A stretch of 64,000 nt of DNA from Leptolyngbya sp. FACHB-261 (GTDB lineage: Bacteria > Cyanobacteriota > Cyanobacteriia > FACHB-261). The notes below the pieces were generated by a model. That model did no database searches, was not told the origin of the DNA, and saw nothing but the letters and a program-made list of their open reading frames with translations. Location: assembly GCF_014696065.1 (NCBI RefSeq), contig NZ_JACJPL010000027.1, positions 868,001-932,000 of the forward strand, in the 5' to 3' direction. Both the position numbers and the translations under genes were made by a program. Shown here one piece after another: positions 1-64,000 of the stretch (positions are counted from its first letter, which is position 1; every line of letters begins with the position of its first letter).

Positions 1-150
1 GGAATAAGAGCTGCGAGTCACGCTCCAAAGCAGAATGGCAATCAGGTCTTCGGACAGAGAATACTCGTGCCAGAGCTGGGTCTTGGGCAGTTTAATCAGG
101 GTTCCGTTTGGGATTAGGCCAGGTCTGGTAGATGCTGAAGTTCTGACCAT
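1..150 (-). CDS. Partial CDS, unrecognised protein (N-terminal 50 residues)
   Basis: An open frame on the minus strand starts with ATG at 150 and runs off the left edge without a stop, giving 50 residues. A full Shine-Dalgarno sequence, AGGAGG, lies about 8 nt upstream of the ATG (near 158-165 on the plus strand). This is one of the strongest ribosome sites in the window and is why I accept the frame. The start reads MVRTSASTRPGLIPNGT, with a helical stretch near residues 34-46. I do not recognise a family and the C-terminal part is missing. The 276 bp between it and the next gene (151-426) is AT-rich and probably holds its promoter. Confidence 0.6.
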   Translation of the reverse strand, partial: MVRTSASTRPGLIPNGTLIKLPKTQLWHEYSLSEDLIAILLWSVTRSSYS

Positions 151-426
151 TGGGACGCCTCCTAGGTGTGAGTTTGAGGAAAGTAGTGGTCACGAGTCGG
201 AATAGCGACGAAAACCCGAATCGAGCGATGCTTTTTCTTACGGTTTCTGCATTAGTGATTATGTCGCTCTAATACATATTTGCTGACTGCTTGTGGCATC
301 AGAATGCGAGGATTTTACCTATAGGTTACTCGGCAATCTAGATTAATGAGCAAAGTACACAGATACCCTATTTAATCTCAATAAATTATTTAGGTTTTGC
401 AATGTTAAGCCCTATGAGTTAAAACC

Positions 427-816
427 TTAACAAAAGGCATTCACGAGGTAGTCCTGCAAGCTCAAAGTACCCGCCTGGCAACGGACTAACGCGAGGTCAA
501 AACGGCAATCAGCATCAGCAAATCCAGGATTCTGACCTAAGAAATCACGCGCTGTTTGCTCAATCTTTTGTTGCTTGCGCAAGGTTAAAGCCAGTAAGCC
601 ATCGCTATCCCAATTCCCTCGGCTACGGGTCTTCACCTCAACGAACGCGAGTTGTAGCGGTGGCTCCCGTAGAGCAACCAAGTCTAACTCACCCCAGCGA
701 CTGTGCCACTGTTGAGCCAAAATTTGCCAGCCCTGAGTTTGAAGGTAAGCAGCAACGAATGCTTCCCCTTGTAAGCCAACCTGTCGAGAACGGGAGTTTC
801 TGGAGGTCATCGGCAT
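427..816 (-). CDS. YraN/UPF0102 family nuclease-fold protein
   Basis: The 129-residue product matches the UPF0102 (YraN) family, small proteins with a Holliday-junction-resolvase-like nuclease fold and no settled function. Visible landmarks are G-x-x-GE at residues 14-18, GELDLVA at 42-48, FVEVKTR at 58-64, and a later KQQKI and RFDLAL. The acidic residues and EVK match the E/D/E-x-K pattern of that fold. I chose the ATG at 816, which gives the usual short leader before the GE motif. A TTG at 861 would add 15 residues, and an ATG at 810 is also possible. It is divergent from the pentapeptide gene at 881. Confidence 0.85.
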
Positions 817-880
817 AGAGGCTGACAGAGGCGCAGCCGGAATTCGGTACGATGAAAGCAAAATCCAGAAGTTTGAAGCA

Positions 881-1393
881 ATGGGATCGCGACACGAACA
901 CGATTGGTTTCACCTCAAAGTTCCCCACCTGCTGCTGGCCCTCCCGCTAGTGCTGCTGCTTGTTCTGGGCGTGATGCTTCCGGTTCAGGCAACAGACTAC
1001 AACAAGGAGTTCCTAGTTGGTTCTGACTTTTCGGGTCGAGTGCTGACCGATTCTAGCTTCACCAAAGCTAATCTGCGCAATGCTAATTTCTCTGGCGCTG
1101 ACCTCAAAGGTGTCAGCTTCTTCGGGGCTAATTTGGAGGCGGCAAATCTGACAGGCGCTGATCTGCGTCAGGCAACGCTGGATGTTGTTCGCTTCACGAA
1201 TGCAGACCTCACCAACGCTGTTCTTGAAGGGGCATTTGCGGTCAATGCCACCTTTGATGGCGCGAAGGTTGATGGCGCTGACTTTACCGACGTGGATTTA
1301 CGTCGGGACGCTCAAATCAGCCTGTGCAAAAAGGCTCAGGGAGTAAATCCGGTAACAGGGCGGAGCACACGCCAAACCTTAGACTGTGACTAA
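881..1393 (+). CDS. Pentapeptide-repeat protein with signal peptide, likely thylakoid lumen or periplasm
   Basis: The 170-residue protein starts with a hydrophobic segment (about residues 13-36, rich in Leu) ending in VQA before TDYN, as in a cleavable signal peptide. Residues about 50-135 are consecutive A(D/N)LxG-type pentapeptides such as [20 protein letters not shown] and TGADL, which fold into a right-handed quadrilateral beta helix. Two cysteines (in the LCKK and LDCD motifs) lie in the C-terminal tail and could form a disulfide in an oxidising compartment. The layout resembles the lumenal pentapeptide proteins of plant and cyanobacterial thylakoids. The biochemical role of these proteins is unknown. 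Confidence 0.88.
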
Positions 1394-1848
1394 ATTAGCT
1401 TCGTCTGTGTGACTCTTGATACCAAGTTTTGATGCTGGTTGAACTGCCAGGTGCTTTGCTCGGTCTCAGTTTTGCGCTGCTTCTAAAGAGTTCTAGAGAT
1501 GCATTCAGCTTGTGTCTAGCTGACCGAAAGCTGTCAGCACTGTGGGTAGAAAGCTAAGGGGCGGATAAAGGTCCGAGCTCCGAGCAGCTACAGTCAGCAA
1601 CTGAGTTCTGAGCCCCCAGCCGCTGCAGCGAACACCGGTTGCACCAGTAGTCCCGGTTTGTACTTTGCCAAGGTCAGCTGTCTTAGCCAACGGGCTCTGA
1701 GGATTGTTTCGATAGTTGCACCGCAGAGTAGAACTCTCATCTACTGTTGTTCGAGTCCCCTCTAAGCGTAAAAGCTTCGCCCGTTAAGCTTCTCATGGTT
1801 TAGTAATAACTTGTGAAGCGTCTATACCTTGAGTAATAAACACTCTTC
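1394..1848. other. Non-coding stretch between the pentapeptide and CNNM genes
   Basis: About 455 bp with no convincing gene. A palindromic AAGCTT...AAGCTT element lies near 1771-1790. A short minus-strand frame (1505-1690) has a low-complexity product and no ribosome site. The promoter of the downstream CNNM gene is presumably in the last 100 bp. Confidence 0.5.
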
Positions 1849-3156
1849 ATGTCCTCCGTCACTTTCGAGATTTTGTTGGTTTTCCTGTTGATCCTCGCTA
1901 ACGGCATTTTCTCAATGTCGGAGATGGCGGTCATTTCTGCACGCAAAGCTCGGTTGCAGCAGTGGGCCAGCGAGGGAGATGGTAAGGCCCAGGCTGCTTT
2001 AGATCTAGCCAATGCTCCAAATAATTTCCTCTCCACGGTTCAGATTGGCATCACGCTAGTTGGCATTCTGGCAGGTGCCTTTGGCGGTGCCACTATCGCT
2101 GAGCCCTTAGCTGCTATCTTCAGCCGTGTCCCACTGCTGGCACCTTACAGTCAAGCGCTTGGGCTAGGTATCGTAGTTGCAGTTATTACCTACCTCTCGC
2201 TAGTGGTCGGGGAACTGGTGCCCAAGCGCCTGGCGTTGAACAACCCTGAGCGCATCGCTTCTACCGTCGCTACACCAATGGGGCAACTCTCTAAAATCGC
2301 GGCCCCAGTTGTTCACCTTTTGGGTATGTCAACCGATCTCGTCATGCGAATGTTAGGCATTCGAGCCTCCACAGAGCCCCCAATCACTGAAGAGGAAATC
2401 CAGGTTTTGATCGAGCAAGGTACTCAGGCAGGCATGTTTGAGCAAGCTGAGCAGGATATGGTCGAGCGGGTATTTCGTCTGGGCGACCAACAGGTGAGTG
2501 CACTGATGACTCCCCGCCGACAGGTGGTTTGGCTAGACCTGGATGACTCTCTCGAAGAGAACCGACACAAGATGTTGAACAGCATCCATTCGCGGTTCCC
2601 GGTCTGTCAAGGCAGTTTAGACAATGTACTGGGGATAATCCAAGTTAAAGACTTATTTGCCCGAAGCACATTTGATGAACCGCTAGACCTGACTACCTCT
2701 CTACGACAGCCCTTAGTAGTTCCTGAAAGCACGCAAGGGTTGAAGGTTCTGGAGTCGTTTAAGCAGACTGGCATGCATACTGCCCTAGCAGTGGACGAGT
2801 ACGGTGGCGTTCAGGGACTGGTCACGCTCTACGACATCCTGGAAGCGATTGTGGGCGATGTGCCTTCAGTCGGAGAGCATACAGAACCTCAGGCAGTACA
2901 GCGGGAGGATGGTTCCTGGTTATTGGACGGTCTGTTGACGGTGGACGAGTTCAAAGATCTCTTTGACCTTGAGGAACTGCCCGGCGAGGAGAGGGGGAGC
3001 TATCAGACCTTAGGTGGCTTCGTTCTGATGTATCTGGGTCACATTCCTTCATCCTCAGAGCATTTCGAGTGGGGTGGGTTGCGCTTTGAAGTCGTAGATA
3101 TGGACGGAAACCGAGTAGACAAGGTCTTAGTCATGGCGGTTAAAACAACTAGCTGA
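1849..3156 (+). CDS. CNNM/CorC (HlyC) family membrane protein with CBS domains
   Basis: The 435-residue protein has three parts: an N-terminal CNNM (DUF21) transmembrane domain (about residues 5-190, with three to four hydrophobic segments and the NNFLSTVQIG and GELVPKRLAL family motifs), a CBS-domain pair (about 205-335, including SALMTPR and LAVDEYGG), and a C-terminal CorC_HlyC domain (about 350-430). Family members are linked to Mg2+/Co2+ export or homeostasis; the older name hemolysin is misleading. Length is normal for the family. The ATG at 1849 is the natural start just ahead of the first membrane helix. It is flanked by non-coding DNA and looks monocistronic. Confidence 0.92.
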   Translation: MSSVTFEILLVFLLILANGIFSMSEMAVISARKARLQQWASEGDGKAQAALDLANAPNNFLSTVQIGITLVGILAGAFGGATIAEPLAAIFSRVPLLAPYSQALGLGIVVAVITYLSLVVGELVPKRLALNNPERIASTVATPMGQLSKIAAPVVHLLGMSTDLVMRMLGIRASTEPPITEEEIQVLIEQGTQAGMFEQAEQDMVERVFRLGDQQVSALMTPRRQVVWLDLDDSLEENRHKMLNSIHSRFPVCQGSLDNVLGIIQVKDLFARSTFDEPLDLTTSLRQPLVVPESTQGLKVLESFKQTGMHTALAVDEYGGVQGLVTLYDILEAIVGDVPSVGEHTEPQAVQREDGSWLLDGLLTVDEFKDLFDLEELPGEERGSYQTLGGFVLMYLGHIPSSSEHFEWGGLRFEVVDMDGNRVDKVLVMAVKTTS

Positions 3157-3352
3157 GTTTGGTTCAACCCAGTACCTATGTCGAATACCGGCCGACTGCC
3201 CCAGAGGCCTATTACTTTCTCTAGTAGTCAATTTCAGTTAGTAGTTAATTACAGTTTTGGGAGTCTACGTCGCTACCCAGTCTTTCGAAACCTCTCGAAC
3301 CTTTGTAGCGACATGGGCCTAACCAGGGCCTCAAGAAGGCTCCAATTTTCTG

Positions 3353-4315
3353 CTAGCGGCGAGAAATTTGAGTTTTCAAGTAGTAGAAAGGGCTGACCAA
3401 ACTACTCCAAACAAACTCCAGCTCACAAGCAGTCACCATATCACCTCTGCTTCGCATACCATATTTAGCGATGTGCAAAATCAACCGTTTCAAGTTACCA
3501 GAAACGACCCTCGCGAACAGCAAAGGACGCTCCCATCGCTTTGAATTTACTAGCCTCAAATGAAAAATGCATAGCCCAGCACCACGAACTGTGGATAGCA
3601 AATAGTCTTTAGTCAATCGATGCACAGAAATCTCATGTTCAAGATGCATCTGTGGGTTATACCAAATCGCCCAACCCGCTCTGTGCAGGTGAAGCAGTGC
3701 CTCAAAATCTTCTCCTGCTAGGCTTGAGCCTGACACACGCCCAATCAGTACTAGTTCTTTAGGTACACTACTCAGCCAAGCTTGGCGACGAATTACCATT
3801 CCCGCTCCAGCGGGTAGGTCTAATACCAGAGGTTTGAAGGGGCGAGGTCGAGTATCCCCTTCTCGAATCGCTAAGAATGACTGGATTCGCTTAAAGTTTG
3901 GCGGTGGCTCTTTATCAAATCTGCCGTGGATTTGACCACCAAAAGCTCCCACGCTGGGATTGCCTTCATCAAAGGTAACTGCTGCGGCAACCCAATCAGA
4001 GGCAGGTAGATTGTCGTCATCCAAAAAACCAACCAGGTTCCCTTTTGCTTCCTCAACAGCACGTTGGCGTGCAAAGGCAAGCCCCTGCCTAGGTTCGAAA
4101 CAATATCTTAGGGCAAAGGGAAACGGTCTATTCTCACTATTCTCAATATAGGTCTTTACAACTGCAGCCGTATTATCTTGACTGTTGTTGTCAACAATTA
4201 GGACTTCCCAGTTTAGATTCTCTGTTTTGATTTGTGCTTGTAGCCTTGCTAACACCTTGGGTAGGCGTAGTGCTCCGTTGTAGGTTGGAATCGCAACCGT
4301 AAAATGAAGAGTCAT
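3353..4315 (-). CDS. hpsE: GT2 glycosyltransferase, HpsE-like (hormogonium polysaccharide type)
   Basis: The 320-residue protein has a GT-A family 2 fold: FTVAIPTYNG at residues 5-14, VDNNSQDNT at 41-49, the metal-binding LDDD at 98-101, then PAGAGMV and an AGEDFEALLHLHRAGW acceptor/catalytic segment around 215-230. The motif order closely follows cyanobacterial HpsE, which transfers sugars in the hormogonium/extracellular polysaccharide pathway needed for gliding. HpsE itself is known from filamentous strains. None of the other hps genes are beside it, so the paralogue assignment is less sure than the fold. The start is ATG. Confidence 0.8.
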   Translation of the reverse strand: MTLHFTVAIPTYNGALRLPKVLARLQAQIKTENLNWEVLIVDNNSQDNTAAVVKTYIENSENRPFPFALRYCFEPRQGLAFARQRAVEEAKGNLVGFLDDDNLPASDWVAAAVTFDEGNPSVGAFGGQIHGRFDKEPPPNFKRIQSFLAIREGDTRPRPFKPLVLDLPAGAGMVIRRQAWLSSVPKELVLIGRVSGSSLAGEDFEALLHLHRAGWAIWYNPQMHLEHEISVHRLTKDYLLSTVRGAGLCIFHLRLVNSKRWERPLLFARVVSGNLKRLILHIAKYGMRSRGDMVTACELEFVWSSLVSPFYYLKTQISRR

Positions 4316-4447
4316 TGTTTATGGGGTCACTAGAAGAACCTGCTAGCCTCACATCTGAGCACCCCTTTCGTAAGAGACTATTCAAAGCAACACTCAAATT
4401 CTTAAGAATTTAAGGTGCCAACAGAGCAAATTTAATCTAGAGGGATG

Positions 4448-6100
4448 TCACAAGGAAACAGGGCTTGCCTCGACGAATAAGGGACGACCGTCGTAGTGCT
4501 GCGGGAGCGGCACACCCATCAGCTGCAGAATAGTCGGTCCCAAATCCACTACATGTCCCTGCTTTAAGCTGCTTCCGGCTGCAATTTTGGGTCCCCGGGC
4601 AAACACAAAACCTCGGTCTCGATGTCCCCCTGGCCGAAAATAGGTTGCAGGTCCAATTCGGCCATATTCAGGGCTATCGATCACATCAGTCGGATGCTCA
4701 TGCCAAACCACGACCAGATCCGCAGGAATCAAACCAGGCTCTGAATCAGTTGGGAATTGGCGAACGCGAATGACTTCCCTCACCATCGGCTCGCCCGTTC
4801 GACCATCGCGGAGCTGATAAATCTGCCCCGTTAACTGTTCACAAATTGAATCGTAATCCGCTTGAGGAACAATCCCTTGAGGTTCTCTGCCTTGTAGGTT
4901 AATTCGCACATAGCCTTCAGAGAAACTTGGCAAGGCAAAAGCTTTCATGCGAGACCAAAGGGGTGAGTACCACAGAGTGGGTTGCCAAAAAAGGGAGTTC
5001 CCTTGTTGCCGCAGTTGATAAGGAGAAGCAAGCCTGTTTTCAGCTTGAGGGCTGAAGTCATGCTCCAGATAAGACTGGTATTTACCAGGCAACCAATAGC
5101 GCAGAAATTTCTTGAGCAGATTCGGTTCGTGAGTCTGTTGCCAGACTTCGCCGGACCAGGTACGCCACTTTGGAGTTTTTACAGCAGGCAGGGATTGCCC
5201 AAGCTTTAGGGAAGTCAGCATGGACTGACCAGGGAAACTGAAGCGGTAAAGAAACTCCGCCATGAAGAGCATGCTGGGCACATCTGTGGCGTTACTGCCC
5301 ATGCCCACCCCTGAAAACGCGACTACAGAGGTTTCTTCAGGCAGGTCTGCCAACAGCTCACCGACACCTTGATCAACTGCCTGAAAAACCTCCAGCATCG
5401 AATCTTGGGAATCCCTAAGTTTCTGCTCGTGCAGGGGATGATCGGGCTGGCTGAGGTGCCAGAAGTCATGGCCAGCAGAGTGAGTTTCACTAAAAACGGT
5501 GACTAATAAATCCCAGCGTTCTTGTTGCAGCAGTGATCGGCAGATAGTAGTACGACGAGCTGCACCGACTTTCAGATTCTCCTTAAGTTGGCTTAGATAC
5601 TCGGTTCTCCACCAGTCACCGTAGTCTTGGCCGCGGGCAGGATGCTTGCCGTATTGACGCTCTAGTTCTGAGAGCAGTGGCTTGGGCGCTGAGCGCCTCG
5701 GCGTATAGGGAGCATGTCCTCCCCAGCCTAGAACCTGGGGGCCGTGGACCTGTTCTGAAAAAACAGTTTGGGGAAGATCGAAAGCAGCAACTCGATAGTT
5801 CGGGCCCAAAGCGTAGAAAGGCGGATGAGCAGCAAAGTTATAGGCGCCAACATCCTCGATTTCATAACTGCCCTCGCGCAATCTGGCTGGGCTCCAATAG
5901 CCAGTGGTATGGGGTAAGCAACCGCTCCAAACCGTGGGCCATGTCGTCTCTGTCGTGTTGTATGGGACATTGGCGAGACGCCCATAAACTCCTGACTCTC
6001 GTAGACGGGCAAGATTCGGCAGGTAGCCTTGAGACATCCAAGTCTCTATTAACAAAGCGTCAGCCCCGTCTAAGCCAATTGCAACCACAGGTGATGTCAT
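4448..6100 (-). CDS. Type I phosphodiesterase / nucleotide pyrophosphatase family (alkaline phosphatase superfamily)
   Basis: The 550-residue protein opens with VVAIGLDGADALLIETW (D11 as first metal ligand), followed by LPNLARL and TTETTWPTVWSG (residues 49-60, holding the nucleophile Thr region). An SETHSAGHDFWH metal cluster sits near the middle and GGHRDRGFVFARG near the C-terminus. This order is that of phosphodiesterase/NPP-like members of the alkaline phosphatase superfamily, which hydrolyse phosphodiesters or related phospho-compounds with two metals. The substrate is not evident. I chose ATG 6100 because it begins two residues before the first beta strand; a TTG at 6160 would add an unconvincing leader. 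No signal peptide is visible. Confidence 0.85.
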   Translation of the reverse strand: MTSPVVAIGLDGADALLIETWMSQGYLPNLARLRESGVYGRLANVPYNTTETTWPTVWSGCLPHTTGYWSPARLREGSYEIEDVGAYNFAAHPPFYALGPNYRVAAFDLPQTVFSEQVHGPQVLGWGGHAPYTPRRSAPKPLLSELERQYGKHPARGQDYGDWWRTEYLSQLKENLKVGAARRTTICRSLLQQERWDLLVTVFSETHSAGHDFWHLSQPDHPLHEQKLRDSQDSMLEVFQAVDQGVGELLADLPEETSVVAFSGVGMGSNATDVPSMLFMAEFLYRFSFPGQSMLTSLKLGQSLPAVKTPKWRTWSGEVWQQTHEPNLLKKFLRYWLPGKYQSYLEHDFSPQAENRLASPYQLRQQGNSLFWQPTLWYSPLWSRMKAFALPSFSEGYVRINLQGREPQGIVPQADYDSICEQLTGQIYQLRDGRTGEPMVREVIRVRQFPTDSEPGLIPADLVVVWHEHPTDVIDSPEYGRIGPATYFRPGGHRDRGFVFARGPKIAAGSSLKQGHVVDLGPTILQLMGVPLPQHYDGRPLFVEASPVSL

Positions 6101-6350
6101 GCTTTTACCAAAACTCAACGAATTGGCAGATGCTGCGACAACCCGTGCACTTAAAGTCAAACGATTAACTTCATTTACGCGCGCTCAACTAACTAACCGG
6201 TGGGTACCGCTCGTAAATCTCAATCTTTATGAAATTTTTCCGATAAGTTCATCAAAATAACTTGTTGCAAAACCCTAAGCTCGAGTTTGACCAAAGCCAA
6301 TTAAGACTGGGCCAAAAGCTATACGGACAGCCATTTCTGTAGCCACAACT

Positions 6351-6388
6351 GCCCTCCTAGGGCACAAAATAAAAGGCCCTAGGAGGGC
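6351..6388 (-). terminator. Hairpin terminator downstream of the 107-residue gene
   Basis: A perfect 13-bp inverted repeat: arms 6351-6363 and 6376-6388, GCCCTCCTAGGGC against its complement, with a 12-nt A/T-rich loop. It lies just past the stop of the minus-strand gene at 6429. There is no T-tract after the stem, so it may stabilise the 3' end rather than act as a classic intrinsic terminator. Confidence 0.6.
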
Positions 6389-6428
6389 GAAGCTAACTTA
6401 TAGAGTCGCACCGAGGAAAGGGTAAGCT

Positions 6429-6752
6429 TTAAGGCTGAATCGAGCCAGTTAATTCTTGCTTTAGAAGACGCAGGACAGCACCAAGGTCTTGCTCTGAGAA
6501 GTTAAGCACTGAAACTTTCTGCTCATCAAATAGCCAAGACAGAAGTTGTGCATCGGTATAGATGTAGTGGTAGCAGCTCTCAGAGCCTCGATAAGCTTGG
6601 TATATCCAGCGTGCCTCTGTCGTGTTCCAAACTAAACAGTCTTTGAAGGTATCTGCAATCCCTCTAGCTGCAGCAGCCAGAAGAGACCGCTGAAATCTCT
6701 CCTCTAGGCTTTCCAACTGGTCTAGCTTCGTACAGTTTGCTGAGGTGATCAC
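6429..6752 (-). CDS. Hypothetical protein, 107 residues
   Basis: A GTG-initiated minus-strand frame with a globular composition: an N-terminal helix (about residues 10-45, with repeated Ala/Leu), WIYQAYRGSE in the middle and a C-terminal helix VLRLLKQEL. I do not recognise a family. The frame is open for a further 23 codons upstream without an ATG, so the true start is uncertain, and no clear ribosome site precedes the GTG. The strong hairpin immediately downstream supports a real transcript. It may be a lineage-specific cyanobacterial protein. Confidence 0.5.
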   Translation of the reverse strand: MITSANCTKLDQLESLEERFQRSLLAAAARGIADTFKDCLVWNTTEARWIYQAYRGSESCYHYIYTDAQLLSWLFDEQKVSVLNFSEQDLGAVLRLLKQELTGSIQP

Positions 6753-7793
6753 GGTTGTAAATTTTGGAGTGGAACCTGCAAAAGTGTTGGGGGTGGGAAC
6801 AGCATTCAGCCAGTGCTACAGATGATCCTCGTATTTCCACGTAGGTATCCACATCTGCCAGCTTGCGCAGAGTTCTACGATGAATGGCGCAGAAATCCCC
6901 CTAACGGCAGTGGCACTCCAAGATCAGAAGCTTCTTTCCTACTCTCTGCTCCTGACCTTGCCCTATAACCCTGATCCAGCTTTGACGATATGCCCGGCTT
7001 GAGCAGAATGAGGTTTGGATGCGGGCTCAGACTTGGCGCTACCAGAATCTCGAGCAAGATGTCGCAGACGAAACCACTGTAAGCAGTGATGTTTCAGGAA
7101 GGGATAAAGCCTCTAGGTTTGGCCTTAGCCTCTCTGAGGCAAGCGGATTCTGATAGTCACTGCGTTAGCTCAAGATATCGAACTCAGCCGCAGGACTTGT
7201 AGCAGCAGGCAGCAAAACTCTACGTTTCCCCTCCTGACCTAGGCTCCAATGATTGGAAGTGAGAAGCCCGGGTGAAGGCTAAGGTTTAGCTGAGGTCCAA
7301 AAGCTTCTGAATATCCTCCCAATAAACTCTCTTACTGCCAGGCCTAAGCAGCAAAAAGCCCCTCATAGCAAAACGAGAGGCTTTAGAATCAGGGTGCATC
7401 TACTTCCAAAGGTGCCCAGTGGAGGCAAAAAACTCCCACTTCTAAAAAAATCAGCCATTACTGCTTGGCTCAAAGGTTTCAACTAAGAATTGACCAAAGT
7501 CTAAGCAGCAAAATCTAGGGTAATGAAGGACACATTGGCTAACCTTCTCAATGATGGATGCTAAACCCTTCTGAGTTTGCTCTACTACCTGTAGAGGTAG
7601 ACTGAGTTTCGGTCAAACCTTCGTTCAAGCCTTCGCTGCCCTCCTCAAACAACGCTGCATTCAAGGATGGCCGTGGTTAGTTCTTCTGTCGCTCTGCAGT
7701 CTTAACTGCTCTTTTCATTTTTAACTGTCCCTCAGTTGTGATTCAAAGCGGCAGAAAGTTTTCTCAAAAGCCTTATTAGTCACACTGGAAGAT
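6753..7793. other. Gene-poor stretch of about 1 kb
   Basis: No convincing protein gene on either strand. Short frames at 6664-6852 and 6875-7057 (minus) lack ribosome sites and have unstructured products. It contains a terminator-like hairpin at 7353-7385 oriented for the minus strand, a second imperfect stem near 7418-7440 (AGTGGAG...CTCCCACT) and a GCCTC/GAGGC palindrome near 7130. These suggest a non-coding RNA or gene remnants. Confidence 0.5.
7353..7385 (-). terminator. Orphan intrinsic terminator, minus strand
   Basis: Read on the minus strand this is AAAGCCTCTC, a 10-nt loop, then GAGGGGCTTT followed directly by more T residues: a nine- to ten-pair stem with one mismatch and a T-tract. 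Arms are 7355-7364 and 7375-7384. No minus-strand protein gene lies upstream of it (7386-8236), which makes it a marker for an unannotated transcript. Confidence 0.55.
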
Positions 7794-8039
7794 ATGAAAA
7801 TTTATACTCCACAACAATTAGCCATTGCTTCAAAAATCCTGCAGGGTTTCGGTGTTCCAGGACCGCATAGCAAGGCTGAGCAGGGCCAAGTCGTTGACAG
7901 TTGGCAGGAGTTCATCAACGCTAGCCGCTCGCTGCCAACAGCTCTAGATGTACTCAACCGAGCCGGAGACAAGACTTACCGAGCTTGCCAGAACGCAGCC
8001 AATAAAATTAAAGCAATCCGGAAGGCCAACTCCCACTAG
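7794..8039 (+). CDS. Small hypothetical protein, 81 residues
   Basis: An ATG start with a GGAAG ribosome site a few bases upstream. The product is basic and mostly helical (QLAIASKILQGFG, then ALDVLNRAGDKTYRACQNAANKIKAIRK), with a single Cys and no signal peptide or membrane segment. I do not recognise a family. It is followed at about 120 bp by a very strong bidirectional hairpin, which supports a transcribed gene. It could be a small nucleic-acid-binding or regulatory protein, but this is only inferred from charge. Confidence 0.6.
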   Translation: MKIYTPQQLAIASKILQGFGVPGPHSKAEQGQVVDSWQEFINASRSLPTALDVLNRAGDKTYRACQNAANKIKAIRKANSH

Positions 8040-8157
8040 AGGCGCAAACCGTAGGTTGCACGGATGCAGAAGCTTTCCATGGAGTGCTCCGCGTCTTCGC
8101 CGGCTCGAATGAAACTGAGCAGCAGCAGAACACGCTAGTTGCAACCGAGTACTCAAC

Positions 8158-8212
8158 AGGCATCATTAACCTTGAGGACGCAGAATCTTGGCCTTCAAGG
8201 TTAATGATGCCT
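8158..8212. terminator. Perfect 18-bp inverted repeat, bidirectional terminator
   Basis: Arms 8158-8175 (AGGCATCATTAACCTTGA) and 8195-8212 are exact complements over 18 bp around a 19-nt loop. It sits between two convergent genes (ending at 8039 on plus and 8237 on minus), as expected for a shared transcription end. T-tracts are absent. Confidence 0.7.
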
Positions 8213-8236
8213 AGAAGTCGGCAAGGGTGAAGGCAA

Positions 8237-9784
8237 CTAACGGGCGAAGTAGCCAGAGCCTTTAGTGTTCATCACGCCAGAACGGCTGGAGCGACGAACA
8301 CCGTTCTTGAGCATGTACTTCAAATCATCGGGGTTGAGTGAAGCAGTTAGGGCATCAGTCTCAGAAATCATGCCCGACTCATACAGGTCGAAGAGGGCTT
8401 GATCGAGTGTTTGCATTCCCTCTTGCCCCTCTTCCATCAGCAGGTAAACGTCGTCTTCGTGATCTTTATACAGGTAGTCCTTAATCGTGTTGGTCGCCAT
8501 CATGATCTCAAGGGCTGCCGCTCGCTTGAAGTGAGTCGTTGTCACTAGAGATTGGAAGACAACAGCTTTGAGACTGTCAGCGATTTGAAACCGCATTGTC
8601 TCCTGCTCTTCTGGGGCGTAGAAGTTGAGCAGGCGTTTGTAGGCATTGAACGCGCCTCGCGTGTGCAGAGTTCCCAGCACTAAGTGCCCAGTTTGAGCCG
8701 CACGTAAGGCTGTATCTACGGTCTCGCGATCCCGCATCTCTCCCACTAGGATCACATCTGGATCCTGACGTAGAGAAGCTTTAAGGGCTTCTTTAAACTC
8801 TTGAGTGTGCAGACCAATTTCACGCTGGGTGATTAGGCAGAGATTAGAGGTATGCACATATTCCACCGGGTCCTCGATGGTGACGATTTTGCGCGGCACC
8901 GTGTCATTGAGGTGACGGATCATGGTGGCTAGAGTGGTGGATTTACCGGAGTTCACGGGCCCCGTAACCAGCACCAAACCTTGACGAAACTCAGCAATGT
9001 GCATCAAGACAGGTGGCAAGCCCATATCCTGCACAGTGGGCACATCCAGGTTAATCAGTCGCAGTACAATTGCTCCGCCCATCATGGCTTGAGAGCAGTT
9101 CACCCGGCAGCGCACCAAATCTTCGTAGAGAATTGCTGTATCGAGTTCTTGCTTTTGCGCGAACCGCTCTCGTTGCTCAGGCGTGAGAATCTCGTCTATA
9201 TATTGCTCAAACTGGTCAGCAGTTATCTTGCCGTACTCGGCTTGGCGAGTCATCTTCCCCTGGACCCGGAAGCGTGGTACCTCTCCCACTTGGAGGTGGA
9301 CATCAGAGGCATTCTGCTCATAAGCATCCTCTACTAGCCGTCGCACCGGTCGGGTTGTCTCTTCTACAGCGACCAGTTGAATCCGTTGCAGACTCAACGC
9401 CTCTGATCCCTGCGCTGTCGGCCCGCAGTTGATGCGGCATTGCATAAACCCTGGAATCACGACAGTCGCGTCAAGCTTACGCCGTGAGTGGTAGTAGCGC
9501 AGCTGAGGTGGGGTGAGCACTTCAGACAAATAGTGATGGAGCAACTCTGGCGTTGTACGAGGCTGCTCATCCTGAGGCACCATACGGCCTTCGATGCGGT
9601 AGTGAGGCGCGTAGCCCACCTGGATGTAGATCCCCGTCGCGCCTTGACGATGTCCTTCCTGAATCAGGTAGCGTAGTGAGCCCTGAGAACTCTCAGTAGC
9701 AGTGGAACCGGCCAAATCAGGAGCAGCAGGACTTGGAGGCTCAGGATCCCGAGGGGTGGCGGCAGGCGGGGGAGTCGCTTTCAT
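8237..9784 (-). CDS. PilT-family ATPase with duplicated N-terminal domain
   Basis: This 515-residue protein is a hexameric-type secretion ATPase of the PilT (retraction) class, with about 100 residues more than usual. Residues 37-137 and 147-245 are two successive copies of the PilT N-terminal PAS-like domain: LIQEGHRQGATGIYIQVG pairs with LVEDAYEQNASDVHLQVG, and LSEVLTPPQL with IDEILTPEQR. The ATPase core follows, with Walker A GPVNSGKST (275-283), where most PilTs have GPTGSGKST, then IEDPVEY, an Asp box with DPDVILVGEMRD, and the AQTGHLVLGTLHT motif. The lysine and serine of Walker A are kept, so ATP binding is likely. It begins with a Pro-rich leader. No pilB or pilC is adjacent. Probably a type IV pilus accessory ATPase. 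Confidence 0.88.
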   Translation of the reverse strand: MKATPPPAATPRDPEPPSPAAPDLAGSTATESSQGSLRYLIQEGHRQGATGIYIQVGYAPHYRIEGRMVPQDEQPRTTPELLHHYLSEVLTPPQLRYYHSRRKLDATVVIPGFMQCRINCGPTAQGSEALSLQRIQLVAVEETTRPVRRLVEDAYEQNASDVHLQVGEVPRFRVQGKMTRQAEYGKITADQFEQYIDEILTPEQRERFAQKQELDTAILYEDLVRCRVNCSQAMMGGAIVLRLINLDVPTVQDMGLPPVLMHIAEFRQGLVLVTGPVNSGKSTTLATMIRHLNDTVPRKIVTIEDPVEYVHTSNLCLITQREIGLHTQEFKEALKASLRQDPDVILVGEMRDRETVDTALRAAQTGHLVLGTLHTRGAFNAYKRLLNFYAPEEQETMRFQIADSLKAVVFQSLVTTTHFKRAAALEIMMATNTIKDYLYKDHEDDVYLLMEEGQEGMQTLDQALFDLYESGMISETDALTASLNPDDLKYMLKNGVRRSSRSGVMNTKGSGYFAR

Positions 9785-10272
9785 AAAACGAAAGAAGTGG
9801 CCGTTTTGAGAATCAGTCTAGCGATTTCCTCCAAGAGGATACGCAAGGTAGCAATCTGACTATGCAGACTGTTGCGTGTTCTTGCATCTCGACGCTAAGC
9901 ACCCCGATTTTAACCTCCACAGCTTGTCCTAAGTCTTAAGTTCCTGTAAGGGACCCATCAAGGTTTGGCAAGATGGCTTGATCCCCCCGGATCTCCTGTA
10001 CCAGCCTGATCTCCATTATGTCATGAAATAATGACATAAATCTCTGTTTTGATCCCTCTAACGTCGCAGCTACGTTCAAACGCCCGAAATCCTCTGAAAT
10101 CGACTGTTCTAAGGGATTGACCATTGACGAATTTCCGGGACAATGAAGATTAGTTGAGCGATCCCAAAGAAAGCCTGAGCACAGCGTTCTCAATAGCGAC
10201 TCAGGTAAGTCAGGATTTCCTAACAAAACTCTGACCCGAATGTTCCGATTCCTTTGATGAGGAAACACCCCC
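9785..10272. other. Divergent promoter region between the PilT-like and DUF4912 genes
   Basis: 488 bp without a convincing gene. It carries the 9-bp-arm dyad at 10016-10039 and the ribosome site GAGGAAA just before the DUF4912 start. Both flanking genes point outward, so their promoters should lie here. Confidence 0.5.
10016..10039. promoter_or_regulatory. Dyad-symmetric operator candidate
   Basis: TTATGTCAT, six bases, then ATGACATAA: perfect 9-bp arms, AT-rich, 24 bp in total, about 230 bp from each divergent gene start. The geometry fits a site for a homodimeric regulator. A small hairpin in RNA is an alternative, but the short loop and lack of a G/C core argue for a DNA operator. Confidence 0.4.
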
Positions 10273-11550
10273 ATGGCTAAAGAACGTCCCCCCTTAGAAG
10301 AGATGACTCTGCGGCAGCTGCGCCGGGTTGCCCAGGAGTACACCATCTCTCGCTACAGCCGCATGCGCAAATCCCAGCTGTTAGCCTCAATTCGGGAAGC
10401 TCAGCTAGCTAGCGTTGTCCCCCCTCGTCCATCTCTCAATTTGGAGGCGCAGGAAGCAGTGCAAGAGTCCGTTGAGGCATCGAAGTTTGAGCTTGCAAGC
10501 GAAGATCGCAATGGTTCCTTGGCAGAAGTAGACCAAGGCCTAGGCGATTTGCCTGCCGGCTATGGCGAAAGTCGAATTGTGTTGATGCCTCGCGATCCAC
10601 AGTGGGCTTATGCGTACTGGGATGTACCCGGTGAGCGCAAAGAGGAGTTGCGGCATCAAGGAGGCCAGTTGTTGGCATTGCGCCTCTATGACGCGACTAA
10701 TATCAGCCTGGATTACCAAGTACCCCACAGCATTCAGGAATATCCCTGTGATGAATTAGCTCGTGAGTGGTATCTGCCAATTCCGGTCAGCGATCGAGAC
10801 TATGTAGTAGAGATTGGCTATCGCTGTGCTGATGGTCGCTGGCTGATTGTCGCCCGTTCTGCTCCTGTGCGCGTTCCGCCGATGTATCCCTCGGACTGGA
10901 TCGAGGATCAGTTCATCACAGTTAACTGGGATGTGGAGCTGCGAGGTCAGACCGTCCACAACCTAGTGCCACCCACCAGCAAGCGTGTTGGTTTATCTCC
11001 GTCTGCCCCAGCTACGGGTAATGCTATTTACGATCAGATTTTTGGTCTAGCCCAGAGTGCCGAGGCTGAGCGCGTTGCTGGTTCGCTCTACGGCTCTATG
11101 CAACAAGCTCCCAGTTCCGCGGTTAGCTCCTATGTCTTCCCCTCAGGAATGGGCATGTGGGCCGCCCCAGTACCTGGAATTACTGGCATGTCAGGCGCAG
11201 GCTTCACCATGTCAGGTGCAGGGCTGACTATGTCAGGCGCAGGGTTCTCGGCTTCGATGCCACCCATCCGCCCGCGCAAGTTCTGGCTAGTTGCTGATGC
11301 TGAACTGATTATTTATGGGGCCACCGAGCCGGATGCAACTGTCTATATAGGTGGACAGCCAATTCAGCTCTCCCCAGACGGCACCTTCCGCTTCCAGATG
11401 TCCTTTCAAGATGGGCTGATTGACTACCCAATCATGGCGGTCGCAGCTGATGGTGAGCAGACTCGTTCCATTCACCTGAAGTTCAACCGTGAAACGCCTT
11501 CACGGAACACCAATACCAAAGCTGAGGCTGTAGAAGAATGGCTAGCCTAG
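10273..11550 (+). CDS. DUF4912 domain-containing protein with N-terminal Rho-N/SAP-like helix pair
   Basis: The 425-residue protein starts at an ATG behind a GAGGAAA ribosome site. Residues about 8-42 (LEEMTLRQLRRVAQEY... LLASIREAQ) resemble a Rho N-terminal/SAP-like module. Residues about 95-205 (RIVLMPRDPQWAYAYWDV, LRLYDATNI, YVVEIGYR) are the DUF4912 domain, an Ig-like fold common in cyanobacteria. A low-complexity middle with three MSGAG repeats (about 306-326) leads to a C-terminal beta domain (FWLVADAELIIYGATEPDA...). No membrane segment is visible. Function is unknown; the DUF4912 context elsewhere suggests carbohydrate or envelope links, which is inference. A clean terminator follows at 11568. 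Confidence 0.85.
   Translation: MAKERPPLEEMTLRQLRRVAQEYTISRYSRMRKSQLLASIREAQLASVVPPRPSLNLEAQEAVQESVEASKFELASEDRNGSLAEVDQGLGDLPAGYGESRIVLMPRDPQWAYAYWDVPGERKEELRHQGGQLLALRLYDATNISLDYQVPHSIQEYPCDELAREWYLPIPVSDRDYVVEIGYRCADGRWLIVARSAPVRVPPMYPSDWIEDQFITVNWDVELRGQTVHNLVPPTSKRVGLSPSAPATGNAIYDQIFGLAQSAEAERVAGSLYGSMQQAPSSAVSSYVFPSGMGMWAAPVPGITGMSGAGFTMSGAGLTMSGAGFSASMPPIRPRKFWLVADAELIIYGATEPDATVYIGGQPIQLSPDGTFRFQMSFQDGLIDYPIMAVAADGEQTRSIHLKFNRETPSRNTNTKAEAVEEWLA
11188..11250 (+). repeat. Three in-frame 21-bp repeats (MSGAGxx) in the DUF4912 gene
   Basis: Units begin at the ATG codons at 11188, 11209 and 11230 and encode MSGAGFT, MSGAGLT and MSGAGFS. Differences between copies are mostly at third codon positions, so the tract is under coding selection and probably serves as a flexible linker. 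Confidence 0.8.
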
Positions 11551-11567
11551 ATTAGGCTTCATTCTTG

Positions 11568-11600
11568 AGCAAGGGGCAGGTCAAAGACCTGCCCCTTGCT
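11568..11600 (+). terminator. Intrinsic terminator of the DUF4912 gene
   Basis: A perfect 15-bp stem (arms 11568-11582 and 11586-11600, AGCAAGGGGCAGGTC against its complement) with an AAA loop, followed by ATTTTTAG. This is the most classical rho-independent terminator in the window. It also shows that the SAM-hydrolase gene cannot start before about 11601. Confidence 0.9.
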
Positions 11601-11663
11601 ATTTTTAGATGGCTATTTTTAGATTTCTTATGCCTATTACTCACAGATCTAGTAAGGGAAACA

Positions 11664-12443
11664 GTGCCAAATCTATCTCTACTCACTCTATTGAGCGACT
11701 TCGGGCTACAGGATCCCTATGTAGGCGTCATGAAAGGAGTTATTGCAACTATAAATCCAGCCATTCAGGTCGTTGATTTAACCCATGAATTGCCACCACA
11801 AAATCTGCTTGCGGCTCGCTTTTGTTTAACCAGTGCTGTGTCCTATTTCCCAACAGGCACTGTACATGTTGCAGTTGTAGATCCTGGCGTTGGTGGTAAT
11901 CGTCGGCCTGTAGCGATCCAGACTGAGTGCGGAATACTAGTTGGTCCAGACAACGGCATATTTAGCAACTTTTTGAGCCAAGCTACTACAGCTGTTGTCC
12001 TTGATCAGCCTAAGTTTTGGCGGACCTCTAACCTGAGCAACACCTTTCACGGACGTGATTTATTTGCACCTGTAGGTGCGCACTTAGCGATGGGTATAGC
12101 GCTTCAGGCAGTAGGAACAGCTATCAACTTAGCAAGTCTTGTATGCTTGACCTTACATAAGAATTGCATTCAACATATCGATCGCTTCGGTAATTTAATT
12201 ACTACTATACGGGGTGAGCAAGTCGTCAACCAAACATGGTCTGTATTAGCAGCAGGTCAAATCATTAAGGGTGAAGTCACCTATAGTAGTGTGTCTAGTG
12301 GACAGTTATTAGCCCTTGTAGGAAGTCATGGTTTTGTTGAAATTGCCTGCAATGCTGGCAGCGCTCAGCAGCGACTGGGCTTGACCTGGGGCGATAGCAT
12401 TACGTTGCAACTGACAGCTCCCTCTAGCAACGATGTCGATTAA
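11664..12443 (+). CDS. SAM hydrolase / SAM hydroxide adenosyltransferase family (DUF62)
   Basis: The 259-residue protein matches the SAM hydroxide adenosyltransferase (DUF62, fluorinase-fold) family, which cleaves S-adenosylmethionine with hydroxide to adenosine and methionine. Landmarks are LLSDFGLQDPYVGVMKG near the N-terminus (the D-F-G-x-x-D-x-Y-V-G motif), VVDLTHELPP, HVAVVDPGVGG, VGPDNGIF and NTFHGRDLFAPVGAHLA. I chose the GTG at 11664 because AAGGGA lies six bases upstream and the family motif begins within ten residues. An in-frame TTG at 11565 would place the terminator hairpin inside the coding region. Confidence 0.88.
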   Translation: MPNLSLLTLLSDFGLQDPYVGVMKGVIATINPAIQVVDLTHELPPQNLLAARFCLTSAVSYFPTGTVHVAVVDPGVGGNRRPVAIQTECGILVGPDNGIFSNFLSQATTAVVLDQPKFWRTSNLSNTFHGRDLFAPVGAHLAMGIALQAVGTAINLASLVCLTLHKNCIQHIDRFGNLITTIRGEQVVNQTWSVLAAGQIIKGEVTYSSVSSGQLLALVGSHGFVEIACNAGSAQQRLGLTWGDSITLQLTAPSSNDVD

Positions 12444-12447
12444 AAAG

Positions 12448-12475
12448 AAAGCCCTAGCTCAAATGCTAGGGCTTT
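12448..12475 (+). terminator. Hairpin terminator of the SAM-hydrolase gene
   Basis: Arms 12448-12458 (AAAGCCCTAGC) and 12465-12475 form a perfect 11-bp stem with a 6-nt loop, five bases after the stop codon. A-rich before and ending in GGGCTTT, so it can act in both orientations. Confidence 0.75.
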
Positions 12476-13187
12476 AGTGATCTGCAGGTAAACGCTAAGT
12501 TCGGTTGGACTTGGAACAGATTGGCTTCATCTGTCGTGGGCAGCAACAAGGTGCCCCGATGGAATACAGCTCCTAGCTCTAACTCCAAAATTCTAACCTA
12601 GGCTTTTCATCTCCCGCATGTCTTTATGCTTTAAGGATAGCAAAAAGTGAAGAATGAGAATAGGGCAACAATACTGAAGCTGTTAAGTCTTTTGGTGGAT
12701 GCCAACGCCTAGCAGAGCTTAATTTTTGATTTTAGAAAATTTTGGCAAAGCTACGGTGTCAACGCTGTTGATTTAATTAAATCCTTCAGCTTAACAGTGT
12801 AATTACAGAGTTTCAGAACGAAAGTATCGTTCCAAGTGCTCAATGTCTAAAGCCTTTGCAAGCTTAAGTTCTTCAAATTGGGAACTGCTTTGGGTCTATT
12901 AGTGTGCACCTCTGAGTAGACCGCTACCGGTAGTCCTTAGCATTGTTATAAACGACACGGGCTCTCGTAATGATGATTTGAGGATTTCAATTAATTCTCG
13001 GGACTGACCGTAGTTTTAGAGTTAGAAAACTACAGTTGGCTAGGGCGATTAATAGAACTTTTAAGTATCGCCAGGAGACCAAAGAGAAATGGGTAGCCAA
13101 GCTTGGGAAAAAGCGTGGCAGGTGTGCCTGACTACGTAGGCCGGAACACTAAAGCAAGAGATGGGCCACCCGTGAGCATCACTGCCC
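12476..13187. other. Non-coding stretch of about 710 bp
   Basis: No acceptable gene seen. The middle (12650-13080) is AT-rich, with tracts such as TTAATTAA near 12774. A plus-strand frame at 13103-13315 overlaps the end of the SRPBCC gene and has no ribosome site. I see no recognised RNA gene in it. Confidence 0.45.
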
Positions 13188-13844
13188 TTAAGACTGGCGG
13201 GTTGCAATCTCTGTTCGAATTGCCTCTAAATGGTCGGACAACTGACTGCGGAACAGCCGATAGAACAGCCCTGCGGGTATGCCTTGATTTGGCTCCGCTT
13301 GAATCTGCTGTGTGATCAACACCTGCGTCACCGGCCCGCCGGGATAAGCCCGCAACGGCTCTAACCGCCAGTTGCCCTGCATCTTCTTCAAATTGCCCTC
13401 CAGCAATTGAAAACTGAAACCCCGCCGAGGTGTTTCTGTAATTGCAAGTCGCACCCGTGAACTAATCGTCGTCAGGGCAATCCGCCGACGGTCCACCTGC
13501 TCAACGACCCGCCGATTGCCCTGTCTTTCGACCACTCGGCTACTGGCAATATTGGGTAGGAAACGCCAGAAATTGCCATAGTCCGTGATCACCGACCAGA
13601 CCTGGGCCGGAGTTGCGCGCACCAGCACACGCGCCGTATACCTGCCGTTGTCACCTGTAATAACTGGGCGTCCCCGTTGCAGTAGTACTCGTTCCTGCGC
13701 AGGGAGGGTGTCGATTGCCCTGTGAGATGGGCGAGACTGGGCAGAGACGGGCAGCGATAACCCAGACCAAAGCAATGCTCCAGCTAGGTACAAGCCACCG
13801 AGGCACAAGCCTGAACGCAGACGAGCGAGCCACAACTTGGTCAT
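13188..13844 (-). CDS. Secreted SRPBCC/START-like (COQ10-type) lipid-binding domain protein
   Basis: 218 residues, ATG start. Residues 1-36 form a signal peptide (hydrophobic GLYLAGALLWSGLSLPVSA, then QS). The rest is one SRPBCC domain: ARVLVRATPAQVWSVITDYGNFWRFLPNI is the typical first helix-turn of polyketide-cyclase/COQ10 proteins, followed by six beta strands and a C-terminal helix (SQLSDHLEAIRTEIA). Such domains bind hydrophobic ligands in a helix-grip cavity; export suggests a periplasmic or lumenal lipid or pigment carrier. The ligand cannot be read from the sequence. Confidence 0.82.
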   Translation of the reverse strand: MTKLWLARLRSGLCLGGLYLAGALLWSGLSLPVSAQSRPSHRAIDTLPAQERVLLQRGRPVITGDNGRYTARVLVRATPAQVWSVITDYGNFWRFLPNIASSRVVERQGNRRVVEQVDRRRIALTTISSRVRLAITETPRRGFSFQLLEGNLKKMQGNWRLEPLRAYPGGPVTQVLITQQIQAEPNQGIPAGLFYRLFRSQLSDHLEAIRTEIATRQS

Positions 13845-13966
13845 CAGAGTAAAGCTATCCTTGGCATAACTTCATACAAATTAACCTGGCCGCTTCATGC
13901 AGCCACCTGCTCAGGTCATGTAGCTTGGTGTGCACTTCAACGACAGGTTTTAATCAGCCTATTGCG

Positions 13967-14599
13967 ATGAATCATCCTCAGGTACCCGGCTCCTCCGAGC
14001 CATCACCAGACGATCAGCAACAAGCCATTCAGATTCAAAATTTACAAGAGCAGTTGAGCCTGCTGCGCCGTACCAATGAGTGCCTGTGCCGGGACAACGC
14101 TGATCTTAAGCGAGGACGAGACGCCTTGATCGCCCGTCTGACTCTTCTAGAAAACGCCTTGCGCGACCGAAATGGCGATTCTAACGAAGCCCAATCCGAT
14201 CCCTTTCCCGAGTCAGATCGCTGGCTCCTGAGCACTTCCCAAGCGAACTATGCAGTGCTCAAAGACCTGCTAGCTCTACAAGCCTGGGACGAGGCTGATT
14301 GCGAAACCCAACAGCTCATGCTTCAAGTCGCCGGTTCTGAAGCGCAAGAGTTAGGCTTCTTAACCGCAGAGCACATCGACGCCTTTCCCTGCCTCGACTT
14401 AAAAATCATCAATAAGCTTTGGACAATCTACTCCAATGGTCGCTATGGCTTCATGGTTCAACGTGAAATCTGGTCCCGTACCCATAGCACTCGCAACCTC
14501 TGGTGTGATCCGGAACTTGAGGGTTACTACCCCAAGCGTGAGGGCTTGGGCAGTTCTCTTGCAAAACGTCTACTGCGCTGTGCCCTAGATGATTTCTAA
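13967..14599 (+). CDS. GUN4-domain protein with N-terminal coiled coil
   Basis: 210 residues from the ATG at 13967 (a TTG at 13925 would add 14 residues). Residues about 15-65 form a leucine-rich coiled coil (IQNLQEQLSLLRRTNE...). Residues about 85-195 match the GUN4 fold: NYAVLKDLLALQAWDEADCET is the diagnostic helix pair, followed by FPCLDLKIINKLW and YSNGRYGFMVQREIW. GUN4 binds protoporphyrin IX and Mg-protoporphyrin and stimulates Mg-chelatase. The coiled coil in front makes this a paralogue rather than the canonical chlorophyll-pathway GUN4, so a tetrapyrrole-sensing role is inference. Confidence 0.82.
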   Translation: MNHPQVPGSSEPSPDDQQQAIQIQNLQEQLSLLRRTNECLCRDNADLKRGRDALIARLTLLENALRDRNGDSNEAQSDPFPESDRWLLSTSQANYAVLKDLLALQAWDEADCETQQLMLQVAGSEAQELGFLTAEHIDAFPCLDLKIINKLWTIYSNGRYGFMVQREIWSRTHSTRNLWCDPELEGYYPKREGLGSSLAKRLLRCALDDF

Positions 14600-14699
14600 G
14601 CAGCTTTAAAAGCATTCTCAAACCATCCATCTCACAACCGGCCCAAGCATAAAGCTAGACTCACAGAAATTGAGAGACTCAAGATTCCTAGGGCCAATG

Positions 14700-14739
14700 G
14701 CCCATAACCCCAAACCTCGATAAGTTCAGGGCTATGGGC
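14700..14739. terminator. Imperfect hairpin between convergent genes
   Basis: GCCCATA at 14700-14706 pairs with TATGGGC at 14733-14739; three further G/C pairs follow after one mismatch. It lies between the GUN4-like gene (plus) and the DUF937 gene (minus). Weak, with no T-tract. Confidence 0.4.
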
Positions 14740-14794
14740 GTCGTGCAACCGCTCATGCTAGCTCTGCTAAAAACCTGAACCTAGCCCACTCTGG

Positions 14795-15355
14795 TTAACG
14801 ACGGTTGTTGAGAAAACCAGCGGCAGCGTTGAACATATCACCCATATCGACATCACCGTCACGGTCTCCGTCGAGAAATGTTCTGAGAACTGGATTATTA
14901 AGGCCACCACCTTGAGGCGCATAACCACCCGCCTGGGTCTGCGTCTGATTGCTGGCTCCCGTTTGCAGGAACTGCAAAATTACCGGCAGAAGCACTGGCA
15001 GCAGCTGCGCGATGAGTTGACTATTCAGGCCTGTTTGTTGGGATAAGTCTTGAGTTGCTTGCTGCTGCTGCGAGGGGGAAAATATAGCCTGAACCGCCTG
15101 CGGATTGGGCTGTGTACCGCTATAAGCGTTCAGTACCGAGTCCACTGCCTGTTCGCCCTCCACAGCTCGCTTTTGTTGCAGCGCACTCTGCACGTAGCGG
15201 CCTAACGTGGACATCAATATGCCGGTCGTGTTGCCCTGAAGCCCCTGACCTCCTGTCGACTGCTGAATAGCTTGAAGAGCAGAAGAAAGCTGACCCTCAT
15301 TGCCCTGGCGGCTTTGGTCTTGGACAGCGTTGAGAACTTGGTCGAACAGCGACAT
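14795..15355 (-). CDS. DUF937 family protein with C-terminal EF-hand-like loop
   Basis: 186 residues, ATG start. The Gln-rich body (MSLFDQVLNAVQ..., LGRYVQSALQQ, IFSPSQ, LNSQLIAQLLPVLLPVILQFL) matches DUF937, a small helical family related in layout to YidB. Near the C-terminus is DGDRDGDVDMGD, whose acidic spacing is that of an EF-hand or dockerin-type calcium loop, followed by a short helix FNAAAGFL. No signal peptide. Function unknown; calcium binding is inferred from the loop only. It lies downstream of a PilT gene on the same strand but is separated by a hairpin. Confidence 0.82.
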   Translation of the reverse strand: MSLFDQVLNAVQDQSRQGNEGQLSSALQAIQQSTGGQGLQGNTTGILMSTLGRYVQSALQQKRAVEGEQAVDSVLNAYSGTQPNPQAVQAIFSPSQQQQATQDLSQQTGLNSQLIAQLLPVLLPVILQFLQTGASNQTQTQAGGYAPQGGGLNNPVLRTFLDGDRDGDVDMGDMFNAAAGFLNNRR

Positions 15356-15404
15356 GAGTAAAACGCGTAATCAGAACGCCTTAAACTGTGGCACAAACAA
15401 CTAA

Positions 15405-15446
15405 CCCCTTCACCTGCCTACCGATTGAGTTGGCGAGGTGAAGGGG
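15405..15446 (-). terminator. Hairpin terminator of the PilT-family gene
   Basis: CCCCTTCACCT (15405-15415) pairs perfectly with AGGTGAAGGGG (15436-15446) over 11 bp with a 20-nt loop. It lies 18 bp past the stop of the PilT gene that ends at 15464, and separates it from DUF937. Confidence 0.65.
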
Positions 15447-15463
15447 TAACAGAAGGTTGAGCC

Positions 15464-16696
15464 CTAACGACGAATTAGGTTCTCAAAGCTATGGTTCGAA
15501 GAGCGACCTGGGTCAAAGCCTTCGTTGCGGATGCGGCGCTTGAGGTCACCTTCATCCGAAGAAGCGGCAATGCCATCAGTGATCGTAATGCGGCCATCCA
15601 GAACCAAATCGCAAAGCATCTGGTTAAGTACCTGCATGCCCTCTAGCGTGTCGCTCTCCATGAGCTGACGAACCTCATCATCCTCGCCCTTAAGCAAGTA
15701 GTCACGCACCGCAGGCGTATTGACCAGAATGTCCATTGCCGCCGTACGCTTGCCGTCCGTTGTCGGTACCAACGTTTGGGCAATTACTCCCACCAAGCTC
15801 TCCATAATCTGGAAGCGCATAGCGGCTTGCTCATCGGGAGTGTAGATGTTGAGCAATCGGTCCAAAGTACCAATCGCGTTTCGGGTATGCAATGTGCCCA
15901 AAACTAAGTGGCCGGTTTGAGCTGCTTTGAGAGCAGTGTCCACTGTCTCGCGGTCACGCATCTCACCGATCAGAATGACATCGGGATCTTCCCGAAGCAC
16001 AGAGCGTAGAGCTTGACTAAACTCGTGCGTGTGCAGACCCACCTCGCGCTGGCTGATCAGGCACTTGTCTGAGCTGTAAACGTACTCAATCGGATCCTCA
16101 ATACAGACAATGTGCCGACTTGCTGTCTCATTGAGATGGCGAACCATCGCCGCTAGGGTGGTGGATTTACCAGATCCAGTAGGACCTGTCACCAACACCA
16201 AGCCTTGAGGTTGCGAGGCAACTCTTTTGAGAACCTCCGGAAGACCCAGCTCATCGATTGAGGGTACAGTCAGTGGAATCAAACGCAGCACCATCGCTCC
16301 ACCGCGCAAACTGTCAAAGCAGTTAACCCGGCATCGCAGAAAGTCTTCGTAGAAGATGGCAGTGTCCAGTTCCTTCTCGTAGGCAAAGCGCTGTTGCTGC
16401 TCCGGCGAGAGAATCTCTGATAGGAACCCTTCAAAGTGTTCCGGCGTCACGGGTAAGCAACCACCCCCTACCCGGAACATTTCACCCCGGATCCGGAAGC
16501 GAGGTTCCTCACCAACCCGAATGTGAATGTCGGAAGCACCCCGCAGGTGGGCCTCCTCTACAAGCTGACGAATACTGAGAGCTCGGTTACCGACTCCGCG
16601 TAGATGCCGATCGTTAGTCCGCTGACCAACAAAGGGCACCGGTAAAGGCGGAGGCGGGGGAACTGGAGGGGGACCGGGAGGCGTTGGGATGGTCAT
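15464..16696 (-). CDS. pilT: PilT-type pilus retraction ATPase
   Basis: 410 residues, ATG start. A Pro-rich leader (MTIPTPPGPPPVPPPPP) precedes one N-terminal PAS-like domain (about 42-150, LVEEAHLRGASDIHIRVG). The RecA-like core has canonical Walker A GPTGSGKST, IEDPIEYVY, the Asp/Walker B segment EDPDVILIGEMRD and the His box AQTGHLVLGTLHT. PilT powers type IV pilus retraction in twitching motility. The layout and Pro-rich start resemble the second PilT paralogue found in cyanobacteria, but I cannot prove which paralogue it is. pilB and pilC are not in the window. A larger relative lies 5.7 kb away on the same strand. Confidence 0.88.
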   Translation of the reverse strand: MTIPTPPGPPPVPPPPPLPVPFVGQRTNDRHLRGVGNRALSIRQLVEEAHLRGASDIHIRVGEEPRFRIRGEMFRVGGGCLPVTPEHFEGFLSEILSPEQQQRFAYEKELDTAIFYEDFLRCRVNCFDSLRGGAMVLRLIPLTVPSIDELGLPEVLKRVASQPQGLVLVTGPTGSGKSTTLAAMVRHLNETASRHIVCIEDPIEYVYSSDKCLISQREVGLHTHEFSQALRSVLREDPDVILIGEMRDRETVDTALKAAQTGHLVLGTLHTRNAIGTLDRLLNIYTPDEQAAMRFQIMESLVGVIAQTLVPTTDGKRTAAMDILVNTPAVRDYLLKGEDDEVRQLMESDTLEGMQVLNQMLCDLVLDGRITITDGIAASSDEGDLKRRIRNEGFDPGRSSNHSFENLIRR

Positions 16697-16940
16697 GGAA
16701 GGACTTCCAGAGGATCCTGGGGGAGCAATAAGCTTGCGTGTTTCCCCTTACCTTACTGCACCTACTGTTAGATGGCATCCGTTGCTGACGACAAACTTGC
16801 CGACTGACGGTTGCAGATTTGATAGAAAGTTCAGTCTCGCTTGGGTTGGAGACTGATCAAACAAGGGCAGAATAGGCTCACTCTGGCCCGAAACCGCCAA
16901 TCCAGCTTTAGTTTTCTCTCAGGTTCAATTAGAAATTCTT

Positions 16941-18122
16941 ATGAGTAGGAAAATCTCTAGCCCCGAGCGCTTCACCTACTGGCTAGAGCAGCGCTGGGTT
17001 AACCCTGCCTTTGCAGGTTGGTTGCTGAGCGGATTTGCTACTTTCTTCTTCCTCGCTGGAACCAACACTTTGGCGGGCTGGCTTTATGTAATCAGCGGTG
17101 TTAGCTTCGCGCTGCTCCTCTTGGGGGCCGTTCTGCCAGCCCGTTCGCTGCGCTCGATACAAGTCAGCCGTCGCCCAATTGCTCCAGTTAGCGCAGGGGA
17201 TGTACTCACTGTAGAGTTGCAAATTCATAACCAGACCGATCAAGCTCGGGGCCTACTGGTCGTCGAAGATTTAATTCCTTTTGTCATCGGACCACCTCAA
17301 TTGGAGGTAGTCGAGAATCTAGCACCTACTAGTAGCCACCGTTGGACTTACACAACCCCTACCGTCCCCCGTCGAGGCGTTTATCGCTGGCAAGAAGTCC
17401 AACTGCGCACCGCTGCACCCCTCGGTTTGTTCTGGTGCCGCCGTCAGCGCAATGCTCCAGCGGTGGCAGTAGTTTATCCAACTGTCTTGCCTTTAGCACA
17501 GTGTCCATTAGTCGATGAGATGGGACGTGAGACCAGCCAAACAAGACGTAGTTTGGAACACCGTTTTCTTGCCAGTACGGAAGGCGTCACTCGGTCACTG
17601 CGACCCTACCGTCGAGGCGACTCAACTCGCCTTATTCACTGGCGGACTAGTGCCCGTTATGGGGATTTGCGAGTGCGTGAGCTAGAACGCTCCACAGGTG
17701 TACAGGAGGTAGTCATTGCTCTGGACTGCCAGTGTAGTTGGAACCCAGAAGACTTTGAGCAGGCCGTGATCGCTGCCGCCTCACTCTACTTCTACGGGCG
17801 GCGGCGAAATTTGAGCACACGGTTGTGGAGTAGCGATACGGGCTTACTGCAAGGCGACCGGAGTGTTTTAGAGGTACTGGCTGCGATTCAACCTACGCCT
17901 CAACCCAGTACGGTGTCTGGACGCTCAACCCAACTCAAGCCAGCCAGTCTTCCTTCTCTGCCCCTAGCCTGGTTGAGCAGTAGTGCTCCTAGTCAGGCGC
18001 TACCACTAGGCAGTCGGGTCTTGCTTTGGGGAACTCAGTCACAGACTGAGCTGCCAGGATTAATCATTCAGCCCAACCAGCCACTTCAGAACCAGTTACA
18101 AGGCTTGGCGCAAATGGTTTAG
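16941..18122 (+). CDS. DUF58 domain protein
   Basis: 393 residues. Two closely spaced transmembrane segments at about residues 18-65 are followed by a cytoplasmic region; the DUF58 signature YRRGDSTRLIHWRTSARYGD lies at about 220-240, followed by a von-Willebrand-A-like strand (EVVIALDCQCSWNPEDFEQ). DUF58 proteins usually accompany MoxR ATPases and transglutaminase proteins. Here a transglutaminase-like SirB1 gene follows directly, but no MoxR is seen. The start ATG at 16941 has no obvious ribosome site. The role is probably envelope-related; this is inference. Confidence 0.85.
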   Translation: MSRKISSPERFTYWLEQRWVNPAFAGWLLSGFATFFFLAGTNTLAGWLYVISGVSFALLLLGAVLPARSLRSIQVSRRPIAPVSAGDVLTVELQIHNQTDQARGLLVVEDLIPFVIGPPQLEVVENLAPTSSHRWTYTTPTVPRRGVYRWQEVQLRTAAPLGLFWCRRQRNAPAVAVVYPTVLPLAQCPLVDEMGRETSQTRRSLEHRFLASTEGVTRSLRPYRRGDSTRLIHWRTSARYGDLRVRELERSTGVQEVVIALDCQCSWNPEDFEQAVIAAASLYFYGRRRNLSTRLWSSDTGLLQGDRSVLEVLAAIQPTPQPSTVSGRSTQLKPASLPSLPLAWLSSSAPSQALPLGSRVLLWGTQSQTELPGLIIQPNQPLQNQLQGLAQMV

Positions 18123-18202
18123 TGATCGCTCAGCTTGCGGGCCATAACTTCAGGTCAAACCGTAACTGGGTCACAATTGGGGAGTGTTCTCTGCCGCCTG
18201 CT

Positions 18203-19039
18203 ATGTCTGAGCTGAGCCTCCCCCCAGCCCATCGTCAGTTTCTACAAATCGCTCGTCTACCAGATTGTGACCTTACTACGGAGCATTTGGTTGAGGCTGC
18301 TTTCTGCATTGCAGCTCAGGCAAACCCTAGCTTGGATATCCCTCACTATCTAGCTCGACTTGAGGCGATGGCCGCCGATTTGCGCCTGCAGTTAGCTGAG
18401 GAGCGTTACCCATTGCGCTTGCTGCGGGGTATCAACCACTATTTGTTTAACGAACTTGGCTTTCAGGGCAACCGGAAGCAATATTATGACCCCCGCAATA
18501 GCTTTCTCAACGAAGTTATAGACCGACGCTTAGGTATTCCCATCACCCTTTCAATTCTCTACATGGCTTTGGGTGAGCGAGTCGGTTTGCCATTAGAGGG
18601 GGTTAATTTCCCAGGGCACTTTATATTGAGGCCCACCCAACAGGATTTAGAAATCTATGTAGATCCGTTTGAGCAGGGCGAAATTCTGTTCCAGCAGGAC
18701 TGCCAAGAGCGTTTGAACCAGATCACAGGCCCACTTCCTCTCAAACCAGAGTATTTAGCGACGGTGGGTCCTCGTCGCATTTTGAGCCGAGTGCTGACCA
18801 ATCTGAAATTTATTTACCTCAACCAAGGCGATCTGGAGCGAGTTCTCAGCGTGGTAGAGTGGTTACTCCTGTTAGATCCGGATGCGCTAGAGCATTTGCG
18901 AGACAGAGGTTTGCTCTACTACCAGAGCCAGCGCTACTTAGAGGCTCGCGCCGACCTGGAACTCTATCTAGACCGCGCCCCTCAGGCTAGTGATATCGCT
19001 GTGGTAGCTCGCCTGTTAGAGCGCTTGCGCCAGTTGTGA
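18203..19039 (+). CDS. SirB1-like transglutaminase-fold protein with TPR segment
   Basis: 278 residues from ATG 18203. The N-terminal and central parts match the SirB1_N (transglutaminase-like) family: LRGINHYLFNELGFQGN, YYDPRNSFLNEVIDRRLGIPITLSILYMALGERVGLPLEGVNFPGHFILR. The C-terminal third (about 190-278) is helical with TPR-like repeats (LERVLSVVEWLLLLDPDALEHLRDRGLLYYQ). The start is debatable: a GTG at 18122 overlaps the DUF58 stop by one base and would add 27 residues, suggesting translational coupling. Function of the family is not established. Confidence 0.85.
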   Translation: MSELSLPPAHRQFLQIARLPDCDLTTEHLVEAAFCIAAQANPSLDIPHYLARLEAMAADLRLQLAEERYPLRLLRGINHYLFNELGFQGNRKQYYDPRNSFLNEVIDRRLGIPITLSILYMALGERVGLPLEGVNFPGHFILRPTQQDLEIYVDPFEQGEILFQQDCQERLNQITGPLPLKPEYLATVGPRRILSRVLTNLKFIYLNQGDLERVLSVVEWLLLLDPDALEHLRDRGLLYYQSQRYLEARADLELYLDRAPQASDIAVVARLLERLRQL

Positions 19040-19171
19040 GCCACGCGTCAGACTTACATACCTAATGTCAATGTCAGTATTTGTAACGCGCGGTTCGTTT
19101 GAATTCCAGACCTGGAGTACAACTCACGTAATCTGCCCTCTCGCTGCCCTAAGGGGTCTGTAATTTCTGTT

Positions 19172-19525
19172 ATGACAAACGATCGCGGTAAAAACAAAGC
19201 TTCGGAAAAAAGCTTTCACCAGATGCGCAATTTTGCGGAAACCTACGCCCGCCGCACTGGCACTTATTTCTGCTCTGATCCCACGGTAGCGGTCGCCGTT
19301 ATTGAAGGGTTAGCAAAGCACAAGGACGAGTTTGGTTCGCCTCTGTGCCCCTGCCGCTACTACGAGGACAAGGAAGCAGAGGTCCATGCAACTTATTGGA
19401 ACTGCCCTTGTGTACCGATGCGGGAGCGCAAGGAATGCCACTGTATGCTCTTTCTCACGCCAGACAACCCCTTTGCGGGCCAAGAGCAGGCCGTTTCCCT
19501 TGTAGATGTCAGCTACGATGAGTGA
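19172..19525 (+). CDS. ftrC: Ferredoxin-thioredoxin reductase catalytic (beta) subunit
   Basis: 117 residues, the usual length. The cysteine signature of the FTR catalytic chain is complete: C at about 54 in YFCSDP, then CPCRYYEDKEAE, YWNCPCVPMRE and ECHCMLFL, which supply the 4Fe-4S ligands and the redox-active disulfide. The enzyme takes electrons from photosynthetically reduced ferredoxin and reduces thioredoxins that switch Calvin-cycle and other enzymes. It is diagnostic of oxygenic phototrophs. The variable subunit FtrV is not in the window. ATG start. Confidence 0.97.
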   Translation: MTNDRGKNKASEKSFHQMRNFAETYARRTGTYFCSDPTVAVAVIEGLAKHKDEFGSPLCPCRYYEDKEAEVHATYWNCPCVPMRERKECHCMLFLTPDNPFAGQEQAVSLVDVSYDE

Positions 19526-19580
19526 CCCTGAGTGATAGCTTCAAGGAGCGCTGTGAGTAGCAGGTAGGGCAGCATTGCCG

Positions 19581-19976
19581 ATGCATGAGGACGTGGCTCC
19601 TGCCTTCTGGCAAGGTGTTGAGCAGTTCAACCAGGGCGAGTTCTACGCTTGCCATGACACACTAGAAGCCCTATGGATGGAGGCAATAGAGCCCCCACGC
19701 TCTTTCTATCAAGGGGTTTTGCAGCTTGCTGTAGCCTGCTATCACCTAGGCAATCAGAACTGGCGAGGAGCTGTTGTCTTGTTAGGAGAAGGCATCAGCC
19801 GACTGAGGCGTTACCCCGATGACTACGGCGGCATAGATGTTGACGCTCTCCTCATTAGCAGTTCCGCACTCCTCACTGAGCTACAACGCCTCGGTCCTGA
19901 GGGCACGATCGAATTTCTAGCAGCCCTGTCCTCGCCCCAAGTCCTCTCGATTCAGCCGGTTTCTTCTCAAGGCTAA
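19581..19976 (+). CDS. DUF309 domain-containing protein
   Basis: 131 residues from ATG 19581 (a TTG at 19575 would add two). The DUF309 motif FWQGVEQFNQGEFYACHDTLEALWMEA is at about residues 9-35, followed by FYQGVLQLAVACYHLGNQNWRGAVVLL, giving an all-helical bundle with conserved His and Glu residues. DUF309 proteins are small, widespread in cyanobacteria and chloroplast-related bacteria, and have no assigned reaction. It sits 55 bp after ftrC on the same strand and may share its transcript. Confidence 0.85.
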   Translation: MHEDVAPAFWQGVEQFNQGEFYACHDTLEALWMEAIEPPRSFYQGVLQLAVACYHLGNQNWRGAVVLLGEGISRLRRYPDDYGGIDVDALLISSSALLTELQRLGPEGTIEFLAALSSPQVLSIQPVSSQG

Positions 19977-20171
19977 AGCAGGGGCAGAATTTAGAACTGT
20001 ACACTTCAAAGCATAAAAACATCAGTAGAGTAGGACATCAGCAGAATCTAAAAGCAGCTTGGAACCGACAGGAGTGGCCTACGTCCTGACAGCTAAGAGT
20101 GCCTCAATGGATTGCCGTAGGGTTGAGTAGGTCAGTATTCTGAGCAATAGTTGCTGTGAGGGCAGGTGTCA

Positions 20172-20654
20172 ATGCGTGTGCTTCTTGGGTTAGTGCTGTT
20201 ACCTGTGGGACTGCTACTAGGCGGACCACTGGCAGCTCAAAATACAGCTCCTAGGCCTGCACAACGAGCTGCTGCGCCTAGCAGTGGACGGGCAGTCTCT
20301 ATCCTCGCCGACGTGCAGGAAGCCAATGCGGTGACGGGTGTGGTTACCGCTCGGGGAAACGTGCGCATGAACTACCCAGCTCGCCAAATCCAGGCGACCT
20401 CTGATCAGGCCCAGTACTTCAGCCGGGAGCGCCGAATTGTGCTGACTGGTGATGTGTATATCAACCAGGCGGGCAATAGTCTGCGGGGCGAGAGAGTGGT
20501 CTATCTGATCGATCAAGGCCGCTTTGAGGCTCTGCCTCAAACCAACCAGCAGGTTGAGTCTATCTATTTGGTCCCGGATGCAGCTCCGGTAACTGCACAG
20601 CCATCAAGCAGTAATGCACAACCCTTCGACCCTAAGCGCGAGCTGAAACCCTGA
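20172..20654 (+). CDS. lptA: LptA/OstA-like periplasmic LPS transport protein
   Basis: 160 residues with an N-terminal signal peptide (MRVLLGLVLLPVGLLLGGPLAAQ) and one OstA/LptA beta domain (about residues 42-125: SILADVQEANAVTGVVTARGNVRMNY, ATSDQAQYFSRERRIVLTGDV). LptA bridges the inner and outer membranes in lipopolysaccharide export. It is followed by lptB at 114 bp and an LptF/G permease, so the three form an export gene set. The GTG at 20166 is an alternative start two codons upstream. The C-terminal tail is Pro/Ser-rich and probably disordered. Confidence 0.85.
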   Translation: MRVLLGLVLLPVGLLLGGPLAAQNTAPRPAQRAAAPSSGRAVSILADVQEANAVTGVVTARGNVRMNYPARQIQATSDQAQYFSRERRIVLTGDVYINQAGNSLRGERVVYLIDQGRFEALPQTNQQVESIYLVPDAAPVTAQPSSSNAQPFDPKRELKP

Positions 20655-20768
20655 ATCAGTCCACTAGAGCAGCCCTGACCACCAGTGCCCTTCAAAGATC
20701 CGGTTATGAAAATCGGTTATGGTGACAGAGCGACTTTCTATGAATTTCTCCAGATACAGTAGAAAACT

Positions 20769-21497
20769 GTGAAGCTAGCCCTAGACAACATCCACAAACG
20801 CTACGGAAAGCGCGAGGTCGTTAGTCGGGTCAGTCTCACAGTCAATCAGGGCGAGATTGTGGGCCTGCTGGGCCCTAACGGCGCTGGTAAGACTACTACG
20901 TTCTACATTGCCACCGGAGTTGAGCAGCCTGACCAGGGCAAAGTGTGCCTGGACCACCAGGAAATTACCCATCTGCCAATTCATGAGCGAGCCCGCCTAG
21001 GGATTGGCTATTTGCACCAGAAGCCCAGCATTTTTAGGGGCTTAACGGTCCGTGACAATATTCTTCTAGTGTTACAGCAGACCAACGTACCCCAGCGTGA
21101 GTGGCGACCTCGACTCAATCGCTTGCTTGAAGAGTTTCACCTTGGACATGTAGCCTCGACCTTGGGTATGTATATTTCCGGCGGTGAGCAGCGACGCACT
21201 GAAATTGCCCGTGCCTTAGCGACAGGAGCAACTGGACCTAAATTTCTGCTGCTAGATGAGCCGTTTGCGGGGGTCGATCCCATTGCCGTTGCCGATGTCC
21301 AAGACATCGTACGGCGTTTGGTGCAACGCAACATAGGCGTGTTAGTGACTGACCACAACGTCCGCGAGACCCTAGCGATTACAGATCGGGCCTACATTAT
21401 GCGTGAGGGCAAGATTCTCGCAGCTGGCAGCGCTGAGGATCTGTATACCGACCCATCAGTCCGCCAGTATTATCTAGGTCAGAGGTTTCAGAGGTGA
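20769..21497 (+). CDS. lptB: LPS export ABC transporter ATPase LptB
   Basis: 242 residues, GTG start. Walker A GPNGAGKT at residues 35-42, Q-loop region at YLHQKPSIFRGLTV, ABC signature SGGEQRR, Walker B FLLLDEPFAGVDP and the switch His in VTDHNVRETL. PSIFRxLTVxDNI and DHNVRETL are hallmarks of LptB rather than of general amino-acid ATPases. It energises extraction of LPS from the inner membrane with LptF/LptG; the matching permease gene follows 61 bp downstream and the LptA gene precedes it. Confidence 0.93.
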   Translation: MKLALDNIHKRYGKREVVSRVSLTVNQGEIVGLLGPNGAGKTTTFYIATGVEQPDQGKVCLDHQEITHLPIHERARLGIGYLHQKPSIFRGLTVRDNILLVLQQTNVPQREWRPRLNRLLEEFHLGHVASTLGMYISGGEQRRTEIARALATGATGPKFLLLDEPFAGVDPIAVADVQDIVRRLVQRNIGVLVTDHNVRETLAITDRAYIMREGKILAAGSAEDLYTDPSVRQYYLGQRFQR

Positions 21498-21558
21498 CGA
21501 GAACAGTGCTCCGTAGTTCTGGCCCTTGCAGTTTCCCTCGGCTCTGTCCAGTTGCACT

Positions 21559-22749
21559 ATGACCTTTGGCCCCGCTAAGCCTGCTGCCTCTCCACCTGCC
21601 AAGTCTAGAGGCTGGTACCTGCCCCAAATCTCGGTGATGGATGCCTATCTTGGGCAGGAGTTGACACTCCCGTTTGTGTTCGGCGTCGGCGCATTTTCCT
21701 CGATTGGGCTGTCAATCGGTTCGCTTCTGTACCTGGTTCGTCAGGTAGCAGAGTCAGGCTTGCCGATTATGCTGGCCCTTCAGATTTTCGCGTTGCAAAT
21801 GCCGTACTTTGTGGCGTTGGCCTTTCCCATGTCAACGCTGCTGGCAACCTTAATGGCCTACGGACGGCTCTCTGATGATCACGAGATTATTGCCTTACGC
21901 GGTTGCGGCATCAGCGTCTATCGGTTGTTTCTGCCTGCTCTAGTGCTGAGTCTGGTCGTCACAGGAATGACGTTCCTATTTAACGAAGTCGTCGTGCCTT
22001 CAGCCAATTATCGGGCCTCCGTCATGTTAGACGCGGCTCTTAATGGCGACCGGAATGATTTTCAAGATACCAACATCCTTTACAACCAGTACGACGACCT
22101 TAAGCAGCCTGACGGACAAGAGCAACGGGTGCTCACGCGTCTGTTTTACGCCCGCGAATTTGATGGGCGACAAATGCGTGGGCTGACGGTGCTGGACTTT
22201 AGTGAAGGCTCTGTATCGCAAATCATTTCGGCTGAAACAGCTGATTGGCAACCCAAAAGCAATCGGTGGCGCTTTTACAACGGCACAATCTATCTCATCT
22301 CGCAGGATGGCTCCTACCGCAACATCTTGCGGTTTCAACAGCACGAAGCGAATCTGCCACGGGCGCCGCTGGACCTCGCACAGGAGCGGCGAGGTACCGA
22401 TGAGATGAATATTGTCGAACTGAATCGTTATATCGACTTGATCAGACCGACAAGCGATGCTAAAAAGCTGCGCAAGCTCTATGTGCGCCTCCAGCAAAAG
22501 CTAGCGTTTCCGTTCGTCTGTGTGGCATTTGCCTTGGTTGGGGCCTCCCTTGGCTTACGGATTAAGCGCAGCGGTAAAGGCTTAGGCCTAGGCCTGAGCG
22601 TACTGATTATTTTCATGTACTACGTACTCCTGTTTATTACAGGCGCATTGGGGCAGGTGGGCGCACTTTCCCCCTTTGTAGCGGCTTGGTCTCCAGTATG
22701 GGTTGCACTAGTCGCAGGCACTTTTCTCCTGTGGCGCGCGGCACGCTAA
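21559..22749 (+). CDS. LptF/LptG (YjgP/YjgQ) family permease
   Basis: 396 residues from ATG 21559 (a later ATG in the MDAYLGQEL motif is possible). Three transmembrane segments lie in the first 140 residues (FVFGVGAFSSIGLSIGSLLYL, MLALQIFALQMPYFVALAFPM) and three near the C-terminus (LAFPFVCVAFALVGASLGLRI and onward), enclosing a periplasmic beta-jellyroll of about 150 residues. This is the LptF/LptG fold. Many cyanobacteria carry a single YjgP/YjgQ gene, so I give no F or G letter. It forms the inner-membrane part of the LPS exporter with LptB. Confidence 0.9.
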   Translation: MTFGPAKPAASPPAKSRGWYLPQISVMDAYLGQELTLPFVFGVGAFSSIGLSIGSLLYLVRQVAESGLPIMLALQIFALQMPYFVALAFPMSTLLATLMAYGRLSDDHEIIALRGCGISVYRLFLPALVLSLVVTGMTFLFNEVVVPSANYRASVMLDAALNGDRNDFQDTNILYNQYDDLKQPDGQEQRVLTRLFYAREFDGRQMRGLTVLDFSEGSVSQIISAETADWQPKSNRWRFYNGTIYLISQDGSYRNILRFQQHEANLPRAPLDLAQERRGTDEMNIVELNRYIDLIRPTSDAKKLRKLYVRLQQKLAFPFVCVAFALVGASLGLRIKRSGKGLGLGLSVLIIFMYYVLLFITGALGQVGALSPFVAAWSPVWVALVAGTFLLWRAAR

Positions 22750-22771
22750 CAACCTAGTCTTGGGTAAAACC

Positions 22772-24031
22772 ATGCCGATCCGAATTCTGCACTTGTCAGA
22801 CATCCATTTAGGCAGTGGTTTAGCCCATGGACGGCTGAACCCCCAAACTGGACAAAATACGCGTTTCGAGGACTTTACCCAGGCTCTTTCTTTGTGCATT
22901 GAGAGAGCTTTAACGGAACCGGTAGATTTAGTTTTGTTTGGCGGCGATGCCTTCCCTGACGCAACACCAGCACCTCTGATCCAAGAGGCGTTTGCCCGTC
23001 AATTTCGCCGACTGGCCGATGCTGGTATTCCAACAGTGCTGTTAGTAGGTAACCATGACCAGCATGCGCAGGGTATCGGCGGCGCTTCTCTAAATATCTA
23101 CCGGACATTAGGCGTCCCCGGCTTCATCGTAGGTGACCGCCTAACCACTCACCGCATCGAAACCCGTAGTGGCCCATTACAGGTCACTACTCTCCCCTGG
23201 CTCACTCGCTCTACCCTGCTGACCCGCAGCGAAACTCAAGGTTTATCTCTAGCTGCAATCAACCGCTTGCTGCTTGAGAAGCTACAGCTAGCTTTAGAAG
23301 GTGAGGTTCGCCAACTGGACCCGCAACTGCCTACGGTTTTGCTGGCCCATCTGATGGTTGAGACTGCTACTTGGGGAGCCGAACGCTTTTTGGCAGTCGG
23401 TCGAGGCTTGACTGTGCCATTAGGCGTGCTGACTCGGGACTGCTTCGACTATGTAGCTCTAGGACATGTCCACAAGCATCAAATTCTGGCTCAGCAACCG
23501 CCTGTCGTCTACCCTGGCAGCATCGAGCGGGTCGACTTTGGTGAGGAGCATGAGCCTAAGGGTTTTGTACGGGTTGACTTAGTCAAGGGTGAGGCAACTG
23601 TGCAGTTCTGTCCTCTAGCTGTACGGCCCTTCCGAACTCTCAGCGTTGATGTCACCAACCAAGCCAATCCGCAAACTAGCTTGGAGCAAGCAATTTTAGG
23701 GGCTGATATCCAAGGCAGCGTTGTACGGCTGGTTTATCGACTGCGGCCTGAGCAACTTAGCCAGATCGACCGCTCCACGCTACATCAACTGCTGGCAGTA
23801 GCTCACACCGCTACATTGATTCCGGAAGTGGTTAACTTAGTTGAGCGTGCTCGTTGGCCTAACCTAAGCAGCGCAGCCCTAGACCCATTGACCGCTTTAC
23901 AAGCTTATTTGAAGGGGCGGGAAGAACTGACCCAGCTTGAACCAGACTTAATGGAAGCCGCTCGTAATCTGCTCACTGAGACTCACACGAGTATAGAAGA
24001 GGCTGTCCAGGAGCAGTTGCGTCTGTTGTAG
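22772..24031 (+). CDS. sbcD: SbcD-like DNA repair exonuclease (metallophosphoesterase)
   Basis: 419 residues from ATG 22772, 22 bp after the LptF/G-type gene. The Mre11/SbcD metallophosphoesterase motifs are complete: LSDIHLG (D-x-H at residues 9-11), FGGDAFPD, VGNHDQH, a histidine in LLAHLMVE and LGHVHKHQ. The C-terminal 130 residues are less conserved, as in the SbcD capping domain. SbcD works with the SbcC ATPase to open hairpins and cut DNA ends; no sbcC is seen here. A second, less similar SbcD-like gene lies at 34929. Confidence 0.88.
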   Translation: MPIRILHLSDIHLGSGLAHGRLNPQTGQNTRFEDFTQALSLCIERALTEPVDLVLFGGDAFPDATPAPLIQEAFARQFRRLADAGIPTVLLVGNHDQHAQGIGGASLNIYRTLGVPGFIVGDRLTTHRIETRSGPLQVTTLPWLTRSTLLTRSETQGLSLAAINRLLLEKLQLALEGEVRQLDPQLPTVLLAHLMVETATWGAERFLAVGRGLTVPLGVLTRDCFDYVALGHVHKHQILAQQPPVVYPGSIERVDFGEEHEPKGFVRVDLVKGEATVQFCPLAVRPFRTLSVDVTNQANPQTSLEQAILGADIQGSVVRLVYRLRPEQLSQIDRSTLHQLLAVAHTATLIPEVVNLVERARWPNLSSAALDPLTALQAYLKGREELTQLEPDLMEAARNLLTETHTSIEEAVQEQLRLL

Positions 24032-24087
24032 CCTGATTAGGAGGGGGTTGCGTAGGCCTACCCTCGATTCGCCCTACTGATGCCGCT

Positions 24088-24705
24088 TTGGTGCACCGTT
24101 TTCTTTTGTTTTACAAACCCTATGACGTCTTGAGCCAGTTCACAGATGAAGGCTTAGACAAAAGCTCAGCTGGCTCAAACGCCCATTCCGTAGAATCTCG
24201 ACGACGCACGCTTAAAGACTATATTTCTGTGCCCTCAGTGTACGCGGTAGGCCGTTTAGACCGGGATAGCGAAGGGTTACTGTTGCTCACTAGCGATGGC
24301 CAACTACAGCATCGCTTGAGCGATCCACGTTTTGCACACCCTCGCACTTACTGGGTTCAGGTTGAGCGAATTCCTGATCAAGCTGCCCTAAACCAGTTGC
24401 GGCAGGGTCTAGTAATTCAGAACTATCGCACTCGTCCAGCCCAAGTGCGACTGCTGAGCGAAGAGCCAACCCTACCACCGCGAGAGCCACCGATTCGTTT
24501 TCGCAAGCAGGTGCCAACAGCCTGGCTAGAGATGACGCTGACCGAAGGCCGCAACCGACAGGTTCGCCGCATGACAGCCGCAGTTGGTTTTCCCACGCTG
24601 CGGCTGGTGCGGGTTGCTATTGGCAAGCTGCGACTGGAGGGCTTAGAACCAGGTCAGTGGCGCGATTTGACCCCAACTGAGTTGGAGCAGCTTCGGAGAT
24701 TTTAG
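24088..24705 (+). CDS. 23S rRNA pseudouridine synthase, RluB/RluE/RsuA family
   Basis: 205 residues. The catalytic loop [14 protein letters not shown] is at 55-68 with the nucleophilic Asp at 58, and GRNRQVRRM is near 150. [15 protein letters not shown] at the start is the usual first strand; there is no S4 domain in front, which favours an RluE-like enzyme acting on 23S rRNA. An insertion of about 15 polar residues (25-40) separates the first strand from the core. The start is TTG 24088 or GTG 24091. It converges with the GH19 gene 36 bp downstream. Confidence 0.9.
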
Positions 24706-24741
24706 AGGGAATGACTAGAGTTCAAGACTACAGCCGTTCGC

Positions 24742-25521
24742 TCACTTAATAGCTGCTTTGGCTCGGGTGTAATAGCTCACGCGGTCGTCGTAGCCGTTAT
24801 AACCCCCATTAATGCGACGGGTAATCTCTCTAAACTTACCGACATCAGCTAATGAATTGAGACCACGACTTTTCCAAAAGTAAGCTGCAGAACGCGCCGA
24901 GACAGTCGGGTCCATTAACTTGAGCGGATTAGCCTCTAGATTGACACCCAAGACTCGACCGATTTCCCGATAGTTAGCGCGACCCGTTACTTGGATCAAT
25001 CCTCGACCTTTGTAACGCCGACCGTCACCAGGGTGGGTATTACCCAGGTCCCGCCGCCCTTCGTAGGCGGCACCAGAAGCGATTTCCTCCTTATACCGAA
25101 AAGCGCCACTCTCATGGGCAAGCTGAGCAATAAACGCTCGTTGCCGATTCGGGGTTGTGATGCCGAACTCCTGCATCGCCTGGTTCAAAGGGCCAAGGTA
25201 GGTAGCAATGTCCTGCGCCTTAGCTGTCGGCATGATCGCTTTCAGCTGGGCTGCCGAGAGTCCACACACCGCAGACTGAGACTTAACATCCTGCTCTAGC
25301 GTTGCCAGAGTAGTCGGCCCTACTTCACCCGGGCTACTCAGCTTATGAGCTGCCTTCCAGTGATTAAGAGCTTGAGTCGTGGTAGGGCCGAACTGGCCAT
25401 CCTCCGTGAGCTTTGGAGTTGCAGGTGGAGCCGCCCGATTGAGCAAATACTGAAGATGCTTCACGTCATCTCCAGTCATACCAGCTTTCAAAATTCGAGG
25501 CGGCGCTTGTGTATTAGTCAT
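24742..25521 (-). CDS. GH19 chitinase/lysozyme-like protein with peptidoglycan-binding domain
   Basis: 259 residues, ATG start. Residues about 10-78 are a PG_binding_1 domain (LKAGMTGDDVKHLQYLLNR, DGQFGPTTTQALNHWK). Residues about 95-259 are a glycoside hydrolase family 19 domain: catalytic acid E137 in AHESGAF, the second acidic site at E145/E146, the GRGLIQVTGRANY signature at 172-184, and INGGYNGYDDR. Such fusions hydrolyse peptidoglycan or chitin and are common as phage endolysins and bacterial autolysins. No signal peptide is visible, so export would need a holin or lysis. No other phage genes surround it. Confidence 0.9.
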   Translation of the reverse strand: MTNTQAPPRILKAGMTGDDVKHLQYLLNRAAPPATPKLTEDGQFGPTTTQALNHWKAAHKLSSPGEVGPTTLATLEQDVKSQSAVCGLSAAQLKAIMPTAKAQDIATYLGPLNQAMQEFGITTPNRQRAFIAQLAHESGAFRYKEEIASGAAYEGRRDLGNTHPGDGRRYKGRGLIQVTGRANYREIGRVLGVNLEANPLKLMDPTVSARSAAYFWKSRGLNSLADVGKFREITRRINGGYNGYDDRVSYYTRAKAAIK

Positions 25522-25984
25522 GGTGAGTCACCAGCTTTGGAAGTTTAAAAGTAAACAGCTGTCTTGCCAGATTCGCTAGTTCCTAAAATCATGTCGCGAA
25601 CGTCACTAAAGCCAACTTAATCTTCTATTATTCTCTAGATCATAGGGGCTTGAGGAAAGCCAATCCCCAACTGGCTCCAAGCTGTGAAAGCTAAACTCGC
25701 ACAATTTTTGATACTCACTGTTCGCCTTAGGCTTGACAAAGTTATGTAACAAAAAACTGGGGTAACTAGATTTTTATACTCCAGGGTTTTGATCTCTAAA
25801 TTTGTGGTACTCAGGACAACAATCACTGCTTTCATGATTGCTTAACGGACCCGAAAAAACTTGGAATTTTCCTTTAGCCAGTTTAAGGCTGAAATAGCCT
25901 GAGTCTGTTTGCTGAAGCAGATTACAGCATCAAGACTTGTCTTTAAGCTCCAAGCTATGTTGTGCGTAGCGTCCCGAGCTTGTC
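25522..25984. other. AT-rich intergenic stretch
   Basis: About 463 bp without a gene. A TTGACA box occurs at 25733-25738 but no good TATAAT lies at the right spacing. A minus-strand frame at 25635-25835 lacks a ribosome site and looks spurious. Confidence 0.45.
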
Positions 25985-26398
25985 ATGAAATCTCCGCACA
26001 AGTATGTCCTCCTACTCAACCCACCGCCGGAGGATCTATATAACCTGACAGGGTTACTTGACCAAATTAACTGCCCCTTTGCTGTGGCTAGCAGCCTCAA
26101 TCAGGAGTTGGGTTGGAACCGTGAAGGCTGTCCTTATCTGATTATTTTGGGTAGCTCTGACCGCCACTGGTCCCAAATACAAATCCAGCGCTTCCGGCAG
26201 CAGGCAGCAGCTAGAGGCTATCGAGACTCAATGGTTATTCTCGCCCTAACCGAAAGCCACGCCACTAGTTGGCCAACTCAAGATGAAAATCCTGGTTTCG
26301 ATGGCTTCTTAGTTAAACCTTTGAGCGCTGATATTTTGGCTTCCCTGGTTGAAAGCGCTTGGGTACGGCAACTGCAGCCTTGCATCCCAGTCAACTAG
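25985..26398 (+). CDS. Degenerate response-regulator receiver-like protein
   Basis: 137 residues. The beginning (KYVLLLNPPPEDLYNLTGLL) and end (DGFLVKPLSADILASLVESAW) have the strand-helix pattern of a CheY-like receiver, including the conserved Lys-Pro near the C-terminus. The acidic pair usually found after the first strand is replaced by Asn-Pro-Pro, and the phospho-acceptor Asp after the third strand is not evident (LIILGSSDRHW). It is therefore probably a pseudo-receiver that does not take part in His-Asp phosphotransfer. No output domain is attached. Confidence 0.65.
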   Translation: MKSPHKYVLLLNPPPEDLYNLTGLLDQINCPFAVASSLNQELGWNREGCPYLIILGSSDRHWSQIQIQRFRQQAAARGYRDSMVILALTESHATSWPTQDENPGFDGFLVKPLSADILASLVESAWVRQLQPCIPVN

Positions 26399-26411
26399 TT
26401 AGCTGGGATGC
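26382..26411 (+). terminator. Hairpin over the end of the receiver-like gene
   Basis: GCATCCCAG (26382-26390) pairs with CTGGGATGC (26403-26411) over 9 bp; the loop contains the stop codon. No T-tract. Probably a transcription end or 3' protection for the receiver-like gene. Confidence 0.45.
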
Positions 26412-26490
26412 GAAGCTGGCCAAGATTTAGAAGCTAGCAACTCTAAGATTCTTTCAGTGATTGAAACCAGTTCTCACAACCGACAGGTAG

Positions 26491-27183
26491 CTAGCGAAAG
26501 TTCTCTGGATTTAAGCGAGGCCTTCTAGAACTATCAGGAGCCAGGCCAGAGCCTGTACCACCATCAGCTGGGTCTAGAAATGGGCGGAGATTTAAAGCTT
26601 GAGGGGACCTTGGTGGAGCAAGGGTTCCCAAGATCGAACCCAGACGGGATAAGTCAAGACCAGGCAAGTTGAGGTCAGAACCCCGCTCACCGTAGGTATT
26701 GACGGCTTGGGTTTGTTGACCCGAATCAGCAGTAGAAATATTTTGAAAGACTCGGTCACGGGTAGCCAGCGGGTCATTGCCAGGTGGCACCGTGAAAATG
26801 ATGCGGCAGCTTGGATTCTGCTGAGTAGTGGCGCAAACAACGTCATAGCCATTCTCTTTACCAGTGCGCATCTCTTGCAGCCCATCAGGACGGTAGGCTT
26901 CTAGACGACGGCTAATCTCAGCACAGCGACGCTGAGAAGTCCAACCACCGCCCAAGGCATCAGGCTTAGCCCAAGCAAAGCTCTGGTTGGGCTGGCTCTC
27001 GGGGCGGTACATCACCATGTACTCGCCATTGGATGATTCACAGGTGAAGCGACTGGGCTCAGGGCCTGTTGGCTCAGGCGTGGAGCGACCAGGACTTTCG
27101 GGCTGAACTTGGGCTAAGACGGTTAGACACGGGCTTCCTACAGCGATCAACACTGCTAGACCAACCAAAGCTGAGCCTCTCAT
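26491..27183 (-). CDS. COP23 domain protein, secreted
   Basis: 230 residues with a signal peptide (LVGLAVLIAVGSPCLTVLAQ). The domain at about 45-150 (FTCESSNGEYMVMYRPE, WTSQRRCAEISRRLEAYRPDGL, YDVVCATTQQNPSCRIIFTVPP) matches COP23, named after a cyanobacterial circadian oscillating protein. Four cysteines in it probably form two disulfides. The C-terminal 70 residues are Pro/Leu-rich and low complexity. Secreted or membrane-associated; biochemical role unknown. ATG start. Confidence 0.85.
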   Translation of the reverse strand: MRGSALVGLAVLIAVGSPCLTVLAQVQPESPGRSTPEPTGPEPSRFTCESSNGEYMVMYRPESQPNQSFAWAKPDALGGGWTSQRRCAEISRRLEAYRPDGLQEMRTGKENGYDVVCATTQQNPSCRIIFTVPPGNDPLATRDRVFQNISTADSGQQTQAVNTYGERGSDLNLPGLDLSRLGSILGTLAPPRSPQALNLRPFLDPADGGTGSGLAPDSSRRPRLNPENFR

Positions 27184-27450
27184 ATCAAGTCCCTCCCCGG
27201 GTTCTTCTCTAAACTTGTCTTGACCGAGTTGAGTAAGATTTTGTGCCCAATTTCACGGGTTTTGTCGAGATCAGGTCCGACCATACCCAATCCAGCTTAT
27301 AAATAACGCTTATAACCCGACCCAACCGGGCGTTAAGTTGTCTGAATCGTGAGAATTAAGTAAACTTTAGTGAAGCGAAAGACACAAATTATCTATCTTT
27401 CAACCCGCTCAGACTCAGAGTGATCCCCTGACACTAAGGCTACCGAATCT

Positions 27451-29337
<1,887 letters not shown>

Positions 29338-29396
29338 ACATTCGTTAGAGGAATAGGCAAAACTCTGAGTCCCAATTCACCGTAGCCTCTTAGCTA

Positions 29397-29439
29397 GTAA
29401 CCCTTGCCCCTTACCCACAGGGCAGGGGTTACTCTTTTT
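29397..29439 (+). terminator. Intrinsic terminator of ftsH
   Basis: GTAACCCTTGCCC (29397-29409) pairs with GGGCAGGGGTTAC (29420-29432), 13 pairs including one wobble, followed by TCTTTTT. The right arm overlaps the last codons of the convergent methyltransferase gene. Confidence 0.85.
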
Positions 29440-30055
29440 GTGCCTGAAGTACCTGTAAGCTGCCACCCACGTAGAATCGGTGCGCAGTTACTCGAAGGCC
29501 AGCTCTTTGCAGCAAAAGCGCTAAGTCGGTTTCTAGGAGGTGCCAGGCTGTATGAGTTTCAAACAAGGCCAGGAATAAGGCTAGACCGGGCCACAGCAGC
29601 GGTTGACTGGGCTTGTGGAAGTCAATGGTTGTGAACATCCCTCCAGGCTTTAACACCCGGCAAACCTCGACTAGAATTTGCTGCAGTTGTTCAGGCTCCA
29701 TTTCGTGGAGCGCAACGCTGGTATGCACTACATCGAACTGCCCATCAGCTAGCGGCATGGCTTCAGCAAAGGCTTGTACGTAGGTCGCCTGAGGAACATT
29801 GCGTTCAGCTCGTCGCAAAGACTTGGGTGATGCATCTAGACCCGTCACATTTTGAGAGCGCTCCACCAAAAAACGCGTAGTTTGCCCACTACCACAGCAG
29901 AGATCGAGCACCCGTGTCTCAGCCTGAATGCTAAGACCAGTTAAAGCCAATTGTCGGAAGCGGGCTTCTCCCCCTACGCTCAGCGCTGCTAAGCGTGAGA
30001 CGCTGTCGTAGAGCCACTGGTAACGGTAGCTCCAATCTCGCAGGATCGTAGCCAT
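29429..30055 (-). CDS. Class I SAM-dependent methyltransferase
   Basis: 208 residues. The Rossmann motif I is VLDLCCGSGQTTRFL (about 48-62), with acidic motif GLDASPKSL, motif II FDVVHTSVALHEM and motif III LKPGGMFTTIDFH. The overall layout is UbiE/menG-like, with an N-terminal segment YRYQWLYDSVSRL typical of quinone or small-molecule methyltransferases. The acceptor is not identifiable. The start ATG overlaps the stop of the upstream VOC gene by one base, so the two are translationally coupled. Confidence 0.85.
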   Translation of the reverse strand: MATILRDWSYRYQWLYDSVSRLAALSVGGEARFRQLALTGLSIQAETRVLDLCCGSGQTTRFLVERSQNVTGLDASPKSLRRAERNVPQATYVQAFAEAMPLADGQFDVVHTSVALHEMEPEQLQQILVEVCRVLKPGGMFTTIDFHKPSQPLLWPGLALFLALFETHTAWHLLETDLALLLQRAGLRVTAHRFYVGGSLQVLQAQKE

Positions 30056-30417
30056 CAGGGAGCTTCACTCAACTCGATGACATTGCCATCCGGGTCTTGA
30101 ACAAACAGAGCTTGTCGGCCTGACGCACTCATTTGCACTGAGTAGCCATGAGTAACCAGTCGCTCCTTGGCAATATTCAAGTCGGCGACAGCTAGGGCTA
30201 GATGCGGATTTCGTCCCCACTTCTCTGCACAGTTCTTTCTAGCCTCCCCATCTCCAACCATCAAATGGAGCTGCTGAGGTCCGATTCTATACCAGGCTCC
30301 TGGAAACTTGAGCTGCCGCTCAATCGCCTCTAGGCCAAGAATGCCACCGTAAAAGGCCATAGCTCGCTCAAGATCGCTAATTAGCACTGCAACATGCAAA
30401 AAACCCGTTACTTTCAT
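30055..30417 (-). CDS. VOC (glyoxalase/bleomycin resistance) family protein
   Basis: 120 residues forming one vicinal-oxygen-chelate domain of two beta-alpha-beta-beta-beta units: FLHVAVLISDLERAMAFYGGILGLE (metal ligand His at 8), LHLMVGDGE, HLALAVADLNIAKERL and ALFVQDPDGNVIELSE (metal ligand Glu near the end). The metal-site residues are present, but substrate cannot be predicted. It is the first gene of a two-gene unit with the methyltransferase. Confidence 0.87.
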   Translation of the reverse strand: MKVTGFLHVAVLISDLERAMAFYGGILGLEAIERQLKFPGAWYRIGPQQLHLMVGDGEARKNCAEKWGRNPHLALAVADLNIAKERLVTHGYSVQMSASGRQALFVQDPDGNVIELSEAP

Positions 30418-30858
30418 CCAGAACTGTTTCCTGCTTCCTTTGTGTTCAGCCGCCTTGTAGTCTTGCGAGTCGCGTTCTTTTCGGATTTAACTTAGATAGT
30501 GAGTACTATTTTTTACACACTTAGATGCGAGATTTGCCTAGCTATAAAGCACCGATAAAGTAGCAATACAAACTCTCATCAAGACTTCACGCACATTCCA
30601 TCTCAGAAAAACAATAATCGACTGAATAGGTGGGGTGCTCAATAGTTGACCAACATCCGCATCTATGAAGGATGAATAAAGGTTTATCTCACTCAACCTC
30701 AATGCTTAAACTGCCAGTCTGCACTTTCAGCAACTTGGCTGACCCAACAAACTGTAGCCCAGTGATAGGCTGAGCTCAGCTTGTGATTTCCCTTCTCTAA
30801 GTCTCTGTTAACTCTCTAATTTTTCCACTACTTCATTAGCGTAGGACTGCTTCTGACC
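30418..30858. other. Divergent AT-rich intergenic region
   Basis: About 440 bp between the minus-strand VOC unit and the plus-strand Npun_R1517 gene. AT-rich, no gene or strong hairpin seen; promoters for both sides should be here. I saw no GTA-N8-TAC NtcA box. Confidence 0.45.
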
Positions 30859-31137
30859 ATGAGCTACAACTCTCTACAACGCTCTGCCGAAAACGTAGAT
30901 GTTACCATTTATGAGTGTGAAGTTCAGCTTAAGTTTCGTCTCATTGAAGAGCGAGGTGTATTAACCAATCGGGAGCAAGTTTTAGAAATGCTGCTCGATG
31001 CTCTCACCTGTGGCCCTGATGAGTATCTGGAATATCAACACACTGAAGTCAACGTTCGCGAGTTAGATGAAACAGCAGCAGCCCCAGCGATGCGTCGTCA
31101 GCTCATTCGGCTCCGCAACTCCCCAGAACTTCATTAA
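30859..31137 (+). CDS. Npun_R1517 family (heterocyst-differentiation regulator family) protein
   Basis: 92 residues, ATG start. The sequence VTIYECEVQLKFRLIEERGVLTNREQVLEMLLDALTCGPDEYLEYQHTEVNVRELDE is characteristic of the small cyanobacterial family named after Npun_R1517, described as a transcriptional regulator of heterocyst differentiation. The family also occurs in strains without heterocysts, so its presence does not prove nitrogen fixation. There is no recognisable helix-turn-helix in it; the acidic C-terminus may mediate protein contacts. Confidence 0.82.
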   Translation: MSYNSLQRSAENVDVTIYECEVQLKFRLIEERGVLTNREQVLEMLLDALTCGPDEYLEYQHTEVNVRELDETAAAPAMRRQLIRLRNSPELH

Positions 31138-31225
31138 GTTAACGTTCTCCGCCGACAGGGTGTCCATCGTTTTTTAGTTCCCTGCTTTTCGTTTTTTGCT
31201 TCATCGAATCTAGATTTAGTAACTC

Positions 31226-32209
31226 TTACGAGACTCGGTTCGTATAAGCAGTCATCGGTTCCTGAATAAAGCGGATGTAAAGGTGTCGGAACGTTGACTG
31301 CAAAATTCGAGGCAAGCCGAAATCGAGGGGGACCATGTGGTCTGGAAGCTGCCAATCGGTTATTTTTAGAGCCTCAAGGTCAGGGCCAACAACTTGGATC
31401 TGTGAATTCAGTGAGGGACATAGGCCTAAATGGATAGAAGCAGCCACAGTAGGGACTTGCAGTAGCTCCACGCCAAGAATTTCAGTAAAGACCCGATCGA
31501 GAGTAAAGACATCGGTCGAGGCTGCCAATAGCCCCAGCGAGCGGGGTTTGCCATTGCTAGGGCCATTACCCTCGTGAGCGATGATGCCGTCGAGGATAGT
31601 GAGTCTTGGGTTGATCGCTCGGGCTGTTTCCACCAGCATTTCAGCAAAGCGAGCGCTGTCTTTTCCCGCTTCCAAGTGCCACCAGGCTTTCATCTTGCCG
31701 GGAACACAACCAAATAGATTTTTCACTCCCAGAGTTAGAGTGAGCTGTCCATGCGACTTGACCTTAGGGAGATTAATGACAACATCAGCCTCCATTGCCT
31801 CGCTACTCAGGCGCAGGTGGTCGAAAGTTTCACTAACCGTCTGATAGCGTCTGCCATGAAATTCGATGATCGGCAGTTCCAGAGCCTTTGCAACTGCCAG
31901 TAAACCATTGGCTCGCGCTACACCACGAGCACTACCAAAAGCGGGGCTGTCGCCCAAGAAAGGTTTGCCACCACAATCACGCACCATGACGGTCAGACAT
32001 TGCACAATCTCGGGCCGGGTTATGCATTCTCTCCCAGGTCGAGAGCCAGTGAGCAAATTAGGCTTTAGCAACACTCGATCACCCGGCTTCACTACCGCTG
32101 CTAGCCCTCCCATGGGTTGTAATAGTTGCTCCAGGTCCTGTTGTAGCTGAGGCAGATGGTAGGTGGTAGAGCGGTGCAGGCTAACCAGCGGGTAGAGATC
32201 GGACAGCAT
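31226..32209 (-). CDS. DUF362 domain-containing protein
   Basis: 327 residues, ATG start. DUF362 landmarks: VKPGDRVLLKPNLLTG, GGKPFLGDSPAFGSARGVARANGL, EADVVINLPKVKSHGQLTLTLGVKNLFGCVPGKMK, LTILDGIIAHEGNGPSNGKPR. The ferredoxin-like Cys clusters found in some DUF362 proteins are absent. Function of the family is not established; the KVKSHGLTL-type motif suggests an enzymatic pocket. It is divergent from glucokinase, with 79 bp between the starts. Confidence 0.87.
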   Translation of the reverse strand: MLSDLYPLVSLHRSTTYHLPQLQQDLEQLLQPMGGLAAVVKPGDRVLLKPNLLTGSRPGRECITRPEIVQCLTVMVRDCGGKPFLGDSPAFGSARGVARANGLLAVAKALELPIIEFHGRRYQTVSETFDHLRLSSEAMEADVVINLPKVKSHGQLTLTLGVKNLFGCVPGKMKAWWHLEAGKDSARFAEMLVETARAINPRLTILDGIIAHEGNGPSNGKPRSLGLLAASTDVFTLDRVFTEILGVELLQVPTVAASIHLGLCPSLNSQIQVVGPDLEALKITDWQLPDHMVPLDFGLPRILQSTFRHLYIRFIQEPMTAYTNRVS

Positions 32210-32288
32210 GGGTTGTAGCGAGAGGGCGATCAGTGGCAGATTGCAAGAGAATCATACACTCGGGAATACGGTCCCGGCGGGAGAGCCC

Positions 32289-33314
32289 ATGACCCGACTA
32301 CTGGCAGGCGATATCGGCGGTACTAAAACAATCCTGCGGTTGCTAGAAATCCGCAAGGGCGAACGACAGACATTGCTAGAGCGTCGCTATACCAGTGCAG
32401 ACTACCCTCATCTAGCTCCCGTGGTGCAGGCTTTTTTACAAGAGAGCGAAGCCGCCAACCAAGGCGATGAACTGCCAAGCTATGCCTGCTTCGCGATTGC
32501 TGGCCCTGTTATCAATGACACCTCTGAACTGACCAACTTGTCCTGGAAGCTGGACGGACGCCAGCTTGAGCAGGAGTTAGGCATTGATCATGTGCATTTG
32601 ATCAATGATTTTGCTGCAGTAGGCTACGGGCTTCTAGCACTGGGGCCAGAAGATTTAGAGGTCTTACAGCCTGGTCGCCCTAATACAGAGCGGCAGTCAG
32701 CAGCACCCATTATTGCTGTTGGAGCCGGAACAGGTTTGGGGCAGGCTTTTTTGATTCATCAGCCTAGCGGTTATGAAGTTTTCGCCTCGGAGGGCGGCCA
32801 CGCAGACTTCGCACCGCGTACTGAACAAGAAGTTGGATTGTTGCACTATCTGCTGCAGCGCTATGGACGGGTTTCCGCAGAGCGGGTAGTCTCTGGGCAA
32901 GGCATCACTGCCATATATGAATACTTACGCGACAGCCAGTACGCACCGGAGTCAGAAGCGGTCCGCCGGGAAATGGCTCAGCAGGATCCGTCAGCGGTGG
33001 TTTCCACCTATGCGCTAGCCCACAAGGATCGGCTTTGCGAACAAGCTCTTGAGATTTTCGTATCGGCTTATGGAGCAGAGGTCGGCAACCTTGCGATCAA
33101 GGTACTGGCCTACGGAGGGGTCTACATTACCGGTGGCATTGCCCCCAAGATTTTGCCTAAGCTCAAAGAAGGCTCCTTTCTAGAAAGCTTTCTAGCAAAA
33201 GGCCGGATGCGCCCTCTCATGGAGCAGATGCCAGTCTACGTCGTCTTGAACGCTAAAGTAGGGCTAATGGGCGCAGCAGTGTTTGCAGAACGGATGCAGC
33301 AAAATGCTCTCTAG
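32289..33314 (+). CDS. glk: Glucokinase
   Basis: 341 residues from ATG 32289, behind a GGGAG ribosome site. ATP/phosphate motif GDIGGTKT at 7-14, sugar-binding NDFAAVGYG, GAGTGLGQA, EGGHADFAP and GGIAPKI. This is the bacterial Glk (ROK-independent) type that phosphorylates glucose to glucose-6-phosphate for glycolysis and the oxidative pentose-phosphate route at night. An upstream in-frame start at 32208 would add 27 residues of unconserved sequence. The stop codon shares the palindrome CTAG with the stop of the convergent protease gene. Confidence 0.95.
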   Translation: MTRLLAGDIGGTKTILRLLEIRKGERQTLLERRYTSADYPHLAPVVQAFLQESEAANQGDELPSYACFAIAGPVINDTSELTNLSWKLDGRQLEQELGIDHVHLINDFAAVGYGLLALGPEDLEVLQPGRPNTERQSAAPIIAVGAGTGLGQAFLIHQPSGYEVFASEGGHADFAPRTEQEVGLLHYLLQRYGRVSAERVVSGQGITAIYEYLRDSQYAPESEAVRREMAQQDPSAVVSTYALAHKDRLCEQALEIFVSAYGAEVGNLAIKVLAYGGVYITGGIAPKILPKLKEGSFLESFLAKGRMRPLMEQMPVYVVLNAKVGLMGAAVFAERMQQNAL

Positions 33315-34879
33315 GGCCTTATTCCTATGGGCTTAGCTTGCAGCAGGGCTTGCCACTCGGGTGGCAGGGCTGAAACAGCTCGGATCACCGAAGTTTTGTC
33401 TAAGTCACTATTAGCGGCATGGTCAGCTAGAAACAGGTTTTCTGAAGGAATGCCGATCAGCTCGCCTTGAGCATTAATCGCTGCCCCACCAGAGTTACCA
33501 GAGTTCACTACCGCATCAGACAGAAAATCGTAGCGTTTGCCGTTGCTCCCACGAATGATGCTACTGATTGCCCCTTGCGTAAAGCTGAGGTAGGAACTGC
33601 CGTTCACTAGCGATGTCGTGCCTGGAAATCCCAGAATCCGAACGCCGTCACCTAGTTGCACTGCCTCAGCATTACCCAAGGGTAAAGTCGGTAGACGGAA
33701 GGACGCTGGCAAAGGATGGCCACGCAGATCCGAGGTAATTTGCAGTAGGGCCAAGTCGGTGTCCGCATCGTAGCGCAGTACCTGAGCCTGAAATAAAGGC
33801 ATCACCGGCTCGTCAACGCGCTGGACAACACTGACAATGACAGGTTCGTCTATAGGCTTCTGGGAGGTCGCCGCTTGAACAACATGAAAGTTGGTCAGGA
33901 TCAATCCTTTTGGGGTGACCAGGGTGCCCGAGCCTGTGCCTTTTGCTGTGACGATCTGCACAGTTGCCTTAAATAGGTAAGGCAGTGTTCCTACCGCAAT
34001 CGGCTCTTCGAAGAATCTGGTGAGAGCTGAATCGAAATCGAAGACGCGCAAACCCTTACGGTCTAACAGGTTGACACTATTTGAGCCTAGGGCTTTGAGC
34101 GCTTTAACCCCTCTCACCTGCAAGTGGTAGCTGCCTTGAGCAATCGGTTCTAGGGTCGACACCAGCAGGGTGTAGGGCCCAGTTTTAGGCAATTCCGCTG
34201 CTAAAAGCGAACCGGCATTGCGTTTGGAGAAGTCATCATTCTCCGCAAGGACATTGCCATCTGGCCCTACTAGGCGAAGATAAGTGTCTAGCTTGCCGGC
34301 ACGGAGACTAGCCTCAAGCAACTGGCCTCGCCGTCCGTTAAAAGCATAGGCATCGAACAATTGACCACTACTGAGTAGACCATCCTGCAAGGACAAATCA
34401 CCCTTGAAGTCAGCTGATTGAGGCTGCAATGGCTGGACAGACGGCTCAGCCGCTCGCAACGTCAGGCCCACGTGGTACTTTCCCTTGGCAGTGGCTGAGA
34501 AGCTGTTGCAAAGAAGTCGGTACTGCCCATCCTTGACCAGGATTACCGATAGACGAGCATTATTCTCACTGCCAGAATCATCATCCGCCGCGATCTCGTC
34601 ACCGTTTGGCCCCAACAGAGTCAGGTAAGGATCGAACTGGTCGCTACTTAGTGTCACGTCTAAGCGTTCACCAGCACGGGCGCTGAATTCAATCGGATCG
34701 TAGGGGCTACCGTCAGCTTCTAGGCTGGCATCGGAGCTAGACAGTTCCCCTGTAAACTCCTGAGGTTGGTTCCGAGGCAGAGCTAGGGTGCTGGCGGTTT
34801 GTGAGCCGCTGCAACTGGCTAACAACAGCAACAGGCAGACAGCACAGCAGTGAGCGTCGATTGGGATTCGGGTCGGCAC
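33311..34879 (-). CDS. Lipoprotein serine protease with two PPC-like domains
   Basis: 522 residues, GTG start. A lipobox LASC ends at Cys23, so the mature protein should be anchored to a membrane. Residues about 40-140 and 155-255 are two pre-peptidase-C-like beta domains (FDPYLTLLGPNGDEIAADDD and LDTYLRLVGPDGNVLAENDD are matching strands). Residues about 300-500 are a trypsin-like HtrA-type protease: H332 in TNFHVV, D375 in DADTDLALL, S463 in NSGNSGGAA. No PDZ domain follows. It probably trims or degrades periplasmic proteins. Confidence 0.87.
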   Translation of the reverse strand: MPTRIPIDAHCCAVCLLLLLASCSGSQTASTLALPRNQPQEFTGELSSSDASLEADGSPYDPIEFSARAGERLDVTLSSDQFDPYLTLLGPNGDEIAADDDSGSENNARLSVILVKDGQYRLLCNSFSATAKGKYHVGLTLRAAEPSVQPLQPQSADFKGDLSLQDGLLSSGQLFDAYAFNGRRGQLLEASLRAGKLDTYLRLVGPDGNVLAENDDFSKRNAGSLLAAELPKTGPYTLLVSTLEPIAQGSYHLQVRGVKALKALGSNSVNLLDRKGLRVFDFDSALTRFFEEPIAVGTLPYLFKATVQIVTAKGTGSGTLVTPKGLILTNFHVVQAATSQKPIDEPVIVSVVQRVDEPVMPLFQAQVLRYDADTDLALLQITSDLRGHPLPASFRLPTLPLGNAEAVQLGDGVRILGFPGTTSLVNGSSYLSFTQGAISSIIRGSNGKRYDFLSDAVVNSGNSGGAAINAQGELIGIPSENLFLADHAANSDLDKTSVIRAVSALPPEWQALLQAKPIGIRP

Positions 34880-34928
34880 TGATCCAACAGACGAGGATAA
34901 TTTAGACTAGCTGCTCTGGCTGGAATCT

Positions 34929-36185
34929 ATGGCACGTTTTCTACACATTGCGGATATCCACTTGGGCTTCGACCGCTACGACAGCCCAGAACGGTCTGTG
35001 GATTTCTTCAAAGCCCTAAACGACGTGATCGAGCGTTATGCAGTCCAGACACAGGTAGATTTTGTGCTGATCGCAGGCGATCTCTTCGAGCATCGCAACA
35101 TTCAGCCTAATGTGTTGAACCAAGCCAAGGCTGTGCTTCGCAAACTCAAGGCTGCTGATATTCCAGCCCTGGTGATTGAGGGCAATCACGACAACCGACC
35201 TTACGGTACCCGCACCAGTTGGTTGCGTTACCTCGCAGAAGATGATTTGCTGCTGCTGCTGGAGCCACAGGCTGAGGATGGCGGTTGCTTTACTTACGAG
35301 CCTTGGGATGCAGAGGCAAAAGTTGGCGGCTATATCGACCTGCCCTGTGGGGTACGGGTTCTCGGCTCCTGTTGGTGGGGAGCCGCTGCTCCTCAAACGA
35401 TTCCGGCCTTGGCAGCAGCAATTGAGGTTTTGCCCCCAGGGCCCAAGCATACGGTGCTGATGTTCCACCACGGGCTGGAGGGCCAAATTGCCCGTTACAA
35501 CGGCGCTTTACGCTATCAGGAGTTGCTGCCGTTGAAGGCTGCCGGGGTTGACTATCTAGCTCTAGGACACATTCACAAGAATTACGAGCTTGAAGGCTGG
35601 ATTTTCAACCCTGGCTCTTTAGAAGCCAATAGCGTTGAGGAGAGCACCTTTGAGCGGGGAGCCTATTCAGTCGAAATCAGCCAATCCGGGATCCGAGCCA
35701 AGTTAGAGCGTCAGTATTATCAACGCACCATCCACCGTTTGCGCTTTGAGGCTACCGGCCAGGAGACTGTGCCGGAATTGGAAGAAAAAATTCTCGACTA
35801 CGTTCGCGGTCAAGAGATTGATCCCAAAACTCGTCCCATCGTCGAGCTCAAAATTGAAGGTCAGGTGGGTTTTGACCGGCTGGATTTGGACACGCGAGGT
35901 TTGCAGCGCGACCTGAAACAGCTAACGAATGCACTCGTATTTCTGTTGCGTTACGACGCGGCGGCTGTTGGCTACGCCACACCACTTTCGGACGATTCCA
36001 GCCGGATCCAGATGGAGCGGGAAGTTTTTACTGATGAGCTTGCAGCCAACGCTCACTACAAGAAACAGGCGACTGAACTGGCTCAAGCCCTGATCGGCCT
36101 TAAAGAAATGGTTCTAGAAGGGCGTCGGGAAGCAGAAGTTTACGAGTTTGTGCGCTCACGACTGCAATCATCTAATGAAGAATAA
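34929..36185 (+). CDS. SbcD/YhaO-like metallophosphoesterase, second copy
   Basis: 418 residues, ATG start. Motifs IADIHLGFDRYD (D9, H11), IAGDLFEHRN, IEGNHDNRPYG, MFHHGLEG and LGHIHKNYE are those of Mre11/SbcD-type nucleases. The C-terminal half differs from the 22772 gene and ends with a long helix (ELAQALIGLKEMVLEGRREAEVYEFVRSRL). This variant resembles the YhaO group, which pairs with a YhaN-type ATPase, but no such partner is next to it. It is divergent from the protease gene by 49 bp and convergent with dnaA. Confidence 0.85.
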   Translation: MARFLHIADIHLGFDRYDSPERSVDFFKALNDVIERYAVQTQVDFVLIAGDLFEHRNIQPNVLNQAKAVLRKLKAADIPALVIEGNHDNRPYGTRTSWLRYLAEDDLLLLLEPQAEDGGCFTYEPWDAEAKVGGYIDLPCGVRVLGSCWWGAAAPQTIPALAAAIEVLPPGPKHTVLMFHHGLEGQIARYNGALRYQELLPLKAAGVDYLALGHIHKNYELEGWIFNPGSLEANSVEESTFERGAYSVEISQSGIRAKLERQYYQRTIHRLRFEATGQETVPELEEKILDYVRGQEIDPKTRPIVELKIEGQVGFDRLDLDTRGLQRDLKQLTNALVFLLRYDAAAVGYATPLSDDSSRIQMEREVFTDELAANAHYKKQATELAQALIGLKEMVLEGRREAEVYEFVRSRLQSSNEE

Positions 36186-36251
36186 ATGCAGTACCTATAG
36201 GGTTGCCCTCTGAACTCAGCAGCCCCAACAGCTCCTATGATCCCATCGCAG

Positions 36252-37643
36252 CTACTGCTGAGCCTCCAGCAAAATCCGATCGGTGAGCTGACGCAGTAAC
36301 TGAGCAGTTGCAGGATCCGTCTTCTGAAGCTGCGCCGTTTTGTCACAGCTGTAGATCACCGTTGTGTGATCCTTACCGCCAAACACCTCACCGATTTTTG
36401 GCAGGCTTAGGCCTGTATGCTGACGCACCAAATACATGGCAATTTGCCGAGGCTGAGAGATCTCTCGACGGCGCGAGTTGCTCTTAAGGTCATCAACAGT
36501 GATATTAAAGTGCTCAGCTACCGTTTTCAGGACCAGTTCGGGTGATACCTCTACCTTGCCGTTAGGCGGATCGAGAACTGGTGCGATGTTCTCCACTGAC
36601 ATCGGCAACCCGGAGATTGAAATGTAGGCCACTGCTCGAATTAGTGCTCCTTCCAGTTCACGGATATTAGAGGTGTAACTGCTGGCAATGTAATGAATCA
36701 CTTCCTGAGGCAGCCGAATGCGCTCGTACTCCGCCTTCTTTTGGAGAATTGCCATGCGGGTTTCTAGATCCGGTGGCTGAATGTCAGCAATCAAGCCCAT
36801 CGAGAAACGAGAGCACAAACGTTCTTGGAGGCGAGGAATCTGATTAGGAGGACGATCCGAGGCCAAAACCACTTGCTTACCTGCTTCATGCAAGGTGTTG
36901 AACGTGTGGAAAAACTCTTCCTGGGTGTATTCCTTGCCCTCAATAAACTGAATATCGTCCACTAGCAGCACATCGACATCCCGATAGTGCTCCCGAAAGC
37001 TCTGCATACTGTCTCGACGAATGGCAGTGATCAGGTCGTTGGTGAATTTTTCAGTAGAGACGTAATAGACCCGTGAGTCCGGGCAATTTTCAATGCGGTA
37101 ATGGCCAATGGCTTGCATCAAATGAGTCTTGCCTAGCCCCACCCCTCCGCATAGAAACAGTGGATTGAATTGGATTCCTGGTCGCTCTGCCGCTGCAATC
37201 GCAGCTACATGCGCCATACGATTGTTGGAGCCCACCACAAAACGCGAGAACAGGTATTTGGGGTTCAAGTCATTGGCCTGAACTCCCCCATTGCTGTTTC
37301 CAGCGGCAGCGTTACGCTCCAGAACATGAGGCTCAACCGGTGGCAAAGGCAAGGAACTCTCGACCTCGCCGATCTCCAGGTCTTCTTCGCCCCGAGCAAA
37401 CACGAACTGGACCTCGACTTCCTGACCTAGGACATCGGCGACAATCTCACGAATGGTCAGGTAGTAGTATTTCTTGAGCCAATTGCGGGCAAAGGGGTGG
37501 GGGGTGCGTACTGTTAAACAGCCATCCTCTAGCTTTTCTGCCCGGGTGGACTTGATCCAGGTCTCGAAGGTGGGACGACTGAGTTGCAGCTGCAGGCGGT
37601 CCAGCACTTGTCGCCAGAGCTGGTCGATGGATAGGACGTCCAC
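36252..37643 (-). CDS. dnaA: Chromosomal replication initiator protein DnaA
   Basis: 463 residues from the GTG at 37643, chosen because GGAGACGG lies about 8 bases upstream and the product then begins with the domain I motif [24 protein letters not shown]. An ATG at 37712 would add 23 unconserved residues. Domain III has Walker [11 protein letters not shown], Walker [10 protein letters not shown] and an Arg-finger region. Domain IV ends with the DNA-binding signature [14 protein letters not shown]. DnaA opens the replication origin. It is head-to-head with rpmH, an ancestral arrangement. I did not find clustered DnaA boxes between them. Confidence 0.96.
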
Positions 37644-37769
37644 GTGCAAACCGTCTCCGTAGCAAGTCGGGGCGCTGACTCTACCAGAAAGATAAATCAG
37701 GAAGTTCAGCATACGCCTTCCAGCCCCAAATTTTTTGAACGCGGCGAACTCTTTTAAGCTTTTCGTGCC

Positions 37770-37818
37770 ACCACTTGGCGCTCAGTGGTAAATTTGAGAT
37801 TCTGTGGCAATTTGAGAT
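37770..37818. promoter_or_regulatory. Inverted and direct repeats in the dnaA-rpmH intergenic region
   Basis: In the 178-bp divergent region, ACCACT (37770-37775) and AGTGGT (37784-37789) form a 6-bp dyad with an 8-nt centre. AATTTGAGAT occurs twice as a direct repeat (37791-37800 and 37809-37818), the second copy ending four bases before the rpmH start. They could be operator or early-transcript elements. Confidence 0.35.
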
Positions 37819-37821
37819 CTT

Positions 37822-37962
37822 ATGACTAAGCGCACCTTGGGCGGCACCGTCCGCAAGAAAAGACGTACCTCTGGCTTCCGAGCCCGTATGCGAACTCACA
37901 CTGGTCAGAATGTAATTAAGGCCCGTCGCCGCAAAGGTCGCAAGCGCTTAACCACCGTTTAG
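37822..37962 (+). CDS. rpmH: 50S ribosomal protein L34
   Basis: 46 residues: [19 protein letters not shown], followed by [10 protein letters not shown] and a basic tail ending KRLTTV. It is the standard bacterial L34, very rich in Arg and Lys, binding 23S rRNA. ATG start. It is only six bases upstream of rnpA, the classical rpmH-rnpA operon, and starts the plus-strand run rpmH-rnpA-PH-yidC-jag-DUF177. Confidence 0.97.
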
Positions 37963-37968
37963 GTCAGC

Positions 37969-38316
37969 ATGCTGCCAAGCCAACACCGGCTGCGGCGTCG
38001 CTCTGAGTTCGAGATCGTTTACAGCCGAGGCAGACGTTTTCAAAGTCGTTATCTAGCCTTGAGAGCCTATCGAGACACTAAGAGCCCCTTACGGATTGGG
38101 ATCACCGTCAGCTTGAAGGTCAGTAAGAGGGCGGTGATCCGTAATCGGATTCGTCGCCAAATCCGGGCCGTCCTGCGGCAATGTCTGTCACAATTGGACC
38201 AGTGCTGGCAGCTAGTCATCAGCGTTCGCCCTGGAGCTGATGCCTGCAGCTACTGGCAACTAGAGCAAGAGCTTAAGACACTGCTGACGGACGCTGAGGT
38301 ACTGCATGGCGATTAA
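37969..38316 (+). CDS. rnpA: Ribonuclease P protein component
   Basis: 115 residues. The RnpA signature is seen in LRRRSEFEIVYSRGRRFQSRYL at the N-terminus and KRAVIRNRIRRQIRAVLR (RNR motif) at about 50-67. The protein assists the catalytic RNase P RNA in maturing tRNA 5' ends. The end overlaps the start of the next gene by 11 bp, suggesting translational coupling. Confidence 0.95.
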   Translation: MLPSQHRLRRRSEFEIVYSRGRRFQSRYLALRAYRDTKSPLRIGITVSLKVSKRAVIRNRIRRQIRAVLRQCLSQLDQCWQLVISVRPGADACSYWQLEQELKTLLTDAEVLHGD

Positions 38317-38707
38317 AGAGGATGTCTACCTGGAAAGTGGCCCCCATGTTGGGGACTTGGTGCTGAACATCGTCCTGGCATTTACGGTGATTTGCATTCC
38401 TCTGACGATTGGATCTATTGTCCGAGCGCTATGGGTTCGCTACCGAATCACCAGTCGCCGTATTACGGTAACTGGCGGTTGGAGGGGCCAGAATCGCTCT
38501 GACATCATCTATTCAGAGATTGCCAAGATCATTACTGTCCCCCGAGGTTTTGGCGCCTGGGGCGATATGGTGATCACGCTCAAAGACGGTAGCCGTTTAG
38601 AATTAAAAGCCCTGCCTAACTTCCGAGAGGTTTACGCCTACATCGAAGAGCGCCTTAGCAACAGTGCTCGTCAGGCTAGTGGTTCGCTAGGCAAGGTTAG
38701 TAGCTGA
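38306..38707 (+). CDS. PH domain-containing membrane protein
   Basis: 133 residues. One or two hydrophobic segments (LVLNIVLAFTVICIPLTIGSIVRALW, about 19-44) are followed by a bacterial PH (YdbS-like) domain: YRITSRRITVTGGWRGQNRSDI, EIAKIITVPRGFGAWGDMVITLKDGSRLELK. A gene of this type sits between rnpA and yidC in many cyanobacteria, suggesting a part in membrane protein biogenesis, but no function has been shown. It overlaps rnpA by 11 bp. Confidence 0.87.
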   Translation: MAIKEDVYLESGPHVGDLVLNIVLAFTVICIPLTIGSIVRALWVRYRITSRRITVTGGWRGQNRSDIIYSEIAKIITVPRGFGAWGDMVITLKDGSRLELKALPNFREVYAYIEERLSNSARQASGSLGKVSS

Positions 38708-38898
38708 GCGCTGACACAGCAGCAAGCTGTTAGCCAATGAAGTCTGCATAAAGTCAAGGTTATAGGTCCTGCTCCTTAGCTGCTGGACCTGAACTGTACA
38801 ATGACTTGAACTCTGTTACACTCATTGAGTCAGAGTGTGACTATTGCTGAGATAAGTCAGTTCCGTCCAGAGCTTGAGAGCAAATCCCGCGAGGCGAA

Positions 38899-40053
38899 AT
38901 GGATTTCGGTATTGGGTTTCTGTCAAACAATGTCATGCTGCCGTTCCTAGATTTCTTCTACGGAATCGTGCCCAGTTATGGCTTGGCAATCGTGGCGCTG
39001 ACCCTAGCGGTCCGTTTTGCCCTGTATCCTCTGAGCGCAGGCCAAATCCGCAGTATGCGGAAGATGAAAGTGGTGCAGCCGGTAATGCAGCAGCGCCAGA
39101 AGGAGATTCAGGAGCGTTATAAGGACGACCCAGCTAAGCAACAGGAGGAAATGGGCAAGCTCTACAAAGAGTTTGGTAACCCCCTTGCAGGTTGCTTGCC
39201 GCTCGTGATTCAGATGCCAGTTCTATTTGCGCTGTTCGCTACCCTACGGGGTTCGCCCTTCGCTGATGTGAACTACCCAGTGAATCTACAAATTCTGCCC
39301 CGTGAGCAGATGGAGCAGGTGCAGCCTCAAGCATTCGCGACGCCTCCGCAAAATATCTATATCTCTGACAAGGTCCACGAGAAAATCCTGGCTTTACTTC
39401 CAGGGGGAACTCGGTTAGGAGTAGGTGACGAAGTTCATGTTGAGTTGCAGACTCCGCAAGGAACTCCGTTCAGTGAGCTAAACGATCGCTACCCAGACGT
39501 GAACTTAGCTCCTCGCTGGCAGATCACTCAAGGGACCGAGCGGGCAGAGATCGCTGAGGATGGCACACTGATTGCCAAAGAGCCAGGCGATGTCACGTTG
39601 CAAGCAACGGTCCCAGGCTTGGCAGCCAATAAGGGATTTCTCTTCATCCAAGCTCTAGGCCGGGTAGGTGCTTGGGATCCAGATGGCGCAATCCGTTGGG
39701 ATATTGTTGCCATGATTCTGGCTTTCGGTGTGAGCTTGTACGTCAACCAGCTCCTCTCGGGCAGTCAGCAGAGCGCTAATCCTAGTCAGGGCGCAGTCAA
39801 CCAGATCACACCAATCATCTTCTCTGGGATGTTTTTCTTCTTCCCGTTGCCTGCCGGTGTGTTGATGTACATGCTGATCGCCAACATCTTCCAGACGCTT
39901 CAGACCTATATCTTGTCGCGGGAACCGCTGCCTGCTGAGATTCAAAAGCTGGTCGACGAACAAGCGACGCAGGAAGAAAAGAAAGATCAGTCTGCCAAGG
40001 ACAAAGACCGTAGCACGCTTCCTTTTGAGCCAGGGCAAAGGAAAAAAGCATAA
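38899..40053 (+). CDS. yidC: Membrane protein insertase YidC/Oxa1
   Basis: 384 residues, cyanobacterial/chloroplast (Alb3-like) length. [35 protein letters not shown] is the first Oxa1 helix with the conserved Arg. A coiled cytosolic loop ([21 protein letters not shown]) and the [21 protein letters not shown] helix follow. Residues about 170-255 form an inserted beta-rich domain ([25 protein letters not shown]) before the last helices. YidC inserts membrane proteins, including photosynthetic ones, alone or with SecYEG. The tail is charged and Lys-rich, as for ribosome binding. Confidence 0.95.
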
Positions 40054-40085
40054 GCTCGGCTCAGTATGAAGGCGGTGCCACTCCT

Positions 40086-40583
40086 ATGAGCAATGATCCC
40101 TCTGCGCTCGGCAAACAATGGCTGGAGCAATTGCTAAACTTGATGTCTTGCCCTGCAGTGGTCGAGCCGTCGAACCCTCCTCAAGGCGACGACCATTTAA
40201 GTCAGTGGCTTGAGATCGATGAGCAAAACCTAACGCCCCATCAAGTCAATACATTGTTGGGGCGCGAGGGGAGCACCTTAGACGCCATCCAGTACCTAGC
40301 GAACACCACTCTGAATCTGCACGCGAGTCAAGAATCTCAATGTGCTTATACGGTCGAGTTAGCGGGTTATCGGCTGCGTCGCCAAGCAGAGCTACAGGAG
40401 ATAGCAGCAACAGTAGCAGAGCGAGTGCGGGCCAGTGGGGAAGCCTATGAAATGCCTGCTCTCTCCTCTGCTGAGCGCCGACAGGTGCATATGTTCTTCA
40501 AAACTCAGCCTGATTTAGAAAGCTTTAGCCAAGGTCGTGAGCCGGATCGGCGCTTAGTCGTTCGAATGCGGCAGGAAGCTTGA
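40086..40583 (+). CDS. jag: Jag/KhpB family RNA-binding protein (KH and R3H domains)
   Basis: 165 residues. The KH part is around residues 40-85 (NLTPHQVNTLLGREGSTLDAIQYLANTTLN, where GREGSTLDAIQ is the KH GxxG-type loop). The R3H part is at about 95-160 (YRLRRQAELQEIAATVAERVRASGEAYEMPALSSAERRQVHMFF, with the R-x-x-x-H pair). KhpB/Jag binds RNA and, with KhpA, influences cell envelope genes in other bacteria. It lies 32 bp after yidC, as is usual. The N-terminal Jag_N domain is missing or very short. Confidence 0.9.
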   Translation: MSNDPSALGKQWLEQLLNLMSCPAVVEPSNPPQGDDHLSQWLEIDEQNLTPHQVNTLLGREGSTLDAIQYLANTTLNLHASQESQCAYTVELAGYRLRRQAELQEIAATVAERVRASGEAYEMPALSSAERRQVHMFFKTQPDLESFSQGREPDRRLVVRMRQEA

Positions 40584-40636
40584 GTCCTGAGATAAGAGCG
40601 TTCCTCTTGTCTCACTAGTTTGTTTTGATACTGGTT

Positions 40637-41155
40637 ATGGAACTTATTTCTCTGACCCATCTACTCCGTGCCCCTCAGGCTACGGAGGTGATTCGTTTCA
40701 AGGAATTGCTCCCTCATCTGGAGAGTCTGATCCCAGTTCAGGGCGAGATCAAAGTTGTTCATCAGGGCAGCTATTTAGAGGTCTCGGGACAGGCAGAAAC
40801 GATTGTGACTCTGAGCTGTGACCGTTGCTTACAGCAGTACAACTACCGGTTGTCGGTCACACCGAGCGAGTTAATTTGGTTGACAGAGCCGGAGGATGCG
40901 CTCAACTTACCTCAGGAACGAGAAGTCCCTATAGAGGACCTAATCGAGAGCTTGCCACCCAACGGCAGTTTCGACCCAGCAGCTTGGATTTATGAACACC
41001 TCTGCCTAGGGCTACCCCTACGACAAATTTGTGGTGAAGAGTGCCCTGGCACACCACTTGACGCACCTCAACTACAAGAAGCTAGTGAGCAAAGTGTCAA
41101 GGATGGCCGCTGGGCAGCACTTGAACAGTTGAAAGGCAAGTTTTCCCTAAACTAG
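40637..41155 (+). CDS. DUF177 (YceD) family protein
   Basis: 172 residues from ATG 40637 (a TTG at 40625 is less likely). The DUF177 features are LEVSGQAETIVTLSCDRCLQQYNY with a C-x-x-C (CDRC), then DLIESLPPNGSFDPAAWIYEHLCLGLPLRQICGEECPG with a further Cys pair. The four cysteines may bind a metal. YceD-type proteins are tied to 23S rRNA and often precede rpmF; in plants DUF177 acts in chloroplast 23S rRNA processing. It closes the yidC operon; a 19-bp terminator hairpin follows. Confidence 0.88.
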   Translation: MELISLTHLLRAPQATEVIRFKELLPHLESLIPVQGEIKVVHQGSYLEVSGQAETIVTLSCDRCLQQYNYRLSVTPSELIWLTEPEDALNLPQEREVPIEDLIESLPPNGSFDPAAWIYEHLCLGLPLRQICGEECPGTPLDAPQLQEASEQSVKDGRWAALEQLKGKFSLN

Positions 41156-41173
41156 CAATTCGCAAATCTTTGG

Positions 41174-41221
41174 TTCGGGTTGATGGAGTTAACCTTAACA
41201 AATTAACTCCATCAACCCGAA
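41174..41221. terminator. Perfect 19-bp inverted repeat, bidirectional terminator
   Basis: Arms 41174-41192 (TTCGGGTTGATGGAGTTAA) and 41203-41221 pair without mismatch around a 10-nt loop. It is between the convergent DUF177 and ispH genes and is the longest perfect hairpin in the window. Confidence 0.75.
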
Positions 41222-41239
41222 AAGTTAGGAGCTGAGAAG

Positions 41240-42457
41240 TTAGGGATTTTTAAGAGCAAAAATACGCTTGATCACATCTTCAACGACTTTGTCAGGTGTA
41301 GAGGCCCCGGAGGTAATGCCGACGGTAATCTTACCTTCAGGCAGCCAATTCTCTTGAATCTTCAAGTCACCATTGAGAGCTCGGTACTGGATGCGATTGT
41401 CAACTCCGAGCCGCTCAACTTGATCGATGTGATATGAGATCAGCCCCTTAGCTTCGGCGATTTCTTGTAGGTGAGTTGTATTGGAGGAATTAAAACCGCC
41501 AATCACGACCATAACGTCCAGTTCTTCCTCTACTAAGCCAAGCATTGCGTCTTGACGTTCCTGGGTGGCATCGCAGATCGTATTGAAGCTGACAAAGTGC
41601 TCGTTGAGCGTTGCAGGACCGTACTTCTTCATCATGGTGAGTTCAAACAACTTACCAATCTGCTCAGTTTCGCCTTTGAGCATTGTGGTTTGATTAGCAA
41701 TCCCCACCCGTTCTAAATCGCAGTCAGGGTCAAAACCAGCAGAACTTGCTTTGCTAAATTTTTTGAGAAACTCAGCCTTGTCCGCTTCGCTTTTTTGAGC
41801 ATCGGGCTTAAGAATATAGTTGCAAACGTATTCGGCTTGCTCCAAATTTAGAACTACCAGATATTTGTCAGCGTGAGAACTGGTAGCAATTGTTTCTTCA
41901 TGGTTATATTTGCCGTGGATGATTGAGGTGCACTCTTTCTTTTTGTGCTTCTCAACACTAGTCCACACTTTAGACACCCAGGGACAGGTAGTGTCCATAA
42001 TCGTGCAACCTTTACTACTGAGCAGTTGCATCTCCTGAACACTGGCTCCAAAGGCAGGCAAGATCACTACATCGCCGGTCTCTACTTTGGAAAAATCCTT
42101 ACTGCCCTGTTCATCGACCGATACAAACGCCACGTTCATCTGGCGTAAGTTCTCGTTGACAAGTGGATTGTGAATGATTTCGTTAGTGATCCAAATGCGC
42201 TCTGCAGGAAACTGGCGGCGGGTTTCATAAGCCATTGAAATTGCCCGCTCTACCCCCCAACAGAAGCCAAAGGCCTCAGCTAGCCGGATGGTCACATTGC
42301 CCTGGGTGAGGCTATGACCATTGCTGCGGATCTGCTGAATCAGTTGGCTCTGATATTCACTCTCCAGCGTGGGGGCAATTTCCTCTTCCCGGCCAAAGCC
42401 CTTGCGGTGATAGTTCTCAGAGCTGTGGAGCGACCGTCGCAGTGCCTTGGTATCCAT
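41240..42457 (-). CDS. ispH: 4-hydroxy-3-methylbut-2-enyl diphosphate reductase
   Basis: 405 residues, the long form typical of cyanobacteria and plants (about 100 longer than in E. coli). The Fe-S cysteines are in [23 protein letters not shown] and [12 protein letters not shown], with [15 protein letters not shown] and HGKYNHEE supplying the substrate His residues. [16 protein letters not shown] is the standard C-terminus. IspH makes isopentenyl and dimethylallyl diphosphate in the last MEP-pathway step, using ferredoxin electrons. ATG start. It opens an isoprenoid neighbourhood with ispF, crtB, crtP and dxr. Confidence 0.97.
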
Positions 42458-42854
42458 GCTTAGCCTATGGTTTCAGGTCCGTCAGTAGACTGAATTCTCA
42501 GCTTTGATCTTACGGTCTTCCGGGCACCTGTTTCGGCTGCCAGTAGGAGTGAGTTGACCAGCTCTCGCAGATTCGTCCTTTACTGGGACTTTATTCAGAT
42601 CCTGAGCTTTCTTAAATTTATAGTCACTGCTACATCTCCTCCGTATATCTACTTAACTCAGCAGCCACAATACAAATAACTGCTTTAAGGGCAAGCTTTG
42701 GGCCTAATACCGAGTTTTAGGCTGTTTTTCGTCGTTTTCTGCCTTTAAACCACTACTCAGGCTAGCTTCAACGCAGCTATATTTCCCTGCGATTACATAC
42801 ATTGACACCGATAATTTCTCAGCATTTCCACTGAGGGGCTCCTTCTTACTGGAA
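42458..42854. other. Intergenic region before the glycosidase remnant
   Basis: 397 bp, AT-rich, no gene. At its end, AGCATTTCC (42821-42829) and GGAAATGCT (42851-42859) form a perfect 9-bp stem whose right arm covers the ATG at 42855. A TTGACA box occurs at 42802-42807 without a clear -10. Confidence 0.5.
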
Positions 42855-43460
42855 ATGCTGCCTCAGAGTGACTTGGTAAATTCCTTACAACTTCAATCAG
42901 GTCTGAGTCGAGTAGCTCAAACTCTTGCTCCTAAAGCTGAGATACTCTCAGCTGAAACCTTGCCAGTAGTAACGCAGGTCAGCGAAGACAGTGGTTTGCT
43001 TAATCCGTCACCACTACAGCTTGGAGCGACTTTAAAGTTCAATGCAAGACTCTCAACTGAGATTCAAGATAGCCTGCCAGGAACAGAACCTGGCGTTAAT
43101 CTTGCTCTAGACGATCAACCGTCGTTTGCGCTCGGCACCTCTAACTTAAGCTTGCAATCCGCAACCTATGTCGACCGGGTTCGCAATACGCTTGTGAAAG
43201 CCAATGGAAAGTTACTGCAAACTGCAAGCTTAGCGATCGGCTTTGAGGAGCCGGAAATACGCATGGATGCAGCTACTTTTTTTGAGCCTCATCTTGACCA
43301 GCTAGTCGATAGTGGTTTTAACGCAGTCCGTTTGATGATCTGGAAAGCAAGAGGGGGCTCACCACCTAATACCGTCTATAACAACGACGAAGACTTATAC
43401 CAAAAAATTGTTCGAGTTGTCGATACAGCAACTCGGTGCGGACTGGACATTATTATCTGA
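42855..43460 (+). pseudogene. N-terminal fragment of a cellulase-like glycoside hydrolase
   Basis: 201 codons. Residues 1-120 are an unconserved polar leader. Residues about 125-201 (LAIGFEEPEIRM, FFEPHLDQLVDSGFNAVRLMIWKARGG, DLYQKIVRVVDTATRCGLDIII) look like the first beta/alpha units of a TIM-barrel glycosidase such as GH5-like enzymes, ending where a second strand would begin. The stop follows at once, and the next frame carries a carbohydrate-binding-like domain. The barrel core, with its catalytic glutamates, is absent, so I read this as the front of an internally deleted, frame-shifted gene rather than a functional enzyme. Confidence 0.6.
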
Positions 43461-43851
43461 AGCCGAGGCTATGGCTTTAACCAACTACCGGGTTGAGACT
43501 CTCAATGGCTTCAACTTCATCTCGCTTAAGGGCGGCACTACGACCGAATCCGGTAGCGCTTTAACCACCTTTGCAGGGCCAGCCGGTCAATACGATCTTG
43601 TATTAGGCTATTTCGATGAGGATGACCGCACCTTTGCTCAACTAGAAGTGAAGCTGAATGGAGTCAGCCTTGCCCAGTGGACGCTGACCCAGAAGTTAGG
43701 TTTGATCTCGGTCGTCAGTAAAAATTTAGTCAGACGGACAGTCGGGGTGAACCTCTCGCTTGCCCCTGGGGATCGCATCGAGATCATCGGTAGGGAATCA
43801 CCTGATGAACCAGCTCGGGTTGATTACCTCCAATTCATTCCCGTACTCTAA
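43408..43851 (+). pseudogene. C-terminal carbohydrate-binding-module-like fragment
   Basis: Open in a different frame from the preceding piece and overlapping its end. From about LSEAEAMALTNYRVE on, the sequence is a beta-sandwich resembling a CBM6/35-type or similar sugar-binding domain: FISLKGGTTTESGSALTTFAG, YDLVLGYFDEDDRTFAQLEVKLNG, LAPGDRIEIIGRESPDEPARVDYLQFIPVL. An in-frame ATG at 43471 could start a free-standing domain. Its first 20 codons (from TTG 43408) are only the shifted reading of the glycosidase strand, which places a deletion junction near 43430-43462. Confidence 0.55.
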
Positions 43852-43965
43852 AACACAAGTCACAATGGCTGCGTCTGACCCAGAAGAATCAGTGTGGCAC
43901 AGGGCAGCACGAGGTCCTGCACTCAATTAAGCTGAGAAGTCGAAACGTTTCCACAGCTGAATCTT

Positions 43966-44463
43966 ATGGATCTACGCATTGGCAATGGCTACGATATCCA
44001 TCGACTCGTAGCTGGTCGGCCTCTGATCCTGGGTGGCATTACCGTGCCTCACAGCCTGGGCTTGCTAGGTCATAGCGATGCTGATGTGCTGACCCATGCC
44101 CTAATGGACGCTATGTTGGGCGCATTGGCTCTAGGCGATATCGGACATTATTTTCCACCGTCTGATCCACGCTGGGCTGGGGCGGACAGCATTGAATTGC
44201 TGCGCCAAGTTGATGGTCTGATTCGGGAGCGTGGCTGGCGGGTTGGCAATTTAGATGCAGTGGTGGTGGCGGAGCGACCCAAGCTGAAGCCACATCTCAG
44301 TGCAATGAGAGACCGTTTGAGTGCAGCTCTCGATCTCAAACCTGACCAAGTAAGCGTCAAGGCTACAACTAATGAGGAGTTAGGACCGGAAGGACGACAG
44401 GAGGGGATTGCTGCCTACGCAGTCGCCCTGTTGGTGAAGGACGCTACAAATTTGGAGCTATAA
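43966..44463 (+). CDS. ispF: 2-C-methyl-D-erythritol 2,4-cyclodiphosphate synthase
   Basis: 165 residues, normal length. [10 protein letters not shown] provides metal ligands D9 and H11; [32 protein letters not shown] is the signature with a further metal His; [14 protein letters not shown] and [23 protein letters not shown] complete the active site. The trimeric zinc enzyme forms the cyclic diphosphate of the MEP pathway. ATG start. Next to ispH, separated only by the glycosidase remnant. Confidence 0.97.
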
Positions 44464-44510
44464 ATTCACAAAAATCAGCTTAAAAGTCCACTAAAGGATA
44501 CCTCGGTGGT

Positions 44511-44900
44511 ATGACGTACTGGGCGATCCTCGCCCACAATGGAATGTTGAGAGCCCTCCGCACACCCTACCCCATGAATATTCCTGCCTCTGATCTCATT
44601 GACACCATTGAGCGTTACCGTCAGGCTGAGGCTCTAGTCCGAGCCCATTTATTGTGTCGAATTCATGGGGCAGTCTTCGTCCTGGTTAACTTTCTGTTCT
44701 TGGCCCTGGATTCAGTAGATGGTCATGTTGACTGGGAGCGATGGGCCTTTGCTGCCTGGCTACCACTACTGCTAGGACACTATGTCATTGCCTTTCCTCT
44801 GTTTCATCGCCTGGATCGCTCCTTCCGCCGCCAAGTCCGTCGTGAGTTGCCCGAGTACCGGCTGGCACGCAGTTTTGCCCGTAGACAGTCTACAAACTGA
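44511..44900 (+). CDS. 2TM domain-containing membrane protein
   Basis: 129 residues. Two hydrophobic segments (CRIHGAVFVLVNFLFLAL and WAFAAWLPLLLGHYVIAFPLF), with a conserved His in each and a basic tail (FRRQVRRELPEY), match the 2TM domain, found alone or fused to histidine kinases. The first 21 residues are poorly conserved; an internal ATG encoding MNIPASDLIDTIER may be the true start, although AAGGA precedes the first ATG at about 12 bases. Function unknown. Confidence 0.72.
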   Translation: MTYWAILAHNGMLRALRTPYPMNIPASDLIDTIERYRQAEALVRAHLLCRIHGAVFVLVNFLFLALDSVDGHVDWERWAFAAWLPLLLGHYVIAFPLFHRLDRSFRRQVRRELPEYRLARSFARRQSTN

Positions 44901-44958
44901 GTTCAGAAACTGAATCTAGTGAGAGCTACGCAGATGATTCTTGGTCTGTTGAGCTACC

Positions 44959-45546
44959 GTGACGCCTAGATCTCCCCAAGCACAACCTCTTACCCTGCAA
45001 GTTGCTCTCAAAGAATGGGCCGTCGTTTGTGCTGCCTTGGCCAGTGGCTTACAGACGATCTCGCTGCGTAAAGGTGGTATCCGCGATCTACGCGGGGTTT
45101 TCTCGCCAGAACACTCAACCTTCTGGCTCTATCCCACATTCGACCATCAGAAGGCAGAGCAGCTTCAGCCGACCTACCACACGCTTTTGGAGCAGGTTGT
45201 GCACCACCGTCCAAGAGTTGGGCAACTCCATATGGACACCTTTGCGGTAGTTGAGCAGATTAGAACAGTCAGCAACCGGGATTGGCTCAAAAGCACTCTA
45301 GAGCGCACAATCTGGGCTGAGAGCTACGTCGATTTGAGGTTCGATTACAAGCCCCAGAAGCCGCTTTATCTGCTGATTCTAAGGGTTTATCGTCTACCAA
45401 CTGCTCATGCCGTGCAAGAACTTGAGCGCTATGCGGGCTGCATTAGTTGGGTTGACCTAGAGGTGCCTCTAACAACTGCTGGCGCTGAACCCGTCCTTAA
45501 TGATCTGGAGTTCGCGCGATGCACGGCTCCTTTCACTGAGATCTAG
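44959..45546 (+). CDS. DUF1802 family protein
   Basis: 195 residues, GTG start. DUF1802 features: ALKEWAVVCAALASGLQTISLRKGGI at about 16-41, FWLYPTFDHQKAEQL, then a C-terminal half with LYLLILRVYRLPTAHAV and a closing Trp-containing strand (GCISWVDLEVPL). The family occurs in cyanobacteria and some other bacteria; no function is known. The first half hints at a Nudix-like or small nuclease-like alpha/beta fold, but I cannot assign it. Convergent with crtB. Confidence 0.85.
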   Translation: MTPRSPQAQPLTLQVALKEWAVVCAALASGLQTISLRKGGIRDLRGVFSPEHSTFWLYPTFDHQKAEQLQPTYHTLLEQVVHHRPRVGQLHMDTFAVVEQIRTVSNRDWLKSTLERTIWAESYVDLRFDYKPQKPLYLLILRVYRLPTAHAVQELERYAGCISWVDLEVPLTTAGAEPVLNDLEFARCTAPFTEI

Positions 45547-45549
45547 GAT

Positions 45550-45574
45550 GCAAGCTTTGGGGCAGCAAGCTTGC
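45550..45574. terminator. Inverted repeat between DUF1802 and crtB
   Basis: GCAAGCTT (45550-45557) and AAGCTTGC (45567-45574), an 8-bp perfect stem with a 9-nt loop filling the 29-bp convergent gap. No T-tract. Confidence 0.5.
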
Positions 45575-45575
45575 G

Positions 45576-46490
45576 TTAGGGGTAGACCATCTCGCTTGCC
45601 CGCAGCCAAGCGACTGGCAGAGAGCTGAGCTTACGAACCGTTGAGACGTAGGCACGCTGGCGAAACACCTCATACTGGTTGCGCTCAATGGCGTCCAGGA
45701 TGGCGCGATAGTTCATCAGCGCGGCCCAGACCGGCCAGCGAGCGTCACGCGATAAGGCACTGACTCCAGACTCGGCCCGGGCATAAAAGCCTCGGGCTCG
45801 CTCAATTTGGAAGCTCATTAGCGCCATCCAGCGGTCGTCCACCACATAGCTCAGCAGCTCTCGCTCCGTGTAGTCAAAGCGTTGCAGATCCTCTAGAGGA
45901 ATGTAAATTCTGCCGCGACGCGCGTCTTCACCGACATCACGCAAAATATTGGTGAGTTGCTTGGCAATACCCAGAGCGACCGCTTCCTGCGTAGAATCAC
46001 GCCCTTCAAAGCCCATCACCGAGGAGGACATCAAACCCACCGTTCCAGCCACCCGATAGCAATAGAGGTGCAGTTCCTCAAAGGTGGCATAGCGGTTCAG
46101 TTGCAGATCCATACGCTGGCCCGCAACCATATCCCGAAACGGTTCAATGGCTAGGGGGTAGCGCCTGATCACATCAACCAGGGCAACCTCGAAGTTATTG
46201 GTGGGCTTGAGGTCAAAGCAGGACTCTAGCCGCTTCTCCCAATCGTCGAGCGTTTCTAGGGTTGCAGTTTCGACTCTGATGCCGTCGACCAATTCATCGG
46301 TCATGCGGCACCAAGCGTACAGCGCCCAAATCGCTAGACGCTTGGGCTTGGGCATCAGCAGAGTCGCCAAGTAGAACGTCTTGCCGTACTTCTGGGTAAT
46401 GCGTCGACAGAGTTCGTACGCGTCCGGTACAGAGGCGAGGTCCGGTGAGGCCAGGATCGTCATTCCAGCAGGGTTAGAGCGTTGCAGCAT
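45576..46490 (-). CDS. crtB: Phytoene synthase
   Basis: 304 residues. The Asp-rich motifs of head-to-head prenyl synthases are present: WCRMTDELVDG (DELVD at about 64-68) and LRDVGEDARRGRIYIP. YGKTFYLATLLMP is the conserved start. CrtB condenses two geranylgeranyl diphosphates to phytoene, the entry to carotenoids. The ATG at 46490 lies seven bases after the crtP stop, so both are in one operon; an internal ATG nine codons on is an alternative start. Confidence 0.97.
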   Translation of the reverse strand: MLQRSNPAGMTILASPDLASVPDAYELCRRITQKYGKTFYLATLLMPKPKRLAIWALYAWCRMTDELVDGIRVETATLETLDDWEKRLESCFDLKPTNNFEVALVDVIRRYPLAIEPFRDMVAGQRMDLQLNRYATFEELHLYCYRVAGTVGLMSSSVMGFEGRDSTQEAVALGIAKQLTNILRDVGEDARRGRIYIPLEDLQRFDYTERELLSYVVDDRWMALMSFQIERARGFYARAESGVSALSRDARWPVWAALMNYRAILDAIERNQYEVFRQRAYVSTVRKLSSLPVAWLRASEMVYP

Positions 46491-46497
46491 TCAGGGA

Positions 46498-47910
<1,413 letters not shown>

Positions 47911-47935
47911 CTATCGCTACCGATCAGTGCCTTTC

Positions 47936-47960
47936 ATTATAAGTTACGAAGTGTTACACC
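47936..47960 (-). promoter_or_regulatory. crtP promoter with HLR1-like direct repeat
   Basis: Upstream of crtP the minus strand has a perfect -10 box TATAAT (plus positions 47936-47941), about 28 bp from the ATG. Directly beyond it the plus strand reads GTTACGAA-GT-GTTACACC (47943-47960): two copies of an 8-base half-site separated by 2 bases. The spacing and sequence resemble HLR1, the binding site of RpaB in high-light responses (consensus (G/T)TTACA(T/A)(T/A) repeated with 2 bases between). It occupies the -35 region, where no good TTGACA is present. RpaB control is inference. Confidence 0.4.
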
Positions 47961-47972
47961 TCAGCAGAGCGT

Positions 47973-50309
47973 CTATCCCAAATCAGAATTTGGGTCCAAC
48001 TCTTCGAGTGCTATGTCAGGCGGCAACACCATGCGATCAATAACAGTTTTGCGGCTCTCGCGTTTGCTCTGGAACTCGACAGCCACAGCTTCAAACGAAA
48101 TCTGAAAGCTGCCAAACGGAATCGTTACCTGAGTCGTCGCTTGACAACGCCCCCGACCATCTGAGGCAAAGTCCACCAAACACCGAGGACCATCAAGCAG
48201 CGAGCGGGTCTGGCAGTCTTTGAGCCAAAGCTTGGCGTAAACAGGGGGCACCCGCTCTGGCAGGGTCAGAGTCACGGGAACTGAATTACCCGCAACCAAC
48301 TCATCTGCAATGATCATTAGCTCCGGGATAGGAATGGCTTCTTGAGCCATCTGAGGTGTCACCAGCGAGAGCGACCCTGCATAAAGTTCAGGGACTAAAG
48401 CCCCTCCTGGCTCTTCGAGTTCAGGCTCAGGCAAATCGATCACAAATTCCTGAGCAGTTAGCCCAGCCTCTGGTCCCAGCACTGGCTCTTCGGCTTCTAA
48501 AGACTCTGCCTGAGCCACCGGGCCGTCCAGCAGAACATCAACATCCTGGACTGGCAACTCAGGCAGATCGGACTCTGGGCTTGGCTCCTCCTCGGAAGCA
48601 CGCGCTTTGCGTCCATCTGTAAAATCTGCCAATAGCGCTGGCATTTCAGGATCAATAGCTAAAGCATTGAGAAGACTGAAAAACCGAGTGGCAAGTTCTA
48701 GAGATCGAAATTCCTGGGCAACTGAATTGCTCAAACTGTGAGGTTCGGTCTCCTGTGAGGAGACTGGCGGCGGATTTAAGGGCTCGCCTGGTTGCACAAC
48801 AGTCTGCTCAACCAGCAGGTCAGATTGCTCAACTTCAACCTCAGTGGGTGATGCTGTCTGCCCCAACCCATTGGCTTCTGGAGCTATTGGCCAATCCAGA
48901 CGAGCAACCGGGCGACCAAAAGAAGGCAGTTCTGGCCCTTTACGGATGCTTTCAGAGATGGAAGGTGTCAGCCGTAGCAGCGGGGGCAGGCTAGCAGATC
49001 TGGCCAGACGAGGGGTTGCCGGTTCGGGGGCTGCCTTAAAAACTGGAATCACCGGTTCTGGACCGGCAGGAACCGAGGGGGGACTGTCTGCTTCAGAATT
49101 TAGCCCCAGCACGATGGCTTCCAGGTCAGGAGAAACCATCTGCAAGAGTTCTTCAAGCTGGCAGGTGATCGTGAAGGTTTGGCTGACCGTAACCGTCTCA
49201 CCAACATCCTCGCGAAGATCCTGGTCAGCCGACTCCTCAGTAGATACTTCAGACAAGGCTGACTCATCGCTGTATAGCGTCACCTCACCCAGCAGAACCT
49301 GGGTTTCGAAATCGGACGGAATGCTGATGGTGCAGGTGAAGGGAAAGGGCAGCAACCGCTCAGGCAGAGTTTGCCGGATGTCTAAGAGAACTTCCAGGGT
49401 CTGAGGATCGCGCAGACAGATTTGAATATCACCGGGGCTATTGACCTGTCCTGAGAGCGTCAAGTTCTCACCGCGTCGGGCTAAGTAAGTATGCTGGTCC
49501 AAGGTCAGAGCTGGACCGGCTAGCGCTGCATTTGCGGGAACTGAGGACGCAATTGCCTCTAATGGTTCAGGTTCGAGCTGTTCTAATTCGGGCTGTTCTG
49601 ATCCGAGTTGTTCTAGTTCAGGCCGTTCTAATTCGGGTCTTTCTAATTCAGGCCTATAGGCTGGCGAGTGCAGAACCTGGGCAACTTCATCAAAGACTTG
49701 AGCAACGACCTGTTCAGACAACTGTTCAGCCAGACGCAGCAGACGCTCGACGGCATCCGGCCCAGCAGGTTCGACCTGAATTTGCTCCACTGTTACCAAG
49801 GGTTGAGCTTCAGGCGGATCAACAGCAGGCAGCTCGGCTGGCTCAGCAAGCGGTTCTACCTCAACCCAGGCTTGGCTAGGTGCTTCAGATTTCTCGGAGC
49901 CATTCTCAGGCTCATCTTCTGGTTGAGCTGAGTGGAAGGGCTCTTCCCAGAAGTTGCCCTCTCGATCACTCAAGGGCAGAACCTGAAGTTGCAGGGTAGT
50001 GACTTTGGTTTGCTCTAGGTCCGAGCAACTCATCTCCCAAAGACCTGGGGGCAACTCGGTAAAGGGAAAGACCACCACCAGCCCTTCGGCGTTAGTCTGC
50101 GCCGCCCGCCGCCGCAAATTAGGCGACTGGTCGGAGGCAAAGTCCGGATCAGGCTGGTAGGTAAGCTTGATATGGGCAGGACTATCGAGCTGTTCGGAGC
50201 GAGCAATCACCCGGTAACGCCCCTCCAAAATTTCCACGTTCGGAGGTTCCAGAGGCAGCCAGGTGGTGTCCCCTTCTTTCTGTAGCAGGAATTCCCAGTA
50301 ATCCATCAT
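47973..50309 (-). CDS. Large acidic Pro/Glu-rich hypothetical protein
   Basis: 778 residues from ATG 50309 (MMDYWEFLLQKEGD); an upstream start at 50360 adds 17 residues. The first 120 residues (WEFLLQKEGDTTWLPLEPPNVEILEGRYRVIARS...) form a compact beta domain. A long acidic, Pro/Glu-rich middle follows, with repeats of ELERP and ELEQL (about 240-270) and at least two Ig-like beta segments (LTLDQHTYLARRGENLTLSGQV; LMIIADELVAGNSVPVTLTLPERVPPVYAKLW). No signal peptide or membrane helix. The build suggests a scaffold or adhesive protein. I do not recognise a family with known function. Confidence 0.75.
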   Translation of the reverse strand: MMDYWEFLLQKEGDTTWLPLEPPNVEILEGRYRVIARSEQLDSPAHIKLTYQPDPDFASDQSPNLRRRAAQTNAEGLVVVFPFTELPPGLWEMSCSDLEQTKVTTLQLQVLPLSDREGNFWEEPFHSAQPEDEPENGSEKSEAPSQAWVEVEPLAEPAELPAVDPPEAQPLVTVEQIQVEPAGPDAVERLLRLAEQLSEQVVAQVFDEVAQVLHSPAYRPELERPELERPELEQLGSEQPELEQLEPEPLEAIASSVPANAALAGPALTLDQHTYLARRGENLTLSGQVNSPGDIQICLRDPQTLEVLLDIRQTLPERLLPFPFTCTISIPSDFETQVLLGEVTLYSDESALSEVSTEESADQDLREDVGETVTVSQTFTITCQLEELLQMVSPDLEAIVLGLNSEADSPPSVPAGPEPVIPVFKAAPEPATPRLARSASLPPLLRLTPSISESIRKGPELPSFGRPVARLDWPIAPEANGLGQTASPTEVEVEQSDLLVEQTVVQPGEPLNPPPVSSQETEPHSLSNSVAQEFRSLELATRFFSLLNALAIDPEMPALLADFTDGRKARASEEEPSPESDLPELPVQDVDVLLDGPVAQAESLEAEEPVLGPEAGLTAQEFVIDLPEPELEEPGGALVPELYAGSLSLVTPQMAQEAIPIPELMIIADELVAGNSVPVTLTLPERVPPVYAKLWLKDCQTRSLLDGPRCLVDFASDGRGRCQATTQVTIPFGSFQISFEAVAVEFQSKRESRKTVIDRMVLPPDIALEELDPNSDLG
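49580..49654. repeat. Five 15-bp tandem repeats inside the acidic protein gene
   Basis: Units of GTTCTAATTCGGGCT type, repeated at 15-bp spacing from 49580 to 49654, encode the pentapeptide series PELER/PELEQ on the minus strand. Copies differ by a few bases, so expansion is not very recent. Confidence 0.75.
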
Positions 50310-50429
50310 GGAAGGGCAGCTTTGAGACTGGCGGGTGAGCTGGGGAGCCCGTGATAACACTCCAGGTTAAACCAGCTTGCCTGTGCTGTTAGAACAATAC
50401 AAAATGCTAAGCGTTAGGCGCCTCTGTAA

Positions 50430-51704
50430 CTAAGCCTCTGAACTGGTTCTAAACAAACTCTGCGCTTCAGTAAGTAGCTGCGTTTGCGCCAGAGTTCGCT
50501 GTTCGCCTGACTTCAACCACTTGATTTGTACTGTTCCAGCTTGGGTTTCTTCGTCCCCTAGAACTAAAGCGACTGAAGCTCCACTGCGGTCTGCCCGTTT
50601 GAATTGCTTACTAAAAGCGCTACTGCTGAGGTCCAGCTCTACGCCTAGCCCCTGCTGACGCAGTTGTCGGGCCAATTTCAAAGCATTGGCCTCTGCCAAA
50701 GAGCCCTTGGAAATGATGTAAACATCGATCTCGGTTGCCGATAAAGGCTGCAATCGCTGTAACAGCAAGACCAGGCGTTCTAGACCAATTGCCCAACCCA
50801 CAGCCGGGGTCGCTGGTCCGCCCAATTCGCTGACTAAGCCGTCGTAGCGTCCACCGCCACCCACCGCTGACTGAGCACCCAAAGCCCCTGACTGAAATTC
50901 GAAAGCAGTATGGGTGTAATAGTCCAAGCCGCGCACGAGGCGAGGGTTGAGCCGGTAGCCAATGTCCAAATCGCTGAGCAAAGCCTGGACCTGGTCGAAA
51001 TGCACCTTCGAGTCCGGTCCCAGGTAGTCGAGAATGCTAGGTGCGGCAACGGCAATCGCTTGAGTTCGAGGATCTTTGCTATCCAGAATTCGTAGGGGAT
51101 TACGGCTCAAGCGGTCTTGAGAGTCGGCGTCTAGCTCCTGCTGGTAGGGCGTGAAATAGTCCACTAGAGCGGCGCGGTAGCGCTGACGGTCTTCGGGGTT
51201 ACCCACCGAATTCAATTCCAGACTCAGGTCAGTGATACCCAGCTGCGTCAAAAAGTCGTTGAACAGCGCGATCACCTCGACATCAGCACGGGGATCACGG
51301 CTGCCAATTACCTCAATGCCGAGTTGGTGAAATTGGCGCTGTCGACCGGCCTGCGGGCGCTCGTAGCGAAACATGGGGCCGAGATACCACAGGCGCTGGA
51401 CACCGCCCTGAGCCTGCAAACCATGCTCGATATAAGCCCGGACAACGCCAGCTGTACCTTCTGGGCGTAGGGTGAGCGAGCGACCGCCTCGGTCCTCAAA
51501 GGTGTACATCTCTTTGCCTACAACATCGGTGGCCTCACCAATGCCTCGCTCAAAGAGGTCAGTCTGCTCGAACAGAGGGGTGCGAATTTCCTGGTATGCG
51601 GCTTGCGGTAGGAGCGTCCGGGCTACGGCTTCTAGCCGCTGCCAGTAAGCAATTTCGTCGGCCAGGATGTCACGGGTGCCCCGTGAAGCCTGAATTGATC
51701 CCAT
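50430..51704 (-). CDS. hisS: Histidyl-tRNA synthetase
   Basis: 424 residues, ATG start. Class II motif 2 region [23 protein letters not shown], histidine-A motif [15 protein letters not shown] and motif 3 [15 protein letters not shown] are intact; the C-terminal anticodon-binding domain ends with [15 protein letters not shown]. It charges tRNA-His. The N-terminal [17 protein letters not shown] is the usual start. Lies downstream of pedR and the small gene on the same strand, 29 bp away. Confidence 0.97.
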
Positions 51705-51733
51705 TCTTTGATAACCCCCCTGTTTATACCGGT

Positions 51734-52024
51734 TTAGGCCGGATCTTTAGTCACCCAGAGGCCGTACCGCTCTTGGTAAAAGGCCAGAATTGTCTCTAGA
51801 TAACGCTGCTCAGTCGCGTCCAAGTCCACCGGTTGCTCGATCCACAGGCCACCGATCTGGCTCTGCTGATAGTCAAACGTCTGGCTCTGCTGCCAGATCA
51901 ATTCAGTCTGAACTCCCCGTACCTGCTGCAAGTGAGCGGCCACCTCACGGTAGACCGCTAGAGGCATTTGCTCACAAGCCAGCTGATAGCGGCGAGTGGG
52001 ATTTACCTTAGGATGCAGCGTCAT
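51734..52024 (-). CDS. Small conserved-looking hypothetical protein, 96 residues
   Basis: ATG at 52024 gives [37 protein letters not shown], followed by [26 protein letters not shown] and a C-terminal helix ([16 protein letters not shown]). It is compact, with an alternating strand/helix pattern and many Gln residues. I do not recognise a characterised family. Its start overlaps the end of pedR by 17 bp, so it is probably co-transcribed with pedR and hisS. A longer frame starting at 52105 would read mostly through pedR and is unlikely. Confidence 0.7.
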
Positions 52025-52286
52025 CGCGAGGCAAGTCCAGAGTGCAACAGTTGACTTGGTCCAGACAGACCTTGCCCCATTGAAGTGCCCAGCGAACCAG
52101 AGCAACCCGGTTCTCAGTACTGGTTTTGTTGAGGATGTTACTGACGTGGTTATCTACGGTCCGCTTGCTGATATCGAGTTTTTCAGCGATTTCTTGATTG
52201 GTCAAACCGGAGGCGACCAGTTCAATTACCTGAAGCTCCCGATCGGAGAGGACGTCATTGTTGCCCTGAGGGCTGCTGGTCATCAT
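52008..52286 (-). CDS. pedR: PedR-like LuxR-type transcriptional regulator
   Basis: 92 residues from ATG 52286, preceded by GGGAAAGG. Almost the whole protein is one LuxR-type helix-turn-helix: LSDRELQVIELVASGLTNQEIAEKLDISKRTVDNHVSNIL (about 13-52). A C-terminal segment has cysteines (WGKVCLDQVNCC). This matches PedR, a small stand-alone regulator in cyanobacteria that senses photosynthetic electron transport through thioredoxin and a cysteine disulfide, changing genes for light acclimation. There is no receiver domain. The frame extends upstream to 52385, but those 33 residues are unconserved. Confidence 0.82.
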   Translation of the reverse strand: MMTSSPQGNNDVLSDRELQVIELVASGLTNQEIAEKLDISKRTVDNHVSNILNKTSTENRVALVRWALQWGKVCLDQVNCCTLDLPRDDAAS

Positions 52287-52374
52287 GCCTTTCCCTGTAG
52301 ATCTACCTATTGCGGCTCTTCCAATTTTATGGGAAGTAGCAGGGTTTCGACGGCAGCAGAAGGGATGATTATAC

Positions 52375-53550
52375 CTAGACCCCAACTCGATTGCTGGCTA
52401 ACTCCTGCACAATGGCCCTAGCCCACCTATCTGCCTCCACAATGTCTTCCAAGCGAGGCGTGATGCAGTTATGAGCGGCGTGACGGTCGCAGGTTGCGGC
52501 AATCAAGCGGGGAATGTCGAGAAATTGGATAGCTTCTTGCAGGAACAGCGCCACAGCCTGCTCGTTGGCGGCATTGAGCACAGCCGGCATCGTACCACCA
52601 GCGCGCCCGGCTGCATAAGCCAGATCCATGCAGGGGTATTTATCCCGGTCGGGCTCACGGAAGGTCAGGCTGCCGGCTTTCACTAGGTCCAGAGGTTCCC
52701 AATCGGTATAAATCCGCTCCGGCCAGGAGAGCGCATACAGCAGGGGCAACCGCATATCTGGCCAGCCCAACTGCGCCAGCATCGAAGTGTCTTGCAGCTC
52801 GATCAAGGAGTGGATGATGCTTTGGGGGTGGATCACAATATCGATGCGGTCGTAATCTAGCCCGAATAGAAAATGCGCTTCGATAACTTCCAGACCCTTG
52901 TTCATTAGGGTGGCAGAGTCGATGGTAATCTTACGACCCATCGACCAGTTGGGATGCTTGAGCGCATCAGCAACCTTGACGTCTTTGAGCTTTTCAACCG
53001 GCCAATCGCGGAAGGCTCCACCCGAAGCGGTCAGCAGAATTCGGCGCAGTCCCTTGTCTGGGACACCTTGCAGGCACTGAAAGATCGCGGAGTGCTCGGA
53101 GTCGGCAGGTAGTAGCTTAACGCCATGCTTAGCCACCAGAGGCAGCACAACTGGCCCGCCAGCAATCAGCGTTTCTTTGTTGGCTAGAGCAATATCCTTA
53201 CCGGCTTCGATCGCAGCCAAAGTAGGCAACAGGCCAGCGCAACCGACAATGCCAGTCACCACAGCCTGCGCATCGCCGTAGCGAGCCACCTCAATCACCC
53301 CTTCTTCGCCGGTCAATAGGATGGGCTGGGTGTCCAAGTCCGCAATCGCTGCCTTCAGTTCCGGCAACTTGCTAGGGTTGCACAGCGCCACAATTTCTGG
53401 TCGAAACTGGCGTATTTGGGCGGCCAACAGATCCACATTGTTACCGGCTGCCAAGCCCACCAGGCGAAACTGATCCGGGTGATGGGCCACGATATCTAAG
53501 GTCTGGGTGCCAATCGAACCAGTTGAACCGAGCAGGGTGATTGCTTTCAC
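52375..53550 (-). CDS. dxr: 1-deoxy-D-xylulose 5-phosphate reductoisomerase
   Basis: 391 residues, GTG start. NADPH site [15 protein letters not shown] at 5-19, [12 protein letters not shown], the substrate/metal site [55 protein letters not shown] and a C-terminal [15 protein letters not shown] makes methylerythritol phosphate, the committed MEP-pathway step. It lies 88 bp upstream of the pedR start on the same strand. Confidence 0.97.
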
Positions 53551-54062
53551 AGGACCGAAGGGTAAGGTGGGCTACCCGCATTATCCATGAATTAGGGCCT
53601 TGGGCTTTTTCGAAGACTTCAATTTTAAAAGGCTCAATCTCTTGGCATTGTCCTACCGCAGCAATTTCAAGTACATCGCTAGGTACAAGCATTAGAGACT
53701 CAGTGACTGAGATATTACTGAGTTCTGCTGGTATCAGTTTAATCTTGGTTAGGAATAAGGCAGCATTAGAAATCCGTATCAAAAACTCGTATTAGGAATC
53801 AGCTCAATATTTGACCTCGCCTGTTTTTGATAGGAAATTCCAATCTCTCCTATTGAATATCGAGAAAACCCCAACTAAAGAGGATTTGCTGATCGCTTTT
53901 CCCTGAGATCTTTGCGGAGATGTTTGCTAAGGACAATTGGCGAATCTCTCACAGGTTTCTCATTTCTCAGGTGAGTTTCTGATTGAGGAACTATTGTGTT
54001 GGCCTGACGTCTTCGCCACAGGCTGAGATATGCCGAAAGTTCAATTAAGGATGGTGAATGTG
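53551..54062. other. Divergent intergenic region
   Basis: About 510 bp, AT-rich, between dxr (minus) and the Pro/Thr-rich gene (plus). Overlapping frames at 53441-53782 (minus) and 53541-53795 (plus) have no ribosome sites and overlap each other, so I do not accept them. AAGGA at 54046-54050 is the ribosome site of the next gene. Confidence 0.45.
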
Positions 54063-54551
54063 ATGCAGACTAAAGCTCTAACTTTTATTGGCGCAGCCAT
54101 CGCTTTAGCATTAGCGAGTGGTACGGCTGTTGCTCAATCGAGTGGTAGTTCTGAAGTTCAGCTTTCGCCACAAGGGCGACGGATTTTGTGTGAGCGTTTC
54201 CCGCTCAATTCTCGTTGTACTGGAGGGGCTACCTCTGGCGCGACAACACCTGCACCGGCTAGCACCCCTGCGACCAGCACGGTTCAGCCGACCGCAACCC
54301 CGACCCCAGCTACTACACCTGCCCCCTTGGGAACCCCCAACAGCACGCCTGGAACGCTGGAAACGCCCAGCAGCGTTCCTGAGCCCACCGGCACGCCTCG
54401 CACCCTACCTGAGACAACTGACACGCCGGGTAGTCTGCCTGAATCCACGCCCCGTACCCTACCTGAGCCAACGACAACGCCGGGCAGCCCCTTAACCCCT
54501 AGTGGCACCCCAGCACCTGGTTCAGGTTCGGGTTCAGGTTCAGGCATGTAA
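54063..54551 (+). CDS. Secreted Pro/Thr-rich low-complexity protein
   Basis: 162 residues from ATG 54063, with AAGGA about 12 bases upstream (in-frame ATGs at 54051 and earlier are alternatives). A signal peptide (ALTFIGAAIALALASGTAVAQ) is followed by a short region with two Cys (ILCERFPLNSRCTGG), then about 90 residues of Pro/Thr/Ser repeats such as TPAPAST, PGTLETP and GTPRTLPE, and a Gly-Ser tail. Such tracts are often O-glycosylated wall or sheath linkers. Function unknown. A good terminator follows. Confidence 0.75.
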   Translation: MQTKALTFIGAAIALALASGTAVAQSSGSSEVQLSPQGRRILCERFPLNSRCTGGATSGATTPAPASTPATSTVQPTATPTPATTPAPLGTPNSTPGTLETPSSVPEPTGTPRTLPETTDTPGSLPESTPRTLPEPTTTPGSPLTPSGTPAPGSGSGSGSGM

Positions 54552-54583
54552 AGCGACGGCTTCAGTTCTACTCTTTGTTAGAC

Positions 54584-54623
54584 ACACTCCCCCTAGTTGG
54601 ATTTAAGCGGGGGAGTGTTTTTT
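54584..54623 (+). terminator. Intrinsic terminator of the Pro/Thr-rich gene
   Basis: ACACTCCCCC (54584-54593) pairs with GGGGGAGTGT (54609-54618), followed by a run of T residues. Stem of 10 bp with a 15-nt loop. Confidence 0.9.
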
Positions 54624-54821
54624 GCGGTTTGGCCCCAAACTTAGTGCCATTTCTGCATGGAGAACCCAACTTGACCAACACATTAGTACAGCAGTTCAAC
54701 CCCGTTGTCGGGCTCGATTAGAGTTAATAGACCCCAGATTTTGACGCTGGACTCGGCGGAACCAGGCAATCTGTCATGCTGGATCTGCCAGCGACCTTCC
54801 TGATTCTGAGATATCCCGCTT

Positions 54822-56009
54822 ATGACGACGTGGCAAGATCCCAAACTATTAGTTCTGCTGGCAGCAGGCTCGCTAATTGTCATGGTGGGCGCGGTGATTG
54901 CGCCAATCTTGCCTGAGATCGTGAACCAACTCCATCTCGATCCAAGCAGTGCTGGTAGCTTGGTGAGCTTGCATTACTTGACGGTAGGGCTGGCCAGCCC
55001 TCTGTGCGGCATCTTAGCTGACCGCATTGGTCAACTGCGCTTGTTAATTCCTTGTCTAGTGCTCTATGCCCTGTTTGGGGTGTCAGGCGCCTTCTTACAA
55101 GACTTCACGCTTTTGTTGGTATCGCGGGGCTTGCTGGGAGCAGCCAGTGGGGGCATTGCTGCCGCCAGTCTTGGCTTACTCAGCAGGTTGTATCAAGGGG
55201 AAGACCGTTCGCAAGCTATCGCCTACGTCTCTAGTACGCTTACTCTGGCTAACATTGTTTACCCACTCCTAGGCGGTTGGCTGGGCGCTATTCATTGGCA
55301 ATGGGCGTTCTACCTGTACGGCTTAGCGTTGCCTCTGGGGATCTGGGCGCTCTACGTTTTTCAGGAAGACGCCCTTGCCCTGAGCCAGCCCAAGGGAGCA
55401 ACAGATAGCTCAGACACCAGCAACAGTGACTTGTTCCAGGTTCTATGGCGGATTGAAATCTGGCAACTCTTGCTGACGCTCACCTTGGTTTCGGGCGCTG
55501 TGTATGGGGTAGTCGTCTATCTGCCTCTTTATCTCAAAGCGACGCTGGGAACTGGGGCTGGGTTGAACGGGACACTCTTGGCGACACAAGCGATTGGGGC
55601 CGCAGTCGTTTCAGCCTTTGGCGTTCGGCGCTTAACCAACCGGCTGGGAATTGACGGCACCTTTGCGGTGGGGTTTGGTCTGATGGCTTTGAGCCTAATC
55701 GCTATTCCAAACTTGCATCAGCTTTACTGGCTAGTGCCGGTCACAGTCCTGTTTGGCCTGGGGTTTGGCATTGTCACTCCCAGCCTTTACAGTGTCCTGG
55801 CAGATCTTACGCCTCTTAAACTACAGTCCAGCGTCTTGGCAGCGGGGACCGGAGCCGGTTTTTTGGGCCAGTTTCTATCGCCCATCCTGCTAGGGCAAGT
55901 TTTCGCTACAGCTGGTGTAACAGGGGTGTTTTATACGGTTGCAACTGTCATTATGGGCGCGGGCGCTGCCTCGGTGCTGCTGTTGAGGCGGTACTTTAAA
56001 TCCAATTGA
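54822..56009 (+). CDS. Major facilitator superfamily transporter
   Basis: 395 residues with about 12 hydrophobic segments. LLAAGSLIVMVGAVIAPILPEIV is TM1; the MFS loop 2-3 motif reads GILADRIGQLRLL. RGLLGAASGGIAAASLGLLSRLYQGEDRSQAIAYVSS is in TM4-5, typical of drug:H+ antiporter-1 (12-TM) members. The second half opens with IEIWQLLLTLTLVSGAVYGVVVYLP. Substrate unknown; efflux of small molecules is likely by family. The 3' end overlaps the convergent GH3 gene by 14 bp. Confidence 0.88.
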   Translation: MTTWQDPKLLVLLAAGSLIVMVGAVIAPILPEIVNQLHLDPSSAGSLVSLHYLTVGLASPLCGILADRIGQLRLLIPCLVLYALFGVSGAFLQDFTLLLVSRGLLGAASGGIAAASLGLLSRLYQGEDRSQAIAYVSSTLTLANIVYPLLGGWLGAIHWQWAFYLYGLALPLGIWALYVFQEDALALSQPKGATDSSDTSNSDLFQVLWRIEIWQLLLTLTLVSGAVYGVVVYLPLYLKATLGTGAGLNGTLLATQAIGAAVVSAFGVRRLTNRLGIDGTFAVGFGLMALSLIAIPNLHQLYWLVPVTVLFGLGFGIVTPSLYSVLADLTPLKLQSSVLAAGTGAGFLGQFLSPILLGQVFATAGVTGVFYTVATVIMGAGAASVLLLRRYFKSN

Positions 56010-57687
56010 CTTCCTCTAACAATCTCACCTCTTGCTCTACCGCTAATCCAGCTAAGAACTGGCGGTCCTCACTGAGGTGAGGAAACTTGAGTTGAGAGTC
56101 AAAAATGCCCCGCTGGACCTCACGTTGACGCAGGGTGACAAAGCTACCCGGAGCCAGAATGCGCAGTCGTGGGGGCGGAACCTGAGTAGGACGGTTGATC
56201 GCGTAGTGGATGTTCGCTTCTTGGAGCTTGCGATCAAAACTAGCGAGAAACGCTTGGGGATTGCTCAGACTGTGACCAGCAGCCAACTCAATATTGACTA
56301 AGTAGTGAGCGGGGACTTCGTCCTCGGACAGAGTAATGCAAAAATCTTCCAGGAGTATGCCGAATTCCTGTTGAAGCGCTTGCATCACTTGCGTGGCGTG
56401 AAACTCGGTTGTTTTCTCCGTGGTTGAGGACAGTAGCCCACCGCGCCGATGGCGAAACACGATCAGAGGGGCTTGTTCATAAAAACCAACGACTTCCATG
56501 ACATCACCAATGTCATAGCGATAGAGGCCACTGTAGTTGGTGATCAGAATTCGGTAATATTTGCCAGCTTCGACTTCGTTAGCCAGGAGGGTTTTAGGTT
56601 GCTCTGCGTCCCATTGGTCTTGAGGGACAAATTCGAAAAAGCCATTCTCAATCGCTAGGATACTGCCAGCTTCATTGAGGTCAGGGTAGATGCCTAGCAT
56701 GCCTTCTGCGGAGGCACAAACTCCACCGAACACAGGCGTGTCTTCAAAGTACGAAGGGAAGCGCTCAAAGTAGAAGTCTGAGGTGCCACCGAAAGCAGTA
56801 ACCACGAAGGATAAATCGGGCCAGGCCGTTTTGGGGGTGAGCCGTCCTTCGGACTTTAAAATTGAGCGCAATTGAGCGGCACGGGCTGGGGCAGCTGAAA
56901 ATTGTGATTCCAGGCTGATTCGCACTTCTGGCTCAATTTCCAACCAGCCAGCTAGGGTGCCTTTTTCGAGGTCTTCAATTAGGGCTTCGGCGTATCGCTC
57001 TAAATAGTTACATAGCCGCAGGACCAGCATGGGAAAGTTGGAGGCAACGCCCCGCATAGCAGGATCGCGCAGGGCAAATAACAGGCAAACATAATGACGG
57101 GCCAAGCTGTCATCTGGCCGTAGGGCTTCGTAGGGATGGGCAAACAGTTGCTGGCACAGAAATTTGCTCATCCGTAGCGTGCCAGCGCTGGCCTGACCGT
57201 AGTCGATGCCGCCACTGGTTCGTCCCAGGAGCTGGGCTGAGTTTGTGATTAGCGCTTTGCCAAATTTGAGGCCTCGGGCTCGCAAGCCTTGGTTGAGAAA
57301 GCCAATGCTAGTAAGGTTCGCCTGCCGCAGTGAGTTCTTATAACGCTGGGTGATGGGAATGAGTTTCTGCCTGCCTGTGGAACCACTGGTCAGGTTGAGA
57401 TAGATCACGGGATCAGGGGTGAGAATATTCTTTTCCCCTTGAGCAATGCGGTCGGTATAGGACTCGTAGCTGCTGTAGGGCAGAATTGGAACCTGCTCTC
57501 GAAATTGCTCAATGGTTTTGATATCTCTCAAACCATATTTCTGACCGTATTCTGTGTCCCGATGAGCCAGCAATAGCCCGCGCAGAAATTGCTCCTGCAC
57601 CCTAAAAGCTTGACGGGTTTTACGAACGAAGCTGGCCTTAATGACTTCGGTAGCAGTAGTCAGAATGGGCAATAGAGAGTAGTTCAT
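55996..57687 (-). CDS. GH3 auxin-responsive-promoter family acyl-adenylating enzyme
   Basis: 563 residues, the normal length for GH3 proteins. Features: YGLRDIKTIEQFREQVPILPYSSYESY, phosphate loop LNLTSGSTGRQKLIPIT, ITNSAQLLGRTSGGID, FFEFVPQD with ILITNYSGLYRYDIGDVMEVVGFY, and the C-terminal FRHRRGGLLSSTTEKTTEFHATQVMQAL. In plants GH3 enzymes adenylate carboxylic acids (auxin, jasmonate, benzoates) and join them to amino acids; bacterial homologues are little studied. No biosynthetic cluster is adjacent. Substrate cannot be inferred. Confidence 0.92.
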   Translation of the reverse strand: MNYSLLPILTTATEVIKASFVRKTRQAFRVQEQFLRGLLLAHRDTEYGQKYGLRDIKTIEQFREQVPILPYSSYESYTDRIAQGEKNILTPDPVIYLNLTSGSTGRQKLIPITQRYKNSLRQANLTSIGFLNQGLRARGLKFGKALITNSAQLLGRTSGGIDYGQASAGTLRMSKFLCQQLFAHPYEALRPDDSLARHYVCLLFALRDPAMRGVASNFPMLVLRLCNYLERYAEALIEDLEKGTLAGWLEIEPEVRISLESQFSAAPARAAQLRSILKSEGRLTPKTAWPDLSFVVTAFGGTSDFYFERFPSYFEDTPVFGGVCASAEGMLGIYPDLNEAGSILAIENGFFEFVPQDQWDAEQPKTLLANEVEAGKYYRILITNYSGLYRYDIGDVMEVVGFYEQAPLIVFRHRRGGLLSSTTEKTTEFHATQVMQALQQEFGILLEDFCITLSEDEVPAHYLVNIELAAGHSLSNPQAFLASFDRKLQEANIHYAINRPTQVPPPRLRILAPGSFVTLRQREVQRGIFDSQLKFPHLSEDRQFLAGLAVEQEVRLLEEVNWI

Positions 57688-58281
57688 CTAAAAACCGATG
57701 AGTTTATCAGCAAGCTAAGGCTGCTTTTCAGTCTGCTAAAAATGTAGCTTCATAGACAAGCTACTTCTACTACGTTTTTTGCAACGCAGCTTACTTTAGC
57801 ACAAACGATTCTCGTTTTTGAGGGTAGGGCAGAACTCTACGCTCGGCTTGTGTTGTCTAAAGCAGCAAAACCGCTCAATTCTTGCGCCAAGCCAAAGCCA
57901 GACAATCAGCTTCCCCACACAAACCGGCTGTAGAAATATCTGCGGCGAAAAGCAGTTTTGGCAAGGCTGGACTGAATCCTTCTACCTATTCAACTTCGGG
58001 TAGCCTAGCCACTCGAAATGTTGTGATTTTCTCACTTGGGTTTTGAAGATCAGGCGCTCGTTTTTGAGGTTTATGTCTTTGGGGGGAAGGGCTAAATAGC
58101 GACCTCTGGTGTCAGAGATGTACTGGTGGTCTGAGACTTTAGGCTGGCCTGAGTAGAGCGGCTTAACTAGGGCCTCGTGAGACTTACGGCCTCAGAGTTT
58201 GCAGAAGCTAGGGCTGCGGCGATTTAGACCAGTTGAATGTTCTACCATTTCAGTAAGGTTGAGCAGTTGGGGCCTGGACGA
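57688..58281. other. Intergenic region between GH3 and CDF genes
   Basis: About 590 bp without a convincing gene. GTAGCTT...AAGCTAC (57744-57764) forms a 7-bp stem, and CTCGTTTTTGAGG occurs twice (near 57811 and 58056). A plus-strand frame at 57818-58003 lacks a ribosome site. Confidence 0.45.
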
Positions 58282-58896
58282 ATGGATGAGTGCTGTCAGG
58301 CGAAGGCCCGTGAGCTTGAGAAGCTGGCGGAGCGGCAGGGAAAGACTCTGAGGATTGTTTTGGCAGTGAATGCCACCATGTTTCTCGTGGAGTTGATCGC
58401 AGGGATTAGTGCCAATTCTTTGTCTCTGATTGGAGACTCGCTTGACATGCTGGGTGACGCCATTGTCTATGTCAGCAGTCTTTATGTGCTCCGAGCAGGA
58501 ATGAAATCGAAGGCAAAATCAGCCCTACTAAAGGGTGGCATTATGCTGTTGTCGGCTGTGGCAGTTTTTGGTCGAGCGATCTATCAGACATCTCTACAAA
58601 CCACGCCCATTTTAAGCACGATGAGTGGGGTGGGATTGCTGGCCTTAGGAGCCAATTTGGTGTGTTTGTTTCTGCTAACGCGCCATAGACAAGACGATAT
58701 CAATATGTCTTCAGTGTGGCTGTGTTCGCGCAATGACATCATCGCTAATACTGCGGTGCTTGCTGCTGCTGGCTTAATTTTAGTAACTGGACAATGGTGG
58801 CCTGATTTAGTAGTTGGTTTGGGGCTAACTTTTCTGTTTGCCAAAAGTTCTTGGAGCGTACTTCGCAATGCCTGGAGCCAACTGAAGCTTGCCTGA
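58282..58896 (+). CDS. Cation transporter, short CDF family
   Basis: 204 residues from ATG 58282. Six hydrophobic segments: LRIVLAVNATMFLVELIAGI, then LSLIGDSLDMLGDAIVYVSSLYVL (the CDF metal-site helix, with Asp in place of His), LLSAVAVFGRAIY, GVGLLALGANLVCLFLL, DIIANTAVLAAAGLIL and VVGLGLTFLFAKS. The usual C-terminal cytoplasmic domain is missing. An N-terminal DECC could bind metal. A short CDF-like exporter for divalent metals. It is 56 bp upstream of a full-length CDF gene, probably one operon. Confidence 0.82.
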   Translation: MDECCQAKARELEKLAERQGKTLRIVLAVNATMFLVELIAGISANSLSLIGDSLDMLGDAIVYVSSLYVLRAGMKSKAKSALLKGGIMLLSAVAVFGRAIYQTSLQTTPILSTMSGVGLLALGANLVCLFLLTRHRQDDINMSSVWLCSRNDIIANTAVLAAAGLILVTGQWWPDLVVGLGLTFLFAKSSWSVLRNAWSQLKLA

Positions 58897-58952
58897 CTTG
58901 ATTTTTTCGCTTGCTCTATTCATCTCTATTCATCTCGATAAAGGTTTTACTT

Positions 58953-59924
58953 ATGTCCGCTCAGCGCCAGAGTCATCATGATCATGACCATCATCACGGG
59001 CATGGCCATCACCACGGGCACGGCCATCATGGGCATGGGCATGGAGTGGCTGATTATAGTCGGGCTTTCGCGATTGGCACTGCGCTCAATTTAGGGTTTG
59101 TTGTCGCTGAGGCGAGTTATGGCTATGTGGCGCACTCGCTGGCTTTGGTGGCTGATGCGGGTCATAACTTGAGCGATGTTTTGGGGCTGTTGTTAGCTTG
59201 GGGCGCAAGTTCTTTAGCTCGCCAACCGCCAACTCACCGTTATACCTATGGGCTGCGGAGTTCTTCAATTTTGGCGGCTTTGATTAATGCTGCGGTGCTC
59301 TTGTTAGCGATGGGGGCGATTGCTTGGGAGGCGGTTCGACGCTTTCAGGAGCCGGGACCAGTGGCCGGGACGACGGTGATTGGGGTGGCAATCGTAGGCA
59401 TTGCGATTAATACAGCTACGGCCTTGATGTTTGTGTCGGGGCGCAAGCATGATTTGAATTTGCGTGCCGCGTTTATGCATATGGCTGCGGATGCGCTGGT
59501 GTCGGTTGGGGTAGTTTTGGCTGGCCTTGCTATTTTGCTGACGGGTTGGCTGTGGTTTGACCCGGTGGTGAGTTTGATTATTGTTGCGGTGGTTGTGTTT
59601 GGCACCTGGCAGTTGCTCAAAGATTCAATCAATCTGGCTTTGGATGCGGTGCCTGGGGGAATTGAGTTAATGGCTGTGCGGACTTATCTTGAGCAGCGTC
59701 CGGGGGTGTGCCAGGTTCACGACTTGCATGTTTGGGCCATGAGCACGACGGAGACGGCGCTCACAGCTCATTTAGTGATGCCGGACGGACATCCGAGTGA
59801 TGCTTTTTTGATGCAGGTTTGCAGGGAGCTTCAAGACCAGTTCGGGATTGGGCATTCGACGCTGCAAGTAGAGACGGGGGATGAACAACATCCTTGTGTT
59901 TTAGAGCCTGACCATATGGTTTAG
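58953..59924 (+). CDS. CDF family cation efflux protein (CzcD/ZitB-like)
   Basis: 323 residues from ATG 58953, behind AAAGG. The N-terminus holds 15 His in about 24 residues (residues 8-31), a probable Zn2+-binding tail. Six transmembrane helices follow, with metal site H-x-x-x-D in DAGHNLSD (TM2) and HMAADAL (TM5). The C-terminal cytoplasmic domain (VCQVHDLHVWAMSTTETALTAHLVM) is complete. CDF proteins export Zn2+, Co2+ or Cd2+ in exchange for protons. Confidence 0.93.
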   Translation: MSAQRQSHHDHDHHHGHGHHHGHGHHGHGHGVADYSRAFAIGTALNLGFVVAEASYGYVAHSLALVADAGHNLSDVLGLLLAWGASSLARQPPTHRYTYGLRSSSILAALINAAVLLLAMGAIAWEAVRRFQEPGPVAGTTVIGVAIVGIAINTATALMFVSGRKHDLNLRAAFMHMAADALVSVGVVLAGLAILLTGWLWFDPVVSLIIVAVVVFGTWQLLKDSINLALDAVPGGIELMAVRTYLEQRPGVCQVHDLHVWAMSTTETALTAHLVMPDGHPSDAFLMQVCRELQDQFGIGHSTLQVETGDEQHPCVLEPDHMV

Positions 59925-60019
59925 GGCAAGAGTATTTCGAGTAGAGTTTCAACCTCTGTTCTGTTCTCTGAAGTTTGTGAGAACGTAGAGTCAATGTCTC
60001 AAGAATTCGAAGCTAGCTT

Positions 60020-60817
60020 ATGAGCACAACGTCCTTTCAGTACAAGGCGACTTTTGGGGTTACGGGAAAGATTCAATACAAGCCAACTCAAGGTGAGGTC
60101 GGTCCTGAGGACACCATAGAGCTGTCTGCTGACGAGAACCTTAGCTATAAAATTCTTGCCAAACTCTCTTCCCGAGATGGCACATCTGTAATTCAATCAA
60201 TGATTCTTGAAGAAAATCCTATCGGACCGCAAGACCCAGTTGATTTTGGCAAATACGCAGAAGAAATACTCAGTCAGCATCTCAACAGAATAAAGTTTGT
60301 GTCTGGTGAAAACTCAGCTACTTTGACTAATGGAGTAGTAAAAGACCATTTAGGAAAGCAACACTCAGTAGCAATAGGCGGGCTAAAAATGGGCGGACAT
60401 TCCGCCAGCGTTATGGATAAACCTCGGTGCGAGCAAGCATTTAGAGAGAAGTCCAACAAAAACCTTGACGAATATATTGACAGACACCTTTCTATTAGCA
60501 AAATAACCGACCCAGTTCTAAAGCTTATAAGTCTATTCGCACTGTGTGAGTTCGTTGTTGGCAGAGACCGTGAACAAGCGGAAAATATCGCACTTTTAAT
60601 TGAGTCTGACTCTCTACCTAGTGCTGCTAGAAATTTAGTCGCACACGGGAGAGTCAAGAGAACTAAAACGATGGAGACTTTGAATGAAACATTTAATACT
60701 CCTGCCGCAAAGTTTCACGAGTTCAGTAGAGGAAATAATAAGCACATGAAACTAGTTATAGATTGTGGTGAGGAGTTATCCTCCACAATCAAAAACCACA
60801 TTTACAGCCTGCTCTAG
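60020..60817 (+). CDS. Candidate HEPN-motif protein, unrecognised family
   Basis: 265 residues, ATG start, no clear ribosome site. I do not recognise the family. The N-terminal 125 residues are beta-rich (FQYKATFGVTGKIQY, LSYKILAKLSSRDGTSVIQS). The C-terminal half is helical and contains SAARNLVAHGR, with R204-N205-x-x-x-H209. RNxxxH is the catalytic motif of HEPN ribonucleases in toxin-antitoxin, Abi and CRISPR systems, and the surrounding helices (PVLKLISLFALCEFVVGRDRE before, TMETLNETF after) fit a HEPN four-helix bundle. The DNA is clearly AT-richer than its neighbours, with AGA/ATA codons, suggesting transfer. No antitoxin-like nucleotidyltransferase is adjacent. Confidence 0.6.
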   Translation: MSTTSFQYKATFGVTGKIQYKPTQGEVGPEDTIELSADENLSYKILAKLSSRDGTSVIQSMILEENPIGPQDPVDFGKYAEEILSQHLNRIKFVSGENSATLTNGVVKDHLGKQHSVAIGGLKMGGHSASVMDKPRCEQAFREKSNKNLDEYIDRHLSISKITDPVLKLISLFALCEFVVGRDREQAENIALLIESDSLPSAARNLVAHGRVKRTKTMETLNETFNTPAAKFHEFSRGNNKHMKLVIDCGEELSSTIKNHIYSLL

Positions 60818-60925
60818 AGATTTTATCCAAGAGAGCTTCACAACACCAGCCACTTACCGCGACCTACTTGACGGGATTACAACTGCCCTGCTATGTTTCT
60901 CAACTAAGTAGCGGACCCTTGCGTC

Positions 60926-60952
60926 CCCCAGAGCCTTAAACAAACTCTGGGG
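60926..60952 (+). terminator. Hairpin downstream of the HEPN-like gene
   Basis: CCCCAGAG (60926-60933) pairs with CTCTGGGG (60945-60952), 8 bp, 11-nt loop, no T-tract. The 309 bp around it (60818-61126) hold no accepted gene; a second stem at 61059-61091 (GGGGCA...TGCCCC) lies just upstream of the next gene. Confidence 0.4.
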
Positions 60953-61126
60953 AACTAACCCCCAAGGTTGTTAACAGCAACCTGGCGGCTAGTGGGAAGT
61001 TTAACACCCGCTCTAGTTGGCCCTTTGTCCGAGGGGTGGGACAGGTTTGCTACGGGTCGGGGCATTTCATCGCCTTTAGATGATTTGCCCCACTCCTTCA
61101 CCTTACAAATTTTGCTCAGAACCCCC

Positions 61127-61507
61127 ATGCATTTGACCCAGGTTCTTCAGCCACAGCTTTGTATTTCTTTGAGCCAAATCGCCAAACACTTAGGCATTCC
61201 GGAGTGGATGATTTGTCGTTATGCCCACTGGCCCCATGTCCTGTTCGTGCATCGCAGCGACCGAGGCGGGCAATTTATCAGCTACCGCAAGTTTGCGGAG
61301 TGGGTAGAAGCCTGCGCCAAAAGCATCAAGTCCTGCACTGACCTGCGCCTGCTCGATTGGCTAGGACAGGTTCTCAAAGCCGAGTGCCAACGCTTCGCCT
61401 ACCCCAAAGCAGTGGTTGACGGCTGGCGGCAACTCTGGCTCCAGCGACGGCAGCAGTTGAAAGTCTTACAGGACAACCCAACCAGCTCGCTTCTTTCAGC
61501 CCGGTAG
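61127..61507 (+). CDS. Small HTH-like DNA-binding protein (candidate)
   Basis: 126 residues from ATG 61127; the frame is open upstream to a TTG at 60968, but that part crosses a hairpin and is unconvincing. CISLSQIAKHLGIPEWMICRYAHWPHVLFVHRS has a helix-turn-helix pattern, followed by FISYRKFAEWVEACAK and a Trp/Arg-rich basic C-terminal helix (VVDGWRQLWLQRRQQLKVLQ). I do not recognise a named family. It ends 15 bp before the 21-bp repeat array, so binding there is a plausible but unproven role. Confidence 0.55.
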   Translation: MHLTQVLQPQLCISLSQIAKHLGIPEWMICRYAHWPHVLFVHRSDRGGQFISYRKFAEWVEACAKSIKSCTDLRLLDWLGQVLKAECQRFAYPKAVVDGWRQLWLQRRQQLKVLQDNPTSSLLSAR

Positions 61508-61522
61508 CAGACCTGTGAAGGT

Positions 61523-61678
61523 GGCAAACGTTACGGCATTACTGGCAAACATTACCGCGTTAGTGGCAAACGCTACGACATTACTGGCAAACGTTACGAC
61601 GTTAGTGGCAAATCCCATCAATTACTGGCAAACGCTACCGCATTAGTGGCAAACGTTACCGCGTTGGTAGGCAATTTA
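61523..61678. repeat. Seven 21-bp tandem repeats (iteron-like), plus a partial eighth
   Basis: Units start at 61523, 61544, 61565, 61586, 61607, 61627 and 61648, each beginning GGCAAA; a degenerate copy starts at 61670. Typical unit: GGCAAACGTTAC, then a variable middle and ATTACT or GTTAGT. Endings alternate ACT/AGT, so a 42-bp dimer was probably amplified. The fifth unit is 20 bp and diverged. Length (two helical turns), number and position between two small DNA-binding-like genes resemble plasmid or phage iterons. Confidence 0.85.
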
Positions 61679-61713
61679 TTCATTTACCCCATTCTCAACC
61701 CCTGTTACCCACC

Positions 61714-62028
61714 ATGAGTCTCCAACACCGCCTCGCCCTGTGGGACCACCTCACCCGCCGCCTAAAACTCTCTGCCCACTTGAAATTGGTCTTGTTGACC
61801 ATCGCCAACTACACCGAGCCCAACGGTTCCCCCTCTCGTGTTCCACTGACCCTTTTGAGCCGAGATTGCAGCCTGGAGCCCGGAGAGTTAAGCCTTCTGC
61901 TGCTCAGCCTCGAAGGTCGCAACTTGGTAGACAAAGTCCTCGTGCAGTCTCACGGCAGCCCAACCGTTGCGCTCTATAGCCTGTCGTCCCACCTTCTACG
62001 AGCGGCAATTTCCACCAAGCAGCCATGA
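61714..62028 (+). CDS. Small winged-helix (HTH_36-like) protein
   Basis: 104 residues, ATG start. KLSAHLKLVLLTIANYTEPNGSPSRVPLTLLSRDCSLEPGELSLLLLSLEGRNLVDKVLV has the pattern of HTH_36/replication-protein winged helices: a first helix ending in LLTIANY, a Gly/Ser-Pro turn, a recognition helix, then LLLSLEGRNLVDK. Such domains are found in phage and plasmid replication proteins and in small regulators. It begins 36 bp after the repeat array, which could be its operator. Family assignment is tentative. Confidence 0.6.
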   Translation: MSLQHRLALWDHLTRRLKLSAHLKLVLLTIANYTEPNGSPSRVPLTLLSRDCSLEPGELSLLLLSLEGRNLVDKVLVQSHGSPTVALYSLSSHLLRAAISTKQP

Positions 62029-62254
62029 ACTATGCCTATCTGTGGAGCAGGTCATCTGAACCAGAAAATTTAGCAGAAGTCCCAGAACACTGCTCTCATG
62101 AGCCTCACTCGCAGCCCGTCTGAGATACGAGGATCAGAGCTTGATTCAAGTCATACCCTGAGCGCAATTTTCAAAGCTAACATTCAGGACGGATTGATTT
62201 TTTGTCTCACGTTTTAGCTCCTGTGTTGACTTTTATATTTTGGCTCATGTAATT

Positions 62255-63133
62255 ATGGCCGAGGATAAGTTCGCAATTGCTTTGCCAGATATCCTACCCA
62301 ACCAACCTGTCTTTACAAGCCAGCCGCAACAATGGCAAGGTATCACTGTAGAACAGCATTGTCAGCCCCCTTCCGAAATTCCTGATCACTGCCTGCCACA
62401 CCATCTAATTGCCATCCAAACTGGGCCTGCAATCAAGGTAGAAAACGTAGTCAATGGGCGCTTTCAAAGTGGTTATTCTGTCGTAGGGGATTTGAGCGTT
62501 CTGCCTGCTCATCTGCCTAACTGGGAGCGCTGGTACGGTGTAGCCGAGTATATTGTTCTACGTTTAGAGCCAGAACTAGTCACCCAAGCCATACAATCGC
62601 CAGAGACCAATCACCTTGAAATCATTCCACAGCTTAGAATTCGTGACCCACTCATGCAGCAAATGGGTCTAGCCCTGTTGACAGAAACTAAAACTGGAGG
62701 ACCGCTAAGCCGTCTCTATGCTGAATCAATGGCAACTGCACTAGCGGTTCACCTGCTCAGATATTATTCTGCTTCCTCGCCCACAATCAAGGATTACACC
62801 GATGGTTTACCATCATTAAAACTGCGTCAAGTCATCGAATATATCCATGAGAACTTGTCACAGGATTTAAGCCTGAGCGAACTCGCCGCTCTAATTAAGC
62901 TGAGCCCCAACTACTTTGTCAGCTTGTTCAAACGCTCAACCGGTTTGCCCCCCCATCAGTACGTACTGCATCAGCGCATCGAGCGTGCCAAGCTACTCCT
63001 GGCAGAGAACCAGCTTTCCATTATTGAAATCTGTCATCGTGTCGGCTTCCAAAGCCATAGCCACTTTACAACCGTATTTCGACGGCTGACAGGAACAACA
63101 CCCAAAGCCTATCGGGAACTGACCAAAGCTTAA
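62255..63133 (+). CDS. AraC/XylS family transcriptional regulator
   Basis: 292 residues from ATG 62255 (a TTG at 62240 is an alternative). The C-terminal 100 residues hold the two AraC helix-turn-helix motifs: DLSLSELAALIKLSPNYFVSLFKRSTGLPPHQYVLHQRIERAKLLL and LSIIEICHRVGFQSHSHFTTVFRRLTGTTPKAYREL, with the usual GF-S-HF element. The N-terminal domain (about 1-185) is a less conserved sensor. It lies 218 bp upstream of an SDR gene on the same strand and may control it. Confidence 0.93.
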   Translation: MAEDKFAIALPDILPNQPVFTSQPQQWQGITVEQHCQPPSEIPDHCLPHHLIAIQTGPAIKVENVVNGRFQSGYSVVGDLSVLPAHLPNWERWYGVAEYIVLRLEPELVTQAIQSPETNHLEIIPQLRIRDPLMQQMGLALLTETKTGGPLSRLYAESMATALAVHLLRYYSASSPTIKDYTDGLPSLKLRQVIEYIHENLSQDLSLSELAALIKLSPNYFVSLFKRSTGLPPHQYVLHQRIERAKLLLAENQLSIIEICHRVGFQSHSHFTTVFRRLTGTTPKAYRELTKA

Positions 63134-63351
63134 ATATCCCTCAGTTTTGCGTCCAGGACAGTACATCACTGCGGGCTTTCGTAAGATTACGACAATCAGT
63201 GGAAGAACTAGCAAGACACCCGGAACCTAGTCTCTGTATAATCGCTTTCAAACAAAGAACCCTGCAAAAAGAACCAAAAGAACCACACGAAATCAGCGCT
63301 GTTGAGTTTTGTTGAGTTTATTGCTATTCGCTATTTTGGAGCCAACATTAA

Positions 63352-64000
63352 ATGAGCAAGCAACAGAAACCCAGCAAGCAGACTGGCCACAACAAATCAG
63401 AACTGACCAAACCGATCACCCGACGCGAAATCATTGGCGCAAGTGTCGCTGGGCTGGCAGCAGCAGCGACCGCTAACAGTGCGTTTGCTAATACTCAAAA
63501 ACCCGTTGAGTCAGAAAATAGCAGGGTAAATTCTACAGGTAAATTCAGAGACAAAGTGGTTCTGATTACTGGCGCGACTTCTGGCATTGGTAAAGCCACT
63601 GCCTACGCTTTCGCGAGAGAAGGAGCCAAAGTCTTTTTTTGTGGTCGCCGCACTGAGTTGGGAGAAACCAATGTGCGCGAAATCAAAGCCTTTGGGGGTG
63701 AAGCAACCTACATGCAAGCCGATGTCAGAAAAGAAGGCGAGGTTAGAAATTTTGTTAACGGCTGTGTGCAGAAATACGGTCGCATCGACATTGCTTTCAA
63801 CAATGCTGGCATTGAGGCTCCCCCCAAAGCAATTGCTGACCTGTCCCTAGAGGAGTGGAACAACGTCATCGCCACCAACGTAACCGGCGTTTTTTTGGCG
63901 ATGAAGTATGAGATTCCGGTGATGTCGAAGCAAGCTAGCGGCATCATTGTCAACACCGCTTCAGTCGGCGGACACCAAGGCTTTGCCAACATTGGCCCTT
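63352..64000 (+). CDS. SDR family oxidoreductase with Tat-like leader, truncated by window end
   Basis: 216 residues are visible; the frame runs off the right edge without a stop. The N-terminus has ITRREIIGASVAGLAAAA, a twin-arginine-type signal followed by AFA. The SDR domain then starts: VVLITGATSGIGKATAYAFA (TGxxxGIG nucleotide motif), DVRKEGEV, FNNAGIEAP (NNAG) and IIVNTASVGG with the catalytic Ser region. The YxxxK motif would lie just beyond the edge. Export of an SDR through Tat is unusual but seen in some groups; the cofactor would be loaded before export. Confidence 0.88.
   Translation, partial: MSKQQKPSKQTGHNKSELTKPITRREIIGASVAGLAAAATANSAFANTQKPVESENSRVNSTGKFRDKVVLITGATSGIGKATAYAFAREGAKVFFCGRRTELGETNVREIKAFGGEATYMQADVRKEGEVRNFVNGCVQKYGRIDIAFNNAGIEAPPKAIADLSLEEWNNVIATNVTGVFLAMKYEIPVMSKQASGIIVNTASVGGHQGFANIGP

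Follow-up and report, generated by a model that had tools for sequence, protein, structure and literature searches.

The locus

The window, a stretch of 64,000 nucleotides from the cyanobacterium Leptolyngbya sp. FACHB-261, contains a tandem array of 21-bp units that lies between the stop of one small gene, hth1, and the start of another, wh2. A candidate structured leader RNA lies upstream of hth1 (Table 1). All seven full units start with GGCAAA, and their ends follow the order ACT/AGT/ACT/AGT/ACT/AGT/GGT. TRF reports the array with a period of 21 (7.3 copies, score 145) and with a period of 42 (3.3 copies, score 180), against a top score of 55 when the 64-kb window was shuffled 40 times with dinucleotides preserved. 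The unit coordinates, TRF and the shuffles confirm the original prediction of seven GGCAAA units, one of 20 bp and the others of 21 bp, between two small genes. The two-helical-turn spacing claimed for them is likewise borne out, as a property common to dozens of such arrays. The GC skew flips sign near 60.5 kb of the window (stretch 59500-61500), where gene direction is unchanged.

Table 1. Coordinates of the array, its units and the adjacent features in the window
Feature	Position	Strand	Description
Candidate structured leader RNA	60905..61038	+	Upstream of hth1; three-way junction and 3' hairpin
hth1	61127..61507	+	126-aa protein of a dispersed paralogue family; predicted helix/three-strand/helical fold
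Tandem array	61523..61681	none	21-bp unit GGCAAACGYTACGRCRTTAST; seven full units and a partial eighth; non-coding
Unit 1	61523-61543		21 bp
Unit 2	61544-61564		21 bp
Unit 3	61565-61585		21 bp
Unit 4	61586-61606		21 bp
Unit 5	61607-61626		20 bp
Unit 6	61627-61647		21 bp
Unit 7	61648-61668		Followed by a single A
Unit 8 (partial)	from 61670		GGCAATTTATTC
wh2	61714..62028	+	104-aa predicted winged-helix protein (AlphaFold, Foldseek, weak profile scores)

The hth1-wh2 gene pair and its leader RNA

One neighbour of the array had been described as winged-helix-like, and wh2 is so predicted with good confidence: its AlphaFold model has a mean pLDDT of 89, Foldseek matches it to wHTH structures in the PDB, e.g. 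the MarR family (E about 1e-3), and its profile scores are weak and limited to HTH_36 and DprA_WH. The structure model of hth1 is of fair confidence, with no significant match of the fold in the PDB and no Pfam or NCBIfam family. Beyond the weak wHTH scores, we found no known family for hth1, wh2 or the GGVRK proteins described below.

There are about 44 copies of wh2 in the 6.9-Mb genome, and hth1 lies directly upstream of at least 33 of them. Between close copies, dN/dS is 0.04-0.22 for hth1 and 0.04-0.37 for wh2, and because of these values we judge both to be real genes under purifying selection. The DNA common to the copies extends from 200-300 bp before hth1 through the end of wh2, and no neighbouring gene is common to them. 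Of 389 other cyanobacterial genomes, seven have hth1 relatives, with one to three copies each, and one has a relative of wh2, itself a weak match; no convincing wh2 was found adjoining the hth1 homologues of other cyanobacteria. The hth1 relatives of Trichocoleus sp. FACHB-40 (L065, L066) adjoin a small gene, ‘LHPWCIIR’, as well as an HTH gene of the XRE type.

The class A (close) copies have the leader RNA in common. A consensus fold predicted from 15 copies, with compensatory changes in 4 of 48 pairs and a small covariation term, is suggestive of a structured RNA. The covariance model (R1) scores 90.5 bits on the window leader (C27:928905-929038) and finds 17 strong copies in this genome; the leader lies upstream of hth1 in the window, L011 and L025-L037. 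Of 193 other genomes, four have weak matches, and two of these matches lie no more than 1.5 kb from a GGVRK gene. No Rfam family matches the leader.

Arrays in the gene pair and dispersal of their units

Twelve of the 15 class A copies carry an array with a period of about 21 bp, or a multiple of it, between hth1 and wh2, one of them (L031) at 62 bp. The remaining three have a gap of 48-70 bp with no array, and the gap is also without an array in the more distant hth1-bearing copies. The units vary from copy to copy, and include GGCAAACGTTACGACATTAGT, ACTCCGTTAACGGACCCATTC and CGATGTCGCAGCTCAGAACAC among others.

The window unit recurs at three unlinked loci of the same genome (C1:203.9 kb, C27:10.9 kb and C31:786.9 kb), at the first two of which there is no hth1-wh2 pair; neither hth1 nor wh2 is present at the L009 and L010 arrays. 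Other unit families are likewise dispersed in the genome, as seen in a census of 0.86 Mb plus targeted loci. Among the window, L011 and L010, units are as alike between loci (identity 0.83-0.85) as within a locus (0.84-0.85), and the genes flanking the array differ between the window and L011 by a dS of about 1.0-1.1. One unit pool is common to unlinked loci. The likeness of units across such diverged loci reflects either a shared ligand that holds the unit or a recent spread of the array. Adjacent to the array at C1:203.9 kb (L009 8193-8429), which is without the gene pair, lies an XRE gene similar to that of Trichocoleus.

It had been suggested that the array may be the origin or centromere of a plasmid or satellite element that has integrated; on an iteron reading, hth1 or wh2 would be the initiator or partition protein. 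The array does consist of direct repeats in the 17-22-bp range and in helical phase, and the two-turn spacing, the predicted winged-helix neighbour and the local change in the sign of the GC skew near 60.5 kb all fit an origin. The presence of the window unit at three further loci, the dispersal of other unit families and the roughly 44 copies of wh2 argue against it. No Rep of a known family adjoins the array, given the weak HTH_36/DprA_WH scores of wh2 and the lack of any family for hth1, and inspection of the ORFs at 58-64 kb of the window revealed no Rep, ParA or integrase. The array lies in a 938-kb contig and not in a plasmid or a recognizable integrated replicon. Neither hth1 nor wh2 has a match among the plasmids of PLSDB, wh2 has none among the INPHARED phages and hth1 none among the IMG/VR viral contigs. 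The flanking genes form a chromosomal family of 33-44 copies. An origin or centromere is therefore highly improbable.

GGVRK genes as the most constant partner

Some 160 bp downstream of the array at C27:10.9 kb is a gene for a 125-aa protein with YEMAGGVRKSERAR near its C-terminus. This protein belongs to GGVRK, an uncharacterised family of small basic proteins with the C-terminus YEMAGGVRKSERxR. The genome has 12 GGVRK genes; eight have a 21-bp-type array in the 400 bp before the gene, and four have none detected in the upstream zone. Some unit types are common to GGVRK and wh2 loci: the window type is found at L182, the L047 type at L183 and the L041 type at L187.

A search of 144 other cyanobacterial genomes found GGVRK in 25. 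At 20 of the 28 external loci read, an array with a period of 21, 42 or 63 lies at -500 to -120; none was detected in the upstream zone of the other eight. Overall, the arrays precede the GGVRK start codon by roughly 150-500 bp. As a control within the same loci, we looked further upstream, where arrays occur at 2/28, and in the gene and downstream of it, where they occur at 0/28. These counts make a general array-forming tendency an unlikely reason for the fixed position of the arrays.

The units drift with the GGVRK protein. Unit similarity tracks protein identity (Mantel rho 0.215, p 0.003): unit matches amount to 14/21 where the proteins are at least 65% identical, and the rest are near the chance level of about 9.5. 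At low protein identity the units are unrelated and the period is still 21. Since the units drift with GGVRK while the period stays, position and period outlast sequence, which suggests that the spacing by two helix turns, and not the exact sequence, is what matters.

Other arrays in the genome

Another dispersed family of 21/42-bp arrays is found at C31:201828, C26:214206, C26:180703, C13:147283 and C1:347944 (L175, L176, L179, L180). The C31:201828-type unit contains the palindromes GAGTACTC and GGCGACCGCC, its open frame reads AEIAFEYSEITSA and the members have a common 5' flank. No GGVRK, hth1 or wh2 neighbour was found in the stretches read around the C31:201.8 kb array and its relatives. 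At C1:245.48 kb (L174 3483-3777), some 190 bp separate an L030-type array from a downstream gene containing MGRKSQTFVGQALAMAANYP, which is possibly another array-linked family. One unit type makes up the arrays at C31:390017-390199 and C31:647263-647395, each about 200 bp upstream of one of two related genes. Their products start MAS(G/D)G..WQRKLAFLEQ, and the first runs into a segment, FISYSHKDDELR, that is TIR-like by eye. A direct repeat, GTCGCAAAAACAGCAAATCCCTTTGAGGGATTGAAAC, with a 72-bp period at C31:479-2032 (L111) resembles a CRISPR array.

Coding and RNA-level readings

The arrays are non-coding. As 21 bp equal seven codons, a unit can be read as a heptad such as VANVTAL, AVVTSIQ or LVTSLIN, and the array could be, or have been, part of a protein-coding gene; one frame is open in most arrays, and certain frames are alike between species. 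Open frames are no commoner than expected, with 35 observed in the arrays and 33.6 expected from permuted columns. A codon-phase test of the differences between units, carried out on 38 arrays, gave no signal (combined p 0.63), with no excess at third positions. The frame is lost at units of 20 and 22 bp in the window, L011, L009 and L034. An intact frame with synonymous-type variation, as would mark a heptad-repeat protein gene, was not found, and we rejected this candidate on the codon-phase and open-frame tests; a coding origin is very unlikely. The same two tests support the earlier preference for a role as DNA rather than protein. One argument offered for it, that the units differ at non-synonymous sites, does not serve by itself, as the unit differences have no codon-phase pattern either way.

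Alternatively, the array may act at the RNA level, as a transcribed leader or spacer that works by RNA structure or as a sponge for small RNAs or proteins. The window array lies inside a probable hth1-wh2 transcript, and three external arrays fold better than their shuffles (z -2.8, -4.3 and -5.4). However, in this comparison, which covers the arrays other than L187 and L200, further correctly placed arrays fold at chance and the window array folds worse than its shuffles (z +1.4); the orientation of units relative to the gene also varies, as between the window and L182. With fold z scores so inconsistent among arrays, a consistent RNA structure is not supported, and we consider an RNA-level element improbable.

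A proposed phased protein-binding platform

On balance, and with moderate confidence, we favour reading the array as a helically phased platform of multiple protein-binding sites, itself non-coding, that regulates nearby genes. From the layout, we infer that each unit would bind a protein and that transcription would be regulated by this binding. With about two turns between successive units, every unit would face the same side of the helix, and the array could serve as an operator or nucleoprotein scaffold controlling the neighbouring promoter or promoters. One protein may sit on each unit, for which GGVRK and a paired HTH protein are candidates. The products of hth1 and wh2 may be users or competitors of the arrays in this lineage. 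The same unit families are also present, in this genome, within a dispersed unit consisting of leader RNA, hth1, array and wh2, of which the window holds one copy.

An operator, one of several functions originally suggested, comes closest to this explanation, and repeated sites in helical phase do occur at a constant position ahead of a gene. The suggestion that the flanking genes encode the ligand does not hold in general, because arrays also occur in cyanobacteria with no detected hth1 or wh2. GGVRK is the most parsimonious ligand, since its genes carry arrays where hth1 and wh2 are undetected. No dyad common to the units was found across arrays (combined p 0.17), so that the units do not point to a classical dimer operator in every array type. 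The arrays with no GGVRK, hth1 or wh2 neighbour in the stretch read, and the GGVRK loci with no array detected in the upstream zone, also speak against the platform.

The main rival to a regulatory platform is a neutral or selfish minisatellite, which would arise by slippage in tolerant intergenic DNA, be copied by gene conversion or together with hth1-wh2, and have no function. That tandem arrays are present so regularly could indeed come from a tendency to replication slippage rather than from selection. The unit families are dispersed both with and without neighbour genes, and there is a precedent in the 23-nt minisatellite of BrickBuilt, a dispersed MITE of Porphyromonas gingivalis (PMC4596501). 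Neutral spread accounts for this dispersal, but not for a fixed position before one gene family across genera despite drift. The period is also held at 21 and its multiples, whereas that of neutral minisatellites should vary. We therefore regard this rival as unlikely, though a more serious contender than the other readings.

Comparison with known systems

Helically phased repeats are known from origins, centromeres and operators. In layout, the array would work like phased operators. Iteron plasmids carry helically phased direct repeats of 17-22 bp beside a winged-helix gene, and the array resembles them in its phased direct repeats and its predicted winged-helix neighbour; it differs in its many chromosomal copies and in having neither a plasmid nor a Rep family, nor a demonstrated A+T-rich or DnaA-box origin. 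Heterocystous cyanobacteria have intergenic tandem repeats, STRR with a 7-bp unit and LTRR with a unit of about 37 bp, whereas the arrays described here have a 21-bp unit, a locus-specific sequence and a gene-linked position.

One of the closest likenesses is BrickBuilt, with about 19 intergenic copies of imperfect 23-nt tandem units and promoter activity in its flanks (PMC4596501). Both are dispersed, intergenic, non-coding tandem arrays of imperfect units of about two turns. BrickBuilt, however, has one unit family, one species and MITE ends, and the present arrays have many families and a fixed place before one gene family across cyanobacterial genera. The TAACTGA direct repeats of marine Beggiatoaceae are reported to be abundant, intergenic and of proposed regulatory function (PMC4679880); their unit is a constant 7 bp, in contrast to the 21-bp period and drifting unit found here.

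In the literature searched, which omits most subscription journals, we found no description of 21-bp arrays in cyanobacteria, nor of any class in which period and place are constant across genera and the unit turns over with an adjacent protein.

Significance

The arrays represent a large, apparently undescribed class of non-coding elements. More tentatively, they may belong to a regulatory or chromatin-like system that extends across cyanobacteria. Phase and position would be kept in it and sequence would drift with the locus-specific GGVRK protein, so that each genome would hold many orthogonal protein-array pairs; in this lineage, the arrays would have been co-opted by a two-gene unit with a structured leader RNA of its own in more than 30 copies. 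The arrays connect the GGVRK family with the hth1-wh2 expansion and with a leader RNA absent from Rfam, none of which is annotated. Should each array be read by its own GGVRK protein, or by a partner, these loci would provide orthogonal DNA-protein pairs for studying the evolution of specificity and for use as regulatory parts.
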